Shown one piece after another: positions 1-64,000 of a stretch of DNA of 64,000 bases. Positions within the stretch are counted from its first letter, which is position 1. Each line of letters starts with the position of its first letter. The notes beneath the pieces were generated by a model that saw only the letters and a program-made list of their open reading frames with translations, had not been told where the DNA came from and made no database searches. Source of the DNA: Methanocorpusculum sp. (GTDB lineage: Archaea; Halobacteriota; Methanomicrobia; Methanomicrobiales; Methanocorpusculaceae); contig NZ_JAUSPQ010000008.1 of assembly GCF_030655665.1 (NCBI RefSeq), forward strand, positions 1 to 64,000, read 5' to 3'. The position numbers and the translations under genes were made by a program.

Positions 1-141
1 CTGGCGATCAGGGCGTTTATACGCATGGAATGGATCAGGGTCATGAAGAATATGTCGTTCTTTGAGCAAAAGATGAGTACGGGCAGAAGGGCAGTCTATA
101 TGAAAATGAACGAGTTAGACAAGGAACTGCGATTCTTCTAA
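1..141 (+). CDS. 3' end of a truncated gene, unknown product
   Basis: An open frame runs from the first base of the window to a TAA at 139-141 and encodes the last 46 residues of a protein. The visible tail is basic and methionine-rich, ends in RFF, and has no domain I recognise. A short AT-rich stretch follows, and the next gene (hcp) converges on it. The start lies outside the window, so length and function cannot be judged. It could be chance open frame, but the codons look normal for this genome. Confidence 0.5.
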   Translation: MAIRAFIRMEWIRVMKNMSFFEQKMSTGRRAVYMKMNELDKELRFF

Positions 142-194
142 ATTTTATGGGGAAAGAACACCGCGTAAGTCCTATTTTAAAAAAAGGTGCGTGA

Positions 195-1775
195 TCAGAC
201 GCACTTCAGTTTTACGAGATCGTCTTCGACCGAAGAGCTCGGCTGGAGACCGAATGTTTTCACCAGGACATCTAATACATCCGGCGAAACAAAGGTGGGC
301 AGTGTTGGTCCAAGCATGATGTCTTTGATGCCTAAGTGCAGCAGTGCGAGTAAAACCAGGACTGCTTTCTGCTCGTACCAGGCGATGTTGTAGGAGATCG
401 GCAGATCGTTTACTCCGCATTTACATGCATCCGCTAATGCGAGCGCGATAACGACCAAACTATATGAATCATTACACTGTCCGGCGTCGAGGATCCGCGG
501 GATACCTTCGATGTCGCCAAGATCCAGGAAATTGTATCGGTATTTGGCGCATCCGGCGGTGAGGATGACCGTGTCCTTTGGCAGAGCTTTGGCAAACTCC
601 GTATAGTACTCACGACTCTTATCACGTCCGTCACAGCCTGCCATCACGACAAATCTTCTGATCTTTCCGGCATTGATGAGTTCGAGGACTTTTGGCGCAA
701 GGGAAACGACTGCATCGTGAGCGCATCCTGTCAAAAGGGCCGGCGTATGCAGATCTTCGGGTGCCTTGCAGGTTTTTGCGAGGCTGATGAGAGCGCTAAA
801 GTCTTTCGTTCCGTCGGGATTTTCCGCTATGTGGGGACATCCCGGAAATCCGACCGCTCCGGTGGTGAACACATACTTTTGATAGGAAGCTGCCGGCGGG
901 ACCAGACAGTTTGTCGTAAAGAGGACGGGTCCGTTGAATTTGGGGAGTTCTGTCCGCTGATTCGCCCAGGATGATCCGTAATTGCCTTTCAGGTGGGGGT
1001 ATTTCTTCAGACCCGGGTATGCATGCGCAGGCAGCATTTCTCCGTGCGTGTAGATGTCGATCCCGGTATTTTCCGTGGCTTTGAGGAGAAGTTCCAGGTC
1101 CTTTAAGTCGTGGCCGGTCACGAGGATCCCCGGATTCGTCCCGACCTTGGTCGACACGCTGGTGATCTCCGGAATGCCGTAGGTCTGGTTTGCAGAATCC
1201 AAAAGTGCAAGGGTTTTGACACCGATCTCTCCGCATTCCAGCACAAGGGCGATCCGTTCCTGGATATCCAGATCCTTGAATCTGGATGCAAGTGCTTTTG
1301 TGATGAACGGCAGGATCGTCTCATCTGTTTTCCCAAGAATGGTCGCATGGGAATAGTAGGCAGCGAGTCCTTTGATGCCGAAGAGCAGAAGGGAGTAGAG
1401 AGACCTGGCATTGATGTCCTCGATCTTGTCTAGACCGGTGATCTTGGAGTTCAGGATATCTTCTTCAGATTTTGGGGTCCATGCACATTCCGCCGGCTCT
1501 CCCGGGACTTTGGGGAGTGCATCTTTATGTGATGTGATACATGTAAGGTATCCGAAAAACCGGTCCTTATCAAATCCGACATTGGTCAGCGTTGAAAACA
1601 GGGCTTCAAGAACACAGGATTCCACATTCTTGTTTGCCGATTCCAGCCGATAAGCAAGTCCGGACAGTGTGAAGAGTACAGAGTCCTGATATGCTGCGAT
1701 CACGGCATTTTTTCCACAGACTCCGCCTGAAGTGCAGGCGGGAGTTTTTGCTTCCTGACATTGTTGACAGTACAT
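195..1775 (-). CDS. hcp: Hybrid cluster protein (hydroxylamine reductase-type)
   Basis: The 526-residue protein is full length for Hcp. The N-terminus carries cysteines at 3, 6, 14 and 20 (C-x2-C-x7-C-x5-C), the class I/II pattern for a cubane [4Fe-4S] cluster. Further cysteines in the contexts TTNCLVPP, TGCAHD, AGCDG and AGCAKY match the ligand set of the hybrid Fe-S-O cluster. The family reduces hydroxylamine in vitro and is linked to nitric oxide detoxification and protein S-nitrosylation; it is cytoplasmic. It is transcribed divergently from an HxlR-type regulator, with only about 60 bp between them, so nitrosative or redox control by that neighbour is likely (inference). The start is the first methionine before the cysteine motif. 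Confidence 0.95.
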   Translation of the reverse strand: MYCQQCQEAKTPACTSGGVCGKNAVIAAYQDSVLFTLSGLAYRLESANKNVESCVLEALFSTLTNVGFDKDRFFGYLTCITSHKDALPKVPGEPAECAWTPKSEEDILNSKITGLDKIEDINARSLYSLLLFGIKGLAAYYSHATILGKTDETILPFITKALASRFKDLDIQERIALVLECGEIGVKTLALLDSANQTYGIPEITSVSTKVGTNPGILVTGHDLKDLELLLKATENTGIDIYTHGEMLPAHAYPGLKKYPHLKGNYGSSWANQRTELPKFNGPVLFTTNCLVPPAASYQKYVFTTGAVGFPGCPHIAENPDGTKDFSALISLAKTCKAPEDLHTPALLTGCAHDAVVSLAPKVLELINAGKIRRFVVMAGCDGRDKSREYYTEFAKALPKDTVILTAGCAKYRYNFLDLGDIEGIPRILDAGQCNDSYSLVVIALALADACKCGVNDLPISYNIAWYEQKAVLVLLALLHLGIKDIMLGPTLPTFVSPDVLDVLVKTFGLQPSSSVEDDLVKLKCV

Positions 1776-1816
1776 CTTTTTTCACCTTGGTATCTTTTTA
1801 CTATTGCATATATTAT

Positions 1817-1834
1817 GTATACAAAGTTATATAC
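1817..1834. promoter_or_regulatory. Candidate HxlR operator in the hcp/hxlR divergent promoter
   Basis: An inverted repeat GTATA-N8-TATAC lies between the divergent hcp and hxlR genes. Its length and symmetry suit a dimeric winged-helix regulator. It is AT-rich and could equally include the TATA box, so the operator role is inferred. Confidence 0.4.
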
Positions 1835-1836
1835 GA

Positions 1837-2217
1837 ATGAGTTTCCAAAACAATACTATGGATGAGAACTGCACCGTAAACCTGACCGTTCGGTATCTGA
1901 CGAAAAAATGGACGTTATTGATCATTCTTGAGTTGTATAAGGGGAATAATTACACCAAAAGATTCTCCGAACTCAAGGCGAGTCTCCCTGAAATAACGGC
2001 AAAGATACTCTCGGAACGTCTGCAGGAACTGGAAGCGGAGAACATCATCTCCAAGAAGATCGATGCATCGGTCGTTCCGGTAAAGTCAGAGTACACGCTT
2101 ACCGAAAGCGGTGTTGAACTGATCGGGGTCATTCGGGAGATTAAATACTGGGCACTGAAATGGAAGATCGACAACATCCCGTGCGGCAGTCAGGAATGTA
2201 AAATATGCAAACTCTGA
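1837..2217 (+). CDS. HxlR-family winged-helix transcriptional regulator
   Basis: This is a 126-residue protein from the ATG at 1837; ATG 1858 is an alternative start, and the earlier ATG at 1804 would overlap the candidate operator. The core VRYLTKKWTLLIILEL followed by RFSELK, EITAKILSERLQELE and a TLTESG wing is the classic HxlR/DUF24 fold, which acts as a dimer on DNA. Members such as YodB, HypR and QorR sense disulfide or quinone stress through cysteines. Here there is one cysteine near the N-terminus (residue 12, in DENC) and three in the last 11 residues (116, 121, 124). A redox- or metal-sensing role toward divergent hcp is a reasonable inference. Confidence 0.9.
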   Translation: MSFQNNTMDENCTVNLTVRYLTKKWTLLIILELYKGNNYTKRFSELKASLPEITAKILSERLQELEAENIISKKIDASVVPVKSEYTLTESGVELIGVIREIKYWALKWKIDNIPCGSQECKICKL

Positions 2218-2294
2218 GGTGACCCAGTTCCCTCTCTTTCGAAAAATTGCATCTAAAATCAGAATTATATACTTTGTGATGCGAAGTTACCACT

Positions 2295-2795
2295 ATGGAC
2301 ACAAAAATACAGCCGCGTACGGTATATCTCATGATCGGATTTGCCATACTTTCTCTTCTTGCCGGATTTCTCGGCACGCTTGTTACGATCACCGGTCCTG
2401 ATTCCTGGTTTGCTCTTGAGCTTATCAGACCCGCCTGGCAGCCTCCGAACTTTCTTTTCGGTCCGGTATGGACCACGCTCTATATCCTGATGGGTCTTGC
2501 CGCCGGACTGGTCTTCGCGCAAGGATGGGAGAAAAAAGAAGTTAAGATCGCGACCATTGTATTTCTGATCCAGCTCGGGCTCAATGTATTGTGGTCGTAT
2601 ATGTTCTTCGGCTGGCACCTGCTTCTGGGTTCCACGATCGAGATCTTCATTTTGCTGGCGATGATCTGTGTGACGATGTGTCTCTTCTACAGAATCAAAC
2701 ATGCAGCAGCCTATCTGCTTATTCCGTATGTTCTCTGGGTCTCTTTTGCCACCGTATTGACCGCAACGATCTGGATGATCAATCCGATGATGTAA
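2295..2795 (+). CDS. tspO: TspO/MBR-family membrane protein
   Basis: The 166-residue protein has five predicted membrane helices and family signatures: RPAWQPP..FGPVWTTLYILMG after helix 1, QLGLNVLWSYMFFG in the middle, and PYVLWVSFATVLTATIWMIN at the end. TspO proteins bind tetrapyrroles and are tied to stress responses and porphyrin handling; the exact substrate is unsettled. The gene follows hxlR after 77 bp and has its own TATA-like element near 2264-2271. That element overlaps a sequence resembling half of the hxlR operator (ACTTTGT), hinting at shared control with hcp. In a methanogen a corrinoid, F430 or haem precursor could be the ligand, but nothing here decides this. Confidence 0.93.
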   Translation: MDTKIQPRTVYLMIGFAILSLLAGFLGTLVTITGPDSWFALELIRPAWQPPNFLFGPVWTTLYILMGLAAGLVFAQGWEKKEVKIATIVFLIQLGLNVLWSYMFFGWHLLLGSTIEIFILLAMICVTMCLFYRIKHAAAYLLIPYVLWVSFATVLTATIWMINPMM

Positions 2796-2825
2796 GAGAA
2801 AAACCTAATTTTTTGAAAAACGAAG

Positions 2826-2898
2826 GGCCAAGGCCGGGGGTCGAACCCGGGTCTAAGGATCCACAATCCTAAAGGATGACCAGCTACCCTACCTTAGC
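2826..2898 (-). tRNA. tRNA-His (GTG)
   Basis: The reverse strand folds as a cloverleaf. The acceptor stem is GCTAAGG/CCTTGGC, the D-arm begins GGGTAGCTGG, the anticodon loop is TTGTGGA with anticodon GTG, and the T-arm is CCGGG/CCCGG around TTCGACC. The discriminator base is C73, which is diagnostic for histidine tRNA. No CCA is encoded and G-1 is not encoded, so it would be added after transcription. The 5' flank (TAGCTTC) can pair with the first bases of the tRNA, which may affect processing. Confidence 0.95.
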
Positions 2899-3086
2899 TT
2901 GAAGCTATGTCTTTGCCAATGCGGCTCAAACACTCTATTAGATATGGGCTTTTTAGATATTAACATATCTTTTTTTCGTGACGGAATTTTCCCGTTACTC
3001 CTTTATATTAATAATCCCACACTGCCAATATATCATCACTATTTACCTCTGAATGGTTAGTCATCAGAGAATGGGGATTCAATATC

Positions 3087-4856
3087 ATGGCAGAACACAT
3101 CAGGACTCCTATCGTCTGCGTTTTGGGGCACGTAGATCATGGAAAAACATCGCTCCTCGACCGTATCCGCGGGTCGAAAGTTGTTGCAGGTGAAGCGGGA
3201 GCGATCACTCAGCACATCGGTGCAACACTCATTCCTTTCGACTCGATTGCAAAACTAAGCGGGGATCTGGGCAAACTGAAAACCGAAGTCCCGGGATTAT
3301 TGTTCATCGACACGCCCGGACACCACGCATTCACCACGCTTCGGGCCCGGGGCGGGGCACTCGCGGACATCGCGATCCTGGTCGTTGATGTGAACGAAGG
3401 GTTCAAAAAGCAGACGATCGAAGCACTCCAGATCCTTCGAAACTGTAAAACGCCGTTTGTTATTGCTGCTACCAAGCTCGATAAGATCCCGGGCTGGCGG
3501 CCTACTCCCAATGCCTCATTCAAGGCCGGGTACAAAAATCAGACTGAACGGGTCCAGACCGAGTGTGAAAACCGGGTGTATCAACTTGTCGGGAAACTCT
3601 CGGACATGGGATTCAACTCCGAGCGGTTTGACCGGGTCAGTGATTTTCAAAGAAATCTCGTGATCGTTCCGGTGAGCAGTATGACCGGTGAAGGCATCAG
3701 TGACCTTCTCATGATCCTGATCGGCCTTGCCCAGCGGTATCTCACCGAAGGACTCAAGACGACCATCTCAGGCCCCGGTGTTGGAACGGTCCTTGAGGTC
3801 AAAGAGGAGATAGGTCTTGGAACGACCCTTGACGTTATCCTGTATGACGGGATCATCAGCGTGGGTGATGAGATCGGTATCGCCGGCAGCGAGGGGGCAG
3901 TCTCGACGAAAGTCCGCGCTCTTCTTCAGCCCCGTCCGATGAAGGAGATCCTGGTCGAAGATCAGTTCATGCGGGTCAAATCCGTCGTGGCGGCGGCGGG
4001 TGTGAAAATTTCCGCACCGAATCTTGAATCGATCGTTGCAGGATCCCCGATCCGCGTGATCCGCGGCGATCACGACGCTGTTCTCGCAAAGATCAACGAG
4101 GAGATGCAGGAGATCAACATCAAACTCTCAGACGTGGGGGTAAGTGTCCGGGCCGATACGATCGGTGCACTGGAGGCTCTTTCCAATGAACTGGACGCCA
4201 AAAATATCCCTATCATGCGTGCGAGTGTCGGCCCGCTGTCCCGCCGTGACCTGATCGATATCAGTGTGATCAGAGAAGATTTGTTCAAAGTTGCTCTGTG
4301 TTTTAACGTTCCGCTCCTTCCGGATGCCGAGACGATGATCCGGGATGAGGAGGTCGATGTGAAGATCTTTTCAAACCGTGTCATCTACAAACTCCTTGAT
4401 GATTATCTGGAATGGCGTGACGAAACGATCCGTGCGAAAGAAGCAAAACAGTTTGAGACGGTAGTGCTCCCGGCGAAGTTTTCTATCCTGCCGGGGTGTG
4501 TTTTTCGCATGAGCGGGCCTGCGATCGTTGGCGTGCGCGTCCTGGGGGGTACACTGCGTCCCAAGGTCAGTATTGCGACGCGTGACGGGAAAATCGTTGG
4601 TGATATCAAACAGATCAAGCTGAACAAAGAAAGTGTGACCGAGGCAAAAGAGGGCGCAGAGGTCGCCGTTTCGATAGATGGCGTCACAATCGGCAGACAG
4701 ATCGATGTGGGCGAGACCCTTTACGTGGCAATTCCCGAGAGACATGTGAAGGTTTTAGAGACGGAAATGCTCTCTCATTTAAATGCTGGGACCGTCGAAG
4801 CACTAGAGGAGTACACCTCGATCTTCCGGAAAACACAGCCTTTCTGGGGCAAGTAG
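3087..4856 (+). CDS. infB: Translation initiation factor aIF5B (IF-2 homologue)
   Basis: The 589-residue protein matches archaeal IF5B, which lacks the long bacterial N-terminus. It is a GTPase that promotes initiator tRNA binding and subunit joining. G1 is GHVDHGKT (residues 14-21), G3 is DTPGHHAF, and G4 is TKLDKIPGW with the NKxD variant TKLD. After the G domain come the beta-barrel domain II (GPGVGTVLEVKEEIGLGTTLD), domain III and a C-terminal barrel. Normal archaeal clusters place infB beside ndk; here ndk is 20 kb away while S6e follows directly after 69 bp, a pairing that is also common. The promoter is probably the TATA element in the AT-rich stretch 3001-3010. Confidence 0.97.
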   Translation: MAEHIRTPIVCVLGHVDHGKTSLLDRIRGSKVVAGEAGAITQHIGATLIPFDSIAKLSGDLGKLKTEVPGLLFIDTPGHHAFTTLRARGGALADIAILVVDVNEGFKKQTIEALQILRNCKTPFVIAATKLDKIPGWRPTPNASFKAGYKNQTERVQTECENRVYQLVGKLSDMGFNSERFDRVSDFQRNLVIVPVSSMTGEGISDLLMILIGLAQRYLTEGLKTTISGPGVGTVLEVKEEIGLGTTLDVILYDGIISVGDEIGIAGSEGAVSTKVRALLQPRPMKEILVEDQFMRVKSVVAAAGVKISAPNLESIVAGSPIRVIRGDHDAVLAKINEEMQEINIKLSDVGVSVRADTIGALEALSNELDAKNIPIMRASVGPLSRRDLIDISVIREDLFKVALCFNVPLLPDAETMIRDEEVDVKIFSNRVIYKLLDDYLEWRDETIRAKEAKQFETVVLPAKFSILPGCVFRMSGPAIVGVRVLGGTLRPKVSIATRDGKIVGDIKQIKLNKESVTEAKEGAEVAVSIDGVTIGRQIDVGETLYVAIPERHVKVLETEMLSHLNAGTVEALEEYTSIFRKTQPFWGK

Positions 4857-4925
4857 TATAAATGTGGAGATACTAAATATATGGGTACTTCGGCATCATA
4901 GATATCGAGGAGATGTGTATATACA

Positions 4926-5315
4926 ATGGTAGACTTTAAGGTCGTACTGTCAGACCCGAAATCCGGTCTTTCGTACAAAATAGATGCAACGGGTGCAGCA
5001 GCTGGTGCTCTTCTTGGAAAGAAGATCGGCACTGAAGTTGACGGCGCTCCGTTCGGCATGAGCGGCTATAAGATCATGATCACCGGCGGTTCCGACAAGA
5101 CCGGAACCCCGGCACGCCCTGACCTTCCGGGTAACGGCAGAAGAGGTCTTCTGATCTCCGACGGATTCGGCTTCAACGCAACCCACAACGGTGAGAGAAG
5201 AAGAAAGAGCCAGCGCGGAAATGAGATCGCTTCTGACTTTGTCCAGGTCAATGCAAAAATCACTGTCTACGGTGAAAAACCGACCGCCGAGATTTTCGCT
5301 GCAGCTGCAGAATAA
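4926..5315 (+). CDS. rps6e: 30S ribosomal protein S6e
   Basis: The 129-residue protein is the normal length for archaeal S6e. It begins VDFKVVLSDPKSGLSYK and contains the conserved GSDKTGTPARPDLPG and the basic NGERRRKSQRG segment that contacts rRNA in the small subunit. It follows infB and probably has its own promoter, since the ATG is preceded by a TATA-like GTGTATATACA. The same 14 bases run into the start of the aRF1 gene. It converges on the next gene across a short T-run. Confidence 0.97.
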   Translation: MVDFKVVLSDPKSGLSYKIDATGAAAGALLGKKIGTEVDGAPFGMSGYKIMITGGSDKTGTPARPDLPGNGRRGLLISDGFGFNATHNGERRRKSQRGNEIASDFVQVNAKITVYGEKPTAEIFAAAAE

Positions 5316-5317
5316 AT

Positions 5318-5334
5318 CTCAATATTTTTTTTAT
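5318..5334. terminator. T-run between convergent S6e and DUF2240 genes
   Basis: The short gap between the convergent genes holds an AT-rich stretch with a run of eight T residues on the plus strand (5325-5332), fitting archaeal oligo-T termination of S6e transcripts. Confidence 0.5.
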
Positions 5335-5807
5335 TCGCCGATCCTTTTGATGAGATCGGCTTTGTATGGTTCAAAAGAGACGTGATGTTTTTTTGCAAGG
5401 AGAATGATCGCGGCCTCCGGGCAGATGAGATCGTCAAAATGTTTTCTGATCTGTTCCATCTCGCTGGCCAGTTCTTTTTTCTCGATGTTGGTCGCGTCGG
5501 CGATATCTCCGAGGAGTTTTTCCAGCGTGTCGATCGCTTCACTCTCATCGATTACGAAGATCTCGTCTGTTGGACGAAAACCGAGCGGGATCTTCACCTC
5601 ACGGAGATCTTCCCGTAATACGTAATCCCCTCCGCCTTCTTTTTTGATGAGTCCGGTTTTTTCAGCGATGACGATAAGTTTTTTTGCTTTATCCAGACTC
5701 ATCCATTTTTTATCCTGGGTGTAATAGAAGATCAGATCGACCTGGCGGAGGTGATCGGCATTTCTGTGTCTGAATGGGGCGGCAACTGAAGTTTCCCGCT
5801 CGCTCAT
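5331..5807 (-). CDS. DUF2240-family archaeal protein
   Basis: The 158-residue soluble protein has an N-terminal winged-helix-like segment (YTQDKKWMSLDKAKKLIVIAEKTGLIKKEG) with the look of DUF2240, a family confined to archaea, then an acidic helical half. No catalytic motif is visible. Its function is unknown; the helix-turn-helix character allows nucleic-acid binding. Its start overlaps the stop of the upstream gene by four bases (5804-5807), so the two are co-transcribed and probably translationally coupled. Confidence 0.75.
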   Translation of the reverse strand: MSERETSVAAPFRHRNADHLRQVDLIFYYTQDKKWMSLDKAKKLIVIAEKTGLIKKEGGGDYVLREDLREVKIPLGFRPTDEIFVIDESEAIDTLEKLLGDIADATNIEKKELASEMEQIRKHFDDLICPEAAIILLAKKHHVSFEPYKADLIKRIGE

Positions 5808-6253
5808 GCGAAAAGCTCCAGGATCATCTGTTTCATTTCAAGGGAGGAGACGCCAGGTATCGCCGGGGATTTTGTCACGTAGACTTCGGTTAAGTTTCCT
5901 CTGTCGATCCCTTTCACTTGGAATTTTTGGTCGTTTAAGGGGACATTGGCGCTGGATTTGAGGATCGTGTCGGTGAGGATTATCATAATGTCTGCTTCTT
6001 CCGTCACCTCTGCCTCAAGACGGGAGTTTCTCCCGATCCTTTCAAACCCGAGTCGGTCATGTGCGATGAACACTGAGATCTCCCGTTTGACTGGTCCGTT
6101 TGCCGACCGGAAATTATCCTGCCGGTCAGCGAGTTTTTCCATTCCCTGCAGGTACACGGAAAATGGCTTGGATACATCAAACATTATATCGCAGGTATGG
6201 GGGAACAGATATGATACGCGTCTCATACCAGAGTATTCGTTATCCGAATACAT
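5804..6253 (-). CDS. Conserved-looking hypothetical protein
   Basis: The 149-residue protein is not recognised. It is soluble, with alternating strand and helix character, no cysteine motif beyond one CD pair near residue 21, and no nucleotide-binding loop. An internal ATG at residue 10 (6226) is an alternative start. The four-base overlap with the DUF2240 gene and the position between S8e and S6e suggest an archaeal information-processing accessory, but this rests on context only. Confidence 0.6.
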   Translation of the reverse strand: MYSDNEYSGMRRVSYLFPHTCDIMFDVSKPFSVYLQGMEKLADRQDNFRSANGPVKREISVFIAHDRLGFERIGRNSRLEAEVTEEADIMIILTDTILKSSANVPLNDQKFQVKGIDRGNLTEVYVTKSPAIPGVSSLEMKQMILELFA

Positions 6254-6287
6254 GAAGCTGTCTTAAAGAAAAGAAAAAAATATATTT

Positions 6288-6665
6288 TTATTCGATCAGG
6301 ATCGCGTTGATAACGCCATCCTGACCTGGGCGGCTGACAATCTGTGCTTTACCAAGTTCGGTCGTGATGATTGCTCCCTTGGTCATGAGGTTACGGCGGA
6401 CGTAGTTCGGGTTTGCTGCGTTTTCTGCAACAGAGTTGATCTTGACTTTCTGAACTTTTCCTGTCTTCTTGTCGCTGACGTTTGCAAACTCACAGCGGAG
6501 TGCGCGAACTTTGGTGTTTCCACCGGTTACGCGGATGGCTTTTACACGGGTGATCCCGATGATGGTATCTGCCGGGGATCTTCCGATCTCGAATCTTTTC
6601 TTACCGCGGGATGCGTGGTAGCGACCGCCGGTCGCTTTTCTTACTGATTTACCTTGCCAAAGCAT
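6288..6665 (-). CDS. rps8e: 30S ribosomal protein S8e
   Basis: The 125-residue protein has the S8e N-terminus MLWQGKSVRKATGGRYH, the following basic KKRFEIGRSPADT segment, and the C-terminal GAIITTELGKAQIVSRPGQDG, all typical of this small-subunit protein. Length agrees with archaeal S8e. An A/T-rich stretch with oligo-T on its coding strand follows the stop and may end the transcript before the downstream two-gene unit. Confidence 0.97.
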   Translation of the reverse strand: MLWQGKSVRKATGGRYHASRGKKRFEIGRSPADTIIGITRVKAIRVTGGNTKVRALRCEFANVSDKKTGKVQKVKINSVAENAANPNYVRRNLMTKGAIITTELGKAQIVSRPGQDGVINAILIE

Positions 6666-6774
6666 TTTGTTTAATATCTCCTAAATTTGTATCTCTGATC
6701 AACGTCTGAGTATCTCAGACATCAGTCTTTTCCAGAGTCCTATATGTGTTGGTTCTACCGATATTTAAACCCGT

Positions 6775-7422
6775 TCAGGCAAGAATGGCATCGGCGATCT
6801 CTTTGACGCCTTCCCCTTTCTTGAGGTTGGTTTTGATGATGAGCATTTCCGGGTTGTAGCGTTTGATATCGGCGACCATTCTCTCAACATTGCATCCGAC
6901 TGCTTCTGCCAGATCGACTTTGTTTATAATAGCGATCTGACAGTCCCGAAACATCATCGGGTGTTTGTTTACCACGTCGTCGCCCTCAGTAGTTGAGATA
7001 ACGACGATACGTTTCTCCGCGCCGAGTTTGAAATCGGTCGGGCAGACCATGTTCCCAACATTTTCAATGAAGACGACATCGACGTCGTCAAGGTTCATGT
7101 GGTCGAGTGCATGGTGGACCAGGTGGGCATCGAGGTGGCATTCTTTGCCGGTATTTGCGTTGAATGCGATAATGCCGGTTTTGACGATCCGCTGGAAATC
7201 ATCATCGCCGTATACATCTCCTGCTATTGCTGCCGTGACTTTTCCTCTTGATTTGAGTTCAGGGACTATTTTCTCGATTAATGAGGTCTTTCCGGATCCG
7301 ATCGCTCCAAGAAGATCGAATGCACGAACATTGTGGGCTTTGAAGTGCTCCGCATTGTGCTCTGCCAGACGGTTGTTTGCGCCGTAAATCTCGGCTTCCA
7401 TGTGAACATCCACGTGATGCAT
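6775..7422 (-). CDS. hypB: Hydrogenase/urease nickel-insertion GTPase HypB
   Basis: The 215-residue SIMIBI-class GTPase delivers Ni for [NiFe] hydrogenase maturation with HypA. Walker A is GAIGSGKTS, the metal site between switch regions is GKECHLDAH, and the guanine-specificity motif is NKVDL. It lacks the long His-rich nickel-storage tail of some bacterial HypB proteins; only HHVDVH is present at the N-terminus. The normal partner hypA is not adjacent, so it must be elsewhere. It fits a methanogen with [NiFe] hydrogenases. It is divergent from srp19. Confidence 0.96.
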   Translation of the reverse strand: MHHVDVHMEAEIYGANNRLAEHNAEHFKAHNVRAFDLLGAIGSGKTSLIEKIVPELKSRGKVTAAIAGDVYGDDDFQRIVKTGIIAFNANTGKECHLDAHLVHHALDHMNLDDVDVVFIENVGNMVCPTDFKLGAEKRIVVISTTEGDDVVNKHPMMFRDCQIAIINKVDLAEAVGCNVERMVADIKRYNPEMLIIKTNLKKGEGVKEIADAILA

Positions 7423-7482
7423 AAGGTATTATTGTTTTTTTCCTGTTTATAGATACGCATACTATATCGAGTGTGACTCAGT

Positions 7483-7506
7483 CATACTATGTTGATATTT
7501 AGTATG
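7483..7506. promoter_or_regulatory. Inverted repeat between hypB and srp19
   Basis: CATACTA-N10-TAGTATG is a perfect 7-bp inverted repeat in the divergent hypB/srp19 intergenic region. It is preceded at 7474-7484 by a second palindrome, TGACTCAGTCA. Either could be an operator; no function is shown. Confidence 0.35.
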
Positions 7507-7558
7507 TGGCAGGCGGTCGTTTTATCTGTCTCATGGTTCGTACGATGCATCCGGCACC

Positions 7559-7575
7559 AAAGCCATTTTGGCTTT
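7559..7575 (+). promoter_or_regulatory. Small hairpin in the srp19 leader
   Basis: AAAGCC-ATTTT-GGCTTT forms a perfect 6-bp stem with a 5-base loop, ending 21 bases before the srp19 ATG. It would sit in the mRNA leader if transcription starts upstream. Confidence 0.3.
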
Positions 7576-7596
7576 CACATCACATAGTATTCTGTA

Positions 7597-7869
7597 ATGG
7601 CAATTCGTTTTCTTTACCCGTGCTACTTTGATGCCTCTCTGACCAGAAGTGAAGGCAGGCGTGTAGCAAAGAGTCTGGCTGTTTCTGCTCCGAATATGGC
7701 TATGATCTCCCGCGCTGCAAAAGTTGGCGGGGTGTCTGTTCTTGAAGAGGAACGCGATGCTCATCACCCGGCACAGTGGCACAAGTCCGGGGGGCGTATT
7801 CGTGTGGAGTATGCCGGATCAAAAGAGGATCTTCTGAAGAAAGTCGCCGGAAAACTCGGCGGGAAGTAA
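7597..7869 (+). CDS. srp19: Signal recognition particle 19 kDa protein
   Basis: The 90-residue protein is the right size for archaeal SRP19, which binds the tips of helices 6 and 8 of 7S RNA and prepares it for SRP54. The signature is the YPCYFDASLTRSEGRRVAKSLAV region followed by the basic HPAQWHKSGGRIRV. Its partners SRP54 and FtsY lie at 42.5-44.8 kb. It is followed two bases later by the PHP-domain gene, so they form one operon. Confidence 0.95.
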   Translation: MAIRFLYPCYFDASLTRSEGRRVAKSLAVSAPNMAMISRAAKVGGVSVLEEERDAHHPAQWHKSGGRIRVEYAGSKEDLLKKVAGKLGGK

Positions 7870-7871
7870 GC

Positions 7872-8516
7872 ATGTACGATTTCCACTGTCATACAACGAT
7901 GAGCGACGGCGAACTGATCCCGACAGAGCTGATCCGCCGGATGGCAGTTGCCGGATACACGGAGATGGCGATCGCCGATCATGCGGATTATTCCAATGTG
8001 GAATTTCTTATCGAGTCTCAGGAGAAGGTGAAGAGATCTGCAGAACTGTACGGGGTGAGGTTGTTCACCGGAATCGAGATCACGCATGTCCCTCCGTCAG
8101 AGATCGCCGACCTTGCGAAGTATGCCAGATCACTTGGCGCGGAAGTGGTGATCGTTCACGGGGAAACGATAACCGAGCCGGTCGCTCCCGGCACAAATAT
8201 GGCTGCAGTGCTCTGTCCTGATGTGGATATTCTTGCTCATCCCGGCATGATCTCTGACGAAGAGGCATCTCTTGCAGCAAAGAACGGTGTGTTTCTGGAG
8301 ATCACGTCAAGGAACGGGCACAATAAGGCAAACGGTCACGTTTTGACCTCTGCGCGGCGCGCGGGTGCAGGAATCGTGGTACAATCGGACATTCACGGTC
8401 CGGATGATATAATTAATGAAAAAATGCGCGGTCTGGTCGCACGCGGGGCTGGGATGAACGAAGACGAGGCAAAAAAGGTACTTTCCCTCACTTCCCTAGA
8501 TATCCTTTCCCGCTAA
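7872..8516 (+). CDS. PHP-domain metal-dependent phosphoesterase (histidinol-phosphatase-like)
   Basis: The 214-residue protein starts at ATG 7872, two bases after the srp19 stop. An in-frame upstream extension would overlap srp19 and is rejected. The PHP motifs are DFHCHTTMSDGE (metal site), IADHAD, GIEI, VIVHGET, ILAHPG and the late VVQSDIH. These give the trinuclear metal centre typical of histidinol-phosphatase and PolX-like PHP enzymes. The family name in archaea is usually histidinol phosphate phosphatase domain protein, but the true substrate is unproven. The srp19-PHP-gar1-tfb order suggests an RNA-related job as an alternative; the RNase P subunit p30 also has a PHP-like fold but is less metal-site complete. 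Confidence 0.85.
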   Translation: MYDFHCHTTMSDGELIPTELIRRMAVAGYTEMAIADHADYSNVEFLIESQEKVKRSAELYGVRLFTGIEITHVPPSEIADLAKYARSLGAEVVIVHGETITEPVAPGTNMAAVLCPDVDILAHPGMISDEEASLAAKNGVFLEITSRNGHNKANGHVLTSARRAGAGIVVQSDIHGPDDIINEKMRGLVARGAGMNEDEAKKVLSLTSLDILSR

Positions 8517-8586
8517 TTTCTATTTTAGTATTGTGGGGAATGTATTTATAGTGCTTCTTACGCATTATATTATGCATAAATACTCT

Positions 8587-8633
8587 GTGGTTTGTATTCC
8601 ACGGGTTGCTTGACTGCCTAAACAGCAGTTACC
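8587..8633 (+). promoter_or_regulatory. Structured leader upstream of gar1
   Basis: Two potential stem-loops sit just before the gar1 GTG: GTGG/CCAC (8587-8602), and a larger arm with GGT/ACC at its base and CTGC-CTAAACA-GCAG at its tip (8604-8633). They could be chance, or an RNA element controlling this RNP protein. Confidence 0.3.
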
Positions 8634-8645
8634 GAGGTTTGATTT

Positions 8646-8951
8646 GTGAAATTTGCAGGGAATGTTGTATCCCGTCTTGGGCGACGGTTGCTTATTGTTG
8701 AAAGTGATGCCGGTCAGCTCCCCCCTCTCTATACGGAGGTTGCAGATGAACAAAGCATATCTGTTGGAAAAATTGTTGACCTTTATGGGAGTGTTTCACG
8801 GCCGTATCTGACTGTTTTGTGCAGTGAGGATTCGGTTTCAGGTGTGACTGCAGGAGATAAACTGTATGTTATTGCCGAAACGAAACCAGAAAAACCCAGA
8901 AAAACTTCTTATCGCAAATATGCCGGTGAAATGCGCGTAAGCCGGCGCTAA
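8646..8951 (+). CDS. gar1: H/ACA ribonucleoprotein protein Gar1
   Basis: The 101-residue protein starts at a GTG. It has the Gar1 beta-barrel: GNVVSRLGRRLLIVES, VGKIVDLYGSVSRPYLTVL and a basic C-terminus. Archaeal Gar1 binds Cbf5 and helps substrate turnover in RNA-guided pseudouridylation. It sits directly before tfb, a common archaeal arrangement, and probably shares its promoter. A possible structured leader precedes it. Confidence 0.93.
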   Translation: MKFAGNVVSRLGRRLLIVESDAGQLPPLYTEVADEQSISVGKIVDLYGSVSRPYLTVLCSEDSVSGVTAGDKLYVIAETKPEKPRKTSYRKYAGEMRVSRR

Positions 8952-8978
8952 TCCGTAATCAAAAAGGGTCTTATAATC

Positions 8979-10001
<1,023 letters not shown>

Positions 10002-10345
10002 TCTCACGAATATTTTTCTCTCTCACCGCAGTTCTCTAGTGATGAGACCATAGAGTTAATAGGGAATTTATCCTATAGTTTAGAGATATTTCCAGGGCTC
10101 GTATATCAGGGGTAGATAGCTACGTTCGCAACGTAGATGCCGCGGGTTCAAATCCCGCCGGGTCCACTCGGTTTTTACATATCAATTTTCTCAAGGTATT
10201 TTTTGCTCTCTTTTTTTCTACACCTTTCCTTTTTCAAAAACGTTTGCGTGTGATCTCACCAACATTGCATGATCTGTTTCTTGTGTTTTTGTGTCAGAAA
10301 AAAACAGTAATGAAAAGAGTGATTTTCCGAATCTAAAAAAAAGGA
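10002..10345. other. Intergenic region around tRNA-Ala
   Basis: Besides the tRNA this stretch holds T-rich terminators after tfb (AATATTTTTCTCTCTC) and after the tRNA (several T runs at 10172-10235). I see no further coding potential before the stop of the convergent transporter gene. Confidence 0.6.
10095..10166 (+). tRNA. tRNA-Ala (CGC)
   Basis: The cloverleaf has acceptor GGGCTCG/CGGGTCC with discriminator A, D-arm sequence ATCAGGGGTAGAT, anticodon stem CTACG/CGTAG with loop TTCGCAA (anticodon CGC), and T-arm GCGGG/CCCGC around TTCAAAT. No 3' CCA is encoded. The upstream AT-rich segment (TTTATCC, then ATAGTTTAGAG) holds the probable TATA box, and a T-rich tract follows. Confidence 0.96.
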
Positions 10346-11866
10346 TTAGATGTTAACGGTTGATGCAAGTGCCCATGAAGGAAGATCGAGCGTGATGCCA
10401 AATGCCCATAATACTATCGTGAAGACGAAGATGGTGAATATCAGGATTCCTATAAAGTTTAGGAACCATCCGGCTGTGACCATATCTTTCATTTCCACAT
10501 ATTCTGTACCATAGGCGATCGCGTTTGGCGGGGTAGCTACCGGAAGCATGAATGCGAGAGATGAACAGACTGCTGCCGTCATCATAAGGACCAACGGATT
10601 CACGCAGAGAGATATTGCCGTGACCGCAAGGATAGGCATCATAACCGAAGCAATGGCCGTGTTTGAGGTAAGTTCGGTCAATAATGATACCAAAATCGCA
10701 ATGATCAGCACTACCAGAAGAATTGGAGCGCCGTTTAAGACGTCAAGGTATCCTACAATCGCCTGCGCGAGGCCGCTTTTGATAAATGCAGCCGAAAGAC
10801 ACATGCCGCCGCCAAAGAGCAGAAGAATACCCCAGGGAATACGAACTGCCCACTGCCAGTTCATCGTGTACTCCTGCTTTTTCCAACTTATGGGGAGGAA
10901 GAACAACAGAAGTGCACCGAAAATGGCAATTGTCGAATCATCGATTCCCGGAATGATCACATCGAGACCCGGAAGGGTGAATACACCGAAATCTTTGCTT
11001 TTTGCAAATATCCAGCAGAATGCTGTCAGAACAAAAACAAACAGGGTATTCTTTTCTCCGCGGGACATCGGGCCAAGCTCTTTGACCTCTTTATTCAGTG
11101 CCTCTTTTGCATTGGTGAGAATATTCGGCATCTTTCTATAGGCTACTTTTGTGAGCCAGAGCCAAATGATCAGGATCATTACAATAACGAACGGAACCCC
11201 AAACTCCATCCAGGTGAAGAAGTCGATCGGCGTACTCTGTGGGAAAATGAGTGCCATCTGTGCACTCAGAATGCCGTTTGCCGGCGTTCCGATCAGGGTC
11301 CCGATACCTCCAACACCAGCCGCGTAAGCAACGGCGAGGACAAGACAGCCGGCAAACGCTTTATGGGCCGGTTCCATATCGGCGAACACTTTTGTTGGAA
11401 GGACCGTTGCAATAATTGCGATCGCAATTGGGATCATCATCATGGCAGTGGCAGTGTTCGACATCCACATCGAAAGAAAAGCCGTCGCGATCATGAATCC
11501 GAGGATGAGGCGCTTCGGACTTGTTCCGGTGATATTGATGATTTTTAATGCGATCCTTTTATGGAGTCCCCATCTCTGCATCGACATGGCAATGATAAAA
11601 CCGCCGAGGAAGAGAAAAATAACCTTATCCGCATAGGGGACTGCCGCCTCAGCGGGTTTCAGTATTCCAAGAAGCGGAAATGCCACCAATGGTATGAGGG
11701 CTGTTGCCTCGATTGGGATAGGCTGGGTAATCCAAAAAATGGCCATCATTACGGCTACTGCGGCAGCGAGACGCGCCTGGACCGGCAAAATGGCGGGATC
11801 AATGGGAGCGATAAGCAGAATGAGAAATGCTGCTATGCCCAGTATTAACCCATAACCTTTTTTCAT
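10346..11866 (-). CDS. DASS-family (SLC13) anion/sodium symporter
   Basis: The 506-residue membrane protein has about a dozen helices. It carries both SNT signatures of divalent anion:sodium symporters, SMWMSNTATAMMM in the first half and LTSNTAIASVMM in the second, each in a re-entrant hairpin that binds sodium and the carboxylate. The N-terminus ITQPIPIEATALIPL is typical. The family carries succinate, malate, citrate or sulfate; the specific substrate cannot be read from sequence. In a methanogen, uptake of dicarboxylates for the incomplete TCA pathway is plausible. It stands alone and is divergent from aRF1. Confidence 0.92.
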   Translation of the reverse strand: MKKGYGLILGIAAFLILLIAPIDPAILPVQARLAAAVAVMMAIFWITQPIPIEATALIPLVAFPLLGILKPAEAAVPYADKVIFLFLGGFIIAMSMQRWGLHKRIALKIINITGTSPKRLILGFMIATAFLSMWMSNTATAMMMIPIAIAIIATVLPTKVFADMEPAHKAFAGCLVLAVAYAAGVGGIGTLIGTPANGILSAQMALIFPQSTPIDFFTWMEFGVPFVIVMILIIWLWLTKVAYRKMPNILTNAKEALNKEVKELGPMSRGEKNTLFVFVLTAFCWIFAKSKDFGVFTLPGLDVIIPGIDDSTIAIFGALLLFFLPISWKKQEYTMNWQWAVRIPWGILLLFGGGMCLSAAFIKSGLAQAIVGYLDVLNGAPILLVVLIIAILVSLLTELTSNTAIASVMMPILAVTAISLCVNPLVLMMTAAVCSSLAFMLPVATPPNAIAYGTEYVEMKDMVTAGWFLNFIGILIFTIFVFTIVLWAFGITLDLPSWALASTVNI

Positions 11867-11988
11867 AACTTATTTTATTGAACAGAGGATGTAATGAGCG
11901 TTACTATTTTTCATGTCAGTTTTTCCCGTGATTTCCTGACACGATGTTTAATCACCTTGTACATCTAATAATACACCACATTCTACCG

Positions 11989-12003
11989 CCGGAATATTTC
12001 CGG
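11989..12003. promoter_or_regulatory. Palindrome CCGGAATATTTCCGG upstream of aRF1
   Basis: A 15-base palindrome (CCGGAA-TAT-TTCCGG) lies 23 bases before the aRF1 start in the region divergent from the anion transporter. It overlaps where the core promoter should be, so it may be an operator or a BRE/TATA composite. Confidence 0.4.
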
Positions 12004-12025
12004 ATATTAAAGGGTTGTATATACA

Positions 12026-13312
12026 ATGGCAGAGGAACATTCCCAGCACGAAATCGAAAAAGACGAAGCAAGAAAGCGATACGAGTTCAAAAAATCACTG
12101 GAAAGGTTAGAGGAGAAAGAGGGGTCAGGAACAGAGCTGATCTCTCTTTACATCCCGCCGGACAAGCAGATCTATGACGTAACCGCCCAGCTTCGCGACG
12201 AATACGGTCAGTGTGCGAACATCAAAAGCAAACAGACGCGGTCAAACGTCCAGAGTGCTCTCTCTTCAATTCTCGCACGCCTGAAATACTTCAAAAACCC
12301 ACCGCCAAACGGCATGGCCGTCTTTTGCGGGGCAATCAATATCGGCGGCGATAAAACCGATCTGGAATCCATCATCGTCGAACCTCCGGAGGTTATCCAG
12401 ACCTACAGTTACCGATGCAGTTCAACGTTCGAACTGGAGCCGCTCAAGGCGATGCTCGATGACAAATACGTGTACGGACTTCTTGTCCTTGACCGCCGTG
12501 AAGCTTACTGGGGATTTCTCCGGGGCACCCACATCGAGCCGATCAACGGAACACACTCCACCGTTCCCGGCAAGCAGAGGAAGGGTGGTCAGTCCAGTGT
12601 TCGTTTTGAGCGTCTCAGACTGATCGCAATCCATGATTTCTACAGCAAAATCGGTGAACGCGCCTCTGCCGCCTTCCTCGCCGAGCCGAACTTCTTTGAA
12701 AAGTTCAAGGGTGTGCTGATCGGCGGTCCGATGCCGACCAAAGAGGAGTTCGCTGCGGGGAACTTCCTTCACCACGAAGTCCAGAAACGTATCATTGGTC
12801 TCTTCGACTCCTCCTATACCAATGAGTTTGGTCTGCGTGAACTCGTGGACAATGCCCAGGAAGCTCTTCGCGGCGTTGGCATAATGGACGAAAAAGCGGA
12901 GATGTCCAGATTCTTCAAAGAACTCATCAAAGAAAACGGGGCAGCAGCGTACGGTGAAGACAGTGTCAGGCTCAATTTGGAAGCAGGGGCAGTTGATACG
13001 CTCCTCCTCTCCGAAAAACTGCGAAAACTGCGGCTCACCATAAATTGCCGAAACTGTGACTATGAAGAAGTCAAGACCGTGAAGATTGAAGCCGGTAAAA
13101 AAGCAAAAGATCTGCCGTTTGGTTACTGCCCGAAGTGTCAGTCTCCGCTCATTCTTACGAAAGAAGCTGATATCATCGACGAGTTGACTGAACTTGCCGA
13201 TGCATCAAACACCAGAGTCGAGATCATATCCGAAGATTTCGAGGAGGGTGCCATGCTCTACTCTGCATTCGGCGGTATTGCAGCCGTCCTTCGCTATCCA
13301 ACAGGGATGTAA
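12026..13312 (+). CDS. prf1: Peptide chain release factor aRF1
   Basis: The 428-residue protein is the archaeal/eukaryotic-type class 1 release factor that reads all three stops. Domain 1 carries NIKS (residues 65-68), domain 2 carries the GGQ that triggers hydrolysis (187-189), and domain 3 contains a C-x2-C...C-x2-C minidomain (NCRNCD, YCPKCQ). The start is preceded by TGTATATACA, the same bases that precede S6e. The stop is followed one base later by argS, giving a two-gene translation operon. Confidence 0.98.
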   Translation: MAEEHSQHEIEKDEARKRYEFKKSLERLEEKEGSGTELISLYIPPDKQIYDVTAQLRDEYGQCANIKSKQTRSNVQSALSSILARLKYFKNPPPNGMAVFCGAINIGGDKTDLESIIVEPPEVIQTYSYRCSSTFELEPLKAMLDDKYVYGLLVLDRREAYWGFLRGTHIEPINGTHSTVPGKQRKGGQSSVRFERLRLIAIHDFYSKIGERASAAFLAEPNFFEKFKGVLIGGPMPTKEEFAAGNFLHHEVQKRIIGLFDSSYTNEFGLRELVDNAQEALRGVGIMDEKAEMSRFFKELIKENGAAAYGEDSVRLNLEAGAVDTLLLSEKLRKLRLTINCRNCDYEEVKTVKIEAGKKAKDLPFGYCPKCQSPLILTKEADIIDELTELADASNTRVEIISEDFEEGAMLYSAFGGIAAVLRYPTGM

Positions 13313-13313
13313 C

Positions 13314-14990
13314 ATGTATCGTGAATATATTGAGAAAACAATCGGCCTGCTTCGTGATGTAACAGGTCTTGATGATGTTATGATCACCGACGGGGGAGAT
13401 TATGCCGATCTCGCCTCCACCGTTTCTTTTGCGCTTGCAAAAACACAGAGAAAGAATCCTGCCCAGATCGCCGGCGAGCTTGTCGCCGCGCTTTCAGCAC
13501 GACCGGATGCAAAAGGCATCGAAGTGTCAGCCAAAGGTCCCTACATCAACTTCGTTTTTGGCGGGGATTACGTTGCTGAATCCGTTCGTGCAGCCAGGAG
13601 CCCGGATTACGGCACTCTCAACGCCAGAAATGAAAAAGTCATCATCGAACATACCAGTGCAAATCCGAATGGACCTCTGCATGTGGGGCATATCAGAAAT
13701 ACGGTGATCGGCGACACACTTGTTCGTGCGTTCCGGAAAGCCGGCTACCCGGTCGAGGCACAATATTATCTCAACGACATGGGCCGTCAGATCGCGATCG
13801 TTGCCTGGGGGGTCAAGAATCTTCATTACGACCGCCTTCCCGGAGAAAAAGGCGACGAGTTCATTGTTCGTCATTATGTTGAGGCAAACAAAATCGCGAA
13901 GGCAAAACCCGAGATCGAACCCGAGTTCGATCTGCTGATGGAAAAAATCGAAGCCGGTGATCCGGAAACCGTGAAACTCTTCCACGACTCTGTGGATATC
14001 TGTGCAGACGGAATCAAGGAGACCCTTTCTTCGATGAATGTCGTCCATGACAAATTCGTGCGTGAGACCACCTTCCTCTGGAACGGTTCGATGCAGGACG
14101 TTCTCAACAGAATCGAAAAGCTTCCGATGGCACATCACGAAGGACAGATGATGTACCTCGATCTTTCTGGAGAAGGATTTGGGAACAAATACGTTTTACG
14201 AAGAAGCAACGGGACATCCGTCTATGCGGCGCGTGACCTTGCTTTCCATCTCTGGAAAAACGGTCAGTGTGACAGAAGCATCGATGTGCTCGGCGCTGAC
14301 CACAAACTGATCGGGGCACAACTTCAGGCAACGCTGAAACTCATCGGCGAGCAGCCGCCGGAAATCGTTCACTTCGAGTTCGTTTCTCTTCCCGAAGGTT
14401 CCATGACGACCCGCGGCGGTGTTTTCATCACGGCCGATGCGTTGATCGCCGAGACAAAGAAGCGTGCGATGGAGGAGGTAACCATTCGTCGGCCGGAACT
14501 TGGTGAAGATGAGCGGAAAAAAATAGCCAACGCCGTCGCCGTCGGAGCGGTTCGCTACGATATCGTGAAAGTCTCTGCAGAAAAATCCACTGTCTTTGAC
14601 TGGAAGGAGGCTCTCGATTTCGAACGTCAGAGCGCCCCGTATATCCAGTATGCCCATGCAAGGGCCTGCTCAATTCTTGAGAAGGCGAATGCCGAAGGCG
14701 GATTTACTGAGTGTTATGCATATTCTGATGCTTACGAACTCGCTCTGGCAAAACACATCGCACAGTTCCCCTTCGTTCTCGAAAAAGTCGTAGCAGAACT
14801 TCGCCCGCATCTTCTTGCGACCTATGTTCGTGATCTCGCGGATCTTTTCAACTCCTTCTACCGGTTTGCCCCGGTTCTGAAAGCGGAAGGAAACATCCGG
14901 GATGCACGGCTTACCCTCGTGGATGCCTGCAGGAATACTCTTTATCAGGGCCTCAGCGTCCTTGGCATTGAGGCTCTGGAAAGTATGTAA
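13314..14990 (+). CDS. argS: Arginyl-tRNA synthetase
   Basis: The 558-residue class Ia synthetase starts at ATG 13314, one base after the aRF1 stop. A longer in-frame reading from 13194 would lie inside prf1 and is rejected. The HIGH motif appears as HVGH in NPNGPLHVGHIRN. The KMSKS region is the relaxed form SMTTRGG, as usual for many ArgRS. The C-terminal DALR anticodon-binding domain includes YIQYAHARACSIL and ends LSVLGIEAL. It charges tRNA-Arg; like other ArgRS it needs tRNA for activation (family knowledge). Confidence 0.98.
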   Translation: MYREYIEKTIGLLRDVTGLDDVMITDGGDYADLASTVSFALAKTQRKNPAQIAGELVAALSARPDAKGIEVSAKGPYINFVFGGDYVAESVRAARSPDYGTLNARNEKVIIEHTSANPNGPLHVGHIRNTVIGDTLVRAFRKAGYPVEAQYYLNDMGRQIAIVAWGVKNLHYDRLPGEKGDEFIVRHYVEANKIAKAKPEIEPEFDLLMEKIEAGDPETVKLFHDSVDICADGIKETLSSMNVVHDKFVRETTFLWNGSMQDVLNRIEKLPMAHHEGQMMYLDLSGEGFGNKYVLRRSNGTSVYAARDLAFHLWKNGQCDRSIDVLGADHKLIGAQLQATLKLIGEQPPEIVHFEFVSLPEGSMTTRGGVFITADALIAETKKRAMEEVTIRRPELGEDERKKIANAVAVGAVRYDIVKVSAEKSTVFDWKEALDFERQSAPYIQYAHARACSILEKANAEGGFTECYAYSDAYELALAKHIAQFPFVLEKVVAELRPHLLATYVRDLADLFNSFYRFAPVLKAEGNIRDARLTLVDACRNTLYQGLSVLGIEALESM

Positions 14991-15068
14991 CTTCAGGTAT
15001 CCGACCTGATTTTTTCTTTTTTTACCCCGATAGAATCTATTATATCCTCATCCATGCCAGTATCATTT

Positions 15069-15287
15069 ATGTCAAAAACACATGCAGGTGATGCTGTTTT
15101 GCTCCTTGAGCAGCTGACTCAGGTCGTAAATGAAGGTGACAATGATGTCAGAGAGGTCAGAATCGCGAAACTTTCGGACGCCGTTTCTGCAGCTCAGTGC
15201 TTCAATATCCCGGAGAAAAAAGAAGCCGAAGCTTTGATCAAAATTCGTGACTGGCCGAAGCTCAAAAAATATCTGGAAGATATTTAG
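15069..15287 (+). CDS. Small hypothetical helical protein
   Basis: This 72-residue protein starts at ATG 15069; ATG 15054 would add five residues. It is predicted helical and soluble, without cysteine clusters or membrane segments. The end EAEALIKIRDWPKLKKYLEDI looks like a genuine helical repeat. I do not recognise a family. Its stop overlaps the stop of the convergent moeA gene by four bases, so it has been retained in a compact context. Confidence 0.6.
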   Translation: MSKTHAGDAVLLLEQLTQVVNEGDNDVREVRIAKLSDAVSAAQCFNIPEKKEAEALIKIRDWPKLKKYLEDI

Positions 15288-16759
15288 ATTTCTGCTGCGA
15301 GGTCCAGCACTCTTCTCACTTTTTGATCAGTGATCTCTTTTTTGGTGACAAGGAGGAGATCGCCGATGGATATTGTCTGATACTCAGGGCCGCAGATCGA
15401 ACAATCCTCTCCTTTTGAGACGGATGCCAGATGGCATGATTCATTTTTCAGAAGAATGAGAGCTGATATCCCGCTTGTCGGTCCGACCCTTATCCGGATA
15501 TCTTCTTTCATGCATTTTTCAGTGAGATGTTCCAGCGATCCGCCATTGACACCGCAAATGAGGACTGTCTGATCAAGTTCTTCTTTTTCAACCAGCAGCA
15601 GTGCATCTACTACTTCGCCGGTTTCGTATCCTTCGACCCCGAGGGGAATCTGTACAATACAGTTGCTTCGGACACCGGTCATTTGTACACTTGCCCCTCT
15701 GGAGAGAGGAATCGCTGTATAATGGTCTCCGATACGCCCCGCGGCATAGAGGCTGAATTCATCAACTCCTCCGTCGGATGCGACCGGGGAACCAAGGACG
15801 ATCGGGACTGTTTTTTGCTCAGGTCCGGTCCATCCCCAGTTCTCGATCAGTGGTGAAACGAGTAATCTTAATATCGTCTGAGCGGCCAGCGGATATCCTG
15901 GAAGACCAAAGACGGGTTTCTTATTGATGATCCCGACCATTGCGGGTTTTCCCGGTTTCACAGAAATGCCGTGGAACAGCAGTTTTCCTATCTCGGAGAT
16001 CACCGATGCTGTGAAATCTTTTGTTCCGGCCGACGAACCGGCGGAGACGATAATTATATCACATTCGTCAACGGCTTTTTCCAAAGCCCCCCGAATGAGG
16101 ACCTTATTGTCTGTTACCGGAGGGTATCTGATGACATCGGCGCCAAACTGCCGTAGATACACTTCCGCCATTAATGTATTGCTCTCCACAACCTGACCGG
16201 GGGCAGGTCGTGTGCCCGGCAGAATCAGTTCTGTTCCGGTCGGGATGATCCCGATTAAAATCCGTTTGACCTTGACTGAGGTAAAACCATACGCAGCGAT
16301 CGCTCCGATATTGAACGGAAGGATCTTCGTGCCTGACGGGAGGATCAGCTGATCTTTTTTGATATCCTCGCCTGGGGGTCGGATGTTTGTTCCCGGATTG
16401 ATACTTTTCCGGATGGTGATCTTATGCAGATCCTGCTCGTCAAACCAGGCCTCTTCGACCTTTATAACCGCATCAAATCCTTTTGCAATGACATTTCCCG
16501 TGTTGACCCGCTCAAAGTTCGTGAGAGTTACCGGATTCTGGTCGCCGGCTGTTGAAGTCTCTTGAGACTGAACCGCAAATCCGTCCATTGCTGATGTAGG
16601 CACTTCCGGGACTGAGTATTTGGCATATAAGGATTCAGCGAGGATATGCCCACTGGCATAGATGAGGGGGAGATGTCTCGATCCGATAACTGGTGGGATG
16701 TTTTTGATTATTTCGACTGCTTTTTCGAGAGTGATCTGGTCAAGATAGCGTTTTACCAT
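15284..16759 (-). CDS. moeA: Molybdopterin molybdenumtransferase MoeA with truncated C-terminal binding domain
   Basis: The 491-residue protein inserts Mo or W into molybdopterin. Residues 1 to about 400 are a full MoeA: SAMDGFAVQ, the GANTRPPGED-like segment, IGIIPTGTEL, VSAGSSAGTKD and KPVFGLPGYPL. The remaining 90 residues (GSLEHLTEKCMKEDIRIRV..GISALILLKNESCHLASV..ISIGDLLLVTK) resemble the first part of the periplasmic-binding-like domain found fused to MoeA in many archaea, but the domain stops about half way. The start overlaps the end of the second moeA by seven bases. Methanogens use such cofactors in formylmethanofuran and formate dehydrogenases. Confidence 0.92.
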   Translation of the reverse strand: MVKRYLDQITLEKAVEIIKNIPPVIGSRHLPLIYASGHILAESLYAKYSVPEVPTSAMDGFAVQSQETSTAGDQNPVTLTNFERVNTGNVIAKGFDAVIKVEEAWFDEQDLHKITIRKSINPGTNIRPPGEDIKKDQLILPSGTKILPFNIGAIAAYGFTSVKVKRILIGIIPTGTELILPGTRPAPGQVVESNTLMAEVYLRQFGADVIRYPPVTDNKVLIRGALEKAVDECDIIIVSAGSSAGTKDFTASVISEIGKLLFHGISVKPGKPAMVGIINKKPVFGLPGYPLAAQTILRLLVSPLIENWGWTGPEQKTVPIVLGSPVASDGGVDEFSLYAAGRIGDHYTAIPLSRGASVQMTGVRSNCIVQIPLGVEGYETGEVVDALLLVEKEELDQTVLICGVNGGSLEHLTEKCMKEDIRIRVGPTSGISALILLKNESCHLASVSKGEDCSICGPEYQTISIGDLLLVTKKEITDQKVRRVLDLAAEI

Positions 16760-17955
16760 AAATATACCTCCACAACTTCTCCAGGTTCATATCCGTCGAG
16801 TCCTGCGGGGACTTTGATATACCCGTCACTTTTGACGAGGGTATTCAACAGACCGGATTTTCCAAGAACCGGTTCGATATCACCGTTTGGAAGAAGTTTA
16901 ACTCTGATGAGGTCGACTCTCCCTTTTTCCGAGGGAAAACTTGTTGAGATGTGGGCTTTGATGCTCCGTAATTTCTGGTTTGCTCCGGTCATTTTTCTGA
17001 GAAGAGGTGTCACGAAGAGTGTTGCGATCATATATGTTGATGTCGGGTTTCCGGGAAGACCCAAAACAGGAACATTATGTATACTTCCTATGATAGTGGG
17101 TTTTCCCGGGGATACGGACACGCCGTGAACATGGACTTTTCCCAGGGTTTTGATAACGCCTGCGGTCACATCCCGTTCATCCTTGGAGCTGCCTCCCGAC
17201 AGGATGACCAGATCACATTCTGCTGCTGCTTTGGCAAGTACCGGCTGGAGTGCATCCGCTTCGTCTTTGACGATCCCGTAGAATATCGGCTTTGCTCCAT
17301 TTTCTGTTATAAATGCCCGTAAAAGAGAGGTGTTCGTATCGCGAATTTGTCCGATGTCGGGTGTGTTTGCGGGGGTGATCAGTTCATTTCCGGTTGAGAT
17401 TATCCCAACCCGCGGGCGTTTCCTGACAAGAACCGGATCGAGTCCAAATGCAGCGAGAACGCCGGCCGTCTGTGCCGTGATTATGTGACCTGCTGAGAAT
17501 ACTTCTTCACCTTTTGAGAAATCTTCATTGTATTTCAGAACATCAAGTCCCGGATTCACTGCTCCTTTGACGAGTAGTGTTGTCCCTGCGAGTTCGACCT
17601 GCTCCTGCATTATGACTGCATCGGCTCCGTCTGGCATAACACCCCCGGTTGGAATATATTTTGCCTCTTTTTCCCCAATACTGCCTGAGTTGTTTTCGCC
17701 CATGGCTATTTTACCAACTATCTGGAGAAGGTTTGGACGTAGCTCGCCGGCTCCAAGCGTGTCTATGGAACGTACGGCATACCCGTCTTTTACCGAACGG
17801 TTAAATCCGGGAATATCTGCCGGGGAACAGACAGGTTCTGCTAAAATTCTTCCCGAGGTATTATCCAAAGAGATATGTTCAGTTGGAAGGAGTTTTGCAA
17901 GTGAAAGGAGTGTTTTTTCTGCCTCCTCGACTGATACAAGTTTGAGAAATCTCAT
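16753..17955 (-). CDS. moeA: Molybdopterin molybdenumtransferase MoeA, second copy
   Basis: The 400-residue MoeA has normal single-domain length. Motifs: GFNRSVKDGYAV at the N-terminus, IPTGGVMPDGADAV, VGIISTGNEL, ILSGGSSKDERD and VPVLGLPGNPTST in the catalytic domain, and a C-terminal barrel ending EPGEVVEVYLW. It is the first gene of the two-gene moeA unit. Archaeal pairs of MoeA are often thought to divide molybdate and tungstate insertion; which copy does which cannot be told here. Confidence 0.95.
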   Translation of the reverse strand: MRFLKLVSVEEAEKTLLSLAKLLPTEHISLDNTSGRILAEPVCSPADIPGFNRSVKDGYAVRSIDTLGAGELRPNLLQIVGKIAMGENNSGSIGEKEAKYIPTGGVMPDGADAVIMQEQVELAGTTLLVKGAVNPGLDVLKYNEDFSKGEEVFSAGHIITAQTAGVLAAFGLDPVLVRKRPRVGIISTGNELITPANTPDIGQIRDTNTSLLRAFITENGAKPIFYGIVKDEADALQPVLAKAAAECDLVILSGGSSKDERDVTAGVIKTLGKVHVHGVSVSPGKPTIIGSIHNVPVLGLPGNPTSTYMIATLFVTPLLRKMTGANQKLRSIKAHISTSFPSEKGRVDLIRVKLLPNGDIEPVLGKSGLLNTLVKSDGYIKVPAGLDGYEPGEVVEVYLW

Positions 17956-17994
17956 GCGCGTCCCTCAGAAATCATGGGTATTGTTTTGTTGTAT

Positions 17995-18018
17995 CCACTC
18001 TTCATTCATAAGGAGTGG
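17995..18018. promoter_or_regulatory. Hairpin in the moeA/fdhC intergenic region
   Basis: CCACTC-N12-GAGTGG is a 6-bp inverted repeat just upstream of the moeA pair, followed by a second one, ACGCT-N7-AGCGT, at 18028-18044. Both lie in the divergent promoter region and could serve either gene unit. Confidence 0.3.
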
Positions 18019-18110
18019 TTTTTCCAAACGCTTAATGTTAGCGTAAGATTCCTGCTGATGAGATAGGCTGTCATGGGAATAAAGTGAAAAACCAGGTGAG
18101 AATGATTTAT

Positions 18111-18124
18111 CATGATTAATCATG
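18111..18124. promoter_or_regulatory. Perfect 14-bp palindrome upstream of the first formate transporter
   Basis: CATGATTAATCATG is a perfect palindrome about 95 bases before the transporter start. Its symmetry and length suit a dimeric repressor or activator site. The regulator is not identifiable. Confidence 0.45.
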
Positions 18125-18218
18125 TCAAAAAGAAGAATTGATATATCCGTTCCTGCCTACTTAATGAGTATAATCACGTCACATTGGTTTTTCGACTGAA
18201 TTGTGAAGGGGTAAAATT

Positions 18219-19073
18219 ATGGTTACATTCAGTCCTGCGCAGGTTTGCGTGAAAATTGGAATCGCTGGTATATCTAAAACCAGTCTTCCGGCATTGAATA
18301 TGCTGGTTCGTGCGTTTCTTGCCGGCGCCTATGTCGCAATGGGTGCTACGCTTGCAACAGTTAGTTCGACTGACGTCGCAAACTATTTCGGTCCGGGTAT
18401 CTCCCAATTGATCGTCGGTGCGGTTTTCCCGGTTGGGTTAATGCTCGTCGTCTTCACTGGAGCAGAGCTTTTTACCGGTGATGCAATGTTCGCCCCGATG
18501 TCGATGCTTCAGGGTCATATCGGTATCTGGAAACTCGTTTATCTGTGGGTCATCGTTTACATCGGGAATCTTATCGGATCTGTATTCATGGCATTTCTTG
18601 TCAGTTACGGTCCTTATTCCTCGTGGGATGCTGCCGGCGTCGTGACGGTAACGACCTTTGGTCTTCGTGCGATCCAGATTGGGTCCGCCAAAGTTGCCTA
18701 CACAGGAACGATGGGTCTTCTCTCCTGCTTCTTTAAAGGAATTCTTTGTAACTGGCTTGTTTGTCTTGCCTTGTTCCTTGGTCTTGCCGCGGATGATGTG
18801 ATATCTAAGATAGCTGCTCTCTGGTTTCCTATTATGGCTTTTGCGACCTCAGGATTTGAACACTGTGTTGCAAACATGTTCTTCATCCCTGCTGCAATCA
18901 TTACAAACGGCTTTACCGGGAACACCGTCACAAATTTGAACTGGGCGGGTATGTGGACAAACAACATCATCTGGACAACACTTGGCAACATCGTTGGTGC
19001 GGTCGTTTTTATGGCGATCGTCTATTATTATTGTTACAAGTCGGAGATTTGTGCATTGTGTAAAACAGCATAA
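18219..19073 (+). CDS. fdhC: Formate/nitrite transporter family protein, first copy
   Basis: The 284-residue protein has six FNT membrane segments. Signatures are MLVRAFLAGAYVAMGATLA, FTGAELFTGDAMFAPM, the FFKGILCNWLVCLALFLG loop and the pore histidine in SGFEHCVANMFFIPAAI. The family passes formate as a pentameric channel or proton symporter. In Methanomicrobiales such genes (fdhC) feed formate dehydrogenase for methanogenesis. No fdhAB lies beside it here. A close paralogue begins 572 bases after its stop. Confidence 0.95.
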   Translation: MVTFSPAQVCVKIGIAGISKTSLPALNMLVRAFLAGAYVAMGATLATVSSTDVANYFGPGISQLIVGAVFPVGLMLVVFTGAELFTGDAMFAPMSMLQGHIGIWKLVYLWVIVYIGNLIGSVFMAFLVSYGPYSSWDAAGVVTVTTFGLRAIQIGSAKVAYTGTMGLLSCFFKGILCNWLVCLALFLGLAADDVISKIAALWFPIMAFATSGFEHCVANMFFIPAAIITNGFTGNTVTNLNWAGMWTNNIIWTTLGNIVGAVVFMAIVYYYCYKSEICALCKTA

Positions 19074-19645
19074 GATACGGTCAGCGTACTACACAATATC
19101 TTATCCAAACTATCTTTTTTTCTATCAATCATGTATGATGTCTGTCCCTTCCGACCAAACATATTCTTATCATTAACGATTTAGTGATCTGATGATAAAT
19201 AATAGGCATAAATATCAGTTTTGTCCTATATCTTCCCTTTATTGAAAGGTCATATTTCGAGTACTTTTCCTAAAGGGCTGAGACCTGAGTGATGCTCAAT
19301 TATTTTGGATAAATTGATGATTTTTTGTGAAAATATCTTACATTATTTGTGTATTTGTTGAAGCAATCTCGTTGTACATTATATAGTTTATGTTTCGATC
19401 TTATTATTAGCGCTTACGTATTTTTCGCCTATCTCCGCGCATTCAAGAAAACAGGGTAAGTTAATAATTTTTGATTAATTAATTAAAATAATACATGGTG
19501 GTTAGTTAATCAATATCTTAATACTCACTCAGAAATTATCACGAATCATCATGTCAATTGGTATGATTTAAATAGAAACTACTCCAATCAGAAAATAACG
19601 CAACCCGGTAGGGTATTTCCCGACCGGATTGTGAGGTGTTTATTT
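19074..19645. other. Long AT-rich spacer between the two formate transporter genes
   Basis: This is 572 bases without a convincing gene. It contains a T-rich run after the first transporter (CTATCTTTTTTTC), several AT-rich promoter-like blocks (near 19370-19400 and 19455-19500, including TTGATTAATTAATTAAA), and a hairpin next to the second gene. The length suggests a long leader or a heavily regulated promoter for the second copy. Confidence 0.55.
19605..19627 (+). promoter_or_regulatory. Hairpin in the leader of the second formate transporter
   Basis: CCGGT-A-GGG-TATTT-CCC-G-ACCGG folds as an 8-bp stem with one A-G mismatch and a 5-base loop. It ends 18 bases before the ATG, close to the ribosome-binding GTGAGGTG. 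It stands out as GC-rich within an AT-rich leader, and the first copy lacks it. It could affect translation or mark a processing site. Confidence 0.45.
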
Positions 19646-20500
19646 ATGGTCACATTCAGTCCGGCGCAGGTATGCGTCACAATTGGAAAGGCCGGCAAAA
19701 CAAAATGCAACCTTCCAGCATTCAATATGCTGGTTCGTGCGTTTCTTGCTGGTGCATATATTGCAATGGGTGCTGCCCTTGCAACAGTTGGATCAACCGG
19801 AGTCTCCGCAGTATTCGGTGCAGGTATCAGCCAGGTCGTTACCGGTGCTCTTTTCCCGATCGGTTTAATTATCATCGTCTTAACCGGTGCAGAACTCTTT
19901 ACCGGCGATGCAATGTTTGCCCCAATGGCAGTCCTTCAGGGTCATGTTGGCATTGGCAGACTTGCTTATCTCTGGATTGTTGTTTACATTGGTAACCTTA
20001 TTGGATCCCTCTTCATGGCATTCCTCATGTCCTATGGTCCATATACCTCATGGAGCGCAGCAGGTGTTGCAACTGTAACTGCCTTTGGTCTCCGTGCAAT
20101 TGCCATTGGAACCGCTAAAGTCTCCTACACTGGAGCAATGGGTATTCTTTCCTGCTTCTTCAAAGCTATCCTTTGTAACTGGCTCGTCTGCCTGGCACTC
20201 TTCCTTGGCCTCGCAGCTGATGATGTAATCGGCAAGATCGTTGCTATCTGGTTCCCGATCATGGCTTTCGTTGCCTCTGGATTTGAACACTGTGTTGCAA
20301 ACATGTACTTCATCCCAGCCGCAATCATTACAAACGGATTCACTGGAAACACTGTCGCAGGTCTTGACTGGGTCGGCATGTGGACGAACAACATTATCTG
20401 GGCAACCCTTGGTAACATTGTTGGTGCTGTCATCTTCATGGCAATCGTCTACTACTACTGCTACAAGTCAGAAATCTGTGCACTTTGTGAAACTAAATAA
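19646..20500 (+). CDS. fdhC: Formate/nitrite transporter family protein, second copy
   Basis: The 284-residue protein, starting at ATG 19646 after GTGAGGTG, is collinear with the first copy and matches it over nearly all residues, including FEHCVANMYFIPAAI and NWLVCLALFLG. An upstream GTG at 19631 would add five residues not seen in the first copy. The coding sequence is strongly biased to a narrower codon set (GCA, GTT, CTT, ATC, AAC) than the first copy, which usually marks high expression. With its long leader and hairpin it is probably the main, separately regulated formate importer (inference). Confidence 0.95.
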   Translation: MVTFSPAQVCVTIGKAGKTKCNLPAFNMLVRAFLAGAYIAMGAALATVGSTGVSAVFGAGISQVVTGALFPIGLIIIVLTGAELFTGDAMFAPMAVLQGHVGIGRLAYLWIVVYIGNLIGSLFMAFLMSYGPYTSWSAAGVATVTAFGLRAIAIGTAKVSYTGAMGILSCFFKAILCNWLVCLALFLGLAADDVIGKIVAIWFPIMAFVASGFEHCVANMYFIPAAIITNGFTGNTVAGLDWVGMWTNNIIWATLGNIVGAVIFMAIVYYYCYKSEICALCETK

Positions 20501-20622
20501 GATAAGCCCGGCGTATTAACTGCGCCTCTTATCTAAACCATCTCTTTCTTTTTTTCTGTGTTGCAAGACATGCATATATTTAACCTAAGAAATATCACTA
20601 TCACTAAAGACCGGTGTCTCTC

Positions 20623-21186
20623 ATGAAAATAAAAGGCGTAAAAATCAGCTTGGCCCCTATGCACTATATTGTTGTCATATTTTTCCTCGCACTCTTTGTC
20701 TGGTCATTTTTCGCAACTGGCGACAACATGTTTCTCTACTGGGGAATTCCGCTCTCTCTATGTTTGTTTGTGATCCCCCTGGTGAACAGTTACAGTGTCG
20801 GCAAGCAGTATATCAAACTTCTCCCAGAATACGAAGCTGAATCAAAACCCTGTAGGATAAAACAGATCGGTCGCACGATGGAGGGCAAGGCAGTCCGTGT
20901 TGAAGGTGTTGTTCAGGGTTTGAAGGGTAAATTCATCAACCGTCCGGGCTATAAAATCTTTGACGGATCCGGAACGGTCGTTGCCCAGCGTTCATCCCCG
21001 CTGGATATTGATATTCGCGTAGGGGACAGCATTGAAGTCGTTGGTATGGTCGTCAAACGATATGCCTTTGTAGGAGATTATGTCGTTCACGCAATAGGTG
21101 TGAAAAAAATTGATACGGTAACTCCTTTGGATATGGATGAGGCTCTCGTCTCTTCAGACACCATGAAAATCAAAAAATATCATTAA
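20623..21186 (+). CDS. Membrane-anchored OB-fold-like protein
   Basis: The 187-residue protein starts at ATG 20623. Two hydrophobic helices (about residues 12-32 and 35-55) are followed by a soluble domain with the pattern GRTMEGKAVRVEGVVQGLKGKFINRPGYKIFDGSGTVVAQ and RVGDSIEVVGMVVKRYAFVGDYVVHAIGVKK. That pattern resembles a nucleic-acid or NfeD-type OB barrel. The barrel would lie on one face of the membrane, probably the inside. No family name is secure. It stands alone between the transporters and the reductase. Confidence 0.65.
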   Translation: MKIKGVKISLAPMHYIVVIFFLALFVWSFFATGDNMFLYWGIPLSLCLFVIPLVNSYSVGKQYIKLLPEYEAESKPCRIKQIGRTMEGKAVRVEGVVQGLKGKFINRPGYKIFDGSGTVVAQRSSPLDIDIRVGDSIEVVGMVVKRYAFVGDYVVHAIGVKKIDTVTPLDMDEALVSSDTMKIKKYH

Positions 21187-21258
21187 CTCTCTTTTCCGTA
21201 CAGAGTTTTTTCTATCCAGAACCAATAGTTTTAATCCTTAGAAATCAGACTCATTGCT

Positions 21259-22452
21259 ATGTTACATGAAGTGGTTGTGTACTCGCTTTCGGGTTGTCCT
21301 CACTGTAAAGCATTGAAAACGTTCCTTGATAATGACAATATACCCTACACCAATATTGATGTGGGTGAGGATCAAAAGGCCGCAGCTGAAATGATCAAGA
21401 TATCCGGTCAGCGAGGTGTTCCGGTAACGGTCATCGACGGTGAAAAGATCGTTGTAGGCGATGACCTGAAAAAAGTCATGGAATATCTTGGTGCTCCGGT
21501 GGCGGTGAAGAAGACGCCGGATGTTTCTCCAAATCACGATCTGGTGGTGATCGGTGCAGGAGCAGCAGGTCTTTCGGCTGCCATGTACGGCGCCCGAAAA
21601 GGGATGGATATGATCGTGATAACCGGAGCGATAGGCGGAATGGTGAGCCAGAGTTATGTCGTAGAAAACTATCCTGGCGTTCCGGATGTCTCCGGAGAAG
21701 AGCTGATGAAAAAAATCTATGATCATACGGTACAATCTGGAGGGATCTTTGTTGAGGATGTAGTGACTGGCATTTCCAAGATCGACGATATCTTTTCTAT
21801 CGAGACACTCAACGGGGGTCCTTACACTGCAAAGGCAGTCATAGCGGCTACTGGGAGGTCTCCACGTCTCTCCGGAGCGAAAGGTGAGACTGAGTATCTT
21901 GGGAAAGGTGTTGCGATCTGTACGACCTGTGACGGCCCGTTGTACAAAAATAAAGTTGTCGGGATCCTTGGCGGGGGGAACACCGCAGTTGACATGGCAA
22001 TCGAACTGAGTGACATTGCATCAACGATCCATCTCATCGTTCGCAGTCATCTTAAGGCAGACAAGGTGCTGATCGATCGGCTCAAAACAAAGAAGAACGT
22101 GGTTCTGCATAAGGGATCTACCATATCGGAGTTTGGGGGCGGTCAGTTTCTTGAGTATGTGGTTTTGAAAAAAACCGGCGGCGTATCTGCCCTTCTTGGA
22201 AAAGCTGAAGAAAAACTTCCAGTTGACGGCGTCTTCCTTGGGATCGGTCTTGATCCAAACACCTCGATCTTCGAAGGCTTTGCAGCCATGAATCCGAATA
22301 AAGAAATCATTGTTGATGTCGACTGCACTACGAATGTTCCCGGATTTTTCGCTGCCGGGGATGCGACCTCCATCAAAGCAAAACAGATCGCAACATCCGT
22401 TGGCGAAGGAATAAAAGCTCTTCTGTCGGCATATGACTATCTGCGAAGATAA
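21259..22452 (+). CDS. Glutaredoxin-like domain fused to thioredoxin reductase-like flavoprotein
   Basis: The 397-residue fusion has a glutaredoxin fold at residues 1-80 with CPHC active site (YSLSGCPHCKALK) and cis-proline loop GVPVTV. It is joined to a full TrxR: FAD site GAGAAGLSAA, redox pair in CTTCDGPLY, pyridine-nucleotide fold GGGNTAVDMA, and FAD site 2 FAAGDAT. The usual NADPH-selecting HRRxxxR segment reads VRSHLKADKV, lacking the arginine pair. A different donor such as NADH or F420H2 is therefore possible (inference). The product can pass electrons from flavin to its own dithiol domain, as in AhpF. Its final target is not known. Confidence 0.9.
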   Translation: MLHEVVVYSLSGCPHCKALKTFLDNDNIPYTNIDVGEDQKAAAEMIKISGQRGVPVTVIDGEKIVVGDDLKKVMEYLGAPVAVKKTPDVSPNHDLVVIGAGAAGLSAAMYGARKGMDMIVITGAIGGMVSQSYVVENYPGVPDVSGEELMKKIYDHTVQSGGIFVEDVVTGISKIDDIFSIETLNGGPYTAKAVIAATGRSPRLSGAKGETEYLGKGVAICTTCDGPLYKNKVVGILGGGNTAVDMAIELSDIASTIHLIVRSHLKADKVLIDRLKTKKNVVLHKGSTISEFGGGQFLEYVVLKKTGGVSALLGKAEEKLPVDGVFLGIGLDPNTSIFEGFAAMNPNKEIIVDVDCTTNVPGFFAAGDATSIKAKQIATSVGEGIKALLSAYDYLRR

Positions 22453-22500
22453 CTCTCTATTTTTTTCAAAAAATTCGGCACGTAACTAAATCAATGAAGT
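22453..22500. terminator. T-rich region after the thioredoxin reductase fusion
   Basis: CTCTCTATTTTTTTC directly follows the stop and would terminate the plus-strand transcript before the convergent ndk gene. Confidence 0.45.
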
Positions 22501-22581
22501 GGGTGCCCCCTTCTTTCATCAAAGCATTGATCACATTACCGCAAAAAAGATTGGTTGAGAATATTTCTCAAATATATGGCA

Positions 22582-23031
22582 TTACTCGTAAAGTTCGGAC
22601 TCGTCGATCTTAGTATAAGAGACAAGTTCGGTCGGAGTAAAGTGAATGCCGATCTCACGGGCAGCACTCTCGGGAGAGTCTGCTGCATGGATGACATTTT
22701 TGCCGATGGACAGAGCATAATCTCCACGGATAGTTCCGGGGTTAGCTTCTGTCGGGTTGGTTGCACCGTTCATTTTCCGAACCGTTGCAACAACATTGTC
22801 ACCTTCGAGGACAAAGCGGAAGACCGGTCCACCCGTAATGTATGCTTTCATGCTTGGGTAAAACGATTTTGCGAGGTGTTCCTCATAGTGCTTGTCAACA
22901 ATAGATTCTGCAAGAACGCCGAATTTTCCGGCGACAATTTTGAATCCCTTGTTTTCAAAGCGTGACAGAATCTCGCCGACAAGTCCACGCTGGACGCCGT
23001 CGGGTTTGATCATCACAAAGGTGCGTTCCAT
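22582..23031 (-). CDS. ndk: Nucleoside diphosphate kinase
   Basis: The 149-residue protein has the NDK signature [20 protein letters not shown], with catalytic histidine in NVIHAADS, and begins [21 protein letters not shown]. It equilibrates nucleoside di- and triphosphates. It is the last gene of the L7Ae-S28e-L24e-ndk cluster, eight bases after L24e. In many archaea infB follows ndk, but here infB is at 3.1 kb. Confidence 0.98.
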
Positions 23032-23039
23032 AGATTAAA

Positions 23040-23240
23040 TCACTCCTTACCGCGTGCCTTGCGACCTGCTGCGGTCCAGGCTACACGTCTGGGGATTCTG
23101 CCGAGTTTATAGTTGCTCTGGCATTTGGATGAGCAGAAATAGAAAACTGCACCATCTTTTCTAACAAAGAGCTTCCCGGTTCCGGGTTCAAGCTGCTTTC
23201 CACAGTAACTGCAGGTATATGTATCCACCATTTTACTCAC
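23040..23240 (-). CDS. rpl24e: 50S ribosomal protein L24e
   Basis: The 66-residue zinc-ribbon protein has two cysteine pairs (TCSYCGK and FCSSKC) and the conserved RPRRVAWT-like segment [13 protein letters not shown]. Length agrees with archaeal L24e. Its start overlaps the S28e stop by four bases. Confidence 0.97.
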
Positions 23241-23446
23241 CGTCTGGAAAGTTTCTTTGCTTCGCGTTCCGTTTCAAGGAGCATCAGAATGTCACCCTCA
23301 CGGATAGGTCCGAAAGTGTTACGGGTAATGATACGCCCCTTGTTCGAGCCATCAAGGACACGGCATTTGATCTGGGATGCCTCTCCGTGCATACCCGTAA
23401 GGCCGATGACCTCAATAACTTCTGCTGGCGTTGCATCATCAGGCAT
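23237..23446 (-). CDS. rps28e: 30S ribosomal protein S28e
   Basis: The 69-residue OB-fold protein carries the family core [34 protein letters not shown]. It lies four bases after L7Ae and overlaps L24e, the standard archaeal order. Confidence 0.97.
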
Positions 23447-23450
23447 GGAA

Positions 23451-23819
23451 TTATCCTCTCAGTGCCTTGATCTGACCGGCAAGATCTCCTACGAGCTCTT
23501 TGCCTTTGCCGACTTTAACGATTGCTACTGCAGTGCATCCGACGTCAAGGCCGCATGCGGCTCCGATGTCTGCCTGCTTGTTGATGAAAACGAACGGAAT
23601 TTCCTTCTCGTCTGCAAGTCCGGGGATGTGCATGACGATCTCTTCGGGTGTAACATCTGCGCCGATTAAGACGAGAGCTGCAATTCCACGCTCGACGGCC
23701 TTAGTTGCCTCGTTTGCGCCTTTCTTAATCTTTCCGGTGTCACGTGCAAGCTCAAGAGCTTCAAGTGCTTTGTTCTGAAGTTCTTCGGGAACTTCAAACT
23801 TCTGGTAAATCTTTGCCAT
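23451..23819 (-). CDS. rpl7ae: 50S ribosomal protein L7Ae
   Basis: The 122-residue protein binds kink-turn RNA in the large subunit, in box C/D and H/ACA RNPs and in archaeal RNase P. Recognition motifs include the basic [14 protein letters not shown] loop, [18 protein letters not shown] and the AACGLDVGC segment. It heads the ribosomal cluster. Its leader contains a hairpin flanked by GA dinucleotides that could itself be a kink-turn (separate entry). Gar1, SRP19 and RNase P subunits elsewhere in the window are functional relatives. Confidence 0.97.
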
Positions 23820-24233
23820 AATTACTCACTTCACTCGAGAGGTTTTACCCTCTGTCATCGCTCATCAGCGGTCATACTGGTAGGTACAAAACAGTCTCAG
23901 GAAAATCCCGATTTGTTCCCCCCGTACGGGGTAACCGATGCTGGCGTAACTATATTTATGGGTTTGAATTTGAGATAAAGATATGGATGAACGTCAGGAA
24001 TCAATGCGTAACGTTGACTGGGATATGTTCTGTCTTCTCTAGTAAGAATGACGTTATACTCCCTCATTATGTCGGGATAAATATCGCTTAGGGGGAGGTG
24101 TTGGCTATTTTATCCTGAATCCTGTCGTTACCTATTTTTGGAATTCGGGTCTCCGGATTTTTGAAGGAAGAAGATTTACCGATCTCCATCTCAGGACCCG
24201 CGCTCAATGTCCGGCGAATGAGAGGCATCTGTA
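23820..24233. other. Intergenic region upstream of L7Ae, with possible small ORF
   Basis: This 414-base gap lies between L7Ae and the DUF2298 gene, which reads toward it. A TATA-like TATATTTATG at 23951-23960 is followed 23 bases later by a 19-codon ORF on the plus strand (23983-24042, beginning MDERQESMRNVDW). The distance fits a leaderless transcript, but so short an ORF could be chance. The GC-rich CCCCCCGTACGGGG at 23921-23934 can form a short hairpin. The remainder up to 24233 holds nothing I recognise. Confidence 0.4.
23822..23872 (-). promoter_or_regulatory. Possible kink-turn in the L7Ae leader
   Basis: Read on the minus strand, the leader contains AGAGG-GTAAAA-CCTCT as a stem-loop. 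GATGAC precedes the 5' arm and CGAG follows the 3' arm, so tandem G-A pairs next to a C-C mismatch could form, the layout of a kink-turn. The outer helix is only one or two pairs. L7Ae autoregulation through leader kink-turns is known in some archaea; its presence here is inferred. Confidence 0.3.
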
Positions 24234-26243
24234 TTACCTGATTCGGTAGATATCCACACCGTCTGCTGAAAATACATTCACGAGATCTTCCAGAGGGAGG
24301 TTAATTGTGTACATCTCCTGTTCCACTTCTCCGACAAATAGGTACGTTGCTCCATACTTCTTCATCAGATTGATCGTTTTCCCCGGATCCTCATAGATCG
24401 CACGTACATCCGCCATCCTTGTGGAAACATCCCCTATACCTGTCCTCCATCCAACTTCATGTCCGGTCCATCCGATGATCGTGGATAAACCGGTCATTGC
24501 TGAGACCCTGGATCCGTAGGTGTACGATGTTCCTGCCGCTTCGACTACTATAATCGATGGATCTGCTATACCCTGCAGGTATTCTATTCCCTGATAGTCA
24601 GCAGGATGTGATACTGCAAGCCATGCTTCTCCATTCAGCGTCCCTCCTGGATAGCCAAGATTGATACCCCCTACAACAAAGATCCCTGCAAGACAGATGA
24701 ACACCACACATACTGCTGCCCATACCTTTTTGGGATTTACAGCAGAAAACCGATCCCGGAACCAGTTTCCAAGAATCAGCAGTGATGAGACCCCAAGGAA
24801 GAACCAGGCGCAAAATCCGAATTTGAAGACGGTGTTCATCCGATAGTATGTATCACCCATGTAATCCTTGAGATAGAATATTTCGAGAAACACCAGGATA
24901 GCAAGTCCGATCACGCCGAAGATGATCTCCGGCAGCCACTCCTTCTTTGCGAGGAACAGGATTATGCAGAAGAGGGCCACTCCTAACGACGCATAACCTA
25001 CCAGCCCAAGTATGATCGGGAGTGCGATCAGCCAGGGATATTTTTTCAGAACAGATATTCCATAGATGATAAAAATCACGAGGAAAAACAGATAAACCCC
25101 GAGAAATTCAATGATGGGAGATGGTGTTGTTACAAGGAAAAATCCCTCAATACTTGATCCGCCAGTTGTAAGCATCTGATATAAATATGGAGCATAGGCC
25201 AGAATGGAAAGTATCGGCACAAGTACAAACGGCAGAAGTTTACGAACCTGATGCCGGTCGAATCTCCACCATACCATAAACGCAACGACGAGATATACGC
25301 CGGCGTAGATTATCACATCCCATGAGTTCATAGCCGGCATTGTGCCAAGAGATAGAGAGAGAAGCCCGATCAGAAGATATTTTCCCCAGCCCTTCAGATA
25401 CTGCCATCTGGTTATCATCACTGCAAGCAGGCAGATAAACAACAGCTGATTAAAACACGCGAGAAGATGTGCATGAGGATCGCCCCATAAAAAGGAGAAT
25501 AGAGGGTATTCATTGATCGTTGTTCCTTCACCGATCACCCGGGTTGATGCCCACCAGGCATCAATGGCTCCTCGCCCGGTGATCGCATACCAGATCAATG
25601 CTGCATTCGGTATGATCAAAACCAGCATTGGGAGCCACTGATGGCGTTTGAGAAGCAGGACTCCGATCGCATAGGCCGACACTGCAGCCAGGGCAAACAC
25701 GGTCGGGAGCATTAGATTGAAGACCACGGAGCTTGTTCCCAGAGCGAGGATTCCGAGAATTCCCATCATCCAGTGTCCGAGATAATAGTAGATGTTGAGT
25801 GTTTCCCCTGCAAACCACGGATCAAACGGTGTGACTGTTGGATTAAGCATTATGCTTCCGAGGAATGCCGCATCCATGAATTTCTCGCCTGACGGGATGA
25901 TTCCCGGAGAGAACCACCGAACGATGAGGAGTAATGCAAATGCAGCAAGGAACATCAGATCCCAGAGAATCTGATTTTTTAAATCGGCCAGTTCATACTG
26001 CTTTTTGTAGAGAGCAAATCCTCCAAGCAAGGCGAAAAGTATCAAAACGAGCTGGACAGGCAGATCTATCAGAGCAAGATACCATGATCCGATCGTTAAT
26101 AGAAGAATCCCAATGGGGTATGCAAGTCCGTAAGAAATCGTTCCAAGTGCCGGTTTGAGATACGGATAAATTGTGATCTGGCAGAATTTTATGACGATGA
26201 GCCAAAGGAGGACAGTGAGTATCTGGGATTCGATTGAGATCAT
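24234..26243 (-). CDS. DUF2298 (YYY) polytopic membrane protein
   Basis: The 669-residue protein has many hydrophobic helices and the hallmark segments of DUF2298: the YYLGHW-type IYYYLGHWMMG, the NEYPLFSFLWGDPHAHLLACFNQL loop, and YYRMNTVFKFGFCAWFFLG near the end. A soluble C-terminal part resembles the extracytoplasmic portion of glycosyltransferase GT-C proteins. The family occurs in Chloroflexi and archaea and is suspected to be a GT-C-like enzyme, unproven. Here it precedes a glycan/lipid gene group, supporting a surface-glycosylation role. Confidence 0.85.
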   Translation of the reverse strand: MISIESQILTVLLWLIVIKFCQITIYPYLKPALGTISYGLAYPIGILLLTIGSWYLALIDLPVQLVLILFALLGGFALYKKQYELADLKNQILWDLMFLAAFALLLIVRWFSPGIIPSGEKFMDAAFLGSIMLNPTVTPFDPWFAGETLNIYYYLGHWMMGILGILALGTSSVVFNLMLPTVFALAAVSAYAIGVLLLKRHQWLPMLVLIIPNAALIWYAITGRGAIDAWWASTRVIGEGTTINEYPLFSFLWGDPHAHLLACFNQLLFICLLAVMITRWQYLKGWGKYLLIGLLSLSLGTMPAMNSWDVIIYAGVYLVVAFMVWWRFDRHQVRKLLPFVLVPILSILAYAPYLYQMLTTGGSSIEGFFLVTTPSPIIEFLGVYLFFLVIFIIYGISVLKKYPWLIALPIILGLVGYASLGVALFCIILFLAKKEWLPEIIFGVIGLAILVFLEIFYLKDYMGDTYYRMNTVFKFGFCAWFFLGVSSLLILGNWFRDRFSAVNPKKVWAAVCVVFICLAGIFVVGGINLGYPGGTLNGEAWLAVSHPADYQGIEYLQGIADPSIIVVEAAGTSYTYGSRVSAMTGLSTIIGWTGHEVGWRTGIGDVSTRMADVRAIYEDPGKTINLMKKYGATYLFVGEVEQEMYTINLPLEDLVNVFSADGVDIYRIR

Positions 26244-26373
26244 GGTAGACCAGGCTGCTTATGGGATGTGCTGTAAATTTGTTCTTTCATCTCTGATAAA
26301 TACCGCCGCCGTCTGAGGAATTTATCCTGATTCCGGCAACAGTCCCGTGTGTTCATCTTTACATCTCTCACAG

Positions 26374-27330
26374 TCAGACAGCATAGATCACTGTCTCGCA
26401 TGGCCACCAGGGATATGGCGAGTACTGCCGGAGATAAAGGGTATATTCTTCATCATATTCTCTGATGAGTTTTGGGATCTCCCAGAGATCGTCTGGTTTA
26501 TGATACACGCAAACGGCGAGTTTTGGATGATCTGAGGTGATGTGATTTTTTGCCCCTTCAAGTGCATCCCGCTCGAAACCTTCGATATCCATTTTTATGA
26601 ATGAAACGGGTTCTAAGATATCCTCATCAAGTGAGACCATCTGTATGGCGGTAGATCCTGTTGCGCTTATGTGTGAATCCTCAGCCTCGGATGCATTGAA
26701 GGATACTGTTTCGTTCTCTTTACCTATACAGCAGTTCCTGAAAACGATCTTGTCGAGAACATCTTTTTGCCAGCTGGAAAAATAATCAACTGCAATGGCG
26801 TAGTTTTTCGGGTCGGGCTCATAGAAGTATGTCCTCGAAAAATCCCCTACACTGTTGATGAACATCTCCGTGACATCTCCGCGGTATCCCCCGCAGTTGA
26901 CAAATACCTCCTGATCATTCAGTGATACGATTTTTTTATCGAAATATTGTTTGAAGGCGAAGTCGCCCTCCCGATGGTATGTTTTAATATCCTCTGTTAA
27001 CCGGTACTGGAGCATAGAGATTAGCGTCCTGCGGGATTTGTCATCTGCGAGCAGATCGTAAAGTACCCGGTATTCTTTCTCGTGAGTAAATATCCCGTCA
27101 CGTGCTTCCTGCCAGAATTTCTTCAAAGGTGTATCAACAAATCTTCGGTCCATGCGGTATTTCGTTACGAGCGGGGCACAGAGGGAGACCATAAATTTTT
27201 GCGCATGAGGATTTTTAGGGAACTGGATATCACGTATCTGTTCTTCGAGAAGATCGGCGTTTTTTGTTTTTTTAACTGCGGGATGTATACAGCTGTAAAA
27301 CTCATCTATCGTCATATCTTTAGAGAACAT
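26374..27330 (-). CDS. FkbM-family methyltransferase
   Basis: The 318-residue protein has a helical N-terminal third and then the SAM-dependent FkbM domain: FVNCGGYRGDVTEMF (SAM loop), FYEPDPKNYAIA, and SFIKMDIEGFERDALEGA, which is the family hallmark. Such enzymes O-methylate sugars in surface glycans. It sits between the DUF2298 gene and the flippase-like gene on the same strand, so sugar methylation of a surface glycan is the likely role (inference). Confidence 0.88.
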   Translation of the reverse strand: MFSKDMTIDEFYSCIHPAVKKTKNADLLEEQIRDIQFPKNPHAQKFMVSLCAPLVTKYRMDRRFVDTPLKKFWQEARDGIFTHEKEYRVLYDLLADDKSRRTLISMLQYRLTEDIKTYHREGDFAFKQYFDKKIVSLNDQEVFVNCGGYRGDVTEMFINSVGDFSRTYFYEPDPKNYAIAVDYFSSWQKDVLDKIVFRNCCIGKENETVSFNASEAEDSHISATGSTAIQMVSLDEDILEPVSFIKMDIEGFERDALEGAKNHITSDHPKLAVCVYHKPDDLWEIPKLIREYDEEYTLYLRQYSPYPWWPCETVIYAV

Positions 27331-27403
27331 ATATCACACACTTTTCCTGTTGTTTATCATTCGGAGTAACCATAAATATCTTTTCTGTTTCGTGGACATA
27401 ATT

Positions 27404-28405
27404 TCAGAGATTATCCGTGTCTTCTTTGAGTTTTTTTGTATCCTCTTTGAAAAGTCTCTTTAATAGAGACACTGACCAGTCACCGAAGTAATACAGAGAA
27501 ATCAGTCCTCCAACAAGCGTGACAAGATTTTTGATCAGGTGATCAATCACCGCAATAAGGAACGCGGTAAATGATGCAACGCCGCCGATTTCAAAAATTA
27601 TGGCAAGGGCCGCCTCGTAAGTTCCTATACCCCCCGGCGTAATCGGTACAGCTTTTATGAGATTTCCTATAACGATTGCCAGAAGAACCAGCATGAATGG
27701 AACATCGACGGCCAACATCATGCAGACAAGATAACAAACGAGAACATCCATCATCCAGATTATCACGGAAGTTCCCGAAAGAATACCTAGAGATGAGATC
27801 GTAGCGGATACCTGTCTGAACTGTGCAAAGACCTCCAGGATTTTTTTCAGGATCTTGTTCTCGGCATGCAACCACTTGGCAAGCAGGAGAATGATGATTC
27901 CCACAATTCCGGCGATCAGTACAAAGAGGATCAGCCAGACAAACCATCCATAATCCGCGGGAATCAGACTGATCAAAAACGGCAGAGAACACAACCCGAG
28001 AACTGCCAGTACAAGAATATCATACACTCGTTCAACGATAAGTGAAGTGAATCCGTTTGTGTAGGGCATGCCCTTCTCATGTTTGAGAATGAACATTCTG
28101 ACAACGTCGCCGAGACGTGCTGGAATGATCAGGTTTGCTGTCTGGGATACATAGATACATGCCGTGGAGAAGATGAGCCCGATTTCTGTTCCGAGACGCT
28201 TAATGATGTATTTGTATCGAAACCCGCGGAGAAACCATGCAAGAACACAGATGCATATTGCTACGATCAACCAGGTCGGGACCAGGGACTCAAGAATGCT
28301 TTCGAGATTTCCCTGCAGTTCATCCCAAACCCGCAGCAGCATGTACCCCAGTAATGCAGCGGCAATTACTGTTGGTATAACAACGGCACTAACTTTTTTC
28401 CACAT
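27404..28405 (-). CDS. Lysylphosphatidylglycerol synthase TM-region / AglD-type membrane protein
   Basis: The 333-residue protein has about eight helices and matches the UPF0104 domain, with the central ARLGDVVRMFILKHEKGMPYTNGFTSLIVERVYDILVL and the late VPITPGGIGTYEAALAII. In archaea this domain occurs alone or fused to a GT2 (AglD of N-glycosylation) and is thought to handle polyprenol-linked sugars. Here the GT2 is a separate gene whose end overlaps this start by 17 bases, effectively a split AglD. Confidence 0.85.
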   Translation of the reverse strand: MWKKVSAVVIPTVIAAALLGYMLLRVWDELQGNLESILESLVPTWLIVAICICVLAWFLRGFRYKYIIKRLGTEIGLIFSTACIYVSQTANLIIPARLGDVVRMFILKHEKGMPYTNGFTSLIVERVYDILVLAVLGLCSLPFLISLIPADYGWFVWLILFVLIAGIVGIIILLLAKWLHAENKILKKILEVFAQFRQVSATISSLGILSGTSVIIWMMDVLVCYLVCMMLAVDVPFMLVLLAIVIGNLIKAVPITPGGIGTYEAALAIIFEIGGVASFTAFLIAVIDHLIKNLVTLVGGLISLYYFGDWSVSLLKRLFKEDTKKLKEDTDNL

Positions 28406-29105
28406 GCAGTCTCCACCACATCTTCAGGATGTCTTTACCCATATTGCTCACATCTTTGAATCTGACGGTAGTGCCCGGACCCTGTGTCCAAACGACTGGA
28501 AATTCATCTACACGGAGACCTTCTTTTTGTGCAAGAACGAGTGATTCCGTGTCCCAGAACCAGTGAGGTGCCTGGATTTTCGGCACGAGTTCTCGAAGAA
28601 CCGCGGATTTATAGGCTTTGAATCCACACTGATGGTCATTGAGTTTGCTGCCGAGGAATAATCTGACCAGAAAATTATATCCTCTGCTGGCTATCTCCCG
28701 GTCGCCGCTTCTGATAATATTGCTGTCTTTCATCAGGCGTGAACCGGTCGCCACATCCGCTCCATCCTCGATATGTCCAAGAAGTTCTGCGAGATGGTTG
28801 ATGTCGGTTGCCAGATCGACATCATAATAACAGAATATTTCTCCCCGGGATTCTGCAAGAGCACGGTTCAGTGCCCTGCCTCTTCCCTGCCTTTCATTGG
28901 AGTGAAGCAGTCGGACCCGCGGATCTTTTTTCTCCCACTCTTCCACGCACTCGCGGCTTCCGTCGGTACTGCCGTCCTCTGCGATAATCAGCTCGAAAGA
29001 TTTTCCGTACGCTTCGAGTGCCTCAATGGATTTTGGAATAGCTGTCTTCAAAGCTTCCACATCATTGAAGACGGGAAGGACTGCGGTGACGGATACGTCT
29101 GTCAA
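28389..29105 (-). CDS. Family 2 glycosyltransferase (dolichol-phosphate sugar synthase-like)
   Basis: The 238-residue GT-A enzyme has VTAVLPVFNDVEAL, the EDGSTDGS nucleotide loop, the metal-binding YYDVDLATD and the acceptor motif LNDHQCGFKAYKS characteristic of DPM1/AglJ-like enzymes. It lacks membrane helices. It likely makes a polyprenyl-phosphate sugar on the cytoplasmic face, to be used with the adjacent AglD-like membrane protein. Its start overlaps the preceding gene by four bases, so three genes are translationally linked. Confidence 0.92.
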   Translation of the reverse strand: MTDVSVTAVLPVFNDVEALKTAIPKSIEALEAYGKSFELIIAEDGSTDGSRECVEEWEKKDPRVRLLHSNERQGRGRALNRALAESRGEIFCYYDVDLATDINHLAELLGHIEDGADVATGSRLMKDSNIIRSGDREIASRGYNFLVRLFLGSKLNDHQCGFKAYKSAVLRELVPKIQAPHWFWDTESLVLAQKEGLRVDEFPVVWTQGPGTTVRFKDVSNMGKDILKMWWRLHVEKS

Positions 29106-30343
29106 CGATTATTCTCCTCTAATAATTTTGCAGCATTGAGACCCGCCGAAATCGATCCCTCCATACTTCTTTCCGGATAGTTTTCCGGGGAAAACATTCC
29201 TGCGATGAACAAATTGTCTCCAATATTGGCTGGAGGGATAGAATCTTTGTATCCTGTTACATACACAGGACCGGCAAATCTGTCGATGTACAGGTCTGCG
29301 TGATGGATCTCACTGATATCTATAGAGAAACGTTTGCAGAAGTCATCAATCATCCGGTCTTTCAGTCCGCTGTCCGGTTCATCTTTGAAATAGGATGCAA
29401 GATACACGACATGTTCGCCATACCATTTGAACGGGACAAAATTCGTGTGGGTGACCACTGCTCCGTAGGGTGCCGGGTCTCCCATATTTGTCCAATAGAT
29501 ACCGTTTGTGGGGTCACGGGCGAGACCTAAGGTCATACATGCTGCCCCCTGGTACATGAGATCAGGGAGTTTGTCAGTAGAATTTCCCATTAACGAATTT
29601 GTAATCTGGGGTGGCAGTGTTGAAATAACAGCATCAAACTCCTCGCCGTTGATCTGCCACTTTTCATTTTTCCGGACAAGCGTGATCACCGGTGTGCTGA
29701 GTCTGATCTCTGCACCCATCTTCTCGAGTTTCTCCATCATCGCGTCGATCAGTTTATGCCAGCCGCCTTTCAGGTATCCGAGACGCTCTCCTTCTGTACC
29801 CCTGTCCGAGCGGATGGCGATCCTGCTCATAAGCCAGGCCGCCGATACATCATCCTTCATTGAACCGAATTTACTTGTGAGGAGGGGAGCAAAGAACGCA
29901 TTATAGATATCCTTCCCCACCTTCTCAAACAGATATTCCTTTGCCGTAACTTTGTCGAGTTGGGAGAGATTGATCTTTCGTGAACTGATGACGAACAGTC
30001 CGAGCCTGAATTTCTGGAAAAACGTGAGGCAGGGATAGCGGAGGATCTCGAGAGGGGTTGTGAGCGGGTGAAGTTTGCCGTCCATGTAATAACCGGTTGA
30101 ACCTTTCAGCCAGATCATATCAGTTTTTAGGTCAAGATTCTCCAGAAGGGAAAACAGGTTTGTATCTCCGGAAAAACAGTGGTGGTAGAGGGTTTCCAGA
30201 GTATAGGTATTGTTGTAGGTAAGGGAGGACATACACCCGCCTGGACTGTCATTTTTTTCAAAAATGACAACCTCATTTTTATCAGCAAGTTGTAGTGCCG
30301 CTGACAAACCTGCGAGTCCTGATCCAAGAATCCCTATCTTCAT
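29102..30343 (-). CDS. FAD-dependent amine oxidase/protoporphyrinogen oxidase-like protein
   Basis: The 413-residue protein starts at the ATG (30343) before the FAD-binding fold MKIGILGSGLAGLSAA; a longer frame to 30412 adds 23 residues of no family character. It ends with the family C-terminal NIGDNLFIAGMFSPENYPERSMEGSISAGLNAA. Relatives include PPOX, HpnE-like and UDP-galactopyranose mutase-like enzymes that act on lipids or sugars. Overlap with the GT2 gene suggests a role in the same surface lipid or sugar pathway, rather than haem synthesis. The substrate is unknown. Confidence 0.85.
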   Translation of the reverse strand: MKIGILGSGLAGLSAALQLADKNEVVIFEKNDSPGGCMSSLTYNNTYTLETLYHHCFSGDTNLFSLLENLDLKTDMIWLKGSTGYYMDGKLHPLTTPLEILRYPCLTFFQKFRLGLFVISSRKINLSQLDKVTAKEYLFEKVGKDIYNAFFAPLLTSKFGSMKDDVSAAWLMSRIAIRSDRGTEGERLGYLKGGWHKLIDAMMEKLEKMGAEIRLSTPVITLVRKNEKWQINGEEFDAVISTLPPQITNSLMGNSTDKLPDLMYQGAACMTLGLARDPTNGIYWTNMGDPAPYGAVVTHTNFVPFKWYGEHVVYLASYFKDEPDSGLKDRMIDDFCKRFSIDISEIHHADLYIDRFAGPVYVTGYKDSIPPANIGDNLFIAGMFSPENYPERSMEGSISAGLNAAKLLEENNR

Positions 30344-30401
30344 TGTACTATATGATAGCTTTGTATGATAAGAAAGTTTTTGGCACACGTCGTCATATAG
30401 T

Positions 30402-30423
30402 ATGGAAGTCATATATATTCCAT
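30402..30423. promoter_or_regulatory. Inverted repeat in the cetZ promoter
   Basis: ATGGAA-N10-TTCCAT flanks GTCATATATA, a TATA-like core, about 40 bases before cetZ. It is divergent from the FAD oxidoreductase cluster. GTCATATA also occurs just upstream (30392). An operator straddling a TATA box is plausible. Confidence 0.4.
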
Positions 30424-30462
30424 GACTGACATATATAACACAATTAAAGGTGTCTACAGTAA

Positions 30463-31656
30463 ATGCGAGTATTTTTTATAGGATTTGGACAAGCAGGAGG
30501 AAAGATCGTGGATATGTTTCTGGCACAGGACAGAAAGTTAGGATCCACGAGTTTCCGGGGTATTGTAATCAATACTGCCCGGACCGATCTGATGGGTGTG
30601 AAGTATATTCCCATGGAGGATCGTCTCCTCATTGGCCAGACAATGGTCAAAGGTCACGGTGTTGGAACTGATAACGTGACCGGTGCTAAGGTGGCTGCGG
30701 ATGAGATTGATACGATCATCAATGCGATCGACAAACGCGGCACTCATGATGTTGATGCATTCGTCGTTTGTGCAGGTCTTGGCGGTGGAACAGGTTCTGG
30801 TGGTGCTCCTGTTCTCTGCCGTCACTTAAAGCGTATATACCGTGAGCCGGTCTATGCACTTGGTATTATTCCGGCCCCAGAAGAGGGTCGTCTCTACTCC
30901 TTGAATGCCGCCCGGAGTTTATCCACGCTGGTAAACGAGGCTGACAATGTTATCGTCTTTGACAACAGTGCATGGAAGAATGACGGCGAGAGTGTGAAGA
31001 GTGCTTTCGACCGGCTCAACGAGGAGATCGTTCGCAGGTTCGGTGTTCTTTTCCGTGCCGGCGAGGTCAACAAGTTCGGTGTTGGAGAGATGGTTGTTGA
31101 CTCCAGTGAGATCATCAACACTCTGCGGGGCGGAGGTATCTCTTCGGTTGGTTATGCTATCAGCGAGGCTCTTCCCAAAGGTGGAAAATCCTCCTCCAAA
31201 TCAAGCGGTGGCCTTCTCGGTGGGCTTCTCGGCAAGAAGGACAAGAGGCAGGAACCCCATGTTGATATCACATCGACTGAGGATAAATCTGCGAAAATCA
31301 TCGGTCTTGTTCGCCGTGCCATGCTTGGACGTTTGACTCTGCCTTGTGATTACTCAACTGCAGAACGCGCTCTTGTTCTTGTTGCCGGTCCCCCGACCGA
31401 GCTTGACCGGAAAGGTGTGGAGAAGTCCAAGAGCTGGGTCGAAGAGAATATTGCCGGTGTCGAGGTTCGCGGCGGTGATTATCCGGTCGACAGCGGGTAT
31501 GTTGCTGCAGTCGTCCTGCTTGCAACGATCGGGAATGCACCCCGTATCCGTGAGCTGATGGAGCTTGCAAAGGAAGCAAAGGAAGAGGTCGTGAGATCCC
31601 GTGAGCGGGCCACTTCATCAATGTTTGAGGATGGGATAGATCCCTTGTTTGAGTGA
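30463..31656 (+). CDS. cetZ: CetZ-type tubulin/FtsZ superfamily protein
   Basis: The 397-residue protein begins RVFFIGFGQAGGKIVD, typical of CetZ rather than FtsZ1/2, and has the GTP signature AGLGGGTGSGGAP. Between the GTPase and C-terminal domains is a low-complexity insertion (GGKSSSKSSGGLLGGLLGKKDKRQE, near residues 245-268) not seen in the family core. CetZ proteins shape archaeal cells, for example in motile haloarchaea. Its stop is seven bases from the start of a membrane-anchored secreted protein, so the two are one operon and may act together at the envelope. Confidence 0.93.
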   Translation: MRVFFIGFGQAGGKIVDMFLAQDRKLGSTSFRGIVINTARTDLMGVKYIPMEDRLLIGQTMVKGHGVGTDNVTGAKVAADEIDTIINAIDKRGTHDVDAFVVCAGLGGGTGSGGAPVLCRHLKRIYREPVYALGIIPAPEEGRLYSLNAARSLSTLVNEADNVIVFDNSAWKNDGESVKSAFDRLNEEIVRRFGVLFRAGEVNKFGVGEMVVDSSEIINTLRGGGISSVGYAISEALPKGGKSSSKSSGGLLGGLLGKKDKRQEPHVDITSTEDKSAKIIGLVRRAMLGRLTLPCDYSTAERALVLVAGPPTELDRKGVEKSKSWVEENIAGVEVRGGDYPVDSGYVAAVVLLATIGNAPRIRELMELAKEAKEEVVRSRERATSSMFEDGIDPLFE

Positions 31657-31663
31657 GGATATT

Positions 31664-32770
31664 ATGAAACAAATCACCTATGTATTATTGGCACTTTTGG
31701 TCTGTGCAACATTAATTGGTACCGCATCTGCATTCACGTATACAGATGGGGCTATTGTGGACCCTTCGGGCTCTTTGAGTCCGGGTGAAGCGGTCACTGC
31801 TTCGATGACCATCTCTCTTCCAAAGGACAGTATCAGTGCCTCAGGCTCTCTTAAATTGACTACGGCTCTTCGTGACTCAACGCTCTGGACTGTGTATGTA
31901 TATAAGGGCACGGTTGTAAATAACAAAACCAGTGAGGATGCCTTAATTACAACATTCTCCTCCACCAGTTTCGCATATACTATTTCCGGATTCGTTCTGG
32001 ATTATGATCAGCCGGTTACTCTGTATATCGCTCTGAGCGGTCTTGTTCCGGAAAGTTTGAAAGGTCAGTCTGTTACTATCATGAAAATCGATGAGAACTC
32101 AGGTTCGGCAGCTGCGAGCGGTTACTCTACGTACTCTTCGCCTACCCAGACGGTTTATAATCCTGATGATTTTTCCGGTATGGTGACTGTTGCTGATGAA
32201 CAAATCACATCTCTTGAATCACGCATTACCACCTACACAACGTACGGGATTGACGTGTCTTCTGTGGTCACGAATCTGCAATCCGCTAAAACCTCTCTTG
32301 CAGCAGCAAAATCTGCGGGTACCGCTGATATCGCACTTGCCAACAAAAAACTGGAAGCAGCGATCACTTCGATAAATGCTGCTGAAAAAGCTCTGTCTCT
32401 TGCCGGTCTGACTGCTATCAAAGCAAACACAGATGCAGTTGATCTCATCGTCACCGAACTTTATGGAAAAGGCTGGGATACCGAAGCAAAACTGCTCGCA
32501 ACGACCAATCAAGGCATCAAGAATACCTATGATGTAGCTGCACTTTCTTATAATGCGGGCGGTTCCCCTGATGTTGATGAGACTCTTAAGGCGTCGGAAG
32601 AGGCGGTCGCTGAGGGAAATGCTTATCTGGAAAAGGCTTCAGCCTCACCGCTTGCTGCCGTTGGCAGTATCCTGCCGATCATAATTGTGATCGTAGTTGC
32701 GGTAGTCGTTGTTTTCGGTGCAATCATATTCATTAGAAGACGTAGAGGCGGCTGGGACGAACTTGGATAA
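31664..32770 (+). CDS. Secreted membrane-anchored protein, cetZ-linked
   Basis: The 368-residue protein starts at ATG 31664; a GTG at 31649 overlaps cetZ. It has a signal peptide (residues 1-23, ending TASA), a beta-rich, S/T-rich domain of about 130 residues, a helical, alanine-rich segment that may form coiled coil (ESRITTYTTYGIDVSSVVTNLQSAK to LSLAG), and a single membrane helix (about 340-360) followed by a short basic tail RRRRGGWDELG. Topology puts the bulk outside and the tail inside, near where CetZ would polymerise. I do not recognise a named family. A scaffold or anchor for CetZ is an inference from linkage only. Confidence 0.75.
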   Translation: MKQITYVLLALLVCATLIGTASAFTYTDGAIVDPSGSLSPGEAVTASMTISLPKDSISASGSLKLTTALRDSTLWTVYVYKGTVVNNKTSEDALITTFSSTSFAYTISGFVLDYDQPVTLYIALSGLVPESLKGQSVTIMKIDENSGSAAASGYSTYSSPTQTVYNPDDFSGMVTVADEQITSLESRITTYTTYGIDVSSVVTNLQSAKTSLAAAKSAGTADIALANKKLEAAITSINAAEKALSLAGLTAIKANTDAVDLIVTELYGKGWDTEAKLLATTNQGIKNTYDVAALSYNAGGSPDVDETLKASEEAVAEGNAYLEKASASPLAAVGSILPIIIVIVVAVVVVFGAIIFIRRRRGGWDELG

Positions 32771-32839
32771 CCGATCTGATGTGTGAGGAGTATTCTCTCC
32801 TCTTTGACATCTTCTTTTTGAAAAATAGTTTGAATAAAT

Positions 32840-33496
32840 TTAGTGAAAGAGTTCGTCCATATACTCTACAGACCTGCCTTCCGACTCTTTCTTGGTAAAT
32901 ACGGTGATAACATCTCCGGGCATAAATGTAACGTTCCCGCTTGGAATGATCAGTTTCCCACCTCTTCTTATTGCAATGTAAAGCATATCTTTCATATCAG
33001 ATACGTCTTTGACCGTCTTGTTCACGCCTTTTGCTCCGTCACTTGCGGTGACTTCAAAGATGCTCCCGCCCTCTATCGATGCAAGAAGCTGTGTATCTGG
33101 ATTTTCTGACCAGAGATAAAGACTGCGTGCAACGATCTCGTCCGGGTTTTCACTGATCCGGACGCCGACTTCTTTGAAAAGATCGGAATGTTCCTTCTGG
33201 TTCACGATTGAAACGAGGGTCTTTACCGCGTATTTTTTTGCAAGCCAGCAGGCCATAAGGTTCAGTGCATCATCGCTGGTGGTCGCCACAAGTGCATCCG
33301 CCCGATCAATCCCTGCATCCTCTAAAATTGCTTTATTAGTTGCATTTCCGGCGATCGCCAGGAGGTCATGCTGGGACAGGATATCCGCACACCGGTCCTC
33401 ATCCCTGTCGATAACCACAACACTGTGCCCGTTCTCCGACGCAATCCCGGCAAGACTTCTTCCGATTCCACCCAGACCAACGATGATGAGATACAT
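32840..33496 (-). CDS. trkA: TrkA-family NAD-binding potassium channel/transporter subunit
   Basis: The 218-residue cytoplasmic protein has an RCK_N Rossmann domain (VGLGGIGRSLAGIASENGHSVVVIDRDEDR) with the acidic end that selects NAD, and an RCK_C domain from about residue 135 (SIFEVTASDGAKGVNKTVKDV..PGDVITVF). It gates a potassium channel or transporter in response to nucleotide. No partner channel is adjacent, so it must work with one elsewhere. It is divergent from rnhB. Confidence 0.93.
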   Translation of the reverse strand: MYLIIVGLGGIGRSLAGIASENGHSVVVIDRDEDRCADILSQHDLLAIAGNATNKAILEDAGIDRADALVATTSDDALNLMACWLAKKYAVKTLVSIVNQKEHSDLFKEVGVRISENPDEIVARSLYLWSENPDTQLLASIEGGSIFEVTASDGAKGVNKTVKDVSDMKDMLYIAIRRGGKLIIPSGNVTFMPGDVITVFTKKESEGRSVEYMDELFH

Positions 33497-33553
33497 AGAA
33501 AATCGTATGCTGTCAGGTGGTATTATATCTATTCCCTGAAATATACGTATCCG

Positions 33554-34192
33554 ATGACAATCTGCGGAGTCGATGAGGCAGGAAAGGGTCCGGTGCTTGG
33601 TCCGATGGTCACTGCCGGCGTTCTTATTTCGGATCCGTCAGAACTGGAGACGCTGGACATCAAAGACTCCAAAAAACTCTCCCCGAAAAAACGTGAGAGC
33701 CTGTTTGAAGAGATCATTGCCTCCTGGCAAACATATACCGTAGTGCGAAGTCCCTTCGAGATCGATTCACGCGAGGGTACGATGAATGCATTCACCGCTT
33801 CATGCCATGCAGAAGTTGTCCGCGCTCTTCACGCCGATGTCATCTATCTTGATGCATGCGATGTAAATGCAAAGCGATTTGGCGACACTGTTCTTCGAAT
33901 GAGCGGTCACACTGCAGAGGTCTGTTCAGAACATAAAGCAGACGCAAAATTCCCCGTTGTCGGGGCCGCAAGTATCGTGGCAAAAGTTACCCGCGATCGA
34001 TGCATTGCTGAACTAAAGACAGAGTACGGCGAAATCGGGAGTGGATATCCTTCAGATGCTCTCACGATAGCCTTTCTCACGGAGTATATACAAACGCATG
34101 GAGAAGCTCCGGCCTGCGCCAGGAAATCCTGGCAGACCACACAGGATATCATCAACCGATCCTCACAGACCGGGTTGTCCGACTTCTTCTAA
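33554..34192 (+). CDS. rnhB: Ribonuclease HII
   Basis: The 212-residue enzyme starts at ATG 33554; a longer open frame extends back over trkA and is not used. The active site is ICGVDEAGKGPVLGPM, with further acidic residues in the YLDACDVNAKRFG region. Archaeal RNase HII cleaves RNA in RNA-DNA hybrids, at primers and misincorporated ribonucleotides. It is followed by the M50 protease after 36 bases. Confidence 0.97.
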   Translation: MTICGVDEAGKGPVLGPMVTAGVLISDPSELETLDIKDSKKLSPKKRESLFEEIIASWQTYTVVRSPFEIDSREGTMNAFTASCHAEVVRALHADVIYLDACDVNAKRFGDTVLRMSGHTAEVCSEHKADAKFPVVGAASIVAKVTRDRCIAELKTEYGEIGSGYPSDALTIAFLTEYIQTHGEAPACARKSWQTTQDIINRSSQTGLSDFF

Positions 34193-34228
34193 GCAACCTC
34201 TTATTATCCCACTTCCAATAAGTATAGA

Positions 34229-35554
34229 ATGGATTTAGGCTGGCTTATTCCGGTACTCACTGCAGTGATGATTTATGCGTGTATATGCTTTGCCATCATA
34301 AAATACAATATTCTCCCAAACACCTTCTCCTTCATGGGTCCCTGTCTGATGATCAAAACGATCCATACCGGCATCTTTGACAAACTCTCTCGGTGGAAAC
34401 GTCTTCTGATAGCATATGGAAATCTGGGTGTCATCCTGACCGTTATCAGCAGTGTGGTCGTTACCCTGCTCTTTGTGTTTACGGCATTCATGAGTTTGTT
34501 TATTGATACGGAACCTATCGCGCCGCAGAATCTTCTGCTGATCCCGGGAATAAATGATTATGTGCCCTCGACATTTGCCGTATGGTTTGCCCTCATTTTT
34601 GCGATGGTCATCCATGAGTTTGGACACGGTTTTCTTTCCCGTGTGGAAAACATCAAAGTCAAATCAGCCGGTGTCCTCGCACTGGTGATTCCGATCGGCG
34701 CTTTTGTCGAACCTGATGAAGAGGACATCGCGAAGTCTTCTCTTGGAACAAAACTGAGAATGTATGCAGCGGGGATTACCAATAACCTGCTCGTTGGAGG
34801 AATCTGTGTCCTTTTATTGGTTCTCCTTCTTGGTCTGGTTGTTCCCGGGACCTCTCCGTATGTGTATGGGGTGTATGCAGGCTATCCTGCCGAAGAGGCT
34901 GGTGTAATGCCCGGCACGATCATTTTTGCTATTGATAACACATCAGTGTCCAGTCTCGCGGACATCTCCGCAGTTCTTGCAACGACAAAGGCAAATCAGA
35001 CGATAACTCTTCACGGTGAATATCGCGGGACTCCTCAGACATATGATATTACTCTCACCTCTATTCCGCCGGATCTTGCCGGAAGTCTTCTTGTGTCAGG
35101 GTCCGACTCAGGATTTATCGGTGTGTCCTTCTCTGAACCGTCCGTCCTCACGAATGCTCTTCACACATTGATGTATCCCTCCTCCCCACTAGGGGTTGCC
35201 GGGTCACTCCTGACATTTATTGCCCTACCCTTCTCCTCAATTGCAGGATCTGCCGCACTGAGTTTCCTGATCGTGGACACTCCTGATCCGGCAATATTGG
35301 CCGCTCCGTTTACCGGATTCTGGGAGATCATTCATATCCTTTACTGGTGTGCATGGATCAATATCCTTCTCGGCATATTCAACGCTCTGCCGCTTGGACC
35401 GTTTGACGGCGGGCAGATGCTTCGTGAAAGTCTGCGCTCATGGTTTGTCAGCCGTGGAAAAGATGAGAAAACGGCATTCAGCATTTGCCGGTCGATCTCC
35501 TATGTTCTTGTCTTGTTGATCGTTATCCCATTGATCATGCCGTATATCTTATAA
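34229..35554 (+). CDS. M50-family site-2-type membrane metalloprotease with PDZ-like domain
   Basis: The 441-residue protein has several membrane segments, the zinc motif VIHEFGHG (HExxH, around residues 129-136) and the late metal ligand in LGPFDGGQ. A PDZ-like module (YGVYAGYPAEEAGVMPGTIIFAIDNTSVSSLADI) lies between them at about 215-265. Site-2 proteases cleave regulators within the membrane. No anti-sigma-like substrate is adjacent, and archaea lack sigma factors, so the substrate is unknown. Confidence 0.9.
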   Translation: MDLGWLIPVLTAVMIYACICFAIIKYNILPNTFSFMGPCLMIKTIHTGIFDKLSRWKRLLIAYGNLGVILTVISSVVVTLLFVFTAFMSLFIDTEPIAPQNLLLIPGINDYVPSTFAVWFALIFAMVIHEFGHGFLSRVENIKVKSAGVLALVIPIGAFVEPDEEDIAKSSLGTKLRMYAAGITNNLLVGGICVLLLVLLLGLVVPGTSPYVYGVYAGYPAEEAGVMPGTIIFAIDNTSVSSLADISAVLATTKANQTITLHGEYRGTPQTYDITLTSIPPDLAGSLLVSGSDSGFIGVSFSEPSVLTNALHTLMYPSSPLGVAGSLLTFIALPFSSIAGSAALSFLIVDTPDPAILAAPFTGFWEIIHILYWCAWINILLGIFNALPLGPFDGGQMLRESLRSWFVSRGKDEKTAFSICRSISYVLVLLIVIPLIMPYIL

Positions 35555-35593
35555 GAGAAGATTAATTATTCCTCTACCTCACACATAACTATC

Positions 35594-36214
35594 ATGAAGC
35601 GTATCGCAGTACTTGCGTCAGGCAGGGGCTCAAATTTCCAGGCAATTCTGGATGCTCTTTCAGTAGGCAAAATCAATGGGGAAATCGTGGCTCTTTTGAC
35701 GGACAATAGAGATGCCTATGCAATTCAACGTGCAGATACTGCTGGAATTCCTGCAATTGTTCTGAATTATAAGGATTACACCTCAAAAGTGGAGTTTGAA
35801 CGCGATCTTCTTACTGCTATGCAGGATGTTGAGGCTGATCTTTTTGTCTGTGCGGGATATATGCGTATAATCGGTTCTGAGATTTCCCGGGAGTTTGCCG
35901 GTAAAATGATCAATATCCATCCGGCACTTCTCCCTGCTTTTTCCGGTCTTCACGGACAACGGCAGGCTATTGAATATGGAGTGAAAATTGCAGGATGCAC
36001 AGTTCATTTTGTTGACGAAGGTCTTGATTCCGGCCCGATCATTTTACAAAAAGCTGTTGAGGTCCTGGATGATGATGACGAGGATTCTCTAGCGGAGCGG
36101 ATTTTAGAACAGGAACACCTTGCATATCCTGAGGCCGTGGGCTTATTTTGTGCTGATCGTCTGCAAGTCTGCGGTCGCCGCGTGAAAATCCTTCCCGAGG
36201 CAAACAATCAATAG
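35594..36214 (+). CDS. purN: Phosphoribosylglycinamide formyltransferase
   Basis: The 206-residue PurN has LASGRGSNFQAIL at the N-terminus and the active-site segment INIHPALLPAF, with the catalytic Asp in VDEGLDSGPII. It adds the second one-carbon unit of purine synthesis from formyl-tetrahydrofolate. In methanogens, which mostly use tetrahydromethanopterin, PurN coexists with PurT in some lineages, so the formyl donor is of interest. It stands before the RNase P gene. Confidence 0.95.
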   Translation: MKRIAVLASGRGSNFQAILDALSVGKINGEIVALLTDNRDAYAIQRADTAGIPAIVLNYKDYTSKVEFERDLLTAMQDVEADLFVCAGYMRIIGSEISREFAGKMINIHPALLPAFSGLHGQRQAIEYGVKIAGCTVHFVDEGLDSGPIILQKAVEVLDDDDEDSLAERILEQEHLAYPEAVGLFCADRLQVCGRRVKILPEANNQ

Positions 36215-36247
36215 GTCACAGGTACTATTGTATAAGGCATAATCCCT

Positions 36248-36568
36248 ATGGCAAAAGCAGAGAAAGGCATCTCCACAAAAAAAATCGCTCTTGAACGGAT
36301 CGATATTTTGTTTGAGCGTGCAAAAGAGGCACAAACCAAACCTGACCTTTCCGTTCGTTATGTTTCTCTTGCCCGCGAGATGGCGATGAAACAACGTGTC
36401 CGTTTAACAAAACGTCACCGGCGTTCTTTCTGCCCGTCATGTCATGCCTTCTTCATTCCTGGCGAAAATCTCCGGGTCCGGGTCCAGCATGGGAAGATCA
36501 TCTATACGTGCGGTATCTGCGGAGCAGTTACCCGTATCCCCCTCAATAAAAAAACCGAATCAAGGTGA
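36248..36568 (+). CDS. rnp4: Ribonuclease P protein component 4 (Rpp21/Rpr2)
   Basis: The 106-residue protein has N-terminal helices (IALERIDILFERAKEAQTKPDLSVRYVSLAREMAMKQRVRL) and a zinc ribbon, FCPSCHAFFIPGEN..YTCGICGAVTR, with four cysteines. It is the specificity-domain partner of RNase P RNA. The end overlaps the next start by four bases (GTG at 36565). Confidence 0.95.
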   Translation: MAKAEKGISTKKIALERIDILFERAKEAQTKPDLSVRYVSLAREMAMKQRVRLTKRHRRSFCPSCHAFFIPGENLRVRVQHGKIIYTCGICGAVTRIPLNKKTESR

Positions 36569-36915
36569 AAAACATCTCAGATACTACCGAATCATATATC
36601 CAAACCCTGAAACCAACAATCTGGGTCGGCAAAAATGGCTACACTGACGATCTCGTTGCGGAAGTTCGTCGTCAGCTTGACGCACGCAAAGTGATCAAAA
36701 TAAAATGGCTTCAGAGTTCCGACATGAATAACGAGGAAGTAAATGACCTCGCCAAAACAGTGTCAGCCGAAGTCATTACCGCGCGTGGGAGGATGGTTGT
36801 TCTCGGGGCTAAAAACCGAGGGAAGTTCCTGGAAACCGCACCTTCGCGACGAACGCCGCCGAAAAATCTCACGGCCCGTGACAAGATCAAGTCTTCTTTC
36901 ATGGGAAAGAAATAA
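36565..36915 (+). CDS. YhbY/CRS1-CRM family RNA-binding protein
   Basis: The 116-residue protein starts at GTG 36565, overlapping rnp4. The CRM fold signature is VGKNGYTDDLVAEVRRQLDARKVIKIKWLQ, which includes the GxxG-type loop GKNG, and a later RGRMVVLGAKN. A C-terminal basic tail (SRRTPPKNLTARDKIKSS) is unusual for bare YhbY. The family associates with pre-50S rRNA, and the gene order here fits ribosome assembly. Confidence 0.9.
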   Translation: MKNISDTTESYIQTLKPTIWVGKNGYTDDLVAEVRRQLDARKVIKIKWLQSSDMNNEEVNDLAKTVSAEVITARGRMVVLGAKNRGKFLETAPSRRTPPKNLTARDKIKSSFMGKK

Positions 36916-37047
36916 TCTCACTCTTTTTTTAGCGAACATATATTACCTGAAGACTCTAATTTATACAGACTGTTAATGTCATCTATTGCGGAAAGATTTC
37001 CGCAGTGAAGCATGTCTCCAACATGCGGCATACAGTGAGGATTGTCA

Positions 37048-37497
37048 ATGACTACAGTGTTTGATATTCCGGCAGACTTACTCATCGCAAAGGTAGCAGA
37101 CGAACTCAAGAACGAGTCCGTTATTAAAGCACCCGAGTGGGCTGAGTTCGTCAAGACGGGAGTACACAAGGAGATGCCACCGGAAAATCCAGACTGGTGG
37201 TATGTCCGATCCGCAGCAGTGCTGCGCAGAATTTACGTTGACGGCCCGATTGGAGTTGAGCGCATGCGCTCCGTTTACGGCGGTGTGCAGGACCGCGGTT
37301 CCAAGCCGTCCCACTTCAGAAAAGGCAGTGGAAGCATTGCCCGAAAAGTCATGCAGCAGCTCGAAACAGCCGGCTACCTCGAAAAGGTTACCGGAGGTCG
37401 GAATGTTTCTGCAAAAGGTCGCAAATTCCTCGACAACATTGCCCACTCCTTAAAGGCTCAGGCAGTTGAGGCAGCGCCCGGACTCGCAAAGTATTAA
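37048..37497 (+). CDS. rps19e: 30S ribosomal protein S19e
   Basis: The 149-residue winged-helix protein contains the conserved [30 protein letters not shown], followed by [24 protein letters not shown]. The ATG at 37048 is used; a TTG two codons earlier is less likely. It binds the small-subunit head. It is followed by pdcd5 after 34 bases. Confidence 0.97.
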
Positions 37498-37531
37498 AAA
37501 TAATTACTGACTAATTGAAGGTGATTCAAGA

Positions 37532-37864
37532 ATGGGAGATGATGAACTCGCAGAGATCCGCCGTCAGCGCATGATGCAGATGCAGCAGCAGCAGATGGCG
37601 GAGCAGGATCAGATCCAGCGTCAGCAGCAGCAGCAGGCACAGATTCAGTCTGTACTCATGCAGGCCATGGAGCCTGAAGCTCGTGAGAGGTTAAACACTA
37701 TCCGGCTTACAAAGCCTGAGTTTGCCTCCTCAGTTGAGCAGCAGATTGTATCCCTCGCCCAGTCTGGACGCCTGCGTCAGAAAATTACCGATGAACAACT
37801 CAGACAGCTGTTAACTCAGATTGTCCCGCAGAAGAAGGAATTCAATATCCGCAGGGTCGGATGA
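37532..37864 (+). CDS. PDCD5-family DNA-binding protein
   Basis: The 110-residue protein has a glutamine-rich helical start (MQMQQQQMAEQDQIQRQQQQ), then the PDCD5 core EARERLNTIRLTKPEFASSVEQQIVSLAQSGRL and the C-terminal DEQLRQLLTQIVPQKKEFNIRR. Archaeal members bind DNA weakly; their role is uncertain. The CAG-rich tract (37577-37640) comes from the glutamine codons. The stop overlaps the next ATG as ATGA. Confidence 0.95.
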   Translation: MGDDELAEIRRQRMMQMQQQQMAEQDQIQRQQQQQAQIQSVLMQAMEPEARERLNTIRLTKPEFASSVEQQIVSLAQSGRLRQKITDEQLRQLLTQIVPQKKEFNIRRVG

Positions 37865-38460
37865 AAGCAGGGGTGCTCTACAGTGGCGGTAAAGACAGTA
37901 GTCTTGCCGCGGTTCTCTTATCAAGAGATTATGATGTGGAGCTTTTGACCTTTGTCTTTGACGAAACCCATGCTGTGCCTTCTATCGAGGCGGCGGCAAA
38001 GGAAACCGGTTTCCCCTGGAAGAAACTGGTCTTTGTGCCAGGTTTCCTTGATGAAGTTGTGGACCAAATCGTTCATGACGGACATCCTGCAAATGCTATC
38101 AACGAAATCCACCGACGGTCCCTCTGTGCTGCAGCACAGGAATATGAGGTGGTCGCTGACGGAACCCGACGAGATGATAGGGTTCCGATGCGGACACAGT
38201 CTGAAGTGCAAAGTTTTGAGATGAAGTATGGGGTGAGTTATATTCGCCCTCTACTTGGCATCGGAAAAACAGAGATCATCCGATTGGCGGAAAAGTTCTT
38301 TGAGATCGCCTATGGCGAAACCGGAACGATTCCCAACGGTGACTTCGAAAACGAGATCAGATCTGAAATGACTCGGAGGGGAGTGGACTATGTCCCGCTC
38401 TTCCCGAAAAATCATGAACAGTCTCTGGTCATCAAGAAAAAAATGGTGAATGAACCATGA
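37861..38460 (+). CDS. PP-loop ATPase-type protein
   Basis: The 199-residue protein begins with the PP-loop [13 protein letters not shown], as in tRNA-modifying and amidating ATP pyrophosphatases, and has [11 protein letters not shown], the second loop of that fold. It has only four scattered features beyond this and no Cys-x2-Cys thiolation motif, apart from a single cysteine in RRSLCAAAQ. Substrate unknown; the setting among ribosomal genes hints at RNA or diphthamide-like modification. It overlaps pdcd5 and L39e by four bases each. Confidence 0.8.
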
Positions 38461-38609
38461 GCAAACTTACCAAAAGCCGTAAGATTCGTCTTGCAAAGGC
38501 AACCCAGCAGAACCGCCGTGTTCCTGCATGGGTCATGATCAAAACCAAGCGTACCGTTGTGTCGCATCCTAAGAGGCGCAACTGGAGACGCAGCACACTG
38601 AAGGTGTAA
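38457..38609 (+). CDS. rpl39e: 50S ribosomal protein L39e
   Basis: The 50-residue, very basic protein reads [19 protein letters not shown] at the start and ends [11 protein letters not shown], matching L39e, which lines the exit tunnel. It overlaps the PP-loop gene by four bases (ATGA) and is followed by L31e after three bases. Confidence 0.97.
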
Positions 38610-38612
38610 AAA

Positions 38613-38876
38613 ATGGTAGAAGTGCAAAAAGAACAGGTATACGTGATTCCGCTCCGCGATGTTAAGCGTGTTCCGTGCTACAAGCGTGCAAACGCAGCTA
38701 TCAAAGACATCCGTGGCTACCTCGAGCATCACATGAAAAGTGATGACGTTAAACTCGATAAGGGTATTAACGAACTCGTATGGGCGCGCGGAGCCCAGAA
38801 ACCGCCAAGACGCATTCGTGTTCGTGCAATGAAGTTCGAAGACGGTCAGGTCCAGGCAGAACTTGCTGAGGAATAA
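38613..38876 (+). CDS. rpl31e: 50S ribosomal protein L31e
   Basis: The 87-residue protein has the L31e core [28 protein letters not shown] and [16 protein letters not shown]. It lies at the tunnel exit near the SRP site. The stop is immediately followed by the eIF6 start. Confidence 0.97.
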
Positions 38877-39545
38877 ATGGACCCGACCCTGTCATTGAAT
38901 GGTGACCCGAACATCGGCGTGTATGCACGTGTCTTTGAAGATCTTGCTGTTGTCCCGGTCGAAGCTCCGAAAGAGTTCCGGGACAAAATAGCGGAAGCTT
39001 TGGATGTTGAGGTTATTGAAACCTTTATCCAGGGTTCCTCAGTCATAGGTCTCCTTCTGACCGGCAACTCCCGCGGATTTGTCGTTTCCGGTCTCATTCA
39101 GGATTCAGAACTCAGTTTCCTGCAGGAGTATGGCGATGTCTTACTCCTCGGAGAAGAGATGAATGCGGCAGGGAACGTAATCCTGACCAATGATTCGTTT
39201 GCCGTCGTACATCCCGACATGTCGTCTGCGATGCGCGAAATGGTTGCGGATTTTCTGAAAGTCAAGATTATCCCGATGTCCTTTGCTGGAGTCGGAACGG
39301 TCGGTATGACGTGCGCCTGCACGAATGCAGGTGTTCTACTCCCGGCAAGAAGCAGTCCTGAAGAGATCGAGAAGCTGGAACACAGCATTGATAATGCTGA
39401 AATATCAATTGGAACGGGCTCAGTTAACATGGGCTCGGGTCTGATCGGCACCGGTCTTCTGATCAACAGCAAGGGATATCTGGCAGGTAACGCTACCACA
39501 GGCTATGAACTTGGTAGAATCGAAGATGTATTTGGATTCTTGTGA
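38877..39545 (+). CDS. eif6: Translation initiation factor aIF6
   Basis: The 222-residue protein has the five-fold pentein repeats of IF6, for example NPNIGVY-like GDPNIGVYARVFEDLAVVP, STVIGLLLTGNSRGFVV-type SSVIGLLLTGNSRGFVV, GTVGMTCACTNAGVLLP and MGSGLIGTGLLINSKG. It binds the large subunit and prevents premature joining. Starts directly at the L31e stop. Confidence 0.97.
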   Translation: MDPTLSLNGDPNIGVYARVFEDLAVVPVEAPKEFRDKIAEALDVEVIETFIQGSSVIGLLLTGNSRGFVVSGLIQDSELSFLQEYGDVLLLGEEMNAAGNVILTNDSFAVVHPDMSSAMREMVADFLKVKIIPMSFAGVGTVGMTCACTNAGVLLPARSSPEEIEKLEHSIDNAEISIGTGSVNMGSGLIGTGLLINSKGYLAGNATTGYELGRIEDVFGFL

Positions 39546-39610
39546 AAAATTTATTTTTCACGAGTTGAGCATGCTTTATAAGAAGCATGCGATTTCTGTG
39601 AGGTGAAAAA

Positions 39611-39796
39611 ATGCCGAAATTCGAGGTAAAGGGCACGTTCAAAAATGATGGACGGATGAAACCCTTCACAAAAACAGTCGATGCACCTTCCGAGAAGCTT
39701 GCAGGAGAGTTCACTCTTGCAACGATCGGAAGCAAGCACAGACTCGGACGCAAGTATATTACCATTGACTCTGCAAAGGCTATTAATGGCGAGTAA
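39611..39796 (+). CDS. rplX: 50S ribosomal protein L18Ae (LX)
   Basis: The 61-residue protein matches archaeal LX: KFEVKGTFKNDG and GSKHRLGRKYITIDSAKAI. It overlaps the prefoldin start by 11 bases, so the two are coupled. A short GC-flanked hairpin (AGCATGCTTTATAAGAAGCATGC, 39568-39590) precedes it. Confidence 0.95.
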   Translation: MPKFEVKGTFKNDGRMKPFTKTVDAPSEKLAGEFTLATIGSKHRLGRKYITIDSAKAINGE

Positions 39797-40229
39797 TACT
39801 GATCAGGCATCCCTGGAGCAGGAGGTCCGCTCCCTCCAGGCTTATGCTAATGAATATTCCCAGCAGTATGAACTTCTGACCCAGCAGCTGCGGTTCATCG
39901 AATCAGCACGCGGGGAAGCACTGGCGTCTATCGAGTCGCTTGAGGCTTTCAGCGGTCTGGAAGGAGATGTTCCCACTCTTCTGAACCTTGGTGGAGGTGT
40001 ATCGGTTCACGCAACCGTTACCGACACGAAGAAGATCATGGTTGGGATCGGCGCAGGCATCACGGTTGAAAAACCGGTCGAAGAAGCGATCACGTTCCTT
40101 CGTGACCGTATTACTGAGATGGATGCATCCGCAAAACGGCTTACCGAGTCCCTTGGAAAGCTTCAGGAACAGATGCGGACCGTTGAGCAGAGAATGCAGG
40201 AAATCTATTCTCAGACTCAGCACCGCTGA
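39786..40229 (+). CDS. pfdA: Prefoldin subunit alpha
   Basis: The 147-residue protein starts at ATG 39786 inside the end of LX; a longer frame from 39681 is a shadow of LX. It has two long coiled-coil helices (residues 5-50 and 95-145) flanking the beta hairpin PTLLNLGGGVSVHATVTDTKKIMVGIGAGI. The hexameric prefoldin hands unfolded proteins to the thermosome. In most related genomes ftsY follows directly; here a C11 protease gene intervenes. Confidence 0.96.
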   Translation: MASNTDQASLEQEVRSLQAYANEYSQQYELLTQQLRFIESARGEALASIESLEAFSGLEGDVPTLLNLGGGVSVHATVTDTKKIMVGIGAGITVEKPVEEAITFLRDRITEMDASAKRLTESLGKLQEQMRTVEQRMQEIYSQTQHR

Positions 40230-40356
40230 ACTTCTTTTTTTACATTTTACTGACTTTCTGCTTTTTCGTGTGAGAATGTTACGTTATACTACTCTATTCT
40301 TGTTTCTACGTTGAAGTTAACTCACGATACTGAAAAACCGAAAAAATAAGTGATAA

Positions 40357-42396
40357 TTATTTCCTTCTCATTAAGAGACAGGAGATGCCCAGACCACAAA
40401 GGATACTCAGGATTGGAACTGGCGATTTCGTTGATGTGGTCTCAGGGAAATTCGGTTCTTCAAGATAGAACTCATCGTCATCAATGAAATCATCCAGTTC
40501 AACTACCCAGTAACAATTATCCTCAGGTAAAGATGTTAACACCAGTTCTTTTGCCGGCTCCTTCCCAAACTCAAAGCTGGTTGTGGAGTAGATGGTTGAG
40601 ACCGATTCCTCGTCTTCGTTGTAAATCTCAAGAAGCGGTGTAAAAATATCCCCCTCTAAAATAGTTGCCTCACCCCAAAGATTTGTACGCGAATACCAGC
40701 CTTCATCAGACACAGATTCAACAAATATATCCGTAGTATTCATCGTAGTCATGTTAATAACAGCGGTAATTACCGATGGAATTGTTTTATCAGTACCATT
40801 TACAGTTCTTGTTACGTTTCCATACATCAGGTAAATATTATTGATGGCTCCATTTTCAATGTAGGAATACGCATATTCCATAGTTACTATTATTCCGTCT
40901 TTCTCCTTTTCATTGGCGAGAACAAACCACGACCCATCCCAGTTTGGTTCCTCATACTCTCCGGTTGGAACAGAGAGCCAGATATTCCCGTCAGAAGAGG
41001 CATACGTTTCTTGAAGCGGCACCTGCCCGATTATGATGTAGTGCCCATCTTTGAGATAAAGATAATCTGCAAACACCATCGCTGTTTGCGTTGTATCATT
41101 CACGACAATAGTGCGGCTTTGTGCATTGTTACTCTTGTATATTGCACTCGGCTGAATAGAAGCACCTGCTTGGCCCATATATTTCGAGAAATACTCATAC
41201 CATCCGTTTCTTCCAAACGCTATACTATTTGGCACTTCGTTCGTAAACTCCTCATTTGGTGAGGCAATCGATACGCCGTTTGCAGCACTGAAGTGTCCTG
41301 AGTATTCTGCCATGACAACATAATTGGTTAGGGTGGTGAGAAGATTACCGGCAGAGGTGTGCAGAGCCGTTTCCTCATTAGTATTTGTGTAAATCTGGTC
41401 CACAAACTGATAAAGATCTACGGAGGCTACCATTGAACCATCATCGCTCCTTCCATACCCTTGAGTATTTGTGTACATATATCCAAGTGTAGATAGTGCA
41501 TCTTGATCATTGAGAATCTCTCGAAGAGAGTATCCAAGCATGTTCAGGGAAGATACTACCTCCGGGGTCTTGGAGAGACGTACAAGAGAGAGTGTTATGT
41601 CTTCGTCATTGTTAGTGGATATATACGAGGTAATAACGTTTTTCCCAAAATCTTCCGGGCTCATCGATGGATTGCTGGAAAGTGCTTTGCCGAATCCTGC
41701 ATAATTAAGTCCTGCTCCGGGAACGTTTTCCTCTGATGCCAGGAGATAATCTGCGTGTGGATATAATTCATATGCCACTTCGAGTGATGCCATCTGACAG
41801 GCATCAAAAATAATAATGTCATATCTCGAGGATGAGGAAAGACCGGATTTCAAATCCTGTACGCTCATCCACGTATTGAGCACTTCGTTAGAACCAAAAC
41901 CCAGATATCCTCCTCCATGATTCCAGAAAATGAGATATCTGTTGGCTGAGGATAGATTATTTGTTGCACCATAGTTGTCTGCGTACTTCAAACTCTGTGA
42001 TAATGCACCTGATGATGAGATGTCAACCTGTGGAATTCTTGTTATAATATATTGTGTGGGCGTAAGGGAATCTCCATCGGACCCAACAACCCCATCCTCA
42101 AGATCTTTTTTCAGGAATTCCAGATTCGTGATAGAAAGTCCATCATTCCATCCTGTTTTGTCAGCTCCCCCATAGATGACTAAAACATCTCCCATATCCG
42201 AATTCCAGTTGTCTGCAAGGTCTTTTAAATTACTTGATGCGTGATGATAATCACCTGATTCAAGGTCAGAGCCGATTACATATAAGACAAGATAATTCTC
42301 GTCTGAAGCTGAAACCGGAAGGATCATTGCAGAGATCATAATCACTATTATCCCTACAAGAAGCAGGTTTTTTTGAATAATATTGTGAGATACCAT
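40357..42396 (-). CDS. Secreted clostripain-family (C11) cysteine protease
   Basis: The 679-residue protein has a signal peptide (hydrophobic helix about 11-28, cut near SASDE), then the C11 domain with catalytic His160 in FWNHGGGYLG and Cys200 in FDACQMASLE. The remaining roughly 450 residues are beta-rich, and the end (STKSPVPILSILCGLGISCLLMRRK) is a short spacer, membrane helix and basic cap, like archaeal surface-anchored proteins that use PGF-CTERM-type sorting, though the PGF motif itself is not present. It is on the opposite strand within the conserved pfdA-ftsY neighbourhood, so it was probably inserted. Confidence 0.88.
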   Translation of the reverse strand: MVSHNIIQKNLLLVGIIVIMISAMILPVSASDENYLVLYVIGSDLESGDYHHASSNLKDLADNWNSDMGDVLVIYGGADKTGWNDGLSITNLEFLKKDLEDGVVGSDGDSLTPTQYIITRIPQVDISSSGALSQSLKYADNYGATNNLSSANRYLIFWNHGGGYLGFGSNEVLNTWMSVQDLKSGLSSSSRYDIIIFDACQMASLEVAYELYPHADYLLASEENVPGAGLNYAGFGKALSSNPSMSPEDFGKNVITSYISTNNDEDITLSLVRLSKTPEVVSSLNMLGYSLREILNDQDALSTLGYMYTNTQGYGRSDDGSMVASVDLYQFVDQIYTNTNEETALHTSAGNLLTTLTNYVVMAEYSGHFSAANGVSIASPNEEFTNEVPNSIAFGRNGWYEYFSKYMGQAGASIQPSAIYKSNNAQSRTIVVNDTTQTAMVFADYLYLKDGHYIIIGQVPLQETYASSDGNIWLSVPTGEYEEPNWDGSWFVLANEKEKDGIIVTMEYAYSYIENGAINNIYLMYGNVTRTVNGTDKTIPSVITAVINMTTMNTTDIFVESVSDEGWYSRTNLWGEATILEGDIFTPLLEIYNEDEESVSTIYSTTSFEFGKEPAKELVLTSLPEDNCYWVVELDDFIDDDEFYLEEPNFPETTSTKSPVPILSILCGLGISCLLMRRK

Positions 42397-42489
42397 ATCT
42401 ATCAGAGTCTACATTATTGGTATATTAGATTATCCCTTCGCGGTTCTAACAGAGAGGAATTTATATTCACAGGACTGAATTAATAGATA

Positions 42490-43494
42490 ATGTTTGAAGG
42501 ACTGAAAAATAAACTTGGGCTCGGGAAGAAAAAATCTTCCGCACCGGAGGCGTTACCTCCCGCCATAGATACTATACCAGAATCGGAACCGGAGGAAAAA
42601 AAAGCCCCGGGATTCCTCAATAAAATCAAAACCCTTGTTGTAGAACATGAGTTTGTCCTTTCCGAAAAAGATATCGAGGAATCACTCTTCGAACTCCAGA
42701 TGGTCCTCCTGGAGTCCGATGTAGCCTATCCGGTAGCCGAGGCAATCACCGAGCACATGAAAAAAGAGCTCGTCGGCACTCACCGAAAACTCCGCGAATC
42801 GGCTGATGATGTAGTAACGAATGCGCTTAGACATGCCATTGAAGAGGTACTTGGCGAGGGTTTCGATCTCGTTGCCTATATTAAATCGCATGAAAAGCCG
42901 GTCAAGATCCTCTTCACCGGGGTGAACGGGACCGGCAAAACCACCTCGGTCGCCAAGATCGCCCACTATCTTCAAAGTCAGGGACTCTCAGTCGTGGTTG
43001 GAGCAGGCGATACGTTCCGTGCCGGTGCTATTGAACAGATCCGCGTCCACTGTGAGCGAATCGGGGTCAAACTCATCGCTCATCAGGAAGGGGCCGACCC
43101 GTCTGCTGTTCTCTATGACACTGTTGAGTATGCAAAAGCTCACAAGACCGATGTTGTCCTCGCCGATTCGGCAGGGCGCTTCCATAATCGGGTCAACCTC
43201 ATGAACCAGCTGGAAAAGATCAAACGTGTGATGAAACCTGATCTCGTCTTCTATGTGGATGAGGCAGTTGCGGGAAATGATGCGGTCGTCCGTGCCGAGG
43301 AGTTTGAAAAGACAGTCTCCACAGACGGTGTCATTCTCACCAAAGTCGACATGGATCCAAAAGGCGGTGCTGCAATTTCGATCGCCTATACGATCGGCAA
43401 ACCTCTCGTCTTCCTGGGAGTCGGGCAGGGGTATGAAGATATGAAACCGTTCACCCCTTCACTGATTATTGACGAAATATTCGGAGATGACTAA
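42490..43494 (+). CDS. ftsY: Signal recognition particle receptor FtsY
   Basis: The 334-residue SRP GTPase has an acidic linker, the N domain, and G motifs [13 protein letters not shown] (G1), DSAGR (G3) and TKVD (G4), with the I-box-containing [13 protein letters not shown]. It docks SRP at the membrane. It lacks the long A domain of bacterial FtsY. The srp54 gene follows after one base. Confidence 0.97.
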
Positions 43495-43495
43495 T

Positions 43496-44836
43496 ATGGG
43501 ACTTGATACACTTTCCAACTCATTAAAGGACGCGATGAAGAAACTCGCCGGCAAAACGGTCATCGACCGTGCCGCCGTGGACGAACTGGTCCGCGATCTC
43601 CAGAGAGCCCTGCTCTCTTCTGATGTCAACGTCAAACTCGTGATGGAGCTTTCCAAACAGATCAAAGCCCGATCACTGGACGAAAATCTTCCCAAAGGGA
43701 TCAACGCCCGTGAACATGTACTCAGGATCGTTTATCAGGAGCTGGTCAACCTCGTCGGCAAAGAGGCTGAGTTCTCCTTAAAACCGCAGAAGATCCTGAT
43801 GGCAGGTCTGCAGGGTTCGGGTAAGACCACCACGACCGGCAAACTCTGCCGCTACTTCCAGCGCAAAGGTTTGAAGGTCGGGGCGATCGGTGCTGATAAC
43901 TTCAGGCCCGGAGCATACGCCCAGCTGGAAACCCTCTGTAAAAAGATCAATGTCCCCAGTTACGGTGATCCAAAGGAGAAGGATGCTGTAAAAATCGTCA
44001 AAGACGGACTTGCTGCTCTGAAAGATGTTGACGTGGTCATCGTCGATACCGCCGGACGTCATGCTCTGGAAGATGATCTGATCGACGAGATCAAGCAGGT
44101 CAACGAGTACCTCAAACCCGATCACCGCTGGCTCGTTATTGACGCAGCTCTTGGTCAGGCGGCCCGTGATCAGGCGAAACGGTTCCATGAAGCCATCGGT
44201 ATCGACGGGGTTATCGTAACCAAGATGGATGGAACGGCAAAAGGAGGAGGTGCCATGTCGGCTGTCGCCGAAACCCAGTCGGGAATCGTCTTCATCGGCA
44301 ATGGTGAAACGATCGACGATCTCGAACGCTTCGATGCAAACGGATTCATATCCCGTCTGCTTGGAATGGGTGATCTGAAAGCCCTCGTTGAAAAGGCCGA
44401 AGAGTCCATCAATGCCGAGGATGTCGATGTTAACGCCATGCTTCGGGGGAAGTTCACGCTGAATGATATGTACAAACAGCTTGAAGCTGTGCAGAAGATG
44501 GGTCCGTTAAAACAGGTCCTGTCTATGCTCCCGATGGGCAACATGAATGTTCCTTCCGATGCTCTTGAAGGAACTGCCGACAAGATGAAGAAGTTCCGGA
44601 TCATTATGGACTCCATGACGCCCCAGGAACTTGATGAACCCTCGCTGATCAACACGTCCAGAATGATTCGTGTTGCCAAAGGTTCCGGCGCTTCGGTCGA
44701 AGAGGTCCGTGACCTCATAAAATACTATAAGATGATGCAGAAAACCCTGAAAGGGTTCAGAGGAAACAGGATGGCGATGGGCAAAATGATGAAACAGATG
44801 CAAAAAGGCGGCATGGGACCGACGGGTCCAATGTGA
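43496..44836 (+). CDS. srp54: Signal recognition particle 54 kDa protein
   Basis: The 446-residue protein starts at ATG 43496, one base after ftsY; an upstream ATG lies inside ftsY. NG domain motifs are [19 protein letters not shown] and [12 protein letters not shown]. The methionine-rich M domain (residues about 305-440, ending [21 protein letters not shown]) binds signal peptides and 7S RNA. Together with SRP19 at 7.6 kb this gives the protein part of the archaeal SRP. Confidence 0.98.
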
Positions 44837-44842
44837 AAAATA

Positions 44843-44850
44843 TTTTTTTT
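44843..44850. terminator. T-run between srp54 and the lipoprotein gene
   Basis: Eight T residues follow the srp54 stop in the short gap before the stop of the convergent lipoprotein gene, fitting oligo-T termination. Confidence 0.5.
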
Positions 44851-44852
44851 AA

Positions 44853-45473
44853 TTATGATTTGATATAGGTCAGATCATAATTGTCCAGCCCCGTTCCATT
44901 ATCCAGTATGGTAAAACTGATCAGGGCCTCTTTGTAATAATTAATGTACATATTTTCTTTGTAAGGATACCAGATTATTTCCCACGGTTGTTCCGTCCTT
45001 CCGTCATGTGTGGTCCATAGAGAAATTCCGGTATTGTTCGCATATATTTTATCAGTTATTGTATAGAGTATCCCGTTATATTCATACTCTTTTTGGGTGA
45101 TCCATGTTCCAACATATCCTTCGAGTATGTCTCCATCTTCCCTGATATAGGTTCGCCCTTCCTCATCTGTGGTTGTATTACCATCGTCTGAGATGGTTGT
45201 AATCCATGAGTCATAGGCATAGGCATAGGATCCATCCTCATTCTTTATCCAGGACATATTTGAGACGTATTTTGCTCCGTCATTGTAGACCCAGGTCTCC
45301 GTTCCTTTTCCGTTGGGATTGAACACTATTACGATCTGTGTTACATTGGGTGCGGGGAAATCGATGAGTTTTTCACTCGTCCATGTGCCTATGATGTCTT
45401 TTGGAGTACTCACACACCCGGCCGAACAGATTATTGCTATGAGGACGGCAATGAGGAGTATGCTCTTTTTCAT
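44853..45473 (-). CDS. Predicted lipoprotein
   Basis: The 206-residue protein has a signal peptide ending in the lipobox SAGC, so Cys20 is the likely lipid site. The mature part begins KDIIGTWTSEKLIDFP and is beta-rich with repeated aromatic residues, resembling lipocalin-like or META-type small barrels, including a second GTW-like strand at EGYVGTWITQKEYEY. It would lie outside the membrane. Function unknown. Confidence 0.75.
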   Translation of the reverse strand: MKKSILLIAVLIAIICSAGCVSTPKDIIGTWTSEKLIDFPAPNVTQIVIVFNPNGKGTETWVYNDGAKYVSNMSWIKNEDGSYAYAYDSWITTISDDGNTTTDEEGRTYIREDGDILEGYVGTWITQKEYEYNGILYTITDKIYANNTGISLWTTHDGRTEQPWEIIWYPYKENMYINYYKEALISFTILDNGTGLDNYDLTYIKS

Positions 45474-45575
45474 GGGTATATCATGGATTCTTTATTATCT
45501 TATATGTGTCGCAACGCCGTCTATTATGGTGATTTTCAACATCAAAAATGAGTATTTACCAAAAAATGGCGATTA

Positions 45576-46418
45576 TTACTCACCTTTACTGCTGATCTCT
45601 TCCCGTATCCCAAACAGGTACTCCTGGGCATATCCGGCATACTGCCCAAAATGGTTTCTGGCGAATTCCCCCGCCTCTTTATATGAGAGTTTTCGCGTTC
45701 CCCCGAGATACTTCGTCCGAAGGATCCTCTCGATCCATACATCCACTGGAAATGCCTCATATTTTTCAAATGCAAACAGCAGGACACAGTCAGCCACCTT
45801 CGGTCCGACGCCGGGCAATGTCATCAGTTTCTCCTTTGCCTGATGATATGGCAACTTCTGGATTTCCTCAGCCCAATGGGGGTCGTTTGCCGCCATCTCC
45901 GCCGCTTTACAGATATAGGCATCCCGATATCCTACTTTACATGCACGAACAGCACAGATGTCCTCTTTACAAAGTATTTCAGCATCAGGAAATGTATGAA
46001 ACACCTGCCCGTCCAACTCAAGGTTTCTGCCGTATTTCATTGAAAGATTCTCTATTCTCAACATAATGCCCGGAATATTTGCACAGGTTGCGCAGATATA
46101 GGAGACCAGACATTCCCACGGATCCTGTCTGATGATGCGAAGACCTCGGCACTGTTCGATCGCTGCGTGGATCAACGGATCTGTATCTATGTCATTAAGA
46201 ATCCTGTCAAGAGGAACATCAAGTCCGAAGTATCTGACGAGTTCATCCTCTGTCGGTCCTTCATACCACAGAATATCTCCCTCCTGCCGAATCTTCCAGA
46301 CTCGGTCTGCAATGGGGGCATACCAGAAACCTTCATTCTGCCGCCATCGAAATGCCTGACCGCACGAAACTGTACGGTCGAGCTGAAACGGGATGTTTTT
46401 GAGAGAAAATGTCTGCAT
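45576..46418 (-). CDS. ogg: 8-oxoguanine DNA glycosylase (OGG1-like)
   Basis: The 280-residue HhH-GPD glycosylase has the N-terminal OGG domain (DRTVSCGQAFRW, typical of 8-oxoG binding), the helix-hairpin-helix LPGVGPKVADCVLLFAFEK with the catalytic lysine, and the aspartate in FPVDVWIERI. It removes 8-oxoguanine with associated lyase activity. It belongs to the OGG1 rather than AGOG type, as it has the long N-terminal domain. Confidence 0.95.
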   Translation of the reverse strand: MQTFSLKNIPFQLDRTVSCGQAFRWRQNEGFWYAPIADRVWKIRQEGDILWYEGPTEDELVRYFGLDVPLDRILNDIDTDPLIHAAIEQCRGLRIIRQDPWECLVSYICATCANIPGIMLRIENLSMKYGRNLELDGQVFHTFPDAEILCKEDICAVRACKVGYRDAYICKAAEMAANDPHWAEEIQKLPYHQAKEKLMTLPGVGPKVADCVLLFAFEKYEAFPVDVWIERILRTKYLGGTRKLSYKEAGEFARNHFGQYAGYAQEYLFGIREEISSKGE

Positions 46419-46428
46419 AAAAAAGAGA

Positions 46429-46608
46429 TTATTCTTTGAGCATCAGGATGCCCAGAAGAACTGCACCAATACCGCATATTGCGAGAACAAGTCCGAATCC
46501 TCCGAGTACGAACTGGACAAACAATGCGAAGTTGAACCAGATCCCAAGAATGCCTAAAGCGAGAAGAATAATACCTACGATCAGAGTGATAATTCCAGTT
46601 TTATCCAT
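46429..46608 (-). CDS. Small membrane protein
   Basis: The 59-residue protein from ATG 46608 has two hydrophobic helices (about 5-27 and 32-54) and a short polar tail. A longer start (46653) adds 15 polar residues. I do not recognise it beyond a DUF-type two-helix membrane peptide. It is ten bases upstream of the ogg start, so the two may be co-transcribed. Confidence 0.65.
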   Translation of the reverse strand: MDKTGIITLIVGIILLALGILGIWFNFALFVQFVLGGFGLVLAICGIGAVLLGILMLKE

Positions 46609-46723
46609 GGTATTATGTACTCGGTTTTTGCTTATATGTATTGCGTCCTGCATGACTTTGCGCTGTCCAGAAGTATTCTATACTATTCAGAGCAAAATAA
46701 ACAATAATTTCTATTTGGATACT

Positions 46724-47455
46724 ATGAATAAATGTACAGCCGATGACGGAGTTGCCGAAGTAATTGGTTTTATACTGATCATTGCTTTAGTCGTGGCAGT
46801 TGCTGCTGTGTGGATCCTTGTATACATTCCGGCTCAGGGAAATGCGGTCGAGACCGAACACTCTCGTGTCGTCACTGAAGAAATTGCTGATATTAAATAC
46901 GGTATCGATCTGCTCTGGACAACAGAACAAACGGGTATGAATGCAAGCCGGGTCATCTCTCCTTCACCGGTAGAAGGGACTGAGATCTCAGGTTTGTTGT
47001 TTGTGTCCCCGCCTGTTGGCACCGGCACGATTTCCGTTAGTCCGGGTACGAATTTTACGGTGGTCCATAGTGGTGGAACCCTTTTTGTGTATGCTATGAA
47101 AATCGCCTACAACTCGGCGAATTATTATGCCCCGGATACCCGCATCGTTTACGATGGAGGTGCGGTTTTTCGCGGACAGAAAACAGAGGATCCCTATGTT
47201 CTTCTCCCTCCCTCAACTGGGGAATCACAGCTTGTAATAGTTGCGGTATCCGGCGGCGGAGAGCAGCAGATCCTTAGTAACATTCCCCTAGGTATAACCT
47301 ACAAATATAACAGTACACAAACCTACTCGGGGGCAACGGTGACGGTAAATGCCTCGTCAGAGTATGCTGATCTCTGGAATGCCTCAATAGGGGCCCCGTT
47401 TTCAGGTACGGTTACCGTGGTCAAGTATGATGTTGAGATTGGGAGCCCGCAATGA
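46724..47455 (+). CDS. Pilin-like protein 1 with class III signal
   Basis: The 243-residue protein starts at ATG 46724. Its N-terminus MNKCTADDG-VAEVIGFILIIALVV has the class III layout: basic leader, glycine at the probable cut (G9), a glutamate at +3 and a long hydrophobic helix. A beta-rich ectodomain follows, with NGAxxxx-like YNSANYYAPDTRIVYDGGAVF. The same YxxGGxx strand occurs in the next two genes. Similar large pilin-like proteins accompany archaeal TadA/TadC systems. It is the first of four overlapping genes. Confidence 0.8.
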   Translation: MNKCTADDGVAEVIGFILIIALVVAVAAVWILVYIPAQGNAVETEHSRVVTEEIADIKYGIDLLWTTEQTGMNASRVISPSPVEGTEISGLLFVSPPVGTGTISVSPGTNFTVVHSGGTLFVYAMKIAYNSANYYAPDTRIVYDGGAVFRGQKTEDPYVLLPPSTGESQLVIVAVSGGGEQQILSNIPLGITYKYNSTQTYSGATVTVNASSEYADLWNASIGAPFSGTVTVVKYDVEIGSPQ

Positions 47456-48090
47456 ACAAGACAGCTGATTCAGGTCTCTCTGAAGTTGTCAGTGTGGCTC
47501 TTATTCTGACTGTTCTTATTCTGACAATATCCATGGCGGCGCTCATTGCTTTTCCGATTATGGGAACCAATGCCGATCAGGTGCATAACGGTGATGTTTT
47601 CCTTGAGTTTGCCCAGATGAAAGCTGATGTGGACACTGTATGGCTGTCCGGCTCCACCAATGTCACGCGTCAGGCGGTGTTCACTCTCTCTCCGGCGGCC
47701 GATCGGACCGAGGTCACTATCGTTCCAAATCTTTTATCGGCCGCATCATTTGGTATAGTGACGCTGAAATACGGCAGTACATATAATCGCGGAACCGAAA
47801 CATATGCTGCTGTGCAGATCATATATGCCTCTTCCAACATGTATGCCGAAGATATTGAACTCATCTATGACGGCGGCACTCTTTCCCAGAATGGTCAGGT
47901 CATTCTTCCCGGTTCCTCCTCTCATTCTGAACGATATATTGTTGTGGTCGATACCGCAGACGTTGCTGAGGGATATATTGGCGGTTCCGGGGTCGCCACG
48001 CTGAATTACCGGCTGGAAAAGATCATTGATCCGGCTGCGGGCTCATCTGATTCGGATCATCTGTGTGTGTTTAGTATGGAGCTGCAGTGA
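47452..48090 (+). CDS. Pilin-like protein 2 with class III signal
   Basis: The 212-residue protein overlaps the previous stop by four bases. The N-terminus MNKTADSG-LSEVVSVALIL shows the same leader, with G8 before the cut. The ectodomain repeats the ASSNMYAEDIELIYDGGTL segment seen in the first protein, so the genes are paralogues. Likely a minor pilin or pseudopilin (inference). Confidence 0.8.
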   Translation: MNKTADSGLSEVVSVALILTVLILTISMAALIAFPIMGTNADQVHNGDVFLEFAQMKADVDTVWLSGSTNVTRQAVFTLSPAADRTEVTIVPNLLSAASFGIVTLKYGSTYNRGTETYAAVQIIYASSNMYAEDIELIYDGGTLSQNGQVILPGSSSHSERYIVVVDTADVAEGYIGGSGVATLNYRLEKIIDPAAGSSDSDHLCVFSMELQ

Positions 48091-48092
48091 TC

Positions 48093-48905
48093 ATGATGCA
48101 GAAAAGTGATCCCGGTCTTTCGATGGCGGTTGGGTTTGTGATGATTTTGATGATCATCGCGATGATCATTGGGGTGTGGGCGGTCGTCGGTGTTCCTGAG
48201 CAGATCAGGGATGCGGAGGATTATCATGCGGTCGGAGTGACAAACACATTCCTCGATTATAAAATTGCTGTTGATAATCAGCGTGCCCATGAATGGATCG
48301 GGTCGAATGTCAGTATGCTTATTCCTGCGGCATCTGCCTATGCCGACGGAGCACTCTTTATGACGGAGGATGTGGGCACTCTCAGGGTTCTGATCGGCGG
48401 AACAGAAAACAGTGCTTATGATATCAGCAGGCTGTATGCGACGTTTGGGACGACGAATACCCGCATCGGCTATGAGGCTGCCGGCGTGTATCGAAATGAT
48501 TACGGGTCAGCAGTCTGGGTGACGCCGCCTTCGATCACCATAGAAAAATCAGGGGATGATGTATATGTGACATTGATCGTTCCGGAGATGCAGGGATCGT
48601 TTGCGGTCGGAAGTTCCGAGGGGATCCCGGTGGATACCGGCTTAATATCTGTCACTACTCCGGTGGATATATCAACGAATCAGATGATAACCATAATCTA
48701 TACGGCTGACGAACTGTGGGATGCTGATGTGTGGAATACCTTTTTCTATGAAACAAAACTAAAGTATCAGAGTGCGGGAGTGGATATCATGAGTCAAGCG
48801 CTGTCTCCTTATGAGACATCGCTGACGATTTATCCATCTCCGGGTGGAGATATGTATCTAACACTCATCAAGCCGGTGTATATCGTTGATGTCAGGAGGC
48901 ATTGA
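48093..48905 (+). CDS. Pilin-like protein 3 with class III signal
   Basis: The 270-residue protein starts at ATG 48093, two bases after the previous stop; GTG 48087 is a possible earlier start. The leader MMQKSDPG-LSMAVGFVMILMIIAMIIG has G8 before the hydrophobic helix, but the +5 acidic residue is absent. Paralogous strand TNTRIGYEAAGVYRN is visible. It probably completes a three-component pseudopilin set. Confidence 0.78.
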   Translation: MMQKSDPGLSMAVGFVMILMIIAMIIGVWAVVGVPEQIRDAEDYHAVGVTNTFLDYKIAVDNQRAHEWIGSNVSMLIPAASAYADGALFMTEDVGTLRVLIGGTENSAYDISRLYATFGTTNTRIGYEAAGVYRNDYGSAVWVTPPSITIEKSGDDVYVTLIVPEMQGSFAVGSSEGIPVDTGLISVTTPVDISTNQMITIIYTADELWDADVWNTFFYETKLKYQSAGVDIMSQALSPYETSLTIYPSPGGDMYLTLIKPVYIVDVRRH

Positions 48906-48906
48906 T

Positions 48907-50859
48907 ATGAAAAATGAGTCTGGTGTTTCCAGTGTTGTCGGTGTCGTTCTTCTGTTGCTTCTGGTCGTTCTCGCAGCTTCGGTTATAGGGCTGACTCTCT
49001 CGACAGCTACCCAGAACGCCGTTGAGAGTACACCAAATGTAGTTTTTACCCTTTCGCAGAATCCACAGATGCTGTATCACGCCGGCGGAGATGTTTTATA
49101 TAAGAGCCGGCTCGTATTTTATGATAATAGTGAGGATATAACTTATCAGACTCAGATCAATGGTGATGGTTCATGGACTGAGTGGCGTACCGGTCAGGCG
49201 ATCGAACTGCCTGACGGTTATTATGTTACTAATCTCACGATCATAGCTCTGGATTCGCTGGGCAGGGACCAGCTGTTATATCAGGGTTCAGGAGCTATTT
49301 CGACGCCGCTGCCGACGTACACCGTCACGCCGACGTCAACCGTGACACCCACACCAACTCCGACAACACCTACTCCAACGGTAACACCAACGCCGACTCC
49401 TGAACCAACGCCCAACCCGTATTATACCGTCGGCAGCGATCATGCTGATGGGTTTGCGACGGTTGAGGAGTTTGTCGAGTCGCTCAACAACTGGTCGAAT
49501 GCGCTGTACGGGGCGGATGTGGCAATTCTCTATGGTGGTAATAATATTGCCTTCTTTGGTGATGTCCCGATTGGGCGTGAACCGATTCGTATCACGGGTG
49601 AGATGGTTTCTGGTCTTTCGGGAAATAAAGTGGTTCTGAATACCTATGGTAGTAGCCTCCGAGAAGTTGAGTTTACCCGCGCTCCCGGGTATGAAGGTGA
49701 GCTTCTTGTAATATCCTCGGCTGCTGAACTGGAGACCACTGGTGCCGCACTTAAACTTGACGGGATGGGTCATGGGGCTGCCCCCCTTCTTGTCATTACC
49801 TCCGGGGGTTCTTTGGATGTGCACGGCCATATCACATTGATAAATAACACCAACCCAACCGGAGATGGAGGGGGAATCCGTAATGAAGGTTCGGTTTATG
49901 TCAGCACAAATCTGATCGTCTACAACAACACCGCACGAAACGGCGGCGGAATCTACAATCTGGGGGCGATGACTCTCTCTTCTCCTAATGATATCACAGA
50001 CAATGTTGCCTTGGAAAATGGTGGGGGTATCTACAATGAAGGACAACTCACCTCCTCATCTCTAATGAATGTATCAGGCAATACTGCACAGAATGGTGCC
50101 GGCATCTACAATCTGGGAGCGCTCACCTTCTCTTCGGCTAATGCTATCAAAGACAATGTTGCCTTAGAAAAAGGCGGCGGGATCTACAGTGCCGGTTCAG
50201 ATTCTGTATCAATCAAAGGTCCGATAACAAACAACTCTGCGAAGTATGGCGGGGGTATCTATAATGATGGGACCATTGCGACAACTGGTGTTATTTCGGA
50301 TAATACTGCATCGATCTCCGGGGGCGGGGTATATAATGCAGGTACCTACACATTTTCCTGGACCTCCACGGTTTCCGATAATCAGGCACAATATGGTGGC
50401 GGTATCTATAATGAAGGAGATATCCCCTTTTTTGGGGGGACTATATCTGGGAATATCGCTACGATAGATGGCGGCGGTGTCTATAATACCGGTGCGTTTA
50501 GCCCAAGTTCGTTCACCCTATCTAATAATGAGGCTGCAGGAAACGGTGGCGGGATCTATAACAGTGGGTCTACCCCATCTATGAGCGGTACTATTTCGGG
50601 TAACACTGCAAATAATGGTGGCGGTATATATAATACCGGTCCTATGACATTCAACGGCAATCTCGTTTCCAATACTGCCATTCAGAAAGGTGGGGGTCTT
50701 TATAATGCAGGGAGCTATACAATGAACTGGGGCTCATTTAGCGGGAATACGGCAGGGAATATTGGAAACAAAGTGTATGCAACAGGGACGTCAGTTAATT
50801 CAATTCCGACATGGCTTATTACTCTCACAAATGGCGGAGGATATTATTATGCGAATTAA
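48907..50859 (+). CDS. Pilin-like signal fused to a long parallel beta-helix
   Basis: The 650-residue protein starts at ATG 48907, one base after the previous stop. It has a class III-like N-terminus, MKNESG-VSSVVGVVLLLLLVV; an ectodomain of 100 residues; a threonine-proline linker (TPTPTPTTPTPTVTPTPTPEP, about 138-165); then from about 320 twelve turns containing GGGIYN-type repeats (for example NGGGIYNEG, YGGGIYNDG), as in Pmp-like beta-helix adhesins. This would be a pilus-tip or surface adhesin. The protein ends GGGYYYAN, and a plausible continuation lies in another frame (see findings). Confidence 0.85.
   Translation: MKNESGVSSVVGVVLLLLLVVLAASVIGLTLSTATQNAVESTPNVVFTLSQNPQMLYHAGGDVLYKSRLVFYDNSEDITYQTQINGDGSWTEWRTGQAIELPDGYYVTNLTIIALDSLGRDQLLYQGSGAISTPLPTYTVTPTSTVTPTPTPTTPTPTVTPTPTPEPTPNPYYTVGSDHADGFATVEEFVESLNNWSNALYGADVAILYGGNNIAFFGDVPIGREPIRITGEMVSGLSGNKVVLNTYGSSLREVEFTRAPGYEGELLVISSAAELETTGAALKLDGMGHGAAPLLVITSGGSLDVHGHITLINNTNPTGDGGGIRNEGSVYVSTNLIVYNNTARNGGGIYNLGAMTLSSPNDITDNVALENGGGIYNEGQLTSSSLMNVSGNTAQNGAGIYNLGALTFSSANAIKDNVALEKGGGIYSAGSDSVSIKGPITNNSAKYGGGIYNDGTIATTGVISDNTASISGGGVYNAGTYTFSWTSTVSDNQAQYGGGIYNEGDIPFFGGTISGNIATIDGGGVYNTGAFSPSSFTLSNNEAAGNGGGIYNSGSTPSMSGTISGNTANNGGGIYNTGPMTFNGNLVSNTAIQKGGGLYNAGSYTMNWGSFSGNTAGNIGNKVYATGTSVNSIPTWLITLTNGGGYYYAN
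49318..49420 (+). repeat. Thr-Pro codon repeat (linker)
   Basis: ACN-CCN codons repeat here and encode the proline-threonine linker of the beta-helix protein. It is probably an extended, glycosylatable spacer. Confidence 0.8.
49866..50720 (+). repeat. GGGIYN-type imperfect repeats
   Basis: About twelve copies of a 20-30-residue unit with GGGIYN or GGGVYN encode the beta-helix. They drift in sequence, so they are old rather than recent expansions. Confidence 0.8.
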
Positions 50860-51374
50860 TTATTATTCGATTTCCGGCAATGACGCTCCCGCCTCCCCTC
50901 CATATGGTATTGGAGATCAGTATTATGCTACCCTAGGTACGGTAAATCAGTTTAATAGGAATCCTGGTTTAATAACCGGTCCGAATTACTATTACATCGA
51001 TTGATCCTCCTCATGATTGTGAAGGATATGAATAATCCAAAGATCAGGGACCTGCCCCGCTCCTCTATTCGATCCAAGCCGCGGTCGTTTTGACCGTCGG
51101 CATCTCAATCACCTTTCAGAATATGCACGTCACGTGTACGGTAAACAGTGTCTGATTCGTATAGCGGGTATCACCACTCATTGGGTGAAAATCTCTTTTT
51201 TTTTGTTTTTGAAACGGCAGTCCGGTTAGTATGTCCTTTTTCGGGTAGCGGTCCAATAATGTTATTCTGAAGAATATTCTTCACGAAAAATCATGATGAA
51301 ATCTGGGTTTATGGTCAGATTGCCTTCAGGGATAGTTTTATTATCAATCCAATGTAATGATAAAATGCATATTT
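50860..51374. other. Region between the beta-helix gene and the first pilin
   Basis: These 515 bases have no complete gene. From the beta-helix stop to 51004 a different frame reads NYYSISGNDAPASPPYGIGDQYY and on to PNYYYID, a likely displaced C-terminus. A 39-codon open stretch without an ATG (51036-51155, including IQAAVVLTVGISITF) and a 26-codon ORF at 51013-51093 look like remnants. A hairpin (CGGTC/GACCG, 51082-51096), a long T-run (51199-51207) and the palindrome at 51269 follow. Confidence 0.5.
51269..51282. promoter_or_regulatory. Perfect palindrome GAAGAATATTCTTC upstream of the first short pilin
   Basis: A 14-bp perfect palindrome 93 bases before the pilin ATG. A close variant occurs between the divergent PKD-pilin and secretion ATPase genes at 56034-56050, suggesting one regulator for the locus. 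Confidence 0.45.
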
Positions 51375-51770
51375 ATGAAATTAACTGCAAAGAAAAATGA
51401 CGGAGTATCACCGGTAATCGGTACGATTCTCCTTGTGGCGATCACTGTCGTGCTTGTCGCAATCATCTCGGCTGTCGTTATGGGCATGGCCGGAAACGTC
51501 GGCAACGCTCATGTTGTTGGTGTTACAGTTGGACAAGATTCCGCAGTGGATGGTGGTATCTTAGTTACCATCACAGGTGGAGCAGATGTTAACCAGCTCT
51601 CGAAGTATTATGTGTACAATGGAAGCACCTATGTTGGTAATACAACTAATACGACTGTAGGCATTCCGGAAGCATTTGTACCAGGCGTTGGTCAGGCAAG
51701 TATCTCTGTTGTTGGTACCTTCTCTGATGGTAATCAGACGATCTACACCGGCACAATCAACGTAGCGTAA
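51375..51770 (+). CDS. Archaeal type IV pilin, copy 1
   Basis: The 131-residue pilin starts at ATG 51375. Leader MKLTAKKNDG, then VSPVIGTILLVAITVVLVAIISAVV, the typical archaeal class III signal (DUF1628/pilin N-terminal domain), with cleavage predicted after G10. The mature ectodomain is beta-rich with NxS/T sites and ends DGNQTIYTGTINVA. It forms a tandem pair with the next gene and is likely the major pilin. Confidence 0.92.
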   Translation: MKLTAKKNDGVSPVIGTILLVAITVVLVAIISAVVMGMAGNVGNAHVVGVTVGQDSAVDGGILVTITGGADVNQLSKYYVYNGSTYVGNTTNTTVGIPEAFVPGVGQASISVVGTFSDGNQTIYTGTINVA

Positions 51771-51923
51771 TACTACTGGTAATAACCCCCCGGGGTTTAC
51801 TTTTTTTAATCACTTATGCATACGTTGATTTGCGAAATTCAGTTTTCACTTATTAAATCTCTCTAAAATAGTTCTCTATCCGGTACCTTTATGATATTTT
51901 GTATCATTGATTAAATGCATATT

Positions 51924-52340
51924 ATGATATTACCTGCGAAGAAAAATGACGGTGTCTCTCCGGTCATCGGTACGATCCTCCTTGTCGCCATCACAGTTGT
52001 ACTTGTCGCGATCATCTCGGCAGTCGTCATGAGTATGGCCGGCGGGATTGGAACAAGCCATGTTGTCGGAGTAAAAGTAGTTCAGGGTGCTGATGCCGCA
52101 TCTTATGATAAATCTTTACTGGTTACTATCACCGGCGGTGATGTCACAGGTCTTAGGTCTATCACCGTATACAATGGTTCAGTAGAAGTGAATGAGGTAC
52201 CATTTACGTCAGTCGGGGTCCCGATGAACTTCAATAGTACGATCAATAAGCTTGGTGCCGGCCCTGTCTATCTCTCGATAGTAGGTCAGTTTGCAGATGG
52301 CGATCAGACCATCTACTCAGGCACGATCAATCTGGTATAA
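51924..52340 (+). CDS. Archaeal type IV pilin, copy 2
   Basis: The 138-residue pilin starts at ATG 51924. Residues 5-33 are identical to copy 1 except for one or two positions (AKKNDGVSPVIGTILLVAITVVL), while the ectodomain diverges until the shared end DGDQTIYSGTIN. Leaders of both genes share the sequence AAATGCATATT-ATGA just before the start. Two variant major pilins from a duplication are the simplest reading. Confidence 0.92.
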   Translation: MILPAKKNDGVSPVIGTILLVAITVVLVAIISAVVMSMAGGIGTSHVVGVKVVQGADAASYDKSLLVTITGGDVTGLRSITVYNGSVEVNEVPFTSVGVPMNFNSTINKLGAGPVYLSIVGQFADGDQTIYSGTINLV

Positions 52341-52641
52341 TCTTTCTCAGTGGATAATACCACATTCATTTTTCTCCTCTCTCAACCGATTTTTTGGCTG
52401 AGCAGGTGGGTATATAAAAAACCGGTCGCAAACAGGCGGCTGGTATTTTTTCTTGAGCCGACACCATTCGTGTATTTATATCTAATCATTTTGCTAAAAA
52501 TCTGCAATAACTTTAGGACTATATCAATTTCACTCCAATATGCTGGTAGAGAAAAAACCACGGGAATGTCCGCCCGGTAGTTTTTTCAGGAAATTCACCA
52601 ATGAAAACAGCACTAAACCCCCAAATCGGAGAATTCGTCGA
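52341..52641. other. Leader region of the helicase-like gene
   Basis: The 301-base gap holds a TATA-like GGTATATAAAAAACC (52408-52422), a hairpin at 52551-52587 and a 14-codon ORF (52601-52645, MKTALNPQIGEFVE) whose TGA overlaps the ATG of the helicase-like gene as ATGA. The short ORF could couple translation, or be a remnant of an upstream gene. Confidence 0.45.
52551..52587 (+). promoter_or_regulatory. Long hairpin in the helicase-like gene leader
   Basis: GAAAAAAC...GTTTTTTC encloses CGGG...CCCG, giving a two-part stem that ends in a T-run like an intrinsic terminator. It lies inside the longer possible reading frame, which argues for the start at 52642, and could act as an attenuator. 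Confidence 0.45.
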
Positions 52642-54294
52642 ATGACCGGAAACATCACCGCAAACGACCTTGCATACTACTGCCCGCCTGTTCAGTCATC
52701 TTCCCAGGATATGACACGGCCCGCCGACTGCCGGCCGATCAGCGAGCCGACGGTCTACTTTATCGCAGAAAGTGTCAGCGAATCACTTCGCTGGATCAAC
52801 ATCGCCTTCAAACGGTACAATCGGGAAAAAGGCCCCTCGGTCTTCTATCAGAACGGTCGCCTTGTCTGGATCGCCCGTGACGAAAACGGTTCGTACCAGA
52901 TCTATCCGCTCGACAGAAACCGGCTTCGCTTCATCCTTGCCGACTACACCTGGCTGAACGCAAAGACCCGCGAACCATGCAAACTCAGCAGCGACCTCCT
53001 CGACACCGTTATCAGCACGCCTCCCGGGTACCTCCCAAACGTCCCTGTCCTCAAAGGACTCTACTCCGGTGCTCTCCTCACTACCGGCGGTCGGATCGTG
53101 GCCGTCAAAGGATATGATGCCGAAACTGCTCTGTACCTTACGACCACTTACGACATCCCTCCGGTACCGGAACACCCAGATCCTGCCGACATAATCGAAG
53201 CCACGACCGCCATCAACGACCTCTTCGAAGAGTTCCTCTTTGAAACCGAATGCGACCGCCAGAATGCCATCCTTCTCCTCGGAACAGCCGTATTCCGTCC
53301 CATGATCAAAGGACCAGTTCCCATCGGCATCATCGATAAAAACGCTTCCGGAGCCGGCGGGACGCTCCTCTCTCAGCTGATCGGGGCACTCGCCTATGGG
53401 ACTATCCCTTCGGTCTACTCGGCGACCAAACGCAAAGACGAATTCGAAAAGATCATCCGTTCGATCACCAAAGCAAACCCCTTCATCGCCATCATCGACA
53501 ACCTCGAGACCGGCATGGACTGGACGCCTGCCGCACTCCTCTCTGCCACGTCCGGCACCGGCGAAGTCATCAGCCGGAACATGGGCAGCTTCGACTCGTT
53601 CACCGCTGAGGCGACCACCCTCTACATCGTAAACGGCATCAACGTCGAGATCCGTGCCGATGTCACCCGTCGTATGTTTCGCATCCGGCTCGTCACCAAA
53701 AAAGCCGGGCAGAACGGGTATTCCCGCACAAAAACAGAACTCCTCGGAGAAGCCGTCCTTCGCCAGCCGAAAATCATCTGGGCATTCGCCGTTCTGTACC
53801 AGAACTGGAAAGCCGCCGGCTACCCTGCTCCGCCCAAATGTTCCGGCGACATCTCCGAATATCCTGAATGGGATCACCATGTTCGGGGTCTCCTTTCCCA
53901 TGCCGGATACACCCGGATGCTGGAAAATCAGGGAGAGTTACAGACCGGTGAAAACGATTCAGACGTGGAAGGAGCCGGTCTCATCACCATACTGAAAAAG
54001 AAGTTTCCTGAAGGCAGTTTCACTCCCGGCAGGGTCAGGGCAGTCCTTGAAAAAGAAGCTGAACTCAGGAAAAACGGGTGTCCGAGTCTGGATGAACTCC
54101 TGGATCATGCACCCGAAGATATTATCCGTCTCTCACTCCAGAATGCACTGACAACGACAAAAGTCGGCTACTGGCTCAAAAAATATGTTGATGCAAAGTA
54201 TGCGGGCTGTGATCTCTTCCTCAAACGGGGTGAACGTGTCGGGGAGGGACGGAAGTACAGCCTTGTTTCGATCGAATCCCAGACGACACTCTGA
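52642..54294 (+). CDS. Phage/plasmid-type helicase-like protein with altered Walker A
   Basis: The 550-residue protein starts at ATG 52642, coupled to a short upstream ORF; ATG 52540 is an alternative. It has the layout of the ATPase half of mobile-element primase-helicases: after an N-terminal domain comes KGPVPIGIIDKNASGAGGTLLSQL in the Walker A position, FIAIIDNLE as Walker B, TLYIVNGINVEI as sensor, and DVTRRMFRIRL as arginine finger. The Walker A lysine is replaced: residues 237-241 read GAGGT. The codons are GC-richer than the neighbours. It lies in the middle of the pilus locus with iteron arrays downstream, so it is probably of mobile origin. ATP hydrolysis is doubtful. Confidence 0.65.
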   Translation: MTGNITANDLAYYCPPVQSSSQDMTRPADCRPISEPTVYFIAESVSESLRWINIAFKRYNREKGPSVFYQNGRLVWIARDENGSYQIYPLDRNRLRFILADYTWLNAKTREPCKLSSDLLDTVISTPPGYLPNVPVLKGLYSGALLTTGGRIVAVKGYDAETALYLTTTYDIPPVPEHPDPADIIEATTAINDLFEEFLFETECDRQNAILLLGTAVFRPMIKGPVPIGIIDKNASGAGGTLLSQLIGALAYGTIPSVYSATKRKDEFEKIIRSITKANPFIAIIDNLETGMDWTPAALLSATSGTGEVISRNMGSFDSFTAEATTLYIVNGINVEIRADVTRRMFRIRLVTKKAGQNGYSRTKTELLGEAVLRQPKIIWAFAVLYQNWKAAGYPAPPKCSGDISEYPEWDHHVRGLLSHAGYTRMLENQGELQTGENDSDVEGAGLITILKKKFPEGSFTPGRVRAVLEKEAELRKNGCPSLDELLDHAPEDIIRLSLQNALTTTKVGYWLKKYVDAKYAGCDLFLKRGERVGEGRKYSLVSIESQTTL

Positions 54295-54300
54295 GTGTCG
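54284..54300 (+). terminator. Stem-loop at the end of the helicase-like gene
   Basis: CGACACT-CTG-AGTGTCG is a perfect 7-bp stem spanning the stop codon (54292-54294). A second one, GTGTCAC-N12-GTGACAC, follows at 54305-54330 and includes two copies of the TGTCAC element. It may end transcription or belong to the iteron region. Confidence 0.4.
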
Positions 54301-54719
54301 GTTCGTGTCACCTGATGATCTGAGTGACACGATCATCTCTCCTATTTTACCGTTATTTCTGAATCTAAGACGTTCTGTCACTTCTGTCACTTATGTCGAT
54401 GTTTTTTGTATCCGTGATCCACAGCAGAATACTCCAGTATATTGTAGAGACCGATAAACATTGACAATAGTGACATAAGTGACAGAAAGAGTTAGATTGG
54501 TAAATAAGTCTTAAATATGGGTTGGATTCATGTCACTTCCAAAATACAAAGCGGCAGAATTGACATAGGGTTCTTTGGTAATTACAAGAGTATCAATCAA
54601 GATCTCAATTTGTTGGAGAAAAGACATAGCTGAGTAAAATATACCTATACATCAGAAAAGGATGGGTTAATACGTTATTTCGGTGATAAGAAATAGCGTA
54701 AATGGTATCTGCAGGTTTG
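54295..54719. other. Non-coding region carrying the iteron arrays
   Basis: These 425 bases separate the helicase-like gene from the stop of the PKD-pilin gene. The first half holds stem-loops and the iterons. The second half (54540-54719) is AT-rich with no repeat or gene I can identify. Confidence 0.6.
54373..54487. repeat. Two converging arrays of 9-bp iterons
   Basis: The left array is TTCTGTCAC, TTCTGTCAC, TTATGTCGA (54373-54399). The right array on the opposite strand is TTCTGTCAC, TTATGTCAC, TATTGTCAA (54487 back to 54461). Each unit abuts the next, so spacing is exactly 9 bp. Positions 54382-54397 and 54472-54487 are a perfect 16-bp inverted repeat. An AT-rich 61-bp centre separates the arrays. 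Further TGTCAC copies lie at 54306, 54324 (inverted) and 54531. This geometry resembles Rep- or regulator-binding sites. Confidence 0.7.
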
Positions 54720-55994
54720 TCATCCTGCATATCCCCCCATCTCAAGGGTGTAGATTTCTGCAATTTCCTCAGAGGTCAGCGGGAAGTCAACCTCGTGCTG
54801 CATTTCAGTGGTAAAATTGCCGTTATTTACATCCCAGCGGGTAACATCGTAACGTGATTTTGTCGGGATATTGAGAGGCAGACTCTCAGTTATCGGCCCG
54901 CGTATCGTGCCGGTGTCAACACCATAGATATACAGTTTCGATCTATCCTGCGGTGAAGTGCCCATCTGGTCATATACACTAGTTATATGATACCATTTCT
55001 TCTCAAGACTTGGAACGTGGTATTCGACCTGTGTGGATGGAGTTTCACCAGTTTTTTCAAAATAGAAGATCATCTGAAAGCCATGAGTAGTTGGGTTTGA
55101 AAATTGCAGTCTCCATACTCTATCGGTGTATCCGGTGCCGCCACTTCCGTCGCTATATCCGCGTCCTGCAATATCCCACAAACCTGTCGTATAGGTTTCA
55201 CTACTCTTGACCCACGTCATCGCGGTGATGCCCGGATCTCTCACCGCAAGTATCATTGACCCAGTTCCTGTATCTCCTGATGTGGTATTCCGGATATCTA
55301 ATCGAACTGTGTATGAGCCCGCTGTATTATACGTAAACACTGCTGCTTTCGTATCAGCTGTTTGTCCATTCCCGCTGGTCCAGGAATATTCTATATCAGC
55401 AGAACTTTCTTCGGCAGTGAACTCCACGGCAGCCTGATCGGACACAAAATGGAGCACGACCCAAATGTCAGCCAGATCTGCGATCACACCGGGAAGCGGT
55501 TTTGATCCTGAGATCCCCGTCTTCACCTGGCTCGTGGCATTCTTACCTTCTGTTATCACGGCAGTAAATGCTGCATTCACCTCTACCCCGCCTTCACGGT
55601 AAAACTGTTTTTCGGCAATAACCACTGACTTTCCTGTCCCGGTATAGACAACAGACACCTGATGGAGCGGATGAGTGATCCCAAGATCCCAGGTCAGTTT
55701 CATTCCCGGGGAAAAATCCACGTCTTCTGCCTGAAATGCCTGTGTCTGGTCAATCCCATCCACAAGGATTGCATATTCGCCGGCAGGAAGCGTGTCTCCC
55801 GAAAAATGGGTCAGGGTAATGACCCCGTTATTATCTGAAATGGTGATCCCAGCTATAGGCGTTGAATCCACATTTCCTGAATAGAGGATACCAACAACAA
55901 AGATCCCCGTCAGAAATATGGTGAGTGCAAGAATCAAAAGTGCGGCGATCACTGGGGCTACCCCATTATCATCCCCGCCCCCTTTCCAAATCAT
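54720..55994 (-). CDS. Pilin-like protein with PKD and LamG-like regions
   Basis: The 424-residue protein starts at ATG 55994; an in-frame ATG at 56006 would add four residues. Leader MIWKGGGDDNG-VAPVIAALLILALTIFLTG is pilin-like. After it come a small beta domain (TPIAGITISDNNGVITLTHFSGD), a PKD-like segment (YSWTSGNGQTADTKAAVFTYNTAGSYTVRLDIRNTT) and a roughly 170-residue jelly-roll-like end (LQFSNPTTHGFQMIFYFEKTG..WYHITSVYDQ), as in LamG-type lectins. This suggests a carbohydrate- or surface-binding minor pilin. It is divergent from the secretion ATPase. Confidence 0.8.
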   Translation of the reverse strand: MIWKGGGDDNGVAPVIAALLILALTIFLTGIFVVGILYSGNVDSTPIAGITISDNNGVITLTHFSGDTLPAGEYAILVDGIDQTQAFQAEDVDFSPGMKLTWDLGITHPLHQVSVVYTGTGKSVVIAEKQFYREGGVEVNAAFTAVITEGKNATSQVKTGISGSKPLPGVIADLADIWVVLHFVSDQAAVEFTAEESSADIEYSWTSGNGQTADTKAAVFTYNTAGSYTVRLDIRNTTSGDTGTGSMILAVRDPGITAMTWVKSSETYTTGLWDIAGRGYSDGSGGTGYTDRVWRLQFSNPTTHGFQMIFYFEKTGETPSTQVEYHVPSLEKKWYHITSVYDQMGTSPQDRSKLYIYGVDTGTIRGPITESLPLNIPTKSRYDVTRWDVNNGNFTTEMQHEVDFPLTSEEIAEIYTLEMGGYAG

Positions 55995-56033
55995 GGTAAT
56001 ACCCATTTCTTCTCAGAGGATATACTCCTTTGC

Positions 56034-56050
56034 GAAGGAATATATTCTTC
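56034..56050. promoter_or_regulatory. Near-palindrome GAAGGAATATATTCTTC in the divergent pilus promoter
   Basis: Between the PKD-pilin and the secretion ATPase lies GAAG-GAATA-TATTC-TTC, which with one base removed would be a 16-bp perfect palindrome. It matches the site at 51269-51282 in its ends, GAAG...ATTCTTCAC. Confidence 0.45.
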
Positions 56051-56144
56051 ACCTGGGGAAATTATATAACAGCAACAATCAAATTATTGTTTATCTTTAT
56101 TTCTGCGACGGGTTGTTGCCGGAATCTATCTGGGAATATCGCTG

Positions 56145-58493
56145 ATGTTTGGCAAAAAGAACAAGGAAGAGTCGGAAGAGGAATTATATCCTACACTTCC
56201 CGAGTACGACTTCGAGCGGGACGGATCTTTAGTCTCTCCAAAACTGCGAAAGACCGACGAGGTTCTCGAAGCCTACTGGATCGAACCTGGTCTCACCCGT
56301 GTCTCCATCATCAGAACAGCCGAGTATGAAAATATTTATATTGCCCATGAACCGGCTCTGACCCCATTTGAAGCCGAACTCCTCGAACGCCTTCAGCCGG
56401 CTGTTCGTGATCTCCTGATCATGAAGGATATCGAGCTGAACGATAGAAAGGAGGTCTTGTATGAGTCGATCGACTACCTTCTTGACTCATATGATCTGCC
56501 GCTTACCAATGCCACCGTCTATAAGATGAGGTATTATCTGAAACGTACCTTTTTTGGATGGGGCAGGGTCGATATCCTTCGCGGGGATCATGATATCGAG
56601 GATATTTCATGTTCGGGATACGATCTGCCGGTATATCTGTATCACCGCAAGTACCGGGATATCAAGACCACGATCTTCTTCACTGATCCCCGTGAACTGG
56701 ACAGTCTGGTCGTTCTGTTTGCGCAGAAATCCGGTAAACACATATCTCTCTCGAATCCTATCGTAGATGCAACCCTCTCCGACGGGTCCCGTATTCAGCT
56801 GACCTATAGTACAGTGATCTCGACCCGCGGTTCTTCATTTACTATTCGTAAGTTCAGAAAGAATCCATTCTCACCCATTGATCTTCTGGTCAATCATACG
56901 TTTACGATCGATGAAATGGTGTATCTCTGGATGGCGGTTCAGTACAACTACTCCATTTTGATCGTAGGAGGTACGGCTTCAGGGAAGACGACGACCTTAA
57001 ACGCTATCTCCCAATTCATCCCTGCCCTTTCGAAGGTGGTGTCCATCGAGGATACGCGTGAGATCATGCTGGAACATGACAACTGGATCGCAAGTCTTGT
57101 GCCGCTTTCGTCAGGAGCTTCCTCTGTCCAGCGGGATATCACCATGTTCGATCTGTTAAAAGCTGCGATGCGGCAGAGACCTGAGTATATCCTTGTGGGT
57201 GAGGTCCGTGGTATTGAGGCACAGACGCTTTTCCAGGCGATGAACTCGGGGCACACAACGTTTTCCACTTTGCACGGCGGAGATGTCACGATGGCCATCC
57301 ACCGTTTGGAGAACCCGCCGCTGGATGTGCCTAAGGCAACGATCGAGACCCTGGATATCGTGTTATGTCAGGGTAGTATGTTCCGTAACAAGAAGCAGGT
57401 CCGCAGGTGTAAGGAGATCACCGAGATCGTGGGTATGACCGATAAAGGTGAGCTTGAGGTCAACACGGTGTATCTGTATAATTTCCAGAAGGATGCACCA
57501 AGTTTCTCCGGGACGTCGCAGGTGTATGCGTCGATTGCAGAAAAGACCGGTATGAATATGTCAACGATGGGCGAGGATATCCGTAAGCGTACGGCGGTTT
57601 TGCAGGCAATGCTTGATCAGGATATCCGGGATTACCGGGATTTTGCACGTATCGTCTGGCTGTTTCTTTCGAGGCCTAAGTATGTTATGGCGAATGTGGC
57701 GGATCTTACGCAGATTCTGCCGGGTAAGTGTAAAATCCATGAGACCCTGGCAAACCCCCAGATCGAGAAGGCAGAGTATCCGGAGATGGTGGACGGACCT
57801 GCGGAATCTGATGCGGCATACGGGACGGGCTCATCCATTTCCGACCGTGTAGATAGTCCCAAGGTGACTCGCGTGTGTTATGTCCCGGATTCTCAGGGCG
57901 TATCCTTCACGGTTGACTCGGCTCCTATTCCCGACTCTGCAGAGCCCGGTGTGTGCTATATCCCGGATACGCTGGGAGTATCCTCCACGGTTGACTACCC
58001 CCCTATTCCCGATTCTGCGGCGCCCGGCGTCTCTCTCCTCCCCGATGATGTTCCCGAATCGTCTGATTCTCATGTAACTCTCGTCCCTGATGTCGTTTCT
58101 GAGCCTGAAGAGCCTGAGGTTTCTGAGTCCTCCGATGTCGTTCCTGAGTCTTCCGCTTCTGAAGAATCTGTCTCTCCTGACGTTGTTCCTGAGCTTTCTG
58201 CTCCTGAAGACTCTGTCTCTCCTGACGTTGTTCCCGAATCTTCCGCTTCTGAAGAATCTGTTTCCGCTGATGTAGTTCCCGAGCCTTCTGCTCCTGAAGT
58301 CGGAGTTCCATCAGATGATAGTGAGGATTTCTTCTTTGACATCCACGCTCCCATTCGCTCCAAAGAGGAAATATTTGGTCCGTCTGAATCAGACCCCGAG
58401 TCGATTTTTGAAGTGGCACCTGAGAAAGACATCTCCTCTTTCGACCTGTATGCAGATGAACAGAACACGGATTCCTCTCCGGAAAAGAAGTAG
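56145..58493 (+). CDS. Type IV pilus/secretion ATPase (GspE/TadA family) with repetitive acidic tail
   Basis: The 782-residue protein powers pilin assembly. The core, residues about 60-560, has the Walker A GGTASGKTTT (near 275), the Asp box, Walker B ILVGEVRG, and the His box GHTTFSTLHGG, as in archaeal PilB/TadA enzymes. Residues about 570-765 are an additional serine-, glutamate- and proline-rich tail with two tandem repeat types (78 bp x2 and 45 bp x4), which normal family members lack. It is divergent from the PKD-pilin and directly precedes its membrane partner. Confidence 0.93.
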   Translation: MFGKKNKEESEEELYPTLPEYDFERDGSLVSPKLRKTDEVLEAYWIEPGLTRVSIIRTAEYENIYIAHEPALTPFEAELLERLQPAVRDLLIMKDIELNDRKEVLYESIDYLLDSYDLPLTNATVYKMRYYLKRTFFGWGRVDILRGDHDIEDISCSGYDLPVYLYHRKYRDIKTTIFFTDPRELDSLVVLFAQKSGKHISLSNPIVDATLSDGSRIQLTYSTVISTRGSSFTIRKFRKNPFSPIDLLVNHTFTIDEMVYLWMAVQYNYSILIVGGTASGKTTTLNAISQFIPALSKVVSIEDTREIMLEHDNWIASLVPLSSGASSVQRDITMFDLLKAAMRQRPEYILVGEVRGIEAQTLFQAMNSGHTTFSTLHGGDVTMAIHRLENPPLDVPKATIETLDIVLCQGSMFRNKKQVRRCKEITEIVGMTDKGELEVNTVYLYNFQKDAPSFSGTSQVYASIAEKTGMNMSTMGEDIRKRTAVLQAMLDQDIRDYRDFARIVWLFLSRPKYVMANVADLTQILPGKCKIHETLANPQIEKAEYPEMVDGPAESDAAYGTGSSISDRVDSPKVTRVCYVPDSQGVSFTVDSAPIPDSAEPGVCYIPDTLGVSSTVDYPPIPDSAAPGVSLLPDDVPESSDSHVTLVPDVVSEPEEPEVSESSDVVPESSASEESVSPDVVPELSAPEDSVSPDVVPESSASEESVSADVVPEPSAPEVGVPSDDSEDFFFDIHAPIRSKEEIFGPSESDPESIFEVAPEKDISSFDLYADEQNTDSSPEKK
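57873..58028 (+). repeat. Tandem 78-bp repeat x2 in the secretion ATPase tail
   Basis: Units 57873-57950 and 57951-58028 encode GV-CYVPDSQGVS-type 26-residue blocks (VCYVPDSQGVSFTVDSAP and VCYIPDTLGVSSTVDYPP). They are recognisably duplicated at DNA level. Confidence 0.85.
58122..58301 (+). repeat. Tandem 45-bp repeat x4 in the secretion ATPase tail
   Basis: Units begin near 58122, 58167, 58212 and 58257 and encode 15-residue blocks of the form SVSPDVVPESSASEE. The close DNA match suggests recent expansion, and copy number may vary between strains. Confidence 0.85.
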
Positions 58494-58503
58494 CGTGTAG
58501 GCC

Positions 58504-60381
58504 ATGAGAAATCCCTTAACGCCATCACCCGAACGCATCAGAGCTCTTGAAAAGGAACTCTTTTCGGCACGTATTGATATAGACGTCAAGGGACTGGTTC
58601 GTTATGCACGTGTCTTCGGTTTAATTGCCAGTATCCTCATTGTTTTTGCCCTCATCATCATTGATGTTTTCTTCTTTCCTGTTGCCAATCTGTTCGCCGA
58701 TTCTGAATATATTATCTTCACATATCCTCTGACCGCCGGAATCGCCATTCTTGCAAACGTTGCGGTCTATTACGCCATCATTTCCTATCCAAAAATTGAA
58801 ATGCGGAGCAGGAAGCGGTTCATAGAAGCATCCATGTATGAAATGGTATCCTTCATGTATGCTCTGCATCACTGCGGCGCAACCTTGTATGCCTCGCTCC
58901 ATTCGATAGCCCGGTATGCTGACTACTATGGAGATGCCGCAAAAGAGTTCCGCCAGGTCGTCTCGGATATGGATTTCTGCGGCTACGATCAGTTCACCGC
59001 CATCCAGCGGCTCGCCGACACGACTCCTTCCGACAAACTTCGTTTTTTCCTATCAGAGTTGTCCTCAACGTATCGGTCGATAGGTAATGCTGAGGTGTTT
59101 CTGGATGGTAAACTTCGGGAGATGCAAAAAGAGGCTGAAGTCACCCAGAGAAGTTACCTCTCTTCACTTGGGGCGATCGCCGAGATGTATATCACTCTAT
59201 TCGTGGCAGGCCCCCTTTTCGTCGTGATCGTTATCATGGTTATAGGTCTCATCTCGGGTTCGGATCCGCTGATCCTCGCTCTGGTCGTCTATCTGATGCT
59301 CCCGATAGGAACAGTGATCTTTCTCCTTCTTCTGGACGCCCTTGGTCAGACCTACATCATCAAACGTACCCAGATGCCCAGATCAACAGTTTCCCTGTAT
59401 CCCCAGCTTACTATTATGGAGTCAGAGGAGGATGAGACCCCGCTCTTTGAAAAACTAAGAAAGTATGATAAACGCCTGAGGGTCATGGAGTTTTTCCACC
59501 ACCCGCTACTTGCTATCAGGGAGGAACCGTCACTCGTTTTCGTGTTCAGCGTCCCGCTTTCATTGATCACTGGCGTCATTCTCTACCTCTCTACGGTCAG
59601 GGTATTCTTTAATCCGTATATGATCTATGAATGGGGTATGGCGGTCGATGATGTGATCATTGTCATGCTTTTGGTGGCTCTCATACCCTATGCAATAAGC
59701 TATCGTTCGTATAATCGTAGAATAGACAAGGTCGAGGGAGCTCTTCCGGATTTTTGTCGCCAGTTGAGTTCTCTGGTAAAGTATAATATGACCCTCACCC
59801 ATGCCATTGAACTCACCGCACAAGAGGGAAAAAGTTACATTCAGGATGATATCCGTGTGCTCTCCCGGGATCTTCAATGGGGAGAGAAGCTTTCATCCGC
59901 TCTCAAGCGCTTTGCTGACCGCATGAAAAACCTCTCTGTTGACCGTCTGGTCATTCTCCTCTCCCAGACCGAACACTTTACCAATGATCTGTCGCTCACG
60001 ATCGATCTGCAGTATCATGAAGCAAAGAGCAGAGAATCGCTGAAACGGGAAAGAAAGAGCGACATGGGTGTGTATGTCGTGATCGTTTTCATGGCATTTG
60101 GCGTGTTTGTGTTTGTTCAGATCATTATGTCGGAGGTGTTTCTGAATATCATGATGGAGAATTCCGACGCACTTTCCTACTTAAGTTCCAGTTCTGGTGC
60201 CGGTTTCCCTGCCCAGCTCTATCAGATGATCATCTATCACTCGGTTCTCATCCACGGGTTCTGTTCCGGGCTTGTGGCAGGAATGATGGGTACTGGATCG
60301 ATCAAGGGGGGTATCCTGTACGCGTGTATTATGCTCACATGTGGCTCCCTCGCTTTTATCCTGATTGGCATGGTCATGTAG
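58504..60381 (+). CDS. Type II secretion F / TadC-type membrane protein of the pilus
   Basis: The 625-residue protein has two T2SSF domains, each with a cytoplasmic helical bundle between membrane helices: helices at about 40-60, 75-95, 235-260, 265-285, then 345-365, 385-405, 530-550, 580-600, 605-625. The first domain starts at ASMYEMVSFMYALHHCGATLYASLHSIA, the second at LPDFCRQLSSLVKYNMTLTHAI. It is the platform protein for the adjacent ATPase, ten bases downstream. Such double-domain forms are normal in archaea. The prepilin peptidase is not in the window. Confidence 0.92.
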   Translation: MRNPLTPSPERIRALEKELFSARIDIDVKGLVRYARVFGLIASILIVFALIIIDVFFFPVANLFADSEYIIFTYPLTAGIAILANVAVYYAIISYPKIEMRSRKRFIEASMYEMVSFMYALHHCGATLYASLHSIARYADYYGDAAKEFRQVVSDMDFCGYDQFTAIQRLADTTPSDKLRFFLSELSSTYRSIGNAEVFLDGKLREMQKEAEVTQRSYLSSLGAIAEMYITLFVAGPLFVVIVIMVIGLISGSDPLILALVVYLMLPIGTVIFLLLLDALGQTYIIKRTQMPRSTVSLYPQLTIMESEEDETPLFEKLRKYDKRLRVMEFFHHPLLAIREEPSLVFVFSVPLSLITGVILYLSTVRVFFNPYMIYEWGMAVDDVIIVMLLVALIPYAISYRSYNRRIDKVEGALPDFCRQLSSLVKYNMTLTHAIELTAQEGKSYIQDDIRVLSRDLQWGEKLSSALKRFADRMKNLSVDRLVILLSQTEHFTNDLSLTIDLQYHEAKSRESLKRERKSDMGVYVVIVFMAFGVFVFVQIIMSEVFLNIMMENSDALSYLSSSSGAGFPAQLYQMIIYHSVLIHGFCSGLVAGMMGTGSIKGGILYACIMLTCGSLAFILIGMVM

Positions 60382-60492
60382 TGGTAAAGTCCGAGTCATA
60401 ACCATTATCTTAGTATAAAACAATGTAATAGGGTGCTAAAGTGTGGCATGACACACAGTGTCATGCCCCCCATCTGCAAAGGACTTAACCTT

Positions 60493-61779
60493 ATGTTCTG
60501 GAATGAGAAGATGGAAACCCTGTCCGGTCCGGCTCTTGAAGAGCTTCAGCTCAAGCGTCTGAAGGAGACGGTTGCACGGACGCAGAATATCGGTTTCTAC
60601 AATACCCTGTTCAAGGATGCGGGAATAACCCCGTCTGATATCAAGTCACTTGACGATCTGGCAAAGATCCCGTTCACGAAGAAAGCAGATCTCCGTGGGG
60701 GATATCCGTTTGGATTTTTAGCGGTGCCTATGCGTCAGGTGAACCGGATCCATACAACATCCGGAACGACCGGAAAACCGACGGTCGTCGCCTATACGAA
60801 AAATGATCTCAATATGTGGTCGGAACTTATCGCCCGCAACCTGACGATGGTCGGGCTCGCTGCAGGCGATATTTTCCAGAATGCGTCGAACTACTCTCTT
60901 TTTACCGGCGGTCTCGGCATCCATATGGGTGCGGAGAAGATCGGTTGTGCTGTTGTTCCCTCAGGTGTTGGGAACACTAAACGGCAGATCGAGATGATCC
61001 AGGATTTCAAAGTGCGTGGTCTTCACTGTACTCCGAGTTATGCGATGCATCTGACTGAGGTGGCTGAGGAGATGCATGCGGATCTTTCATCGCTTGAGAT
61101 CGGCTGTTTCGGGGCGGAAGCCTGGTCGGAGAATATGCGCCGTGACTTGGAGAACCGTCTCGGCCTCAAAGCCTACGACAGTTACGGGATGAGCGAACTG
61201 TTTGGTCCGGGTGTTGCCTTTGAATGCCCCGAACAGAATGGTCTGCATATTTGGCATGACTGTTATATCGTCGAGATCATCGACCCGAAGACCGGCGAGG
61301 TGCTCGGTCCCGAAGAGAAGGGAGAGATGGTCGTGACACCAATCATGAAGGAGGCTATGCCCCTCTTACGATATCGGACCGGCGATATCACGATGCTCAT
61401 GGAGGATGAGTGTCCGTGCGGCCGCGGTCAGAAGATTGCGAGACTCCTTGGAAGAAGCGACGATATGCTTACGGTTCGGGGTATCAATGTGTTCCCGAGT
61501 CAGATCGAGCATGTGCTGAAAAACGTCCCTGAAGTGGGAGATCAGTTCATGGTCTACATCGACCGGGTGGATCATCTTGATGAGATGATGATTGAGGTGG
61601 AGATGAATAAAAATATCTTCTCGGGCGAGCTTCAGGATCTCTCGAAGCTGCAGACGAAGATCATGAAAGCCCTGCAGGAGACGCTCACGCTGCGTGCCAA
61701 GGTCGATCTTGTTGAACCGGGCTCTCTCCCCCGCTTTGAAGGAAAAGCAAAGAGAGTTGTTGACCGGAGGGTCATTTAA
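60493..61779 (+). CDS. paaK: Phenylacetate-CoA ligase-type AMP-forming enzyme, copy 1
   Basis: The 428-residue adenylate-forming enzyme starts at ATG 60493 (FWNEKMETLS). An upstream start at 60433 adds 20 residues without family character. AMP motifs are HTTSGTTGKPTVVAY, SYGMSELFGPG and YRTGDITMLM, and the C-terminal lid ends LPRFEGKAKRVVDRR. In methanogens this family activates aryl acids to CoA thioesters used to make aromatic amino acids with indolepyruvate oxidoreductase. The likely substrate here is phenylacetate or indoleacetate. Confidence 0.9.
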   Translation: MFWNEKMETLSGPALEELQLKRLKETVARTQNIGFYNTLFKDAGITPSDIKSLDDLAKIPFTKKADLRGGYPFGFLAVPMRQVNRIHTTSGTTGKPTVVAYTKNDLNMWSELIARNLTMVGLAAGDIFQNASNYSLFTGGLGIHMGAEKIGCAVVPSGVGNTKRQIEMIQDFKVRGLHCTPSYAMHLTEVAEEMHADLSSLEIGCFGAEAWSENMRRDLENRLGLKAYDSYGMSELFGPGVAFECPEQNGLHIWHDCYIVEIIDPKTGEVLGPEEKGEMVVTPIMKEAMPLLRYRTGDITMLMEDECPCGRGQKIARLLGRSDDMLTVRGINVFPSQIEHVLKNVPEVGDQFMVYIDRVDHLDEMMIEVEMNKNIFSGELQDLSKLQTKIMKALQETLTLRAKVDLVEPGSLPRFEGKAKRVVDRRVI

Positions 61780-61781
61780 TC

Positions 61782-63083
61782 ATGGCATATTATAATGAAA
61801 AGATCGAGACGATGCCTAAGGCTGAGCTTTCTAAGCTCCAGTATCAGGAACTGAAAAAGCTGGTAACCCGCCTCTATGATAAATCGGCCTTCTATCATAA
61901 GAAAATGGACGAGACTGGTGTCAAACCAGCGGATATCTCTTCCATTGCCGATATCACGAAGCTGCCTTTTATGAATAAAACGGATCTCCGTGACAATTAT
62001 CCGGACGGGCTTGTTTGTGTTCCTCACGAGGATCTGGTCAGATATCATGTTTCATCCGGGACGACCGGGAAACCGACGGTCGTAGCTTATACCCAAAACG
62101 ATATCGATCTCTGGAGTGAGTGCGTTGCCCGCTCGCTTGTTTCGTGCGGGGTTGGAAAAAAGGACGTTTTGCAGGTCTGTTATGGGTACGGTCTTTTCAC
62201 CGGCGGTCTTGGACTGCATTACGGCGGAGAGAAGGTCGGCGCGACGGTGATCCCTGCATCGACCGGAAACTCCGAGCGGCAGATCGAACTTATCCAGGAT
62301 CTGAAGACAACGGTGATAGCTTGTACTCCCTCATACTTTATCCATCTGATCGATGTGGCGAAGAAAATGGGTGTGGACTTCAACAAGGACACGCTGCTTC
62401 GGACCGCGGTTCTCGGGGCAGAACCATGGACGGATGCAATGCGCCGGTATATCTACGCTGAGTCCGGAGTCACGGCACACAATATCTTCGGGACGTCTGA
62501 GATATCCGGGCCGATGTTCACGGACTGCAGTGAACTGAACGGTATGCACATCTGCGGAGATATCGCCTACACTGAGATCATCGATCCAAAGACCGGCGAG
62601 CAGCTCCCTCCGGGTGAGAAGGGAGAACTGACGATCACGGTCCTGAAAAAGGAGGCGATCCCGATGATCCGGTATCGGATCGGAGATATCACGTCTATCA
62701 TTGAAGGAGATTGTGCCTGCGGCAGAACTTCGCCGCGGATCGACCGTCTGCAGGGCAGGGTCGATGATATGCTGATCATCCGCGGGATCAATGTTTTCCC
62801 GTCGGCTATCGAGCATGCTCTCTTGAAGAATCCGTATCTCACGAGCCATTTCATGATCGAGGTGTCCAGAACCGGCCCTCTTGACGACATGCTTGTAAGG
62901 GTAGAATTAAAGCCTGATGCGATGACAGATAGTATTAACGGTCTCATGGAGATGCAGATGCGTACCGAGCGTGCTCTTCGGGATGCACTGAATGTGTCTG
63001 CGAAGATCGAGCTATGTCCGCCGAACTCCCTCCCGCGTTTTGAGGGTAAAGCAAAACGTGTAATCGATCATCGGGTGATCTAA
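61782..63083 (+). CDS. paaK: Phenylacetate-CoA ligase-type AMP-forming enzyme, copy 2
   Basis: The 433-residue paralogue of the previous gene begins two bases after its stop. Motifs: HVSSGTTGKPTVVAY, NIFGTSEISGP, YRIGDITSII and a lid ending LPRFEGKAKRVIDHR. The tandem duplication probably gives two enzymes with different aryl-acid preference. It ends directly where the ACT-domain gene starts, so the three genes form an operon. Confidence 0.92.
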   Translation: MAYYNEKIETMPKAELSKLQYQELKKLVTRLYDKSAFYHKKMDETGVKPADISSIADITKLPFMNKTDLRDNYPDGLVCVPHEDLVRYHVSSGTTGKPTVVAYTQNDIDLWSECVARSLVSCGVGKKDVLQVCYGYGLFTGGLGLHYGGEKVGATVIPASTGNSERQIELIQDLKTTVIACTPSYFIHLIDVAKKMGVDFNKDTLLRTAVLGAEPWTDAMRRYIYAESGVTAHNIFGTSEISGPMFTDCSELNGMHICGDIAYTEIIDPKTGEQLPPGEKGELTITVLKKEAIPMIRYRIGDITSIIEGDCACGRTSPRIDRLQGRVDDMLIIRGINVFPSAIEHALLKNPYLTSHFMIEVSRTGPLDDMLVRVELKPDAMTDSINGLMEMQMRTERALRDALNVSAKIELCPPNSLPRFEGKAKRVIDHRVI

Positions 63084-63518
63084 ATGACGGAAAAATACAT
63101 CATCAAACAGTTGTCGATATTTTCAGAGAATAAGGCTGGAAAACTTGCCGCAATCGCCAAGATTTTTCTTGACACCGGCGTGTCCATTCAGGCATTCAAC
63201 ATTGCCGAAGCAAATAACTTCGGGGTCGTCCGGGCTATCGTAGATAAACCGGAGATCGCGTTCAATGAGTTTGCCAAACAGAATTATGCTTTGCAGTATA
63301 CGGATGTTCTCGCGATCAAAATGAAGGATGTTCCAGGCGGCCTGTATGAAGTGGCAAACCTTCTTGGCGGTCTTAGTATCAACATCGAGTATGCATATGC
63401 ATTCCGTTCCGGAGACTACGGTGCATTGATCGTGAAAGTGACAAATCCGCGTGAAGCAGCATTAAAGATCGTGGAAGCCGGCATCGAACTGCTTCCGGCG
63501 AAAGATTACAACTTCTGA
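63084..63518 (+). CDS. Tandem ACT-domain protein
   Basis: The 144-residue protein consists of two ACT repeats (KQLSIFSENKAGKLAAIAKIF.. and LAIKMKDVPGGLYEVANLL..), a small regulatory fold that binds amino acids. It follows the two CoA ligases with no gap, so it may sense an aromatic amino acid and regulate them or the associated oxidoreductase (inference; family is common in this position in methanogens). Confidence 0.9.
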   Translation: MTEKYIIKQLSIFSENKAGKLAAIAKIFLDTGVSIQAFNIAEANNFGVVRAIVDKPEIAFNEFAKQNYALQYTDVLAIKMKDVPGGLYEVANLLGGLSINIEYAYAFRSGDYGALIVKVTNPREAALKIVEAGIELLPAKDYNF

Positions 63519-63568
63519 TCTGAATACTCAATCCCTATTTTTTTAACTTGAAAAAAGAATGAAGGGTT

Positions 63569-64000
63569 TTATCCTTTCCTCACCGCGTCGCGGTTTTGCC
63601 GGTAGGATTTCTCTTTTGGATCAAGTTTCATGGCTTGTTCAAATGCAGAGACGGCACTCTCTTTTTGGTTGAGATATGCACAGGCGGCACCCTTGAGACT
63701 CCAGCTTTCGGCATCGTCCGGGGTGAGCAGAAGGACTTTTTCGATCGAAGCAAGACCTGCTTCATATTCTTTGCTTCTGATCTGGAGATTTGCCTGCATT
63801 TTGAGCAGACGGGGATCGTCTGGTTCGGCTGAAAGCCCGGTTCTCAGGGTATCTTTCGCCTTCGCCGCGTCGCCAAGGATGGACTCTGCGTGAGCTTTGT
63901 GCAGATAGGCAAGCGCACAGCCCGGGTCGATCGTGAGGGCCAGTTCTGCCGTTTGCCGGGCTTCGTCCGGGTTACCCGCAAAGATGAGGTACCCTGCTTT
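63569..64000 (-). CDS. TPR-repeat protein, 5' end outside window
   Basis: The open frame runs from the right window edge to the stop at 63569-63571, giving at least 143 residues of C-terminus. It reads as consecutive tetratricopeptide repeats, for example GCALAYLHKAHAESILGD, EAGLASIEKVLLLTPDD and AESWSLKGAACAYLNQ, with the pattern W-LG-Y-A-P at normal 34-residue spacing. An internal ATG at 63799 is not the true start. TPR proteins mediate protein binding; partners unknown. Confidence 0.85.
   Translation of the reverse strand, partial: KAGYLIFAGNPDEARQTAELALTIDPGCALAYLHKAHAESILGDAAKAKDTLRTGLSAEPDDPRLLKMQANLQIRSKEYEAGLASIEKVLLLTPDDAESWSLKGAACAYLNQKESAVSAFEQAMKLDPKEKSYRQNRDAVRKG

Follow-up and report, generated by a model that had tools for sequence, protein, structure and literature searches.

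In the Streptomyces plasmid pWTY27, RepA binds an array in vitro and the basic replication locus consists of repAB together with that array (PMC3583192). In Staphylococcus, the Rep protein of SaPI islands and Cch2 of SCCmec recognize origins directly downstream of their own genes via a C-terminal domain (PMC7581432), and in the crenarchaeal plasmid pRN1 the origin is likewise found directly downstream of the replication gene, with little sequence conservation between plasmids (PMC4234260). It is because of these precedents that we read an array of 9-bp repeats, lying beside a gene for a helicase-type protein (Rep) in a methanogen, as the cognate origin (ori) of that protein, and the pair as a rep-ori module of the plasmid, virus or satellite type within a methanogen chromosome. 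We give this reading a probability of about 0.8.

The window, which is the whole stretch of 64 000 nucleotides that was analysed, opens contig C8 of a 1.81 Mb genome (G000), whose named close relatives belong to Methanocorpusculum (UBA425, UBA424, M. parvum and M. petauri). The array sits between the convergent ends of the rep gene and a type IV pilin gene (54720-56006, - strand), in the following setting:

52473-54565, + strand: conserved unit of short upstream region, rep gene and array, the sole block of the locus homologous to genome G013
52540-54294, + strand: rep, encoding a 584-aa helicase-type initiator-like protein (PHROG, tblastn and AlphaFold model)
53317-53379, + strand: Walker A region, residues 260-280, VPIGIIDKNASGAGGTLLSQL (alignment over 45 relatives)
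54214-54270, + strand: predicted wing hairpin, residues 559-577 of the C-terminal winged-helix-like domain, at which the exchanged cassette starts (predicted secondary structure; breakpoints in the pairs L023/L024 and L016/L017)
54303-54332, no strand: outer left inverted pair of TGTCAC, copies 54303-54311 / 54324-54332
54373-54399, + strand: inner left triad of 9-bp iterons, units at 54373 TTCTGTCAC, 54382 TTCTGTCAC and 54391 TTATGTCGA
54400-54460, no strand: centre, 61 bp, 62 % A+T
54461-54487, - strand: inner right triad of 9-bp iterons, units in minus-strand reading at 54479 TTCTGTCAC, 54470 TTATGTCAC and 54461 TATTGTCAA
54528-54565, no strand: outer right repeat pair, 54528-54536 with a weak partner at 54560-54565

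An earlier sequence-only reading of this DNA had proposed two converging arrays of three 9-bp units, a perfect 16-bp inverted repeat, further TGTCAC copies nearby and a mobile-type helicase-like gene directly before the arrays, all of which were borne out. Six units were located as two converging triads, four of the six matching TTNTGTCAC exactly and both innermost units being imperfect, and the perfect inverted repeat (TTCTGTCACTTATGTC) was found at 54382-54397 / 54472-54487. The array begins just past the rep stop codon, and the outer pairs supply the additional TGTCAC copies; one arm of the right pair is degenerate in G000 and better preserved in G013. The centre had been called AT-rich, which holds only in part, as it is richer than the window (62 % vs 52 %) but only mildly so. 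A single TGTCAC-type word was not enriched in the window (50 one-mismatch matches vs 52.7 expected), and a plain 7-mer count was too blunt to serve as an array test, so a converging-pair test was used instead. With the stringent test for converging tandem 6-mers, none of 200 dinucleotide shuffles of the array region scored, and within 788 kb of the 1.81 Mb genome four places did: this array, two others related to it and a repeat cluster unrelated to them. This last (C8:282126-282375; intergenic CACGAAAA-type repeats in both orientations, ACGAAA) was rejected, as it is without the triad-centre-triad order. The arrangement of the array, unlike the word alone, is no chance product.

The conserved unit shares 77.6 % identity with G013 over 2.1 kb, and the flanks are unlike. 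Other genes occupy this pilus site in four relatives. The ORFs around the unit encode pilins and a pilus ATPase, and a tie to type IV pili was considered, as several arrays lie near pilin genes, yet it was rejected with other arrays located elsewhere. Elsewhere in the window (48886-50859), a 657-aa protein has an archaeal pilin N-terminus fused to Chlamydia-type polymorphic membrane protein repeats. No integrase or att sites of the phage-inducible island (SaPI) kind were found in the unit, which holds only rep and the array.

Rep matched the profiles PHROG 19930 (DNA polymerase/primase) and PHROG 10537, and tblastn aligned it with the helicase part of primase-helicases from plasmids and phages; searches of Pfam and of PDB sequences gave no match. 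Its AlphaFold model resembles the SaPI5 primase-helicase (Z 13.6), D5, NrS-1 and PriRep1 (Foldseek, VIA-align), and the ring-helicase fold of the D5/NrS-1/SaPI type is present in the model. The C-terminal domain, residues 479-584, is predicted to be winged-helix-like, from a predicted order of helix-helix-helix-hairpin; a fold search with the isolated domain gave a best Z of 5.1, no E below 0.001 and no significant family. The gene is under purifying selection, with dN/dS of 0.06-0.25 and about 0.2 in many pairs. Class-level relatives of 540-1120 aa were found in other Methanomicrobiales, several with arrays of their own.

A canonical Walker A motif (GK[ST]), sought in Rep for ATP-driven unwinding, is absent. 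GGT replaces GKT, the catalytic lysine is missing and a lysine (Lys267) is found seven residues upstream. This leaves helicase activity putative, which counts against the origin reading. Among the genus members, whose sequences are related and so not independent, 15/15 are without the GK[ST] lysine and have the one seven residues upstream (DKN...GG[ST]), RKN or QKN replacing DKN in one group. The same combination occurs in class-level relatives, in the virus vir525 and in phages RcXuper and CcrColossus. The pattern is reciprocal, as proteins with a normal Walker A lysine have none upstream (window 53317-53379; L074-L088, L091, L208, L211 and L223), with the exception of pGP6, which has neither. 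The remaining active-site residues (Walker B DN and Arg378) are kept. We hypothesize from these alignments that the catalytic lysine may have been displaced to the upstream position in the Rep family.

A search for the array beside homologues of the helicase-like gene in related genomes had been suggested as a check. Arrays are indeed present there, although the TGTCAC word itself was found in two species, the words being lineage-specific. A search limited to TGTCAC for this reason overlooks homologous arrays and would give a false refutation; rather than being absent near homologous genes, arrays accompany the homologues with words of their own. In the genus, 15 homologues (alignment A1) show the same layout from shortly past the stop codon. 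The word ATGTAGG is found at G000's own paralogue on contig C7 and in two species, and further rep-linked words include GTGACGG, GCCAACCT, GCTAACCT, CGTATA, TGTAGGCT and others. Seven of the 15 loci passed the exact converging-pair test; the eight that failed have imperfect repeats and words read by eye or pattern, and this failure also counts against the origin reading. A rep homologue was present in 10 of 12 high-quality congeners and absent from two. One genome, G023, holds two rep homologues with different words (L022 and L026) in a fragmented assembly with 3 % contamination.

A second TGTCAC array, without rep, was found at C6:321214-321322, in the gap where purE and an artJ-like gene converge with their 3' ends, and it shares a 94-bp register with the rep-linked array. 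Recurrence of the repeats at unrelated promoters, as ordinary regulator sites, had been named as an outcome adverse to a replicon, but the sole other occurrence of the repeats in the genome is this whole array. G013 has both TGTCAC arrays at the two corresponding places; in the alignment of its arrays with those of G000, iteron positions agree within a few bp and the intervening sequence differs. In four closer relatives without a TGTCAC-type rep at the pilus site, the purE/artJ copy is degenerate (G003 and G016) or reduced to remnants (G014 and G020). This comparison suggests that the copy is retained only where a matching Rep is present, in a small sample in which the G013 copy is slightly worn. 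The purE/artJ gaps of G014 and G020 are short but contain array remnants, which marks them as decayed rather than empty sites; in the miniature-transposon test, target duplication was not established.

Other rep-less arrays were found with other words: ATGTAGG at the tRNA-Gly/tRNA-Val-htpX site (G020 and G003), TGTAGGG at the htpX/tRNA site of G000 itself (C8:400597) and GTTGGC near pilin genes (G008 and G001). In G003 and G019 the word of the rep-less array differs from that at the rep gene, which counts against the origin reading; the rep-linked cassette may have been exchanged after the copy was made. A converging array with the word GTGACGAAT lies between two genes in G009 (L188:1545-1660), with no rep in the 3 kb stretch seen.

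The manner in which the words change was apparent from two pairs of closely related loci. L023 and L024 are 97-100 % identical in DNA through the greater part of the gene, but about 50 % identical over its final 75 bp and the array, and L016 and L017 show the same drop. The breakpoint falls within the codons of the predicted C-terminal hairpin, and the helix before the hairpin is identical. Past the breakpoint dS climbs from 0.11 to 1.83 in one pair and from 0.30 to saturation in the other, and this jump at synonymous sites indicates recombinational replacement, not merely rapid protein evolution. Tails were more alike in same-word pairs at similar core identity (Mann-Whitney p 5e-5), for pairs that are not independent and include some words assigned by eye. 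Upstream flanks are kept within groups and downstream flanks are mostly different. These comparisons show that the repeat word and a few residues, the presumed readers of that word, are exchanged jointly, as one cassette. The variable stretch just 3' of the rep array often holds defence-type genes (GmrSD_N, HNH, SLFN_AlbA_2 and UvrD; L212-L216, L009:8980-12402), and in one group ileS is conserved beyond it.

Of 44 rep-like genes, 18 gave a positive converging-pair test on their 3' side, compared to one match in about 8 800 shuffles. The layout occurs 3' of the gene in the free plasmids pCM32, pA32H2, pWTY27 and AZO_p2 and in the virus vir525; a 71 %-identical relative of the vir525 protein has a different word. 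Rep with a downstream array thus recurs across Methanomicrobiales, a methanogen virus and bacterial plasmids, each lineage with its own word. The earlier suggestion that the arrays may form a replicon core, integrated or domesticated, is supported by this in the replicon sense, as the same layout stands beside homologous reps in free plasmids, pWTY27 among them, and in viruses. A search of viral contigs with the family alignment found nothing, and no free replicon combining the TGTCAC word with a related Rep was found in the viral-contig searches. Among viral contigs with TGTCACTTN arrays, L181:11395-11705 has a 3+3 converging layout with outer repeats, and on L183:11273-11375 a TGTCAC array lies directly 3' of an 827-aa gene. 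The TGTCAC word common to viral contigs and G000 is probably due to convergence.

The cumulative T-A skew of G000 has its minimum, at about 96 kb of contig C6, at the single cdc6 gene (C6:92260; about 92-96 kb, L136), which is likely the main chromosome origin. An Orc1/Cdc6-type origin was not found at the arrays, with no cdc6 nearby and no skew inflection; the missing inflection at either array counts against the origin reading, and long-term chromosomal origin use there is unlikely. A quiescent or occasionally active replicon, or a role in incompatibility, is possible. By the latter account, the resident Rep and its arrays would handcuff or titrate incoming plasmids and viruses with the same iterons, with cassette exchange tracking the changing invaders. 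The lack of a skew footprint of replication, the presence in one genome of rep-less arrays whose word matches, the exchange of cassettes, the defence-type genes often 3' of the array and a conserved unit without an integrase would all suit such a decoy, but the viral-contig searches gave no free replicon that pairs the TGTCAC word with a related Rep, and we consider it unlikely as the main explanation. A dead relic of an integrated plasmid is more doubtful still. It would fit the absence of other replicon genes from the unit, the lack of a skew signal and the purE/artJ copies that are degenerate or mostly deleted where the matching rep is missing, but the rep gene is intact, many pairs give a dN/dS of about 0.2, and the iterons have kept their spacing from one species to another. 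The idea of a further standing chromosomal origin, firing every cycle, would agree with a layout like that of characterized origins and with the conservation of rep; it was rejected on skew, which shows no change at C6:321 kb or C8:54 kb, and with the homologue absent from 2/12 high-quality congeners it is very improbable. Short inverted repeats are common in operators, but a role as operators, whether for some ordinary transcription factor that controls genes nearby or for Rep itself (the autoregulatory site of the sequence-only reading), is the least credible of these, as rep-linked arrays lie 3' of the gene, the one in the window not at a promoter, both TGTCAC arrays lie between convergent genes, the words do not recur at promoters and only whole arrays score in 788 kb.

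The reading of the array as the origin of the adjacent Rep is supported by the arrays 3' of genus homologues with other words, the converging pairs beside 18 of 44 rep-like genes, the like layout of pWTY27 and other free replicons, the resemblance in fold to self-loading initiator helicases, the joint replacement of wing and array, the more similar tails of same-word pairs, the conserved spacing between G000 and G013 and the dN/dS of 0.06-0.25. Under this reading, the C-terminal winged-helix-like domain would bind the 9-bp iterons, with the wing determining which word is read; each converging triad would take up one of two Rep assemblies, whose ring-helicase fold would open the centre between them. 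Binding by this Rep, the double assembly, unwinding and any present-day replication are what we infer. A bolder proposal, and one that we hold only tentatively and think unlikely, is that solitary chromosomal Rep-origin pairs and their origin copies in trans form a specificity-switching system, directed at incompatibility with invading replicons or at some other chromosome function, which evolves by exchange of the wing and array cassette on a ring ATPase with a relocated catalytic lysine.

Our study links an origin type of plasmids and viruses to methanogen chromosomes. It supplies matched sets from nature, with a short stretch at the C-terminus and a 9-bp word changing jointly on a protein that is otherwise near-identical, and these allow the evolution of origin-binding specificity to be tested directly. 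The reciprocal placing of the lysine raises the question of whether the ATP-binding loop has a variant form in this helicase family of plasmids, phages and archaea, and the rep-less arrays raise the question of why a chromosome keeps spare plasmid-type origins.

In comparison with known systems, pWTY27 (and the similar pCM32 locus) has a RepA homologous to Rep (tblastn E 5e-15), with an array directly 3' of its gene and four converging blocks at nearly the spacing seen in G000; it differs in being a free plasmid with a separate primase/polymerase gene, a canonical Walker A lysine (GSGKS) and another word. The staphylococcal systems, SaPI Rep-ori and Cch2 of SCCmec with a putative origin, share the fold of a self-loading initiator helicase and short iterons directly downstream; they differ as parts of mobile islands that carry integration genes, and in having a normal Walker A, the G000 pair being solitary, archaeal and chromosomal. 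The Methanosarcinales virus vir525 shares the helicase region, upstream lysine included (DKPAPGTGAT), and has an array on the 3' side of its gene, but its protein is 927 aa with a longer N-terminal part and is encoded in a virus genome. ORF904 of pRN1 is also an archaeal replication protein (primase, SF3 helicase and winged helix) with an origin directly 3', but that origin is a 100-nt stem-loop rather than converging iteron triads, and the two are likened by layout, not sequence. As the canonical Walker A is absent, the module is counted as a variant, not a standard member, of the SaPI/SCCmec/pWTY27 kind. The rep-ori type itself is thus known from SaPI and pWTY27, and the G000 pair appears to be a variant of it with an exchangeable recognition cassette.
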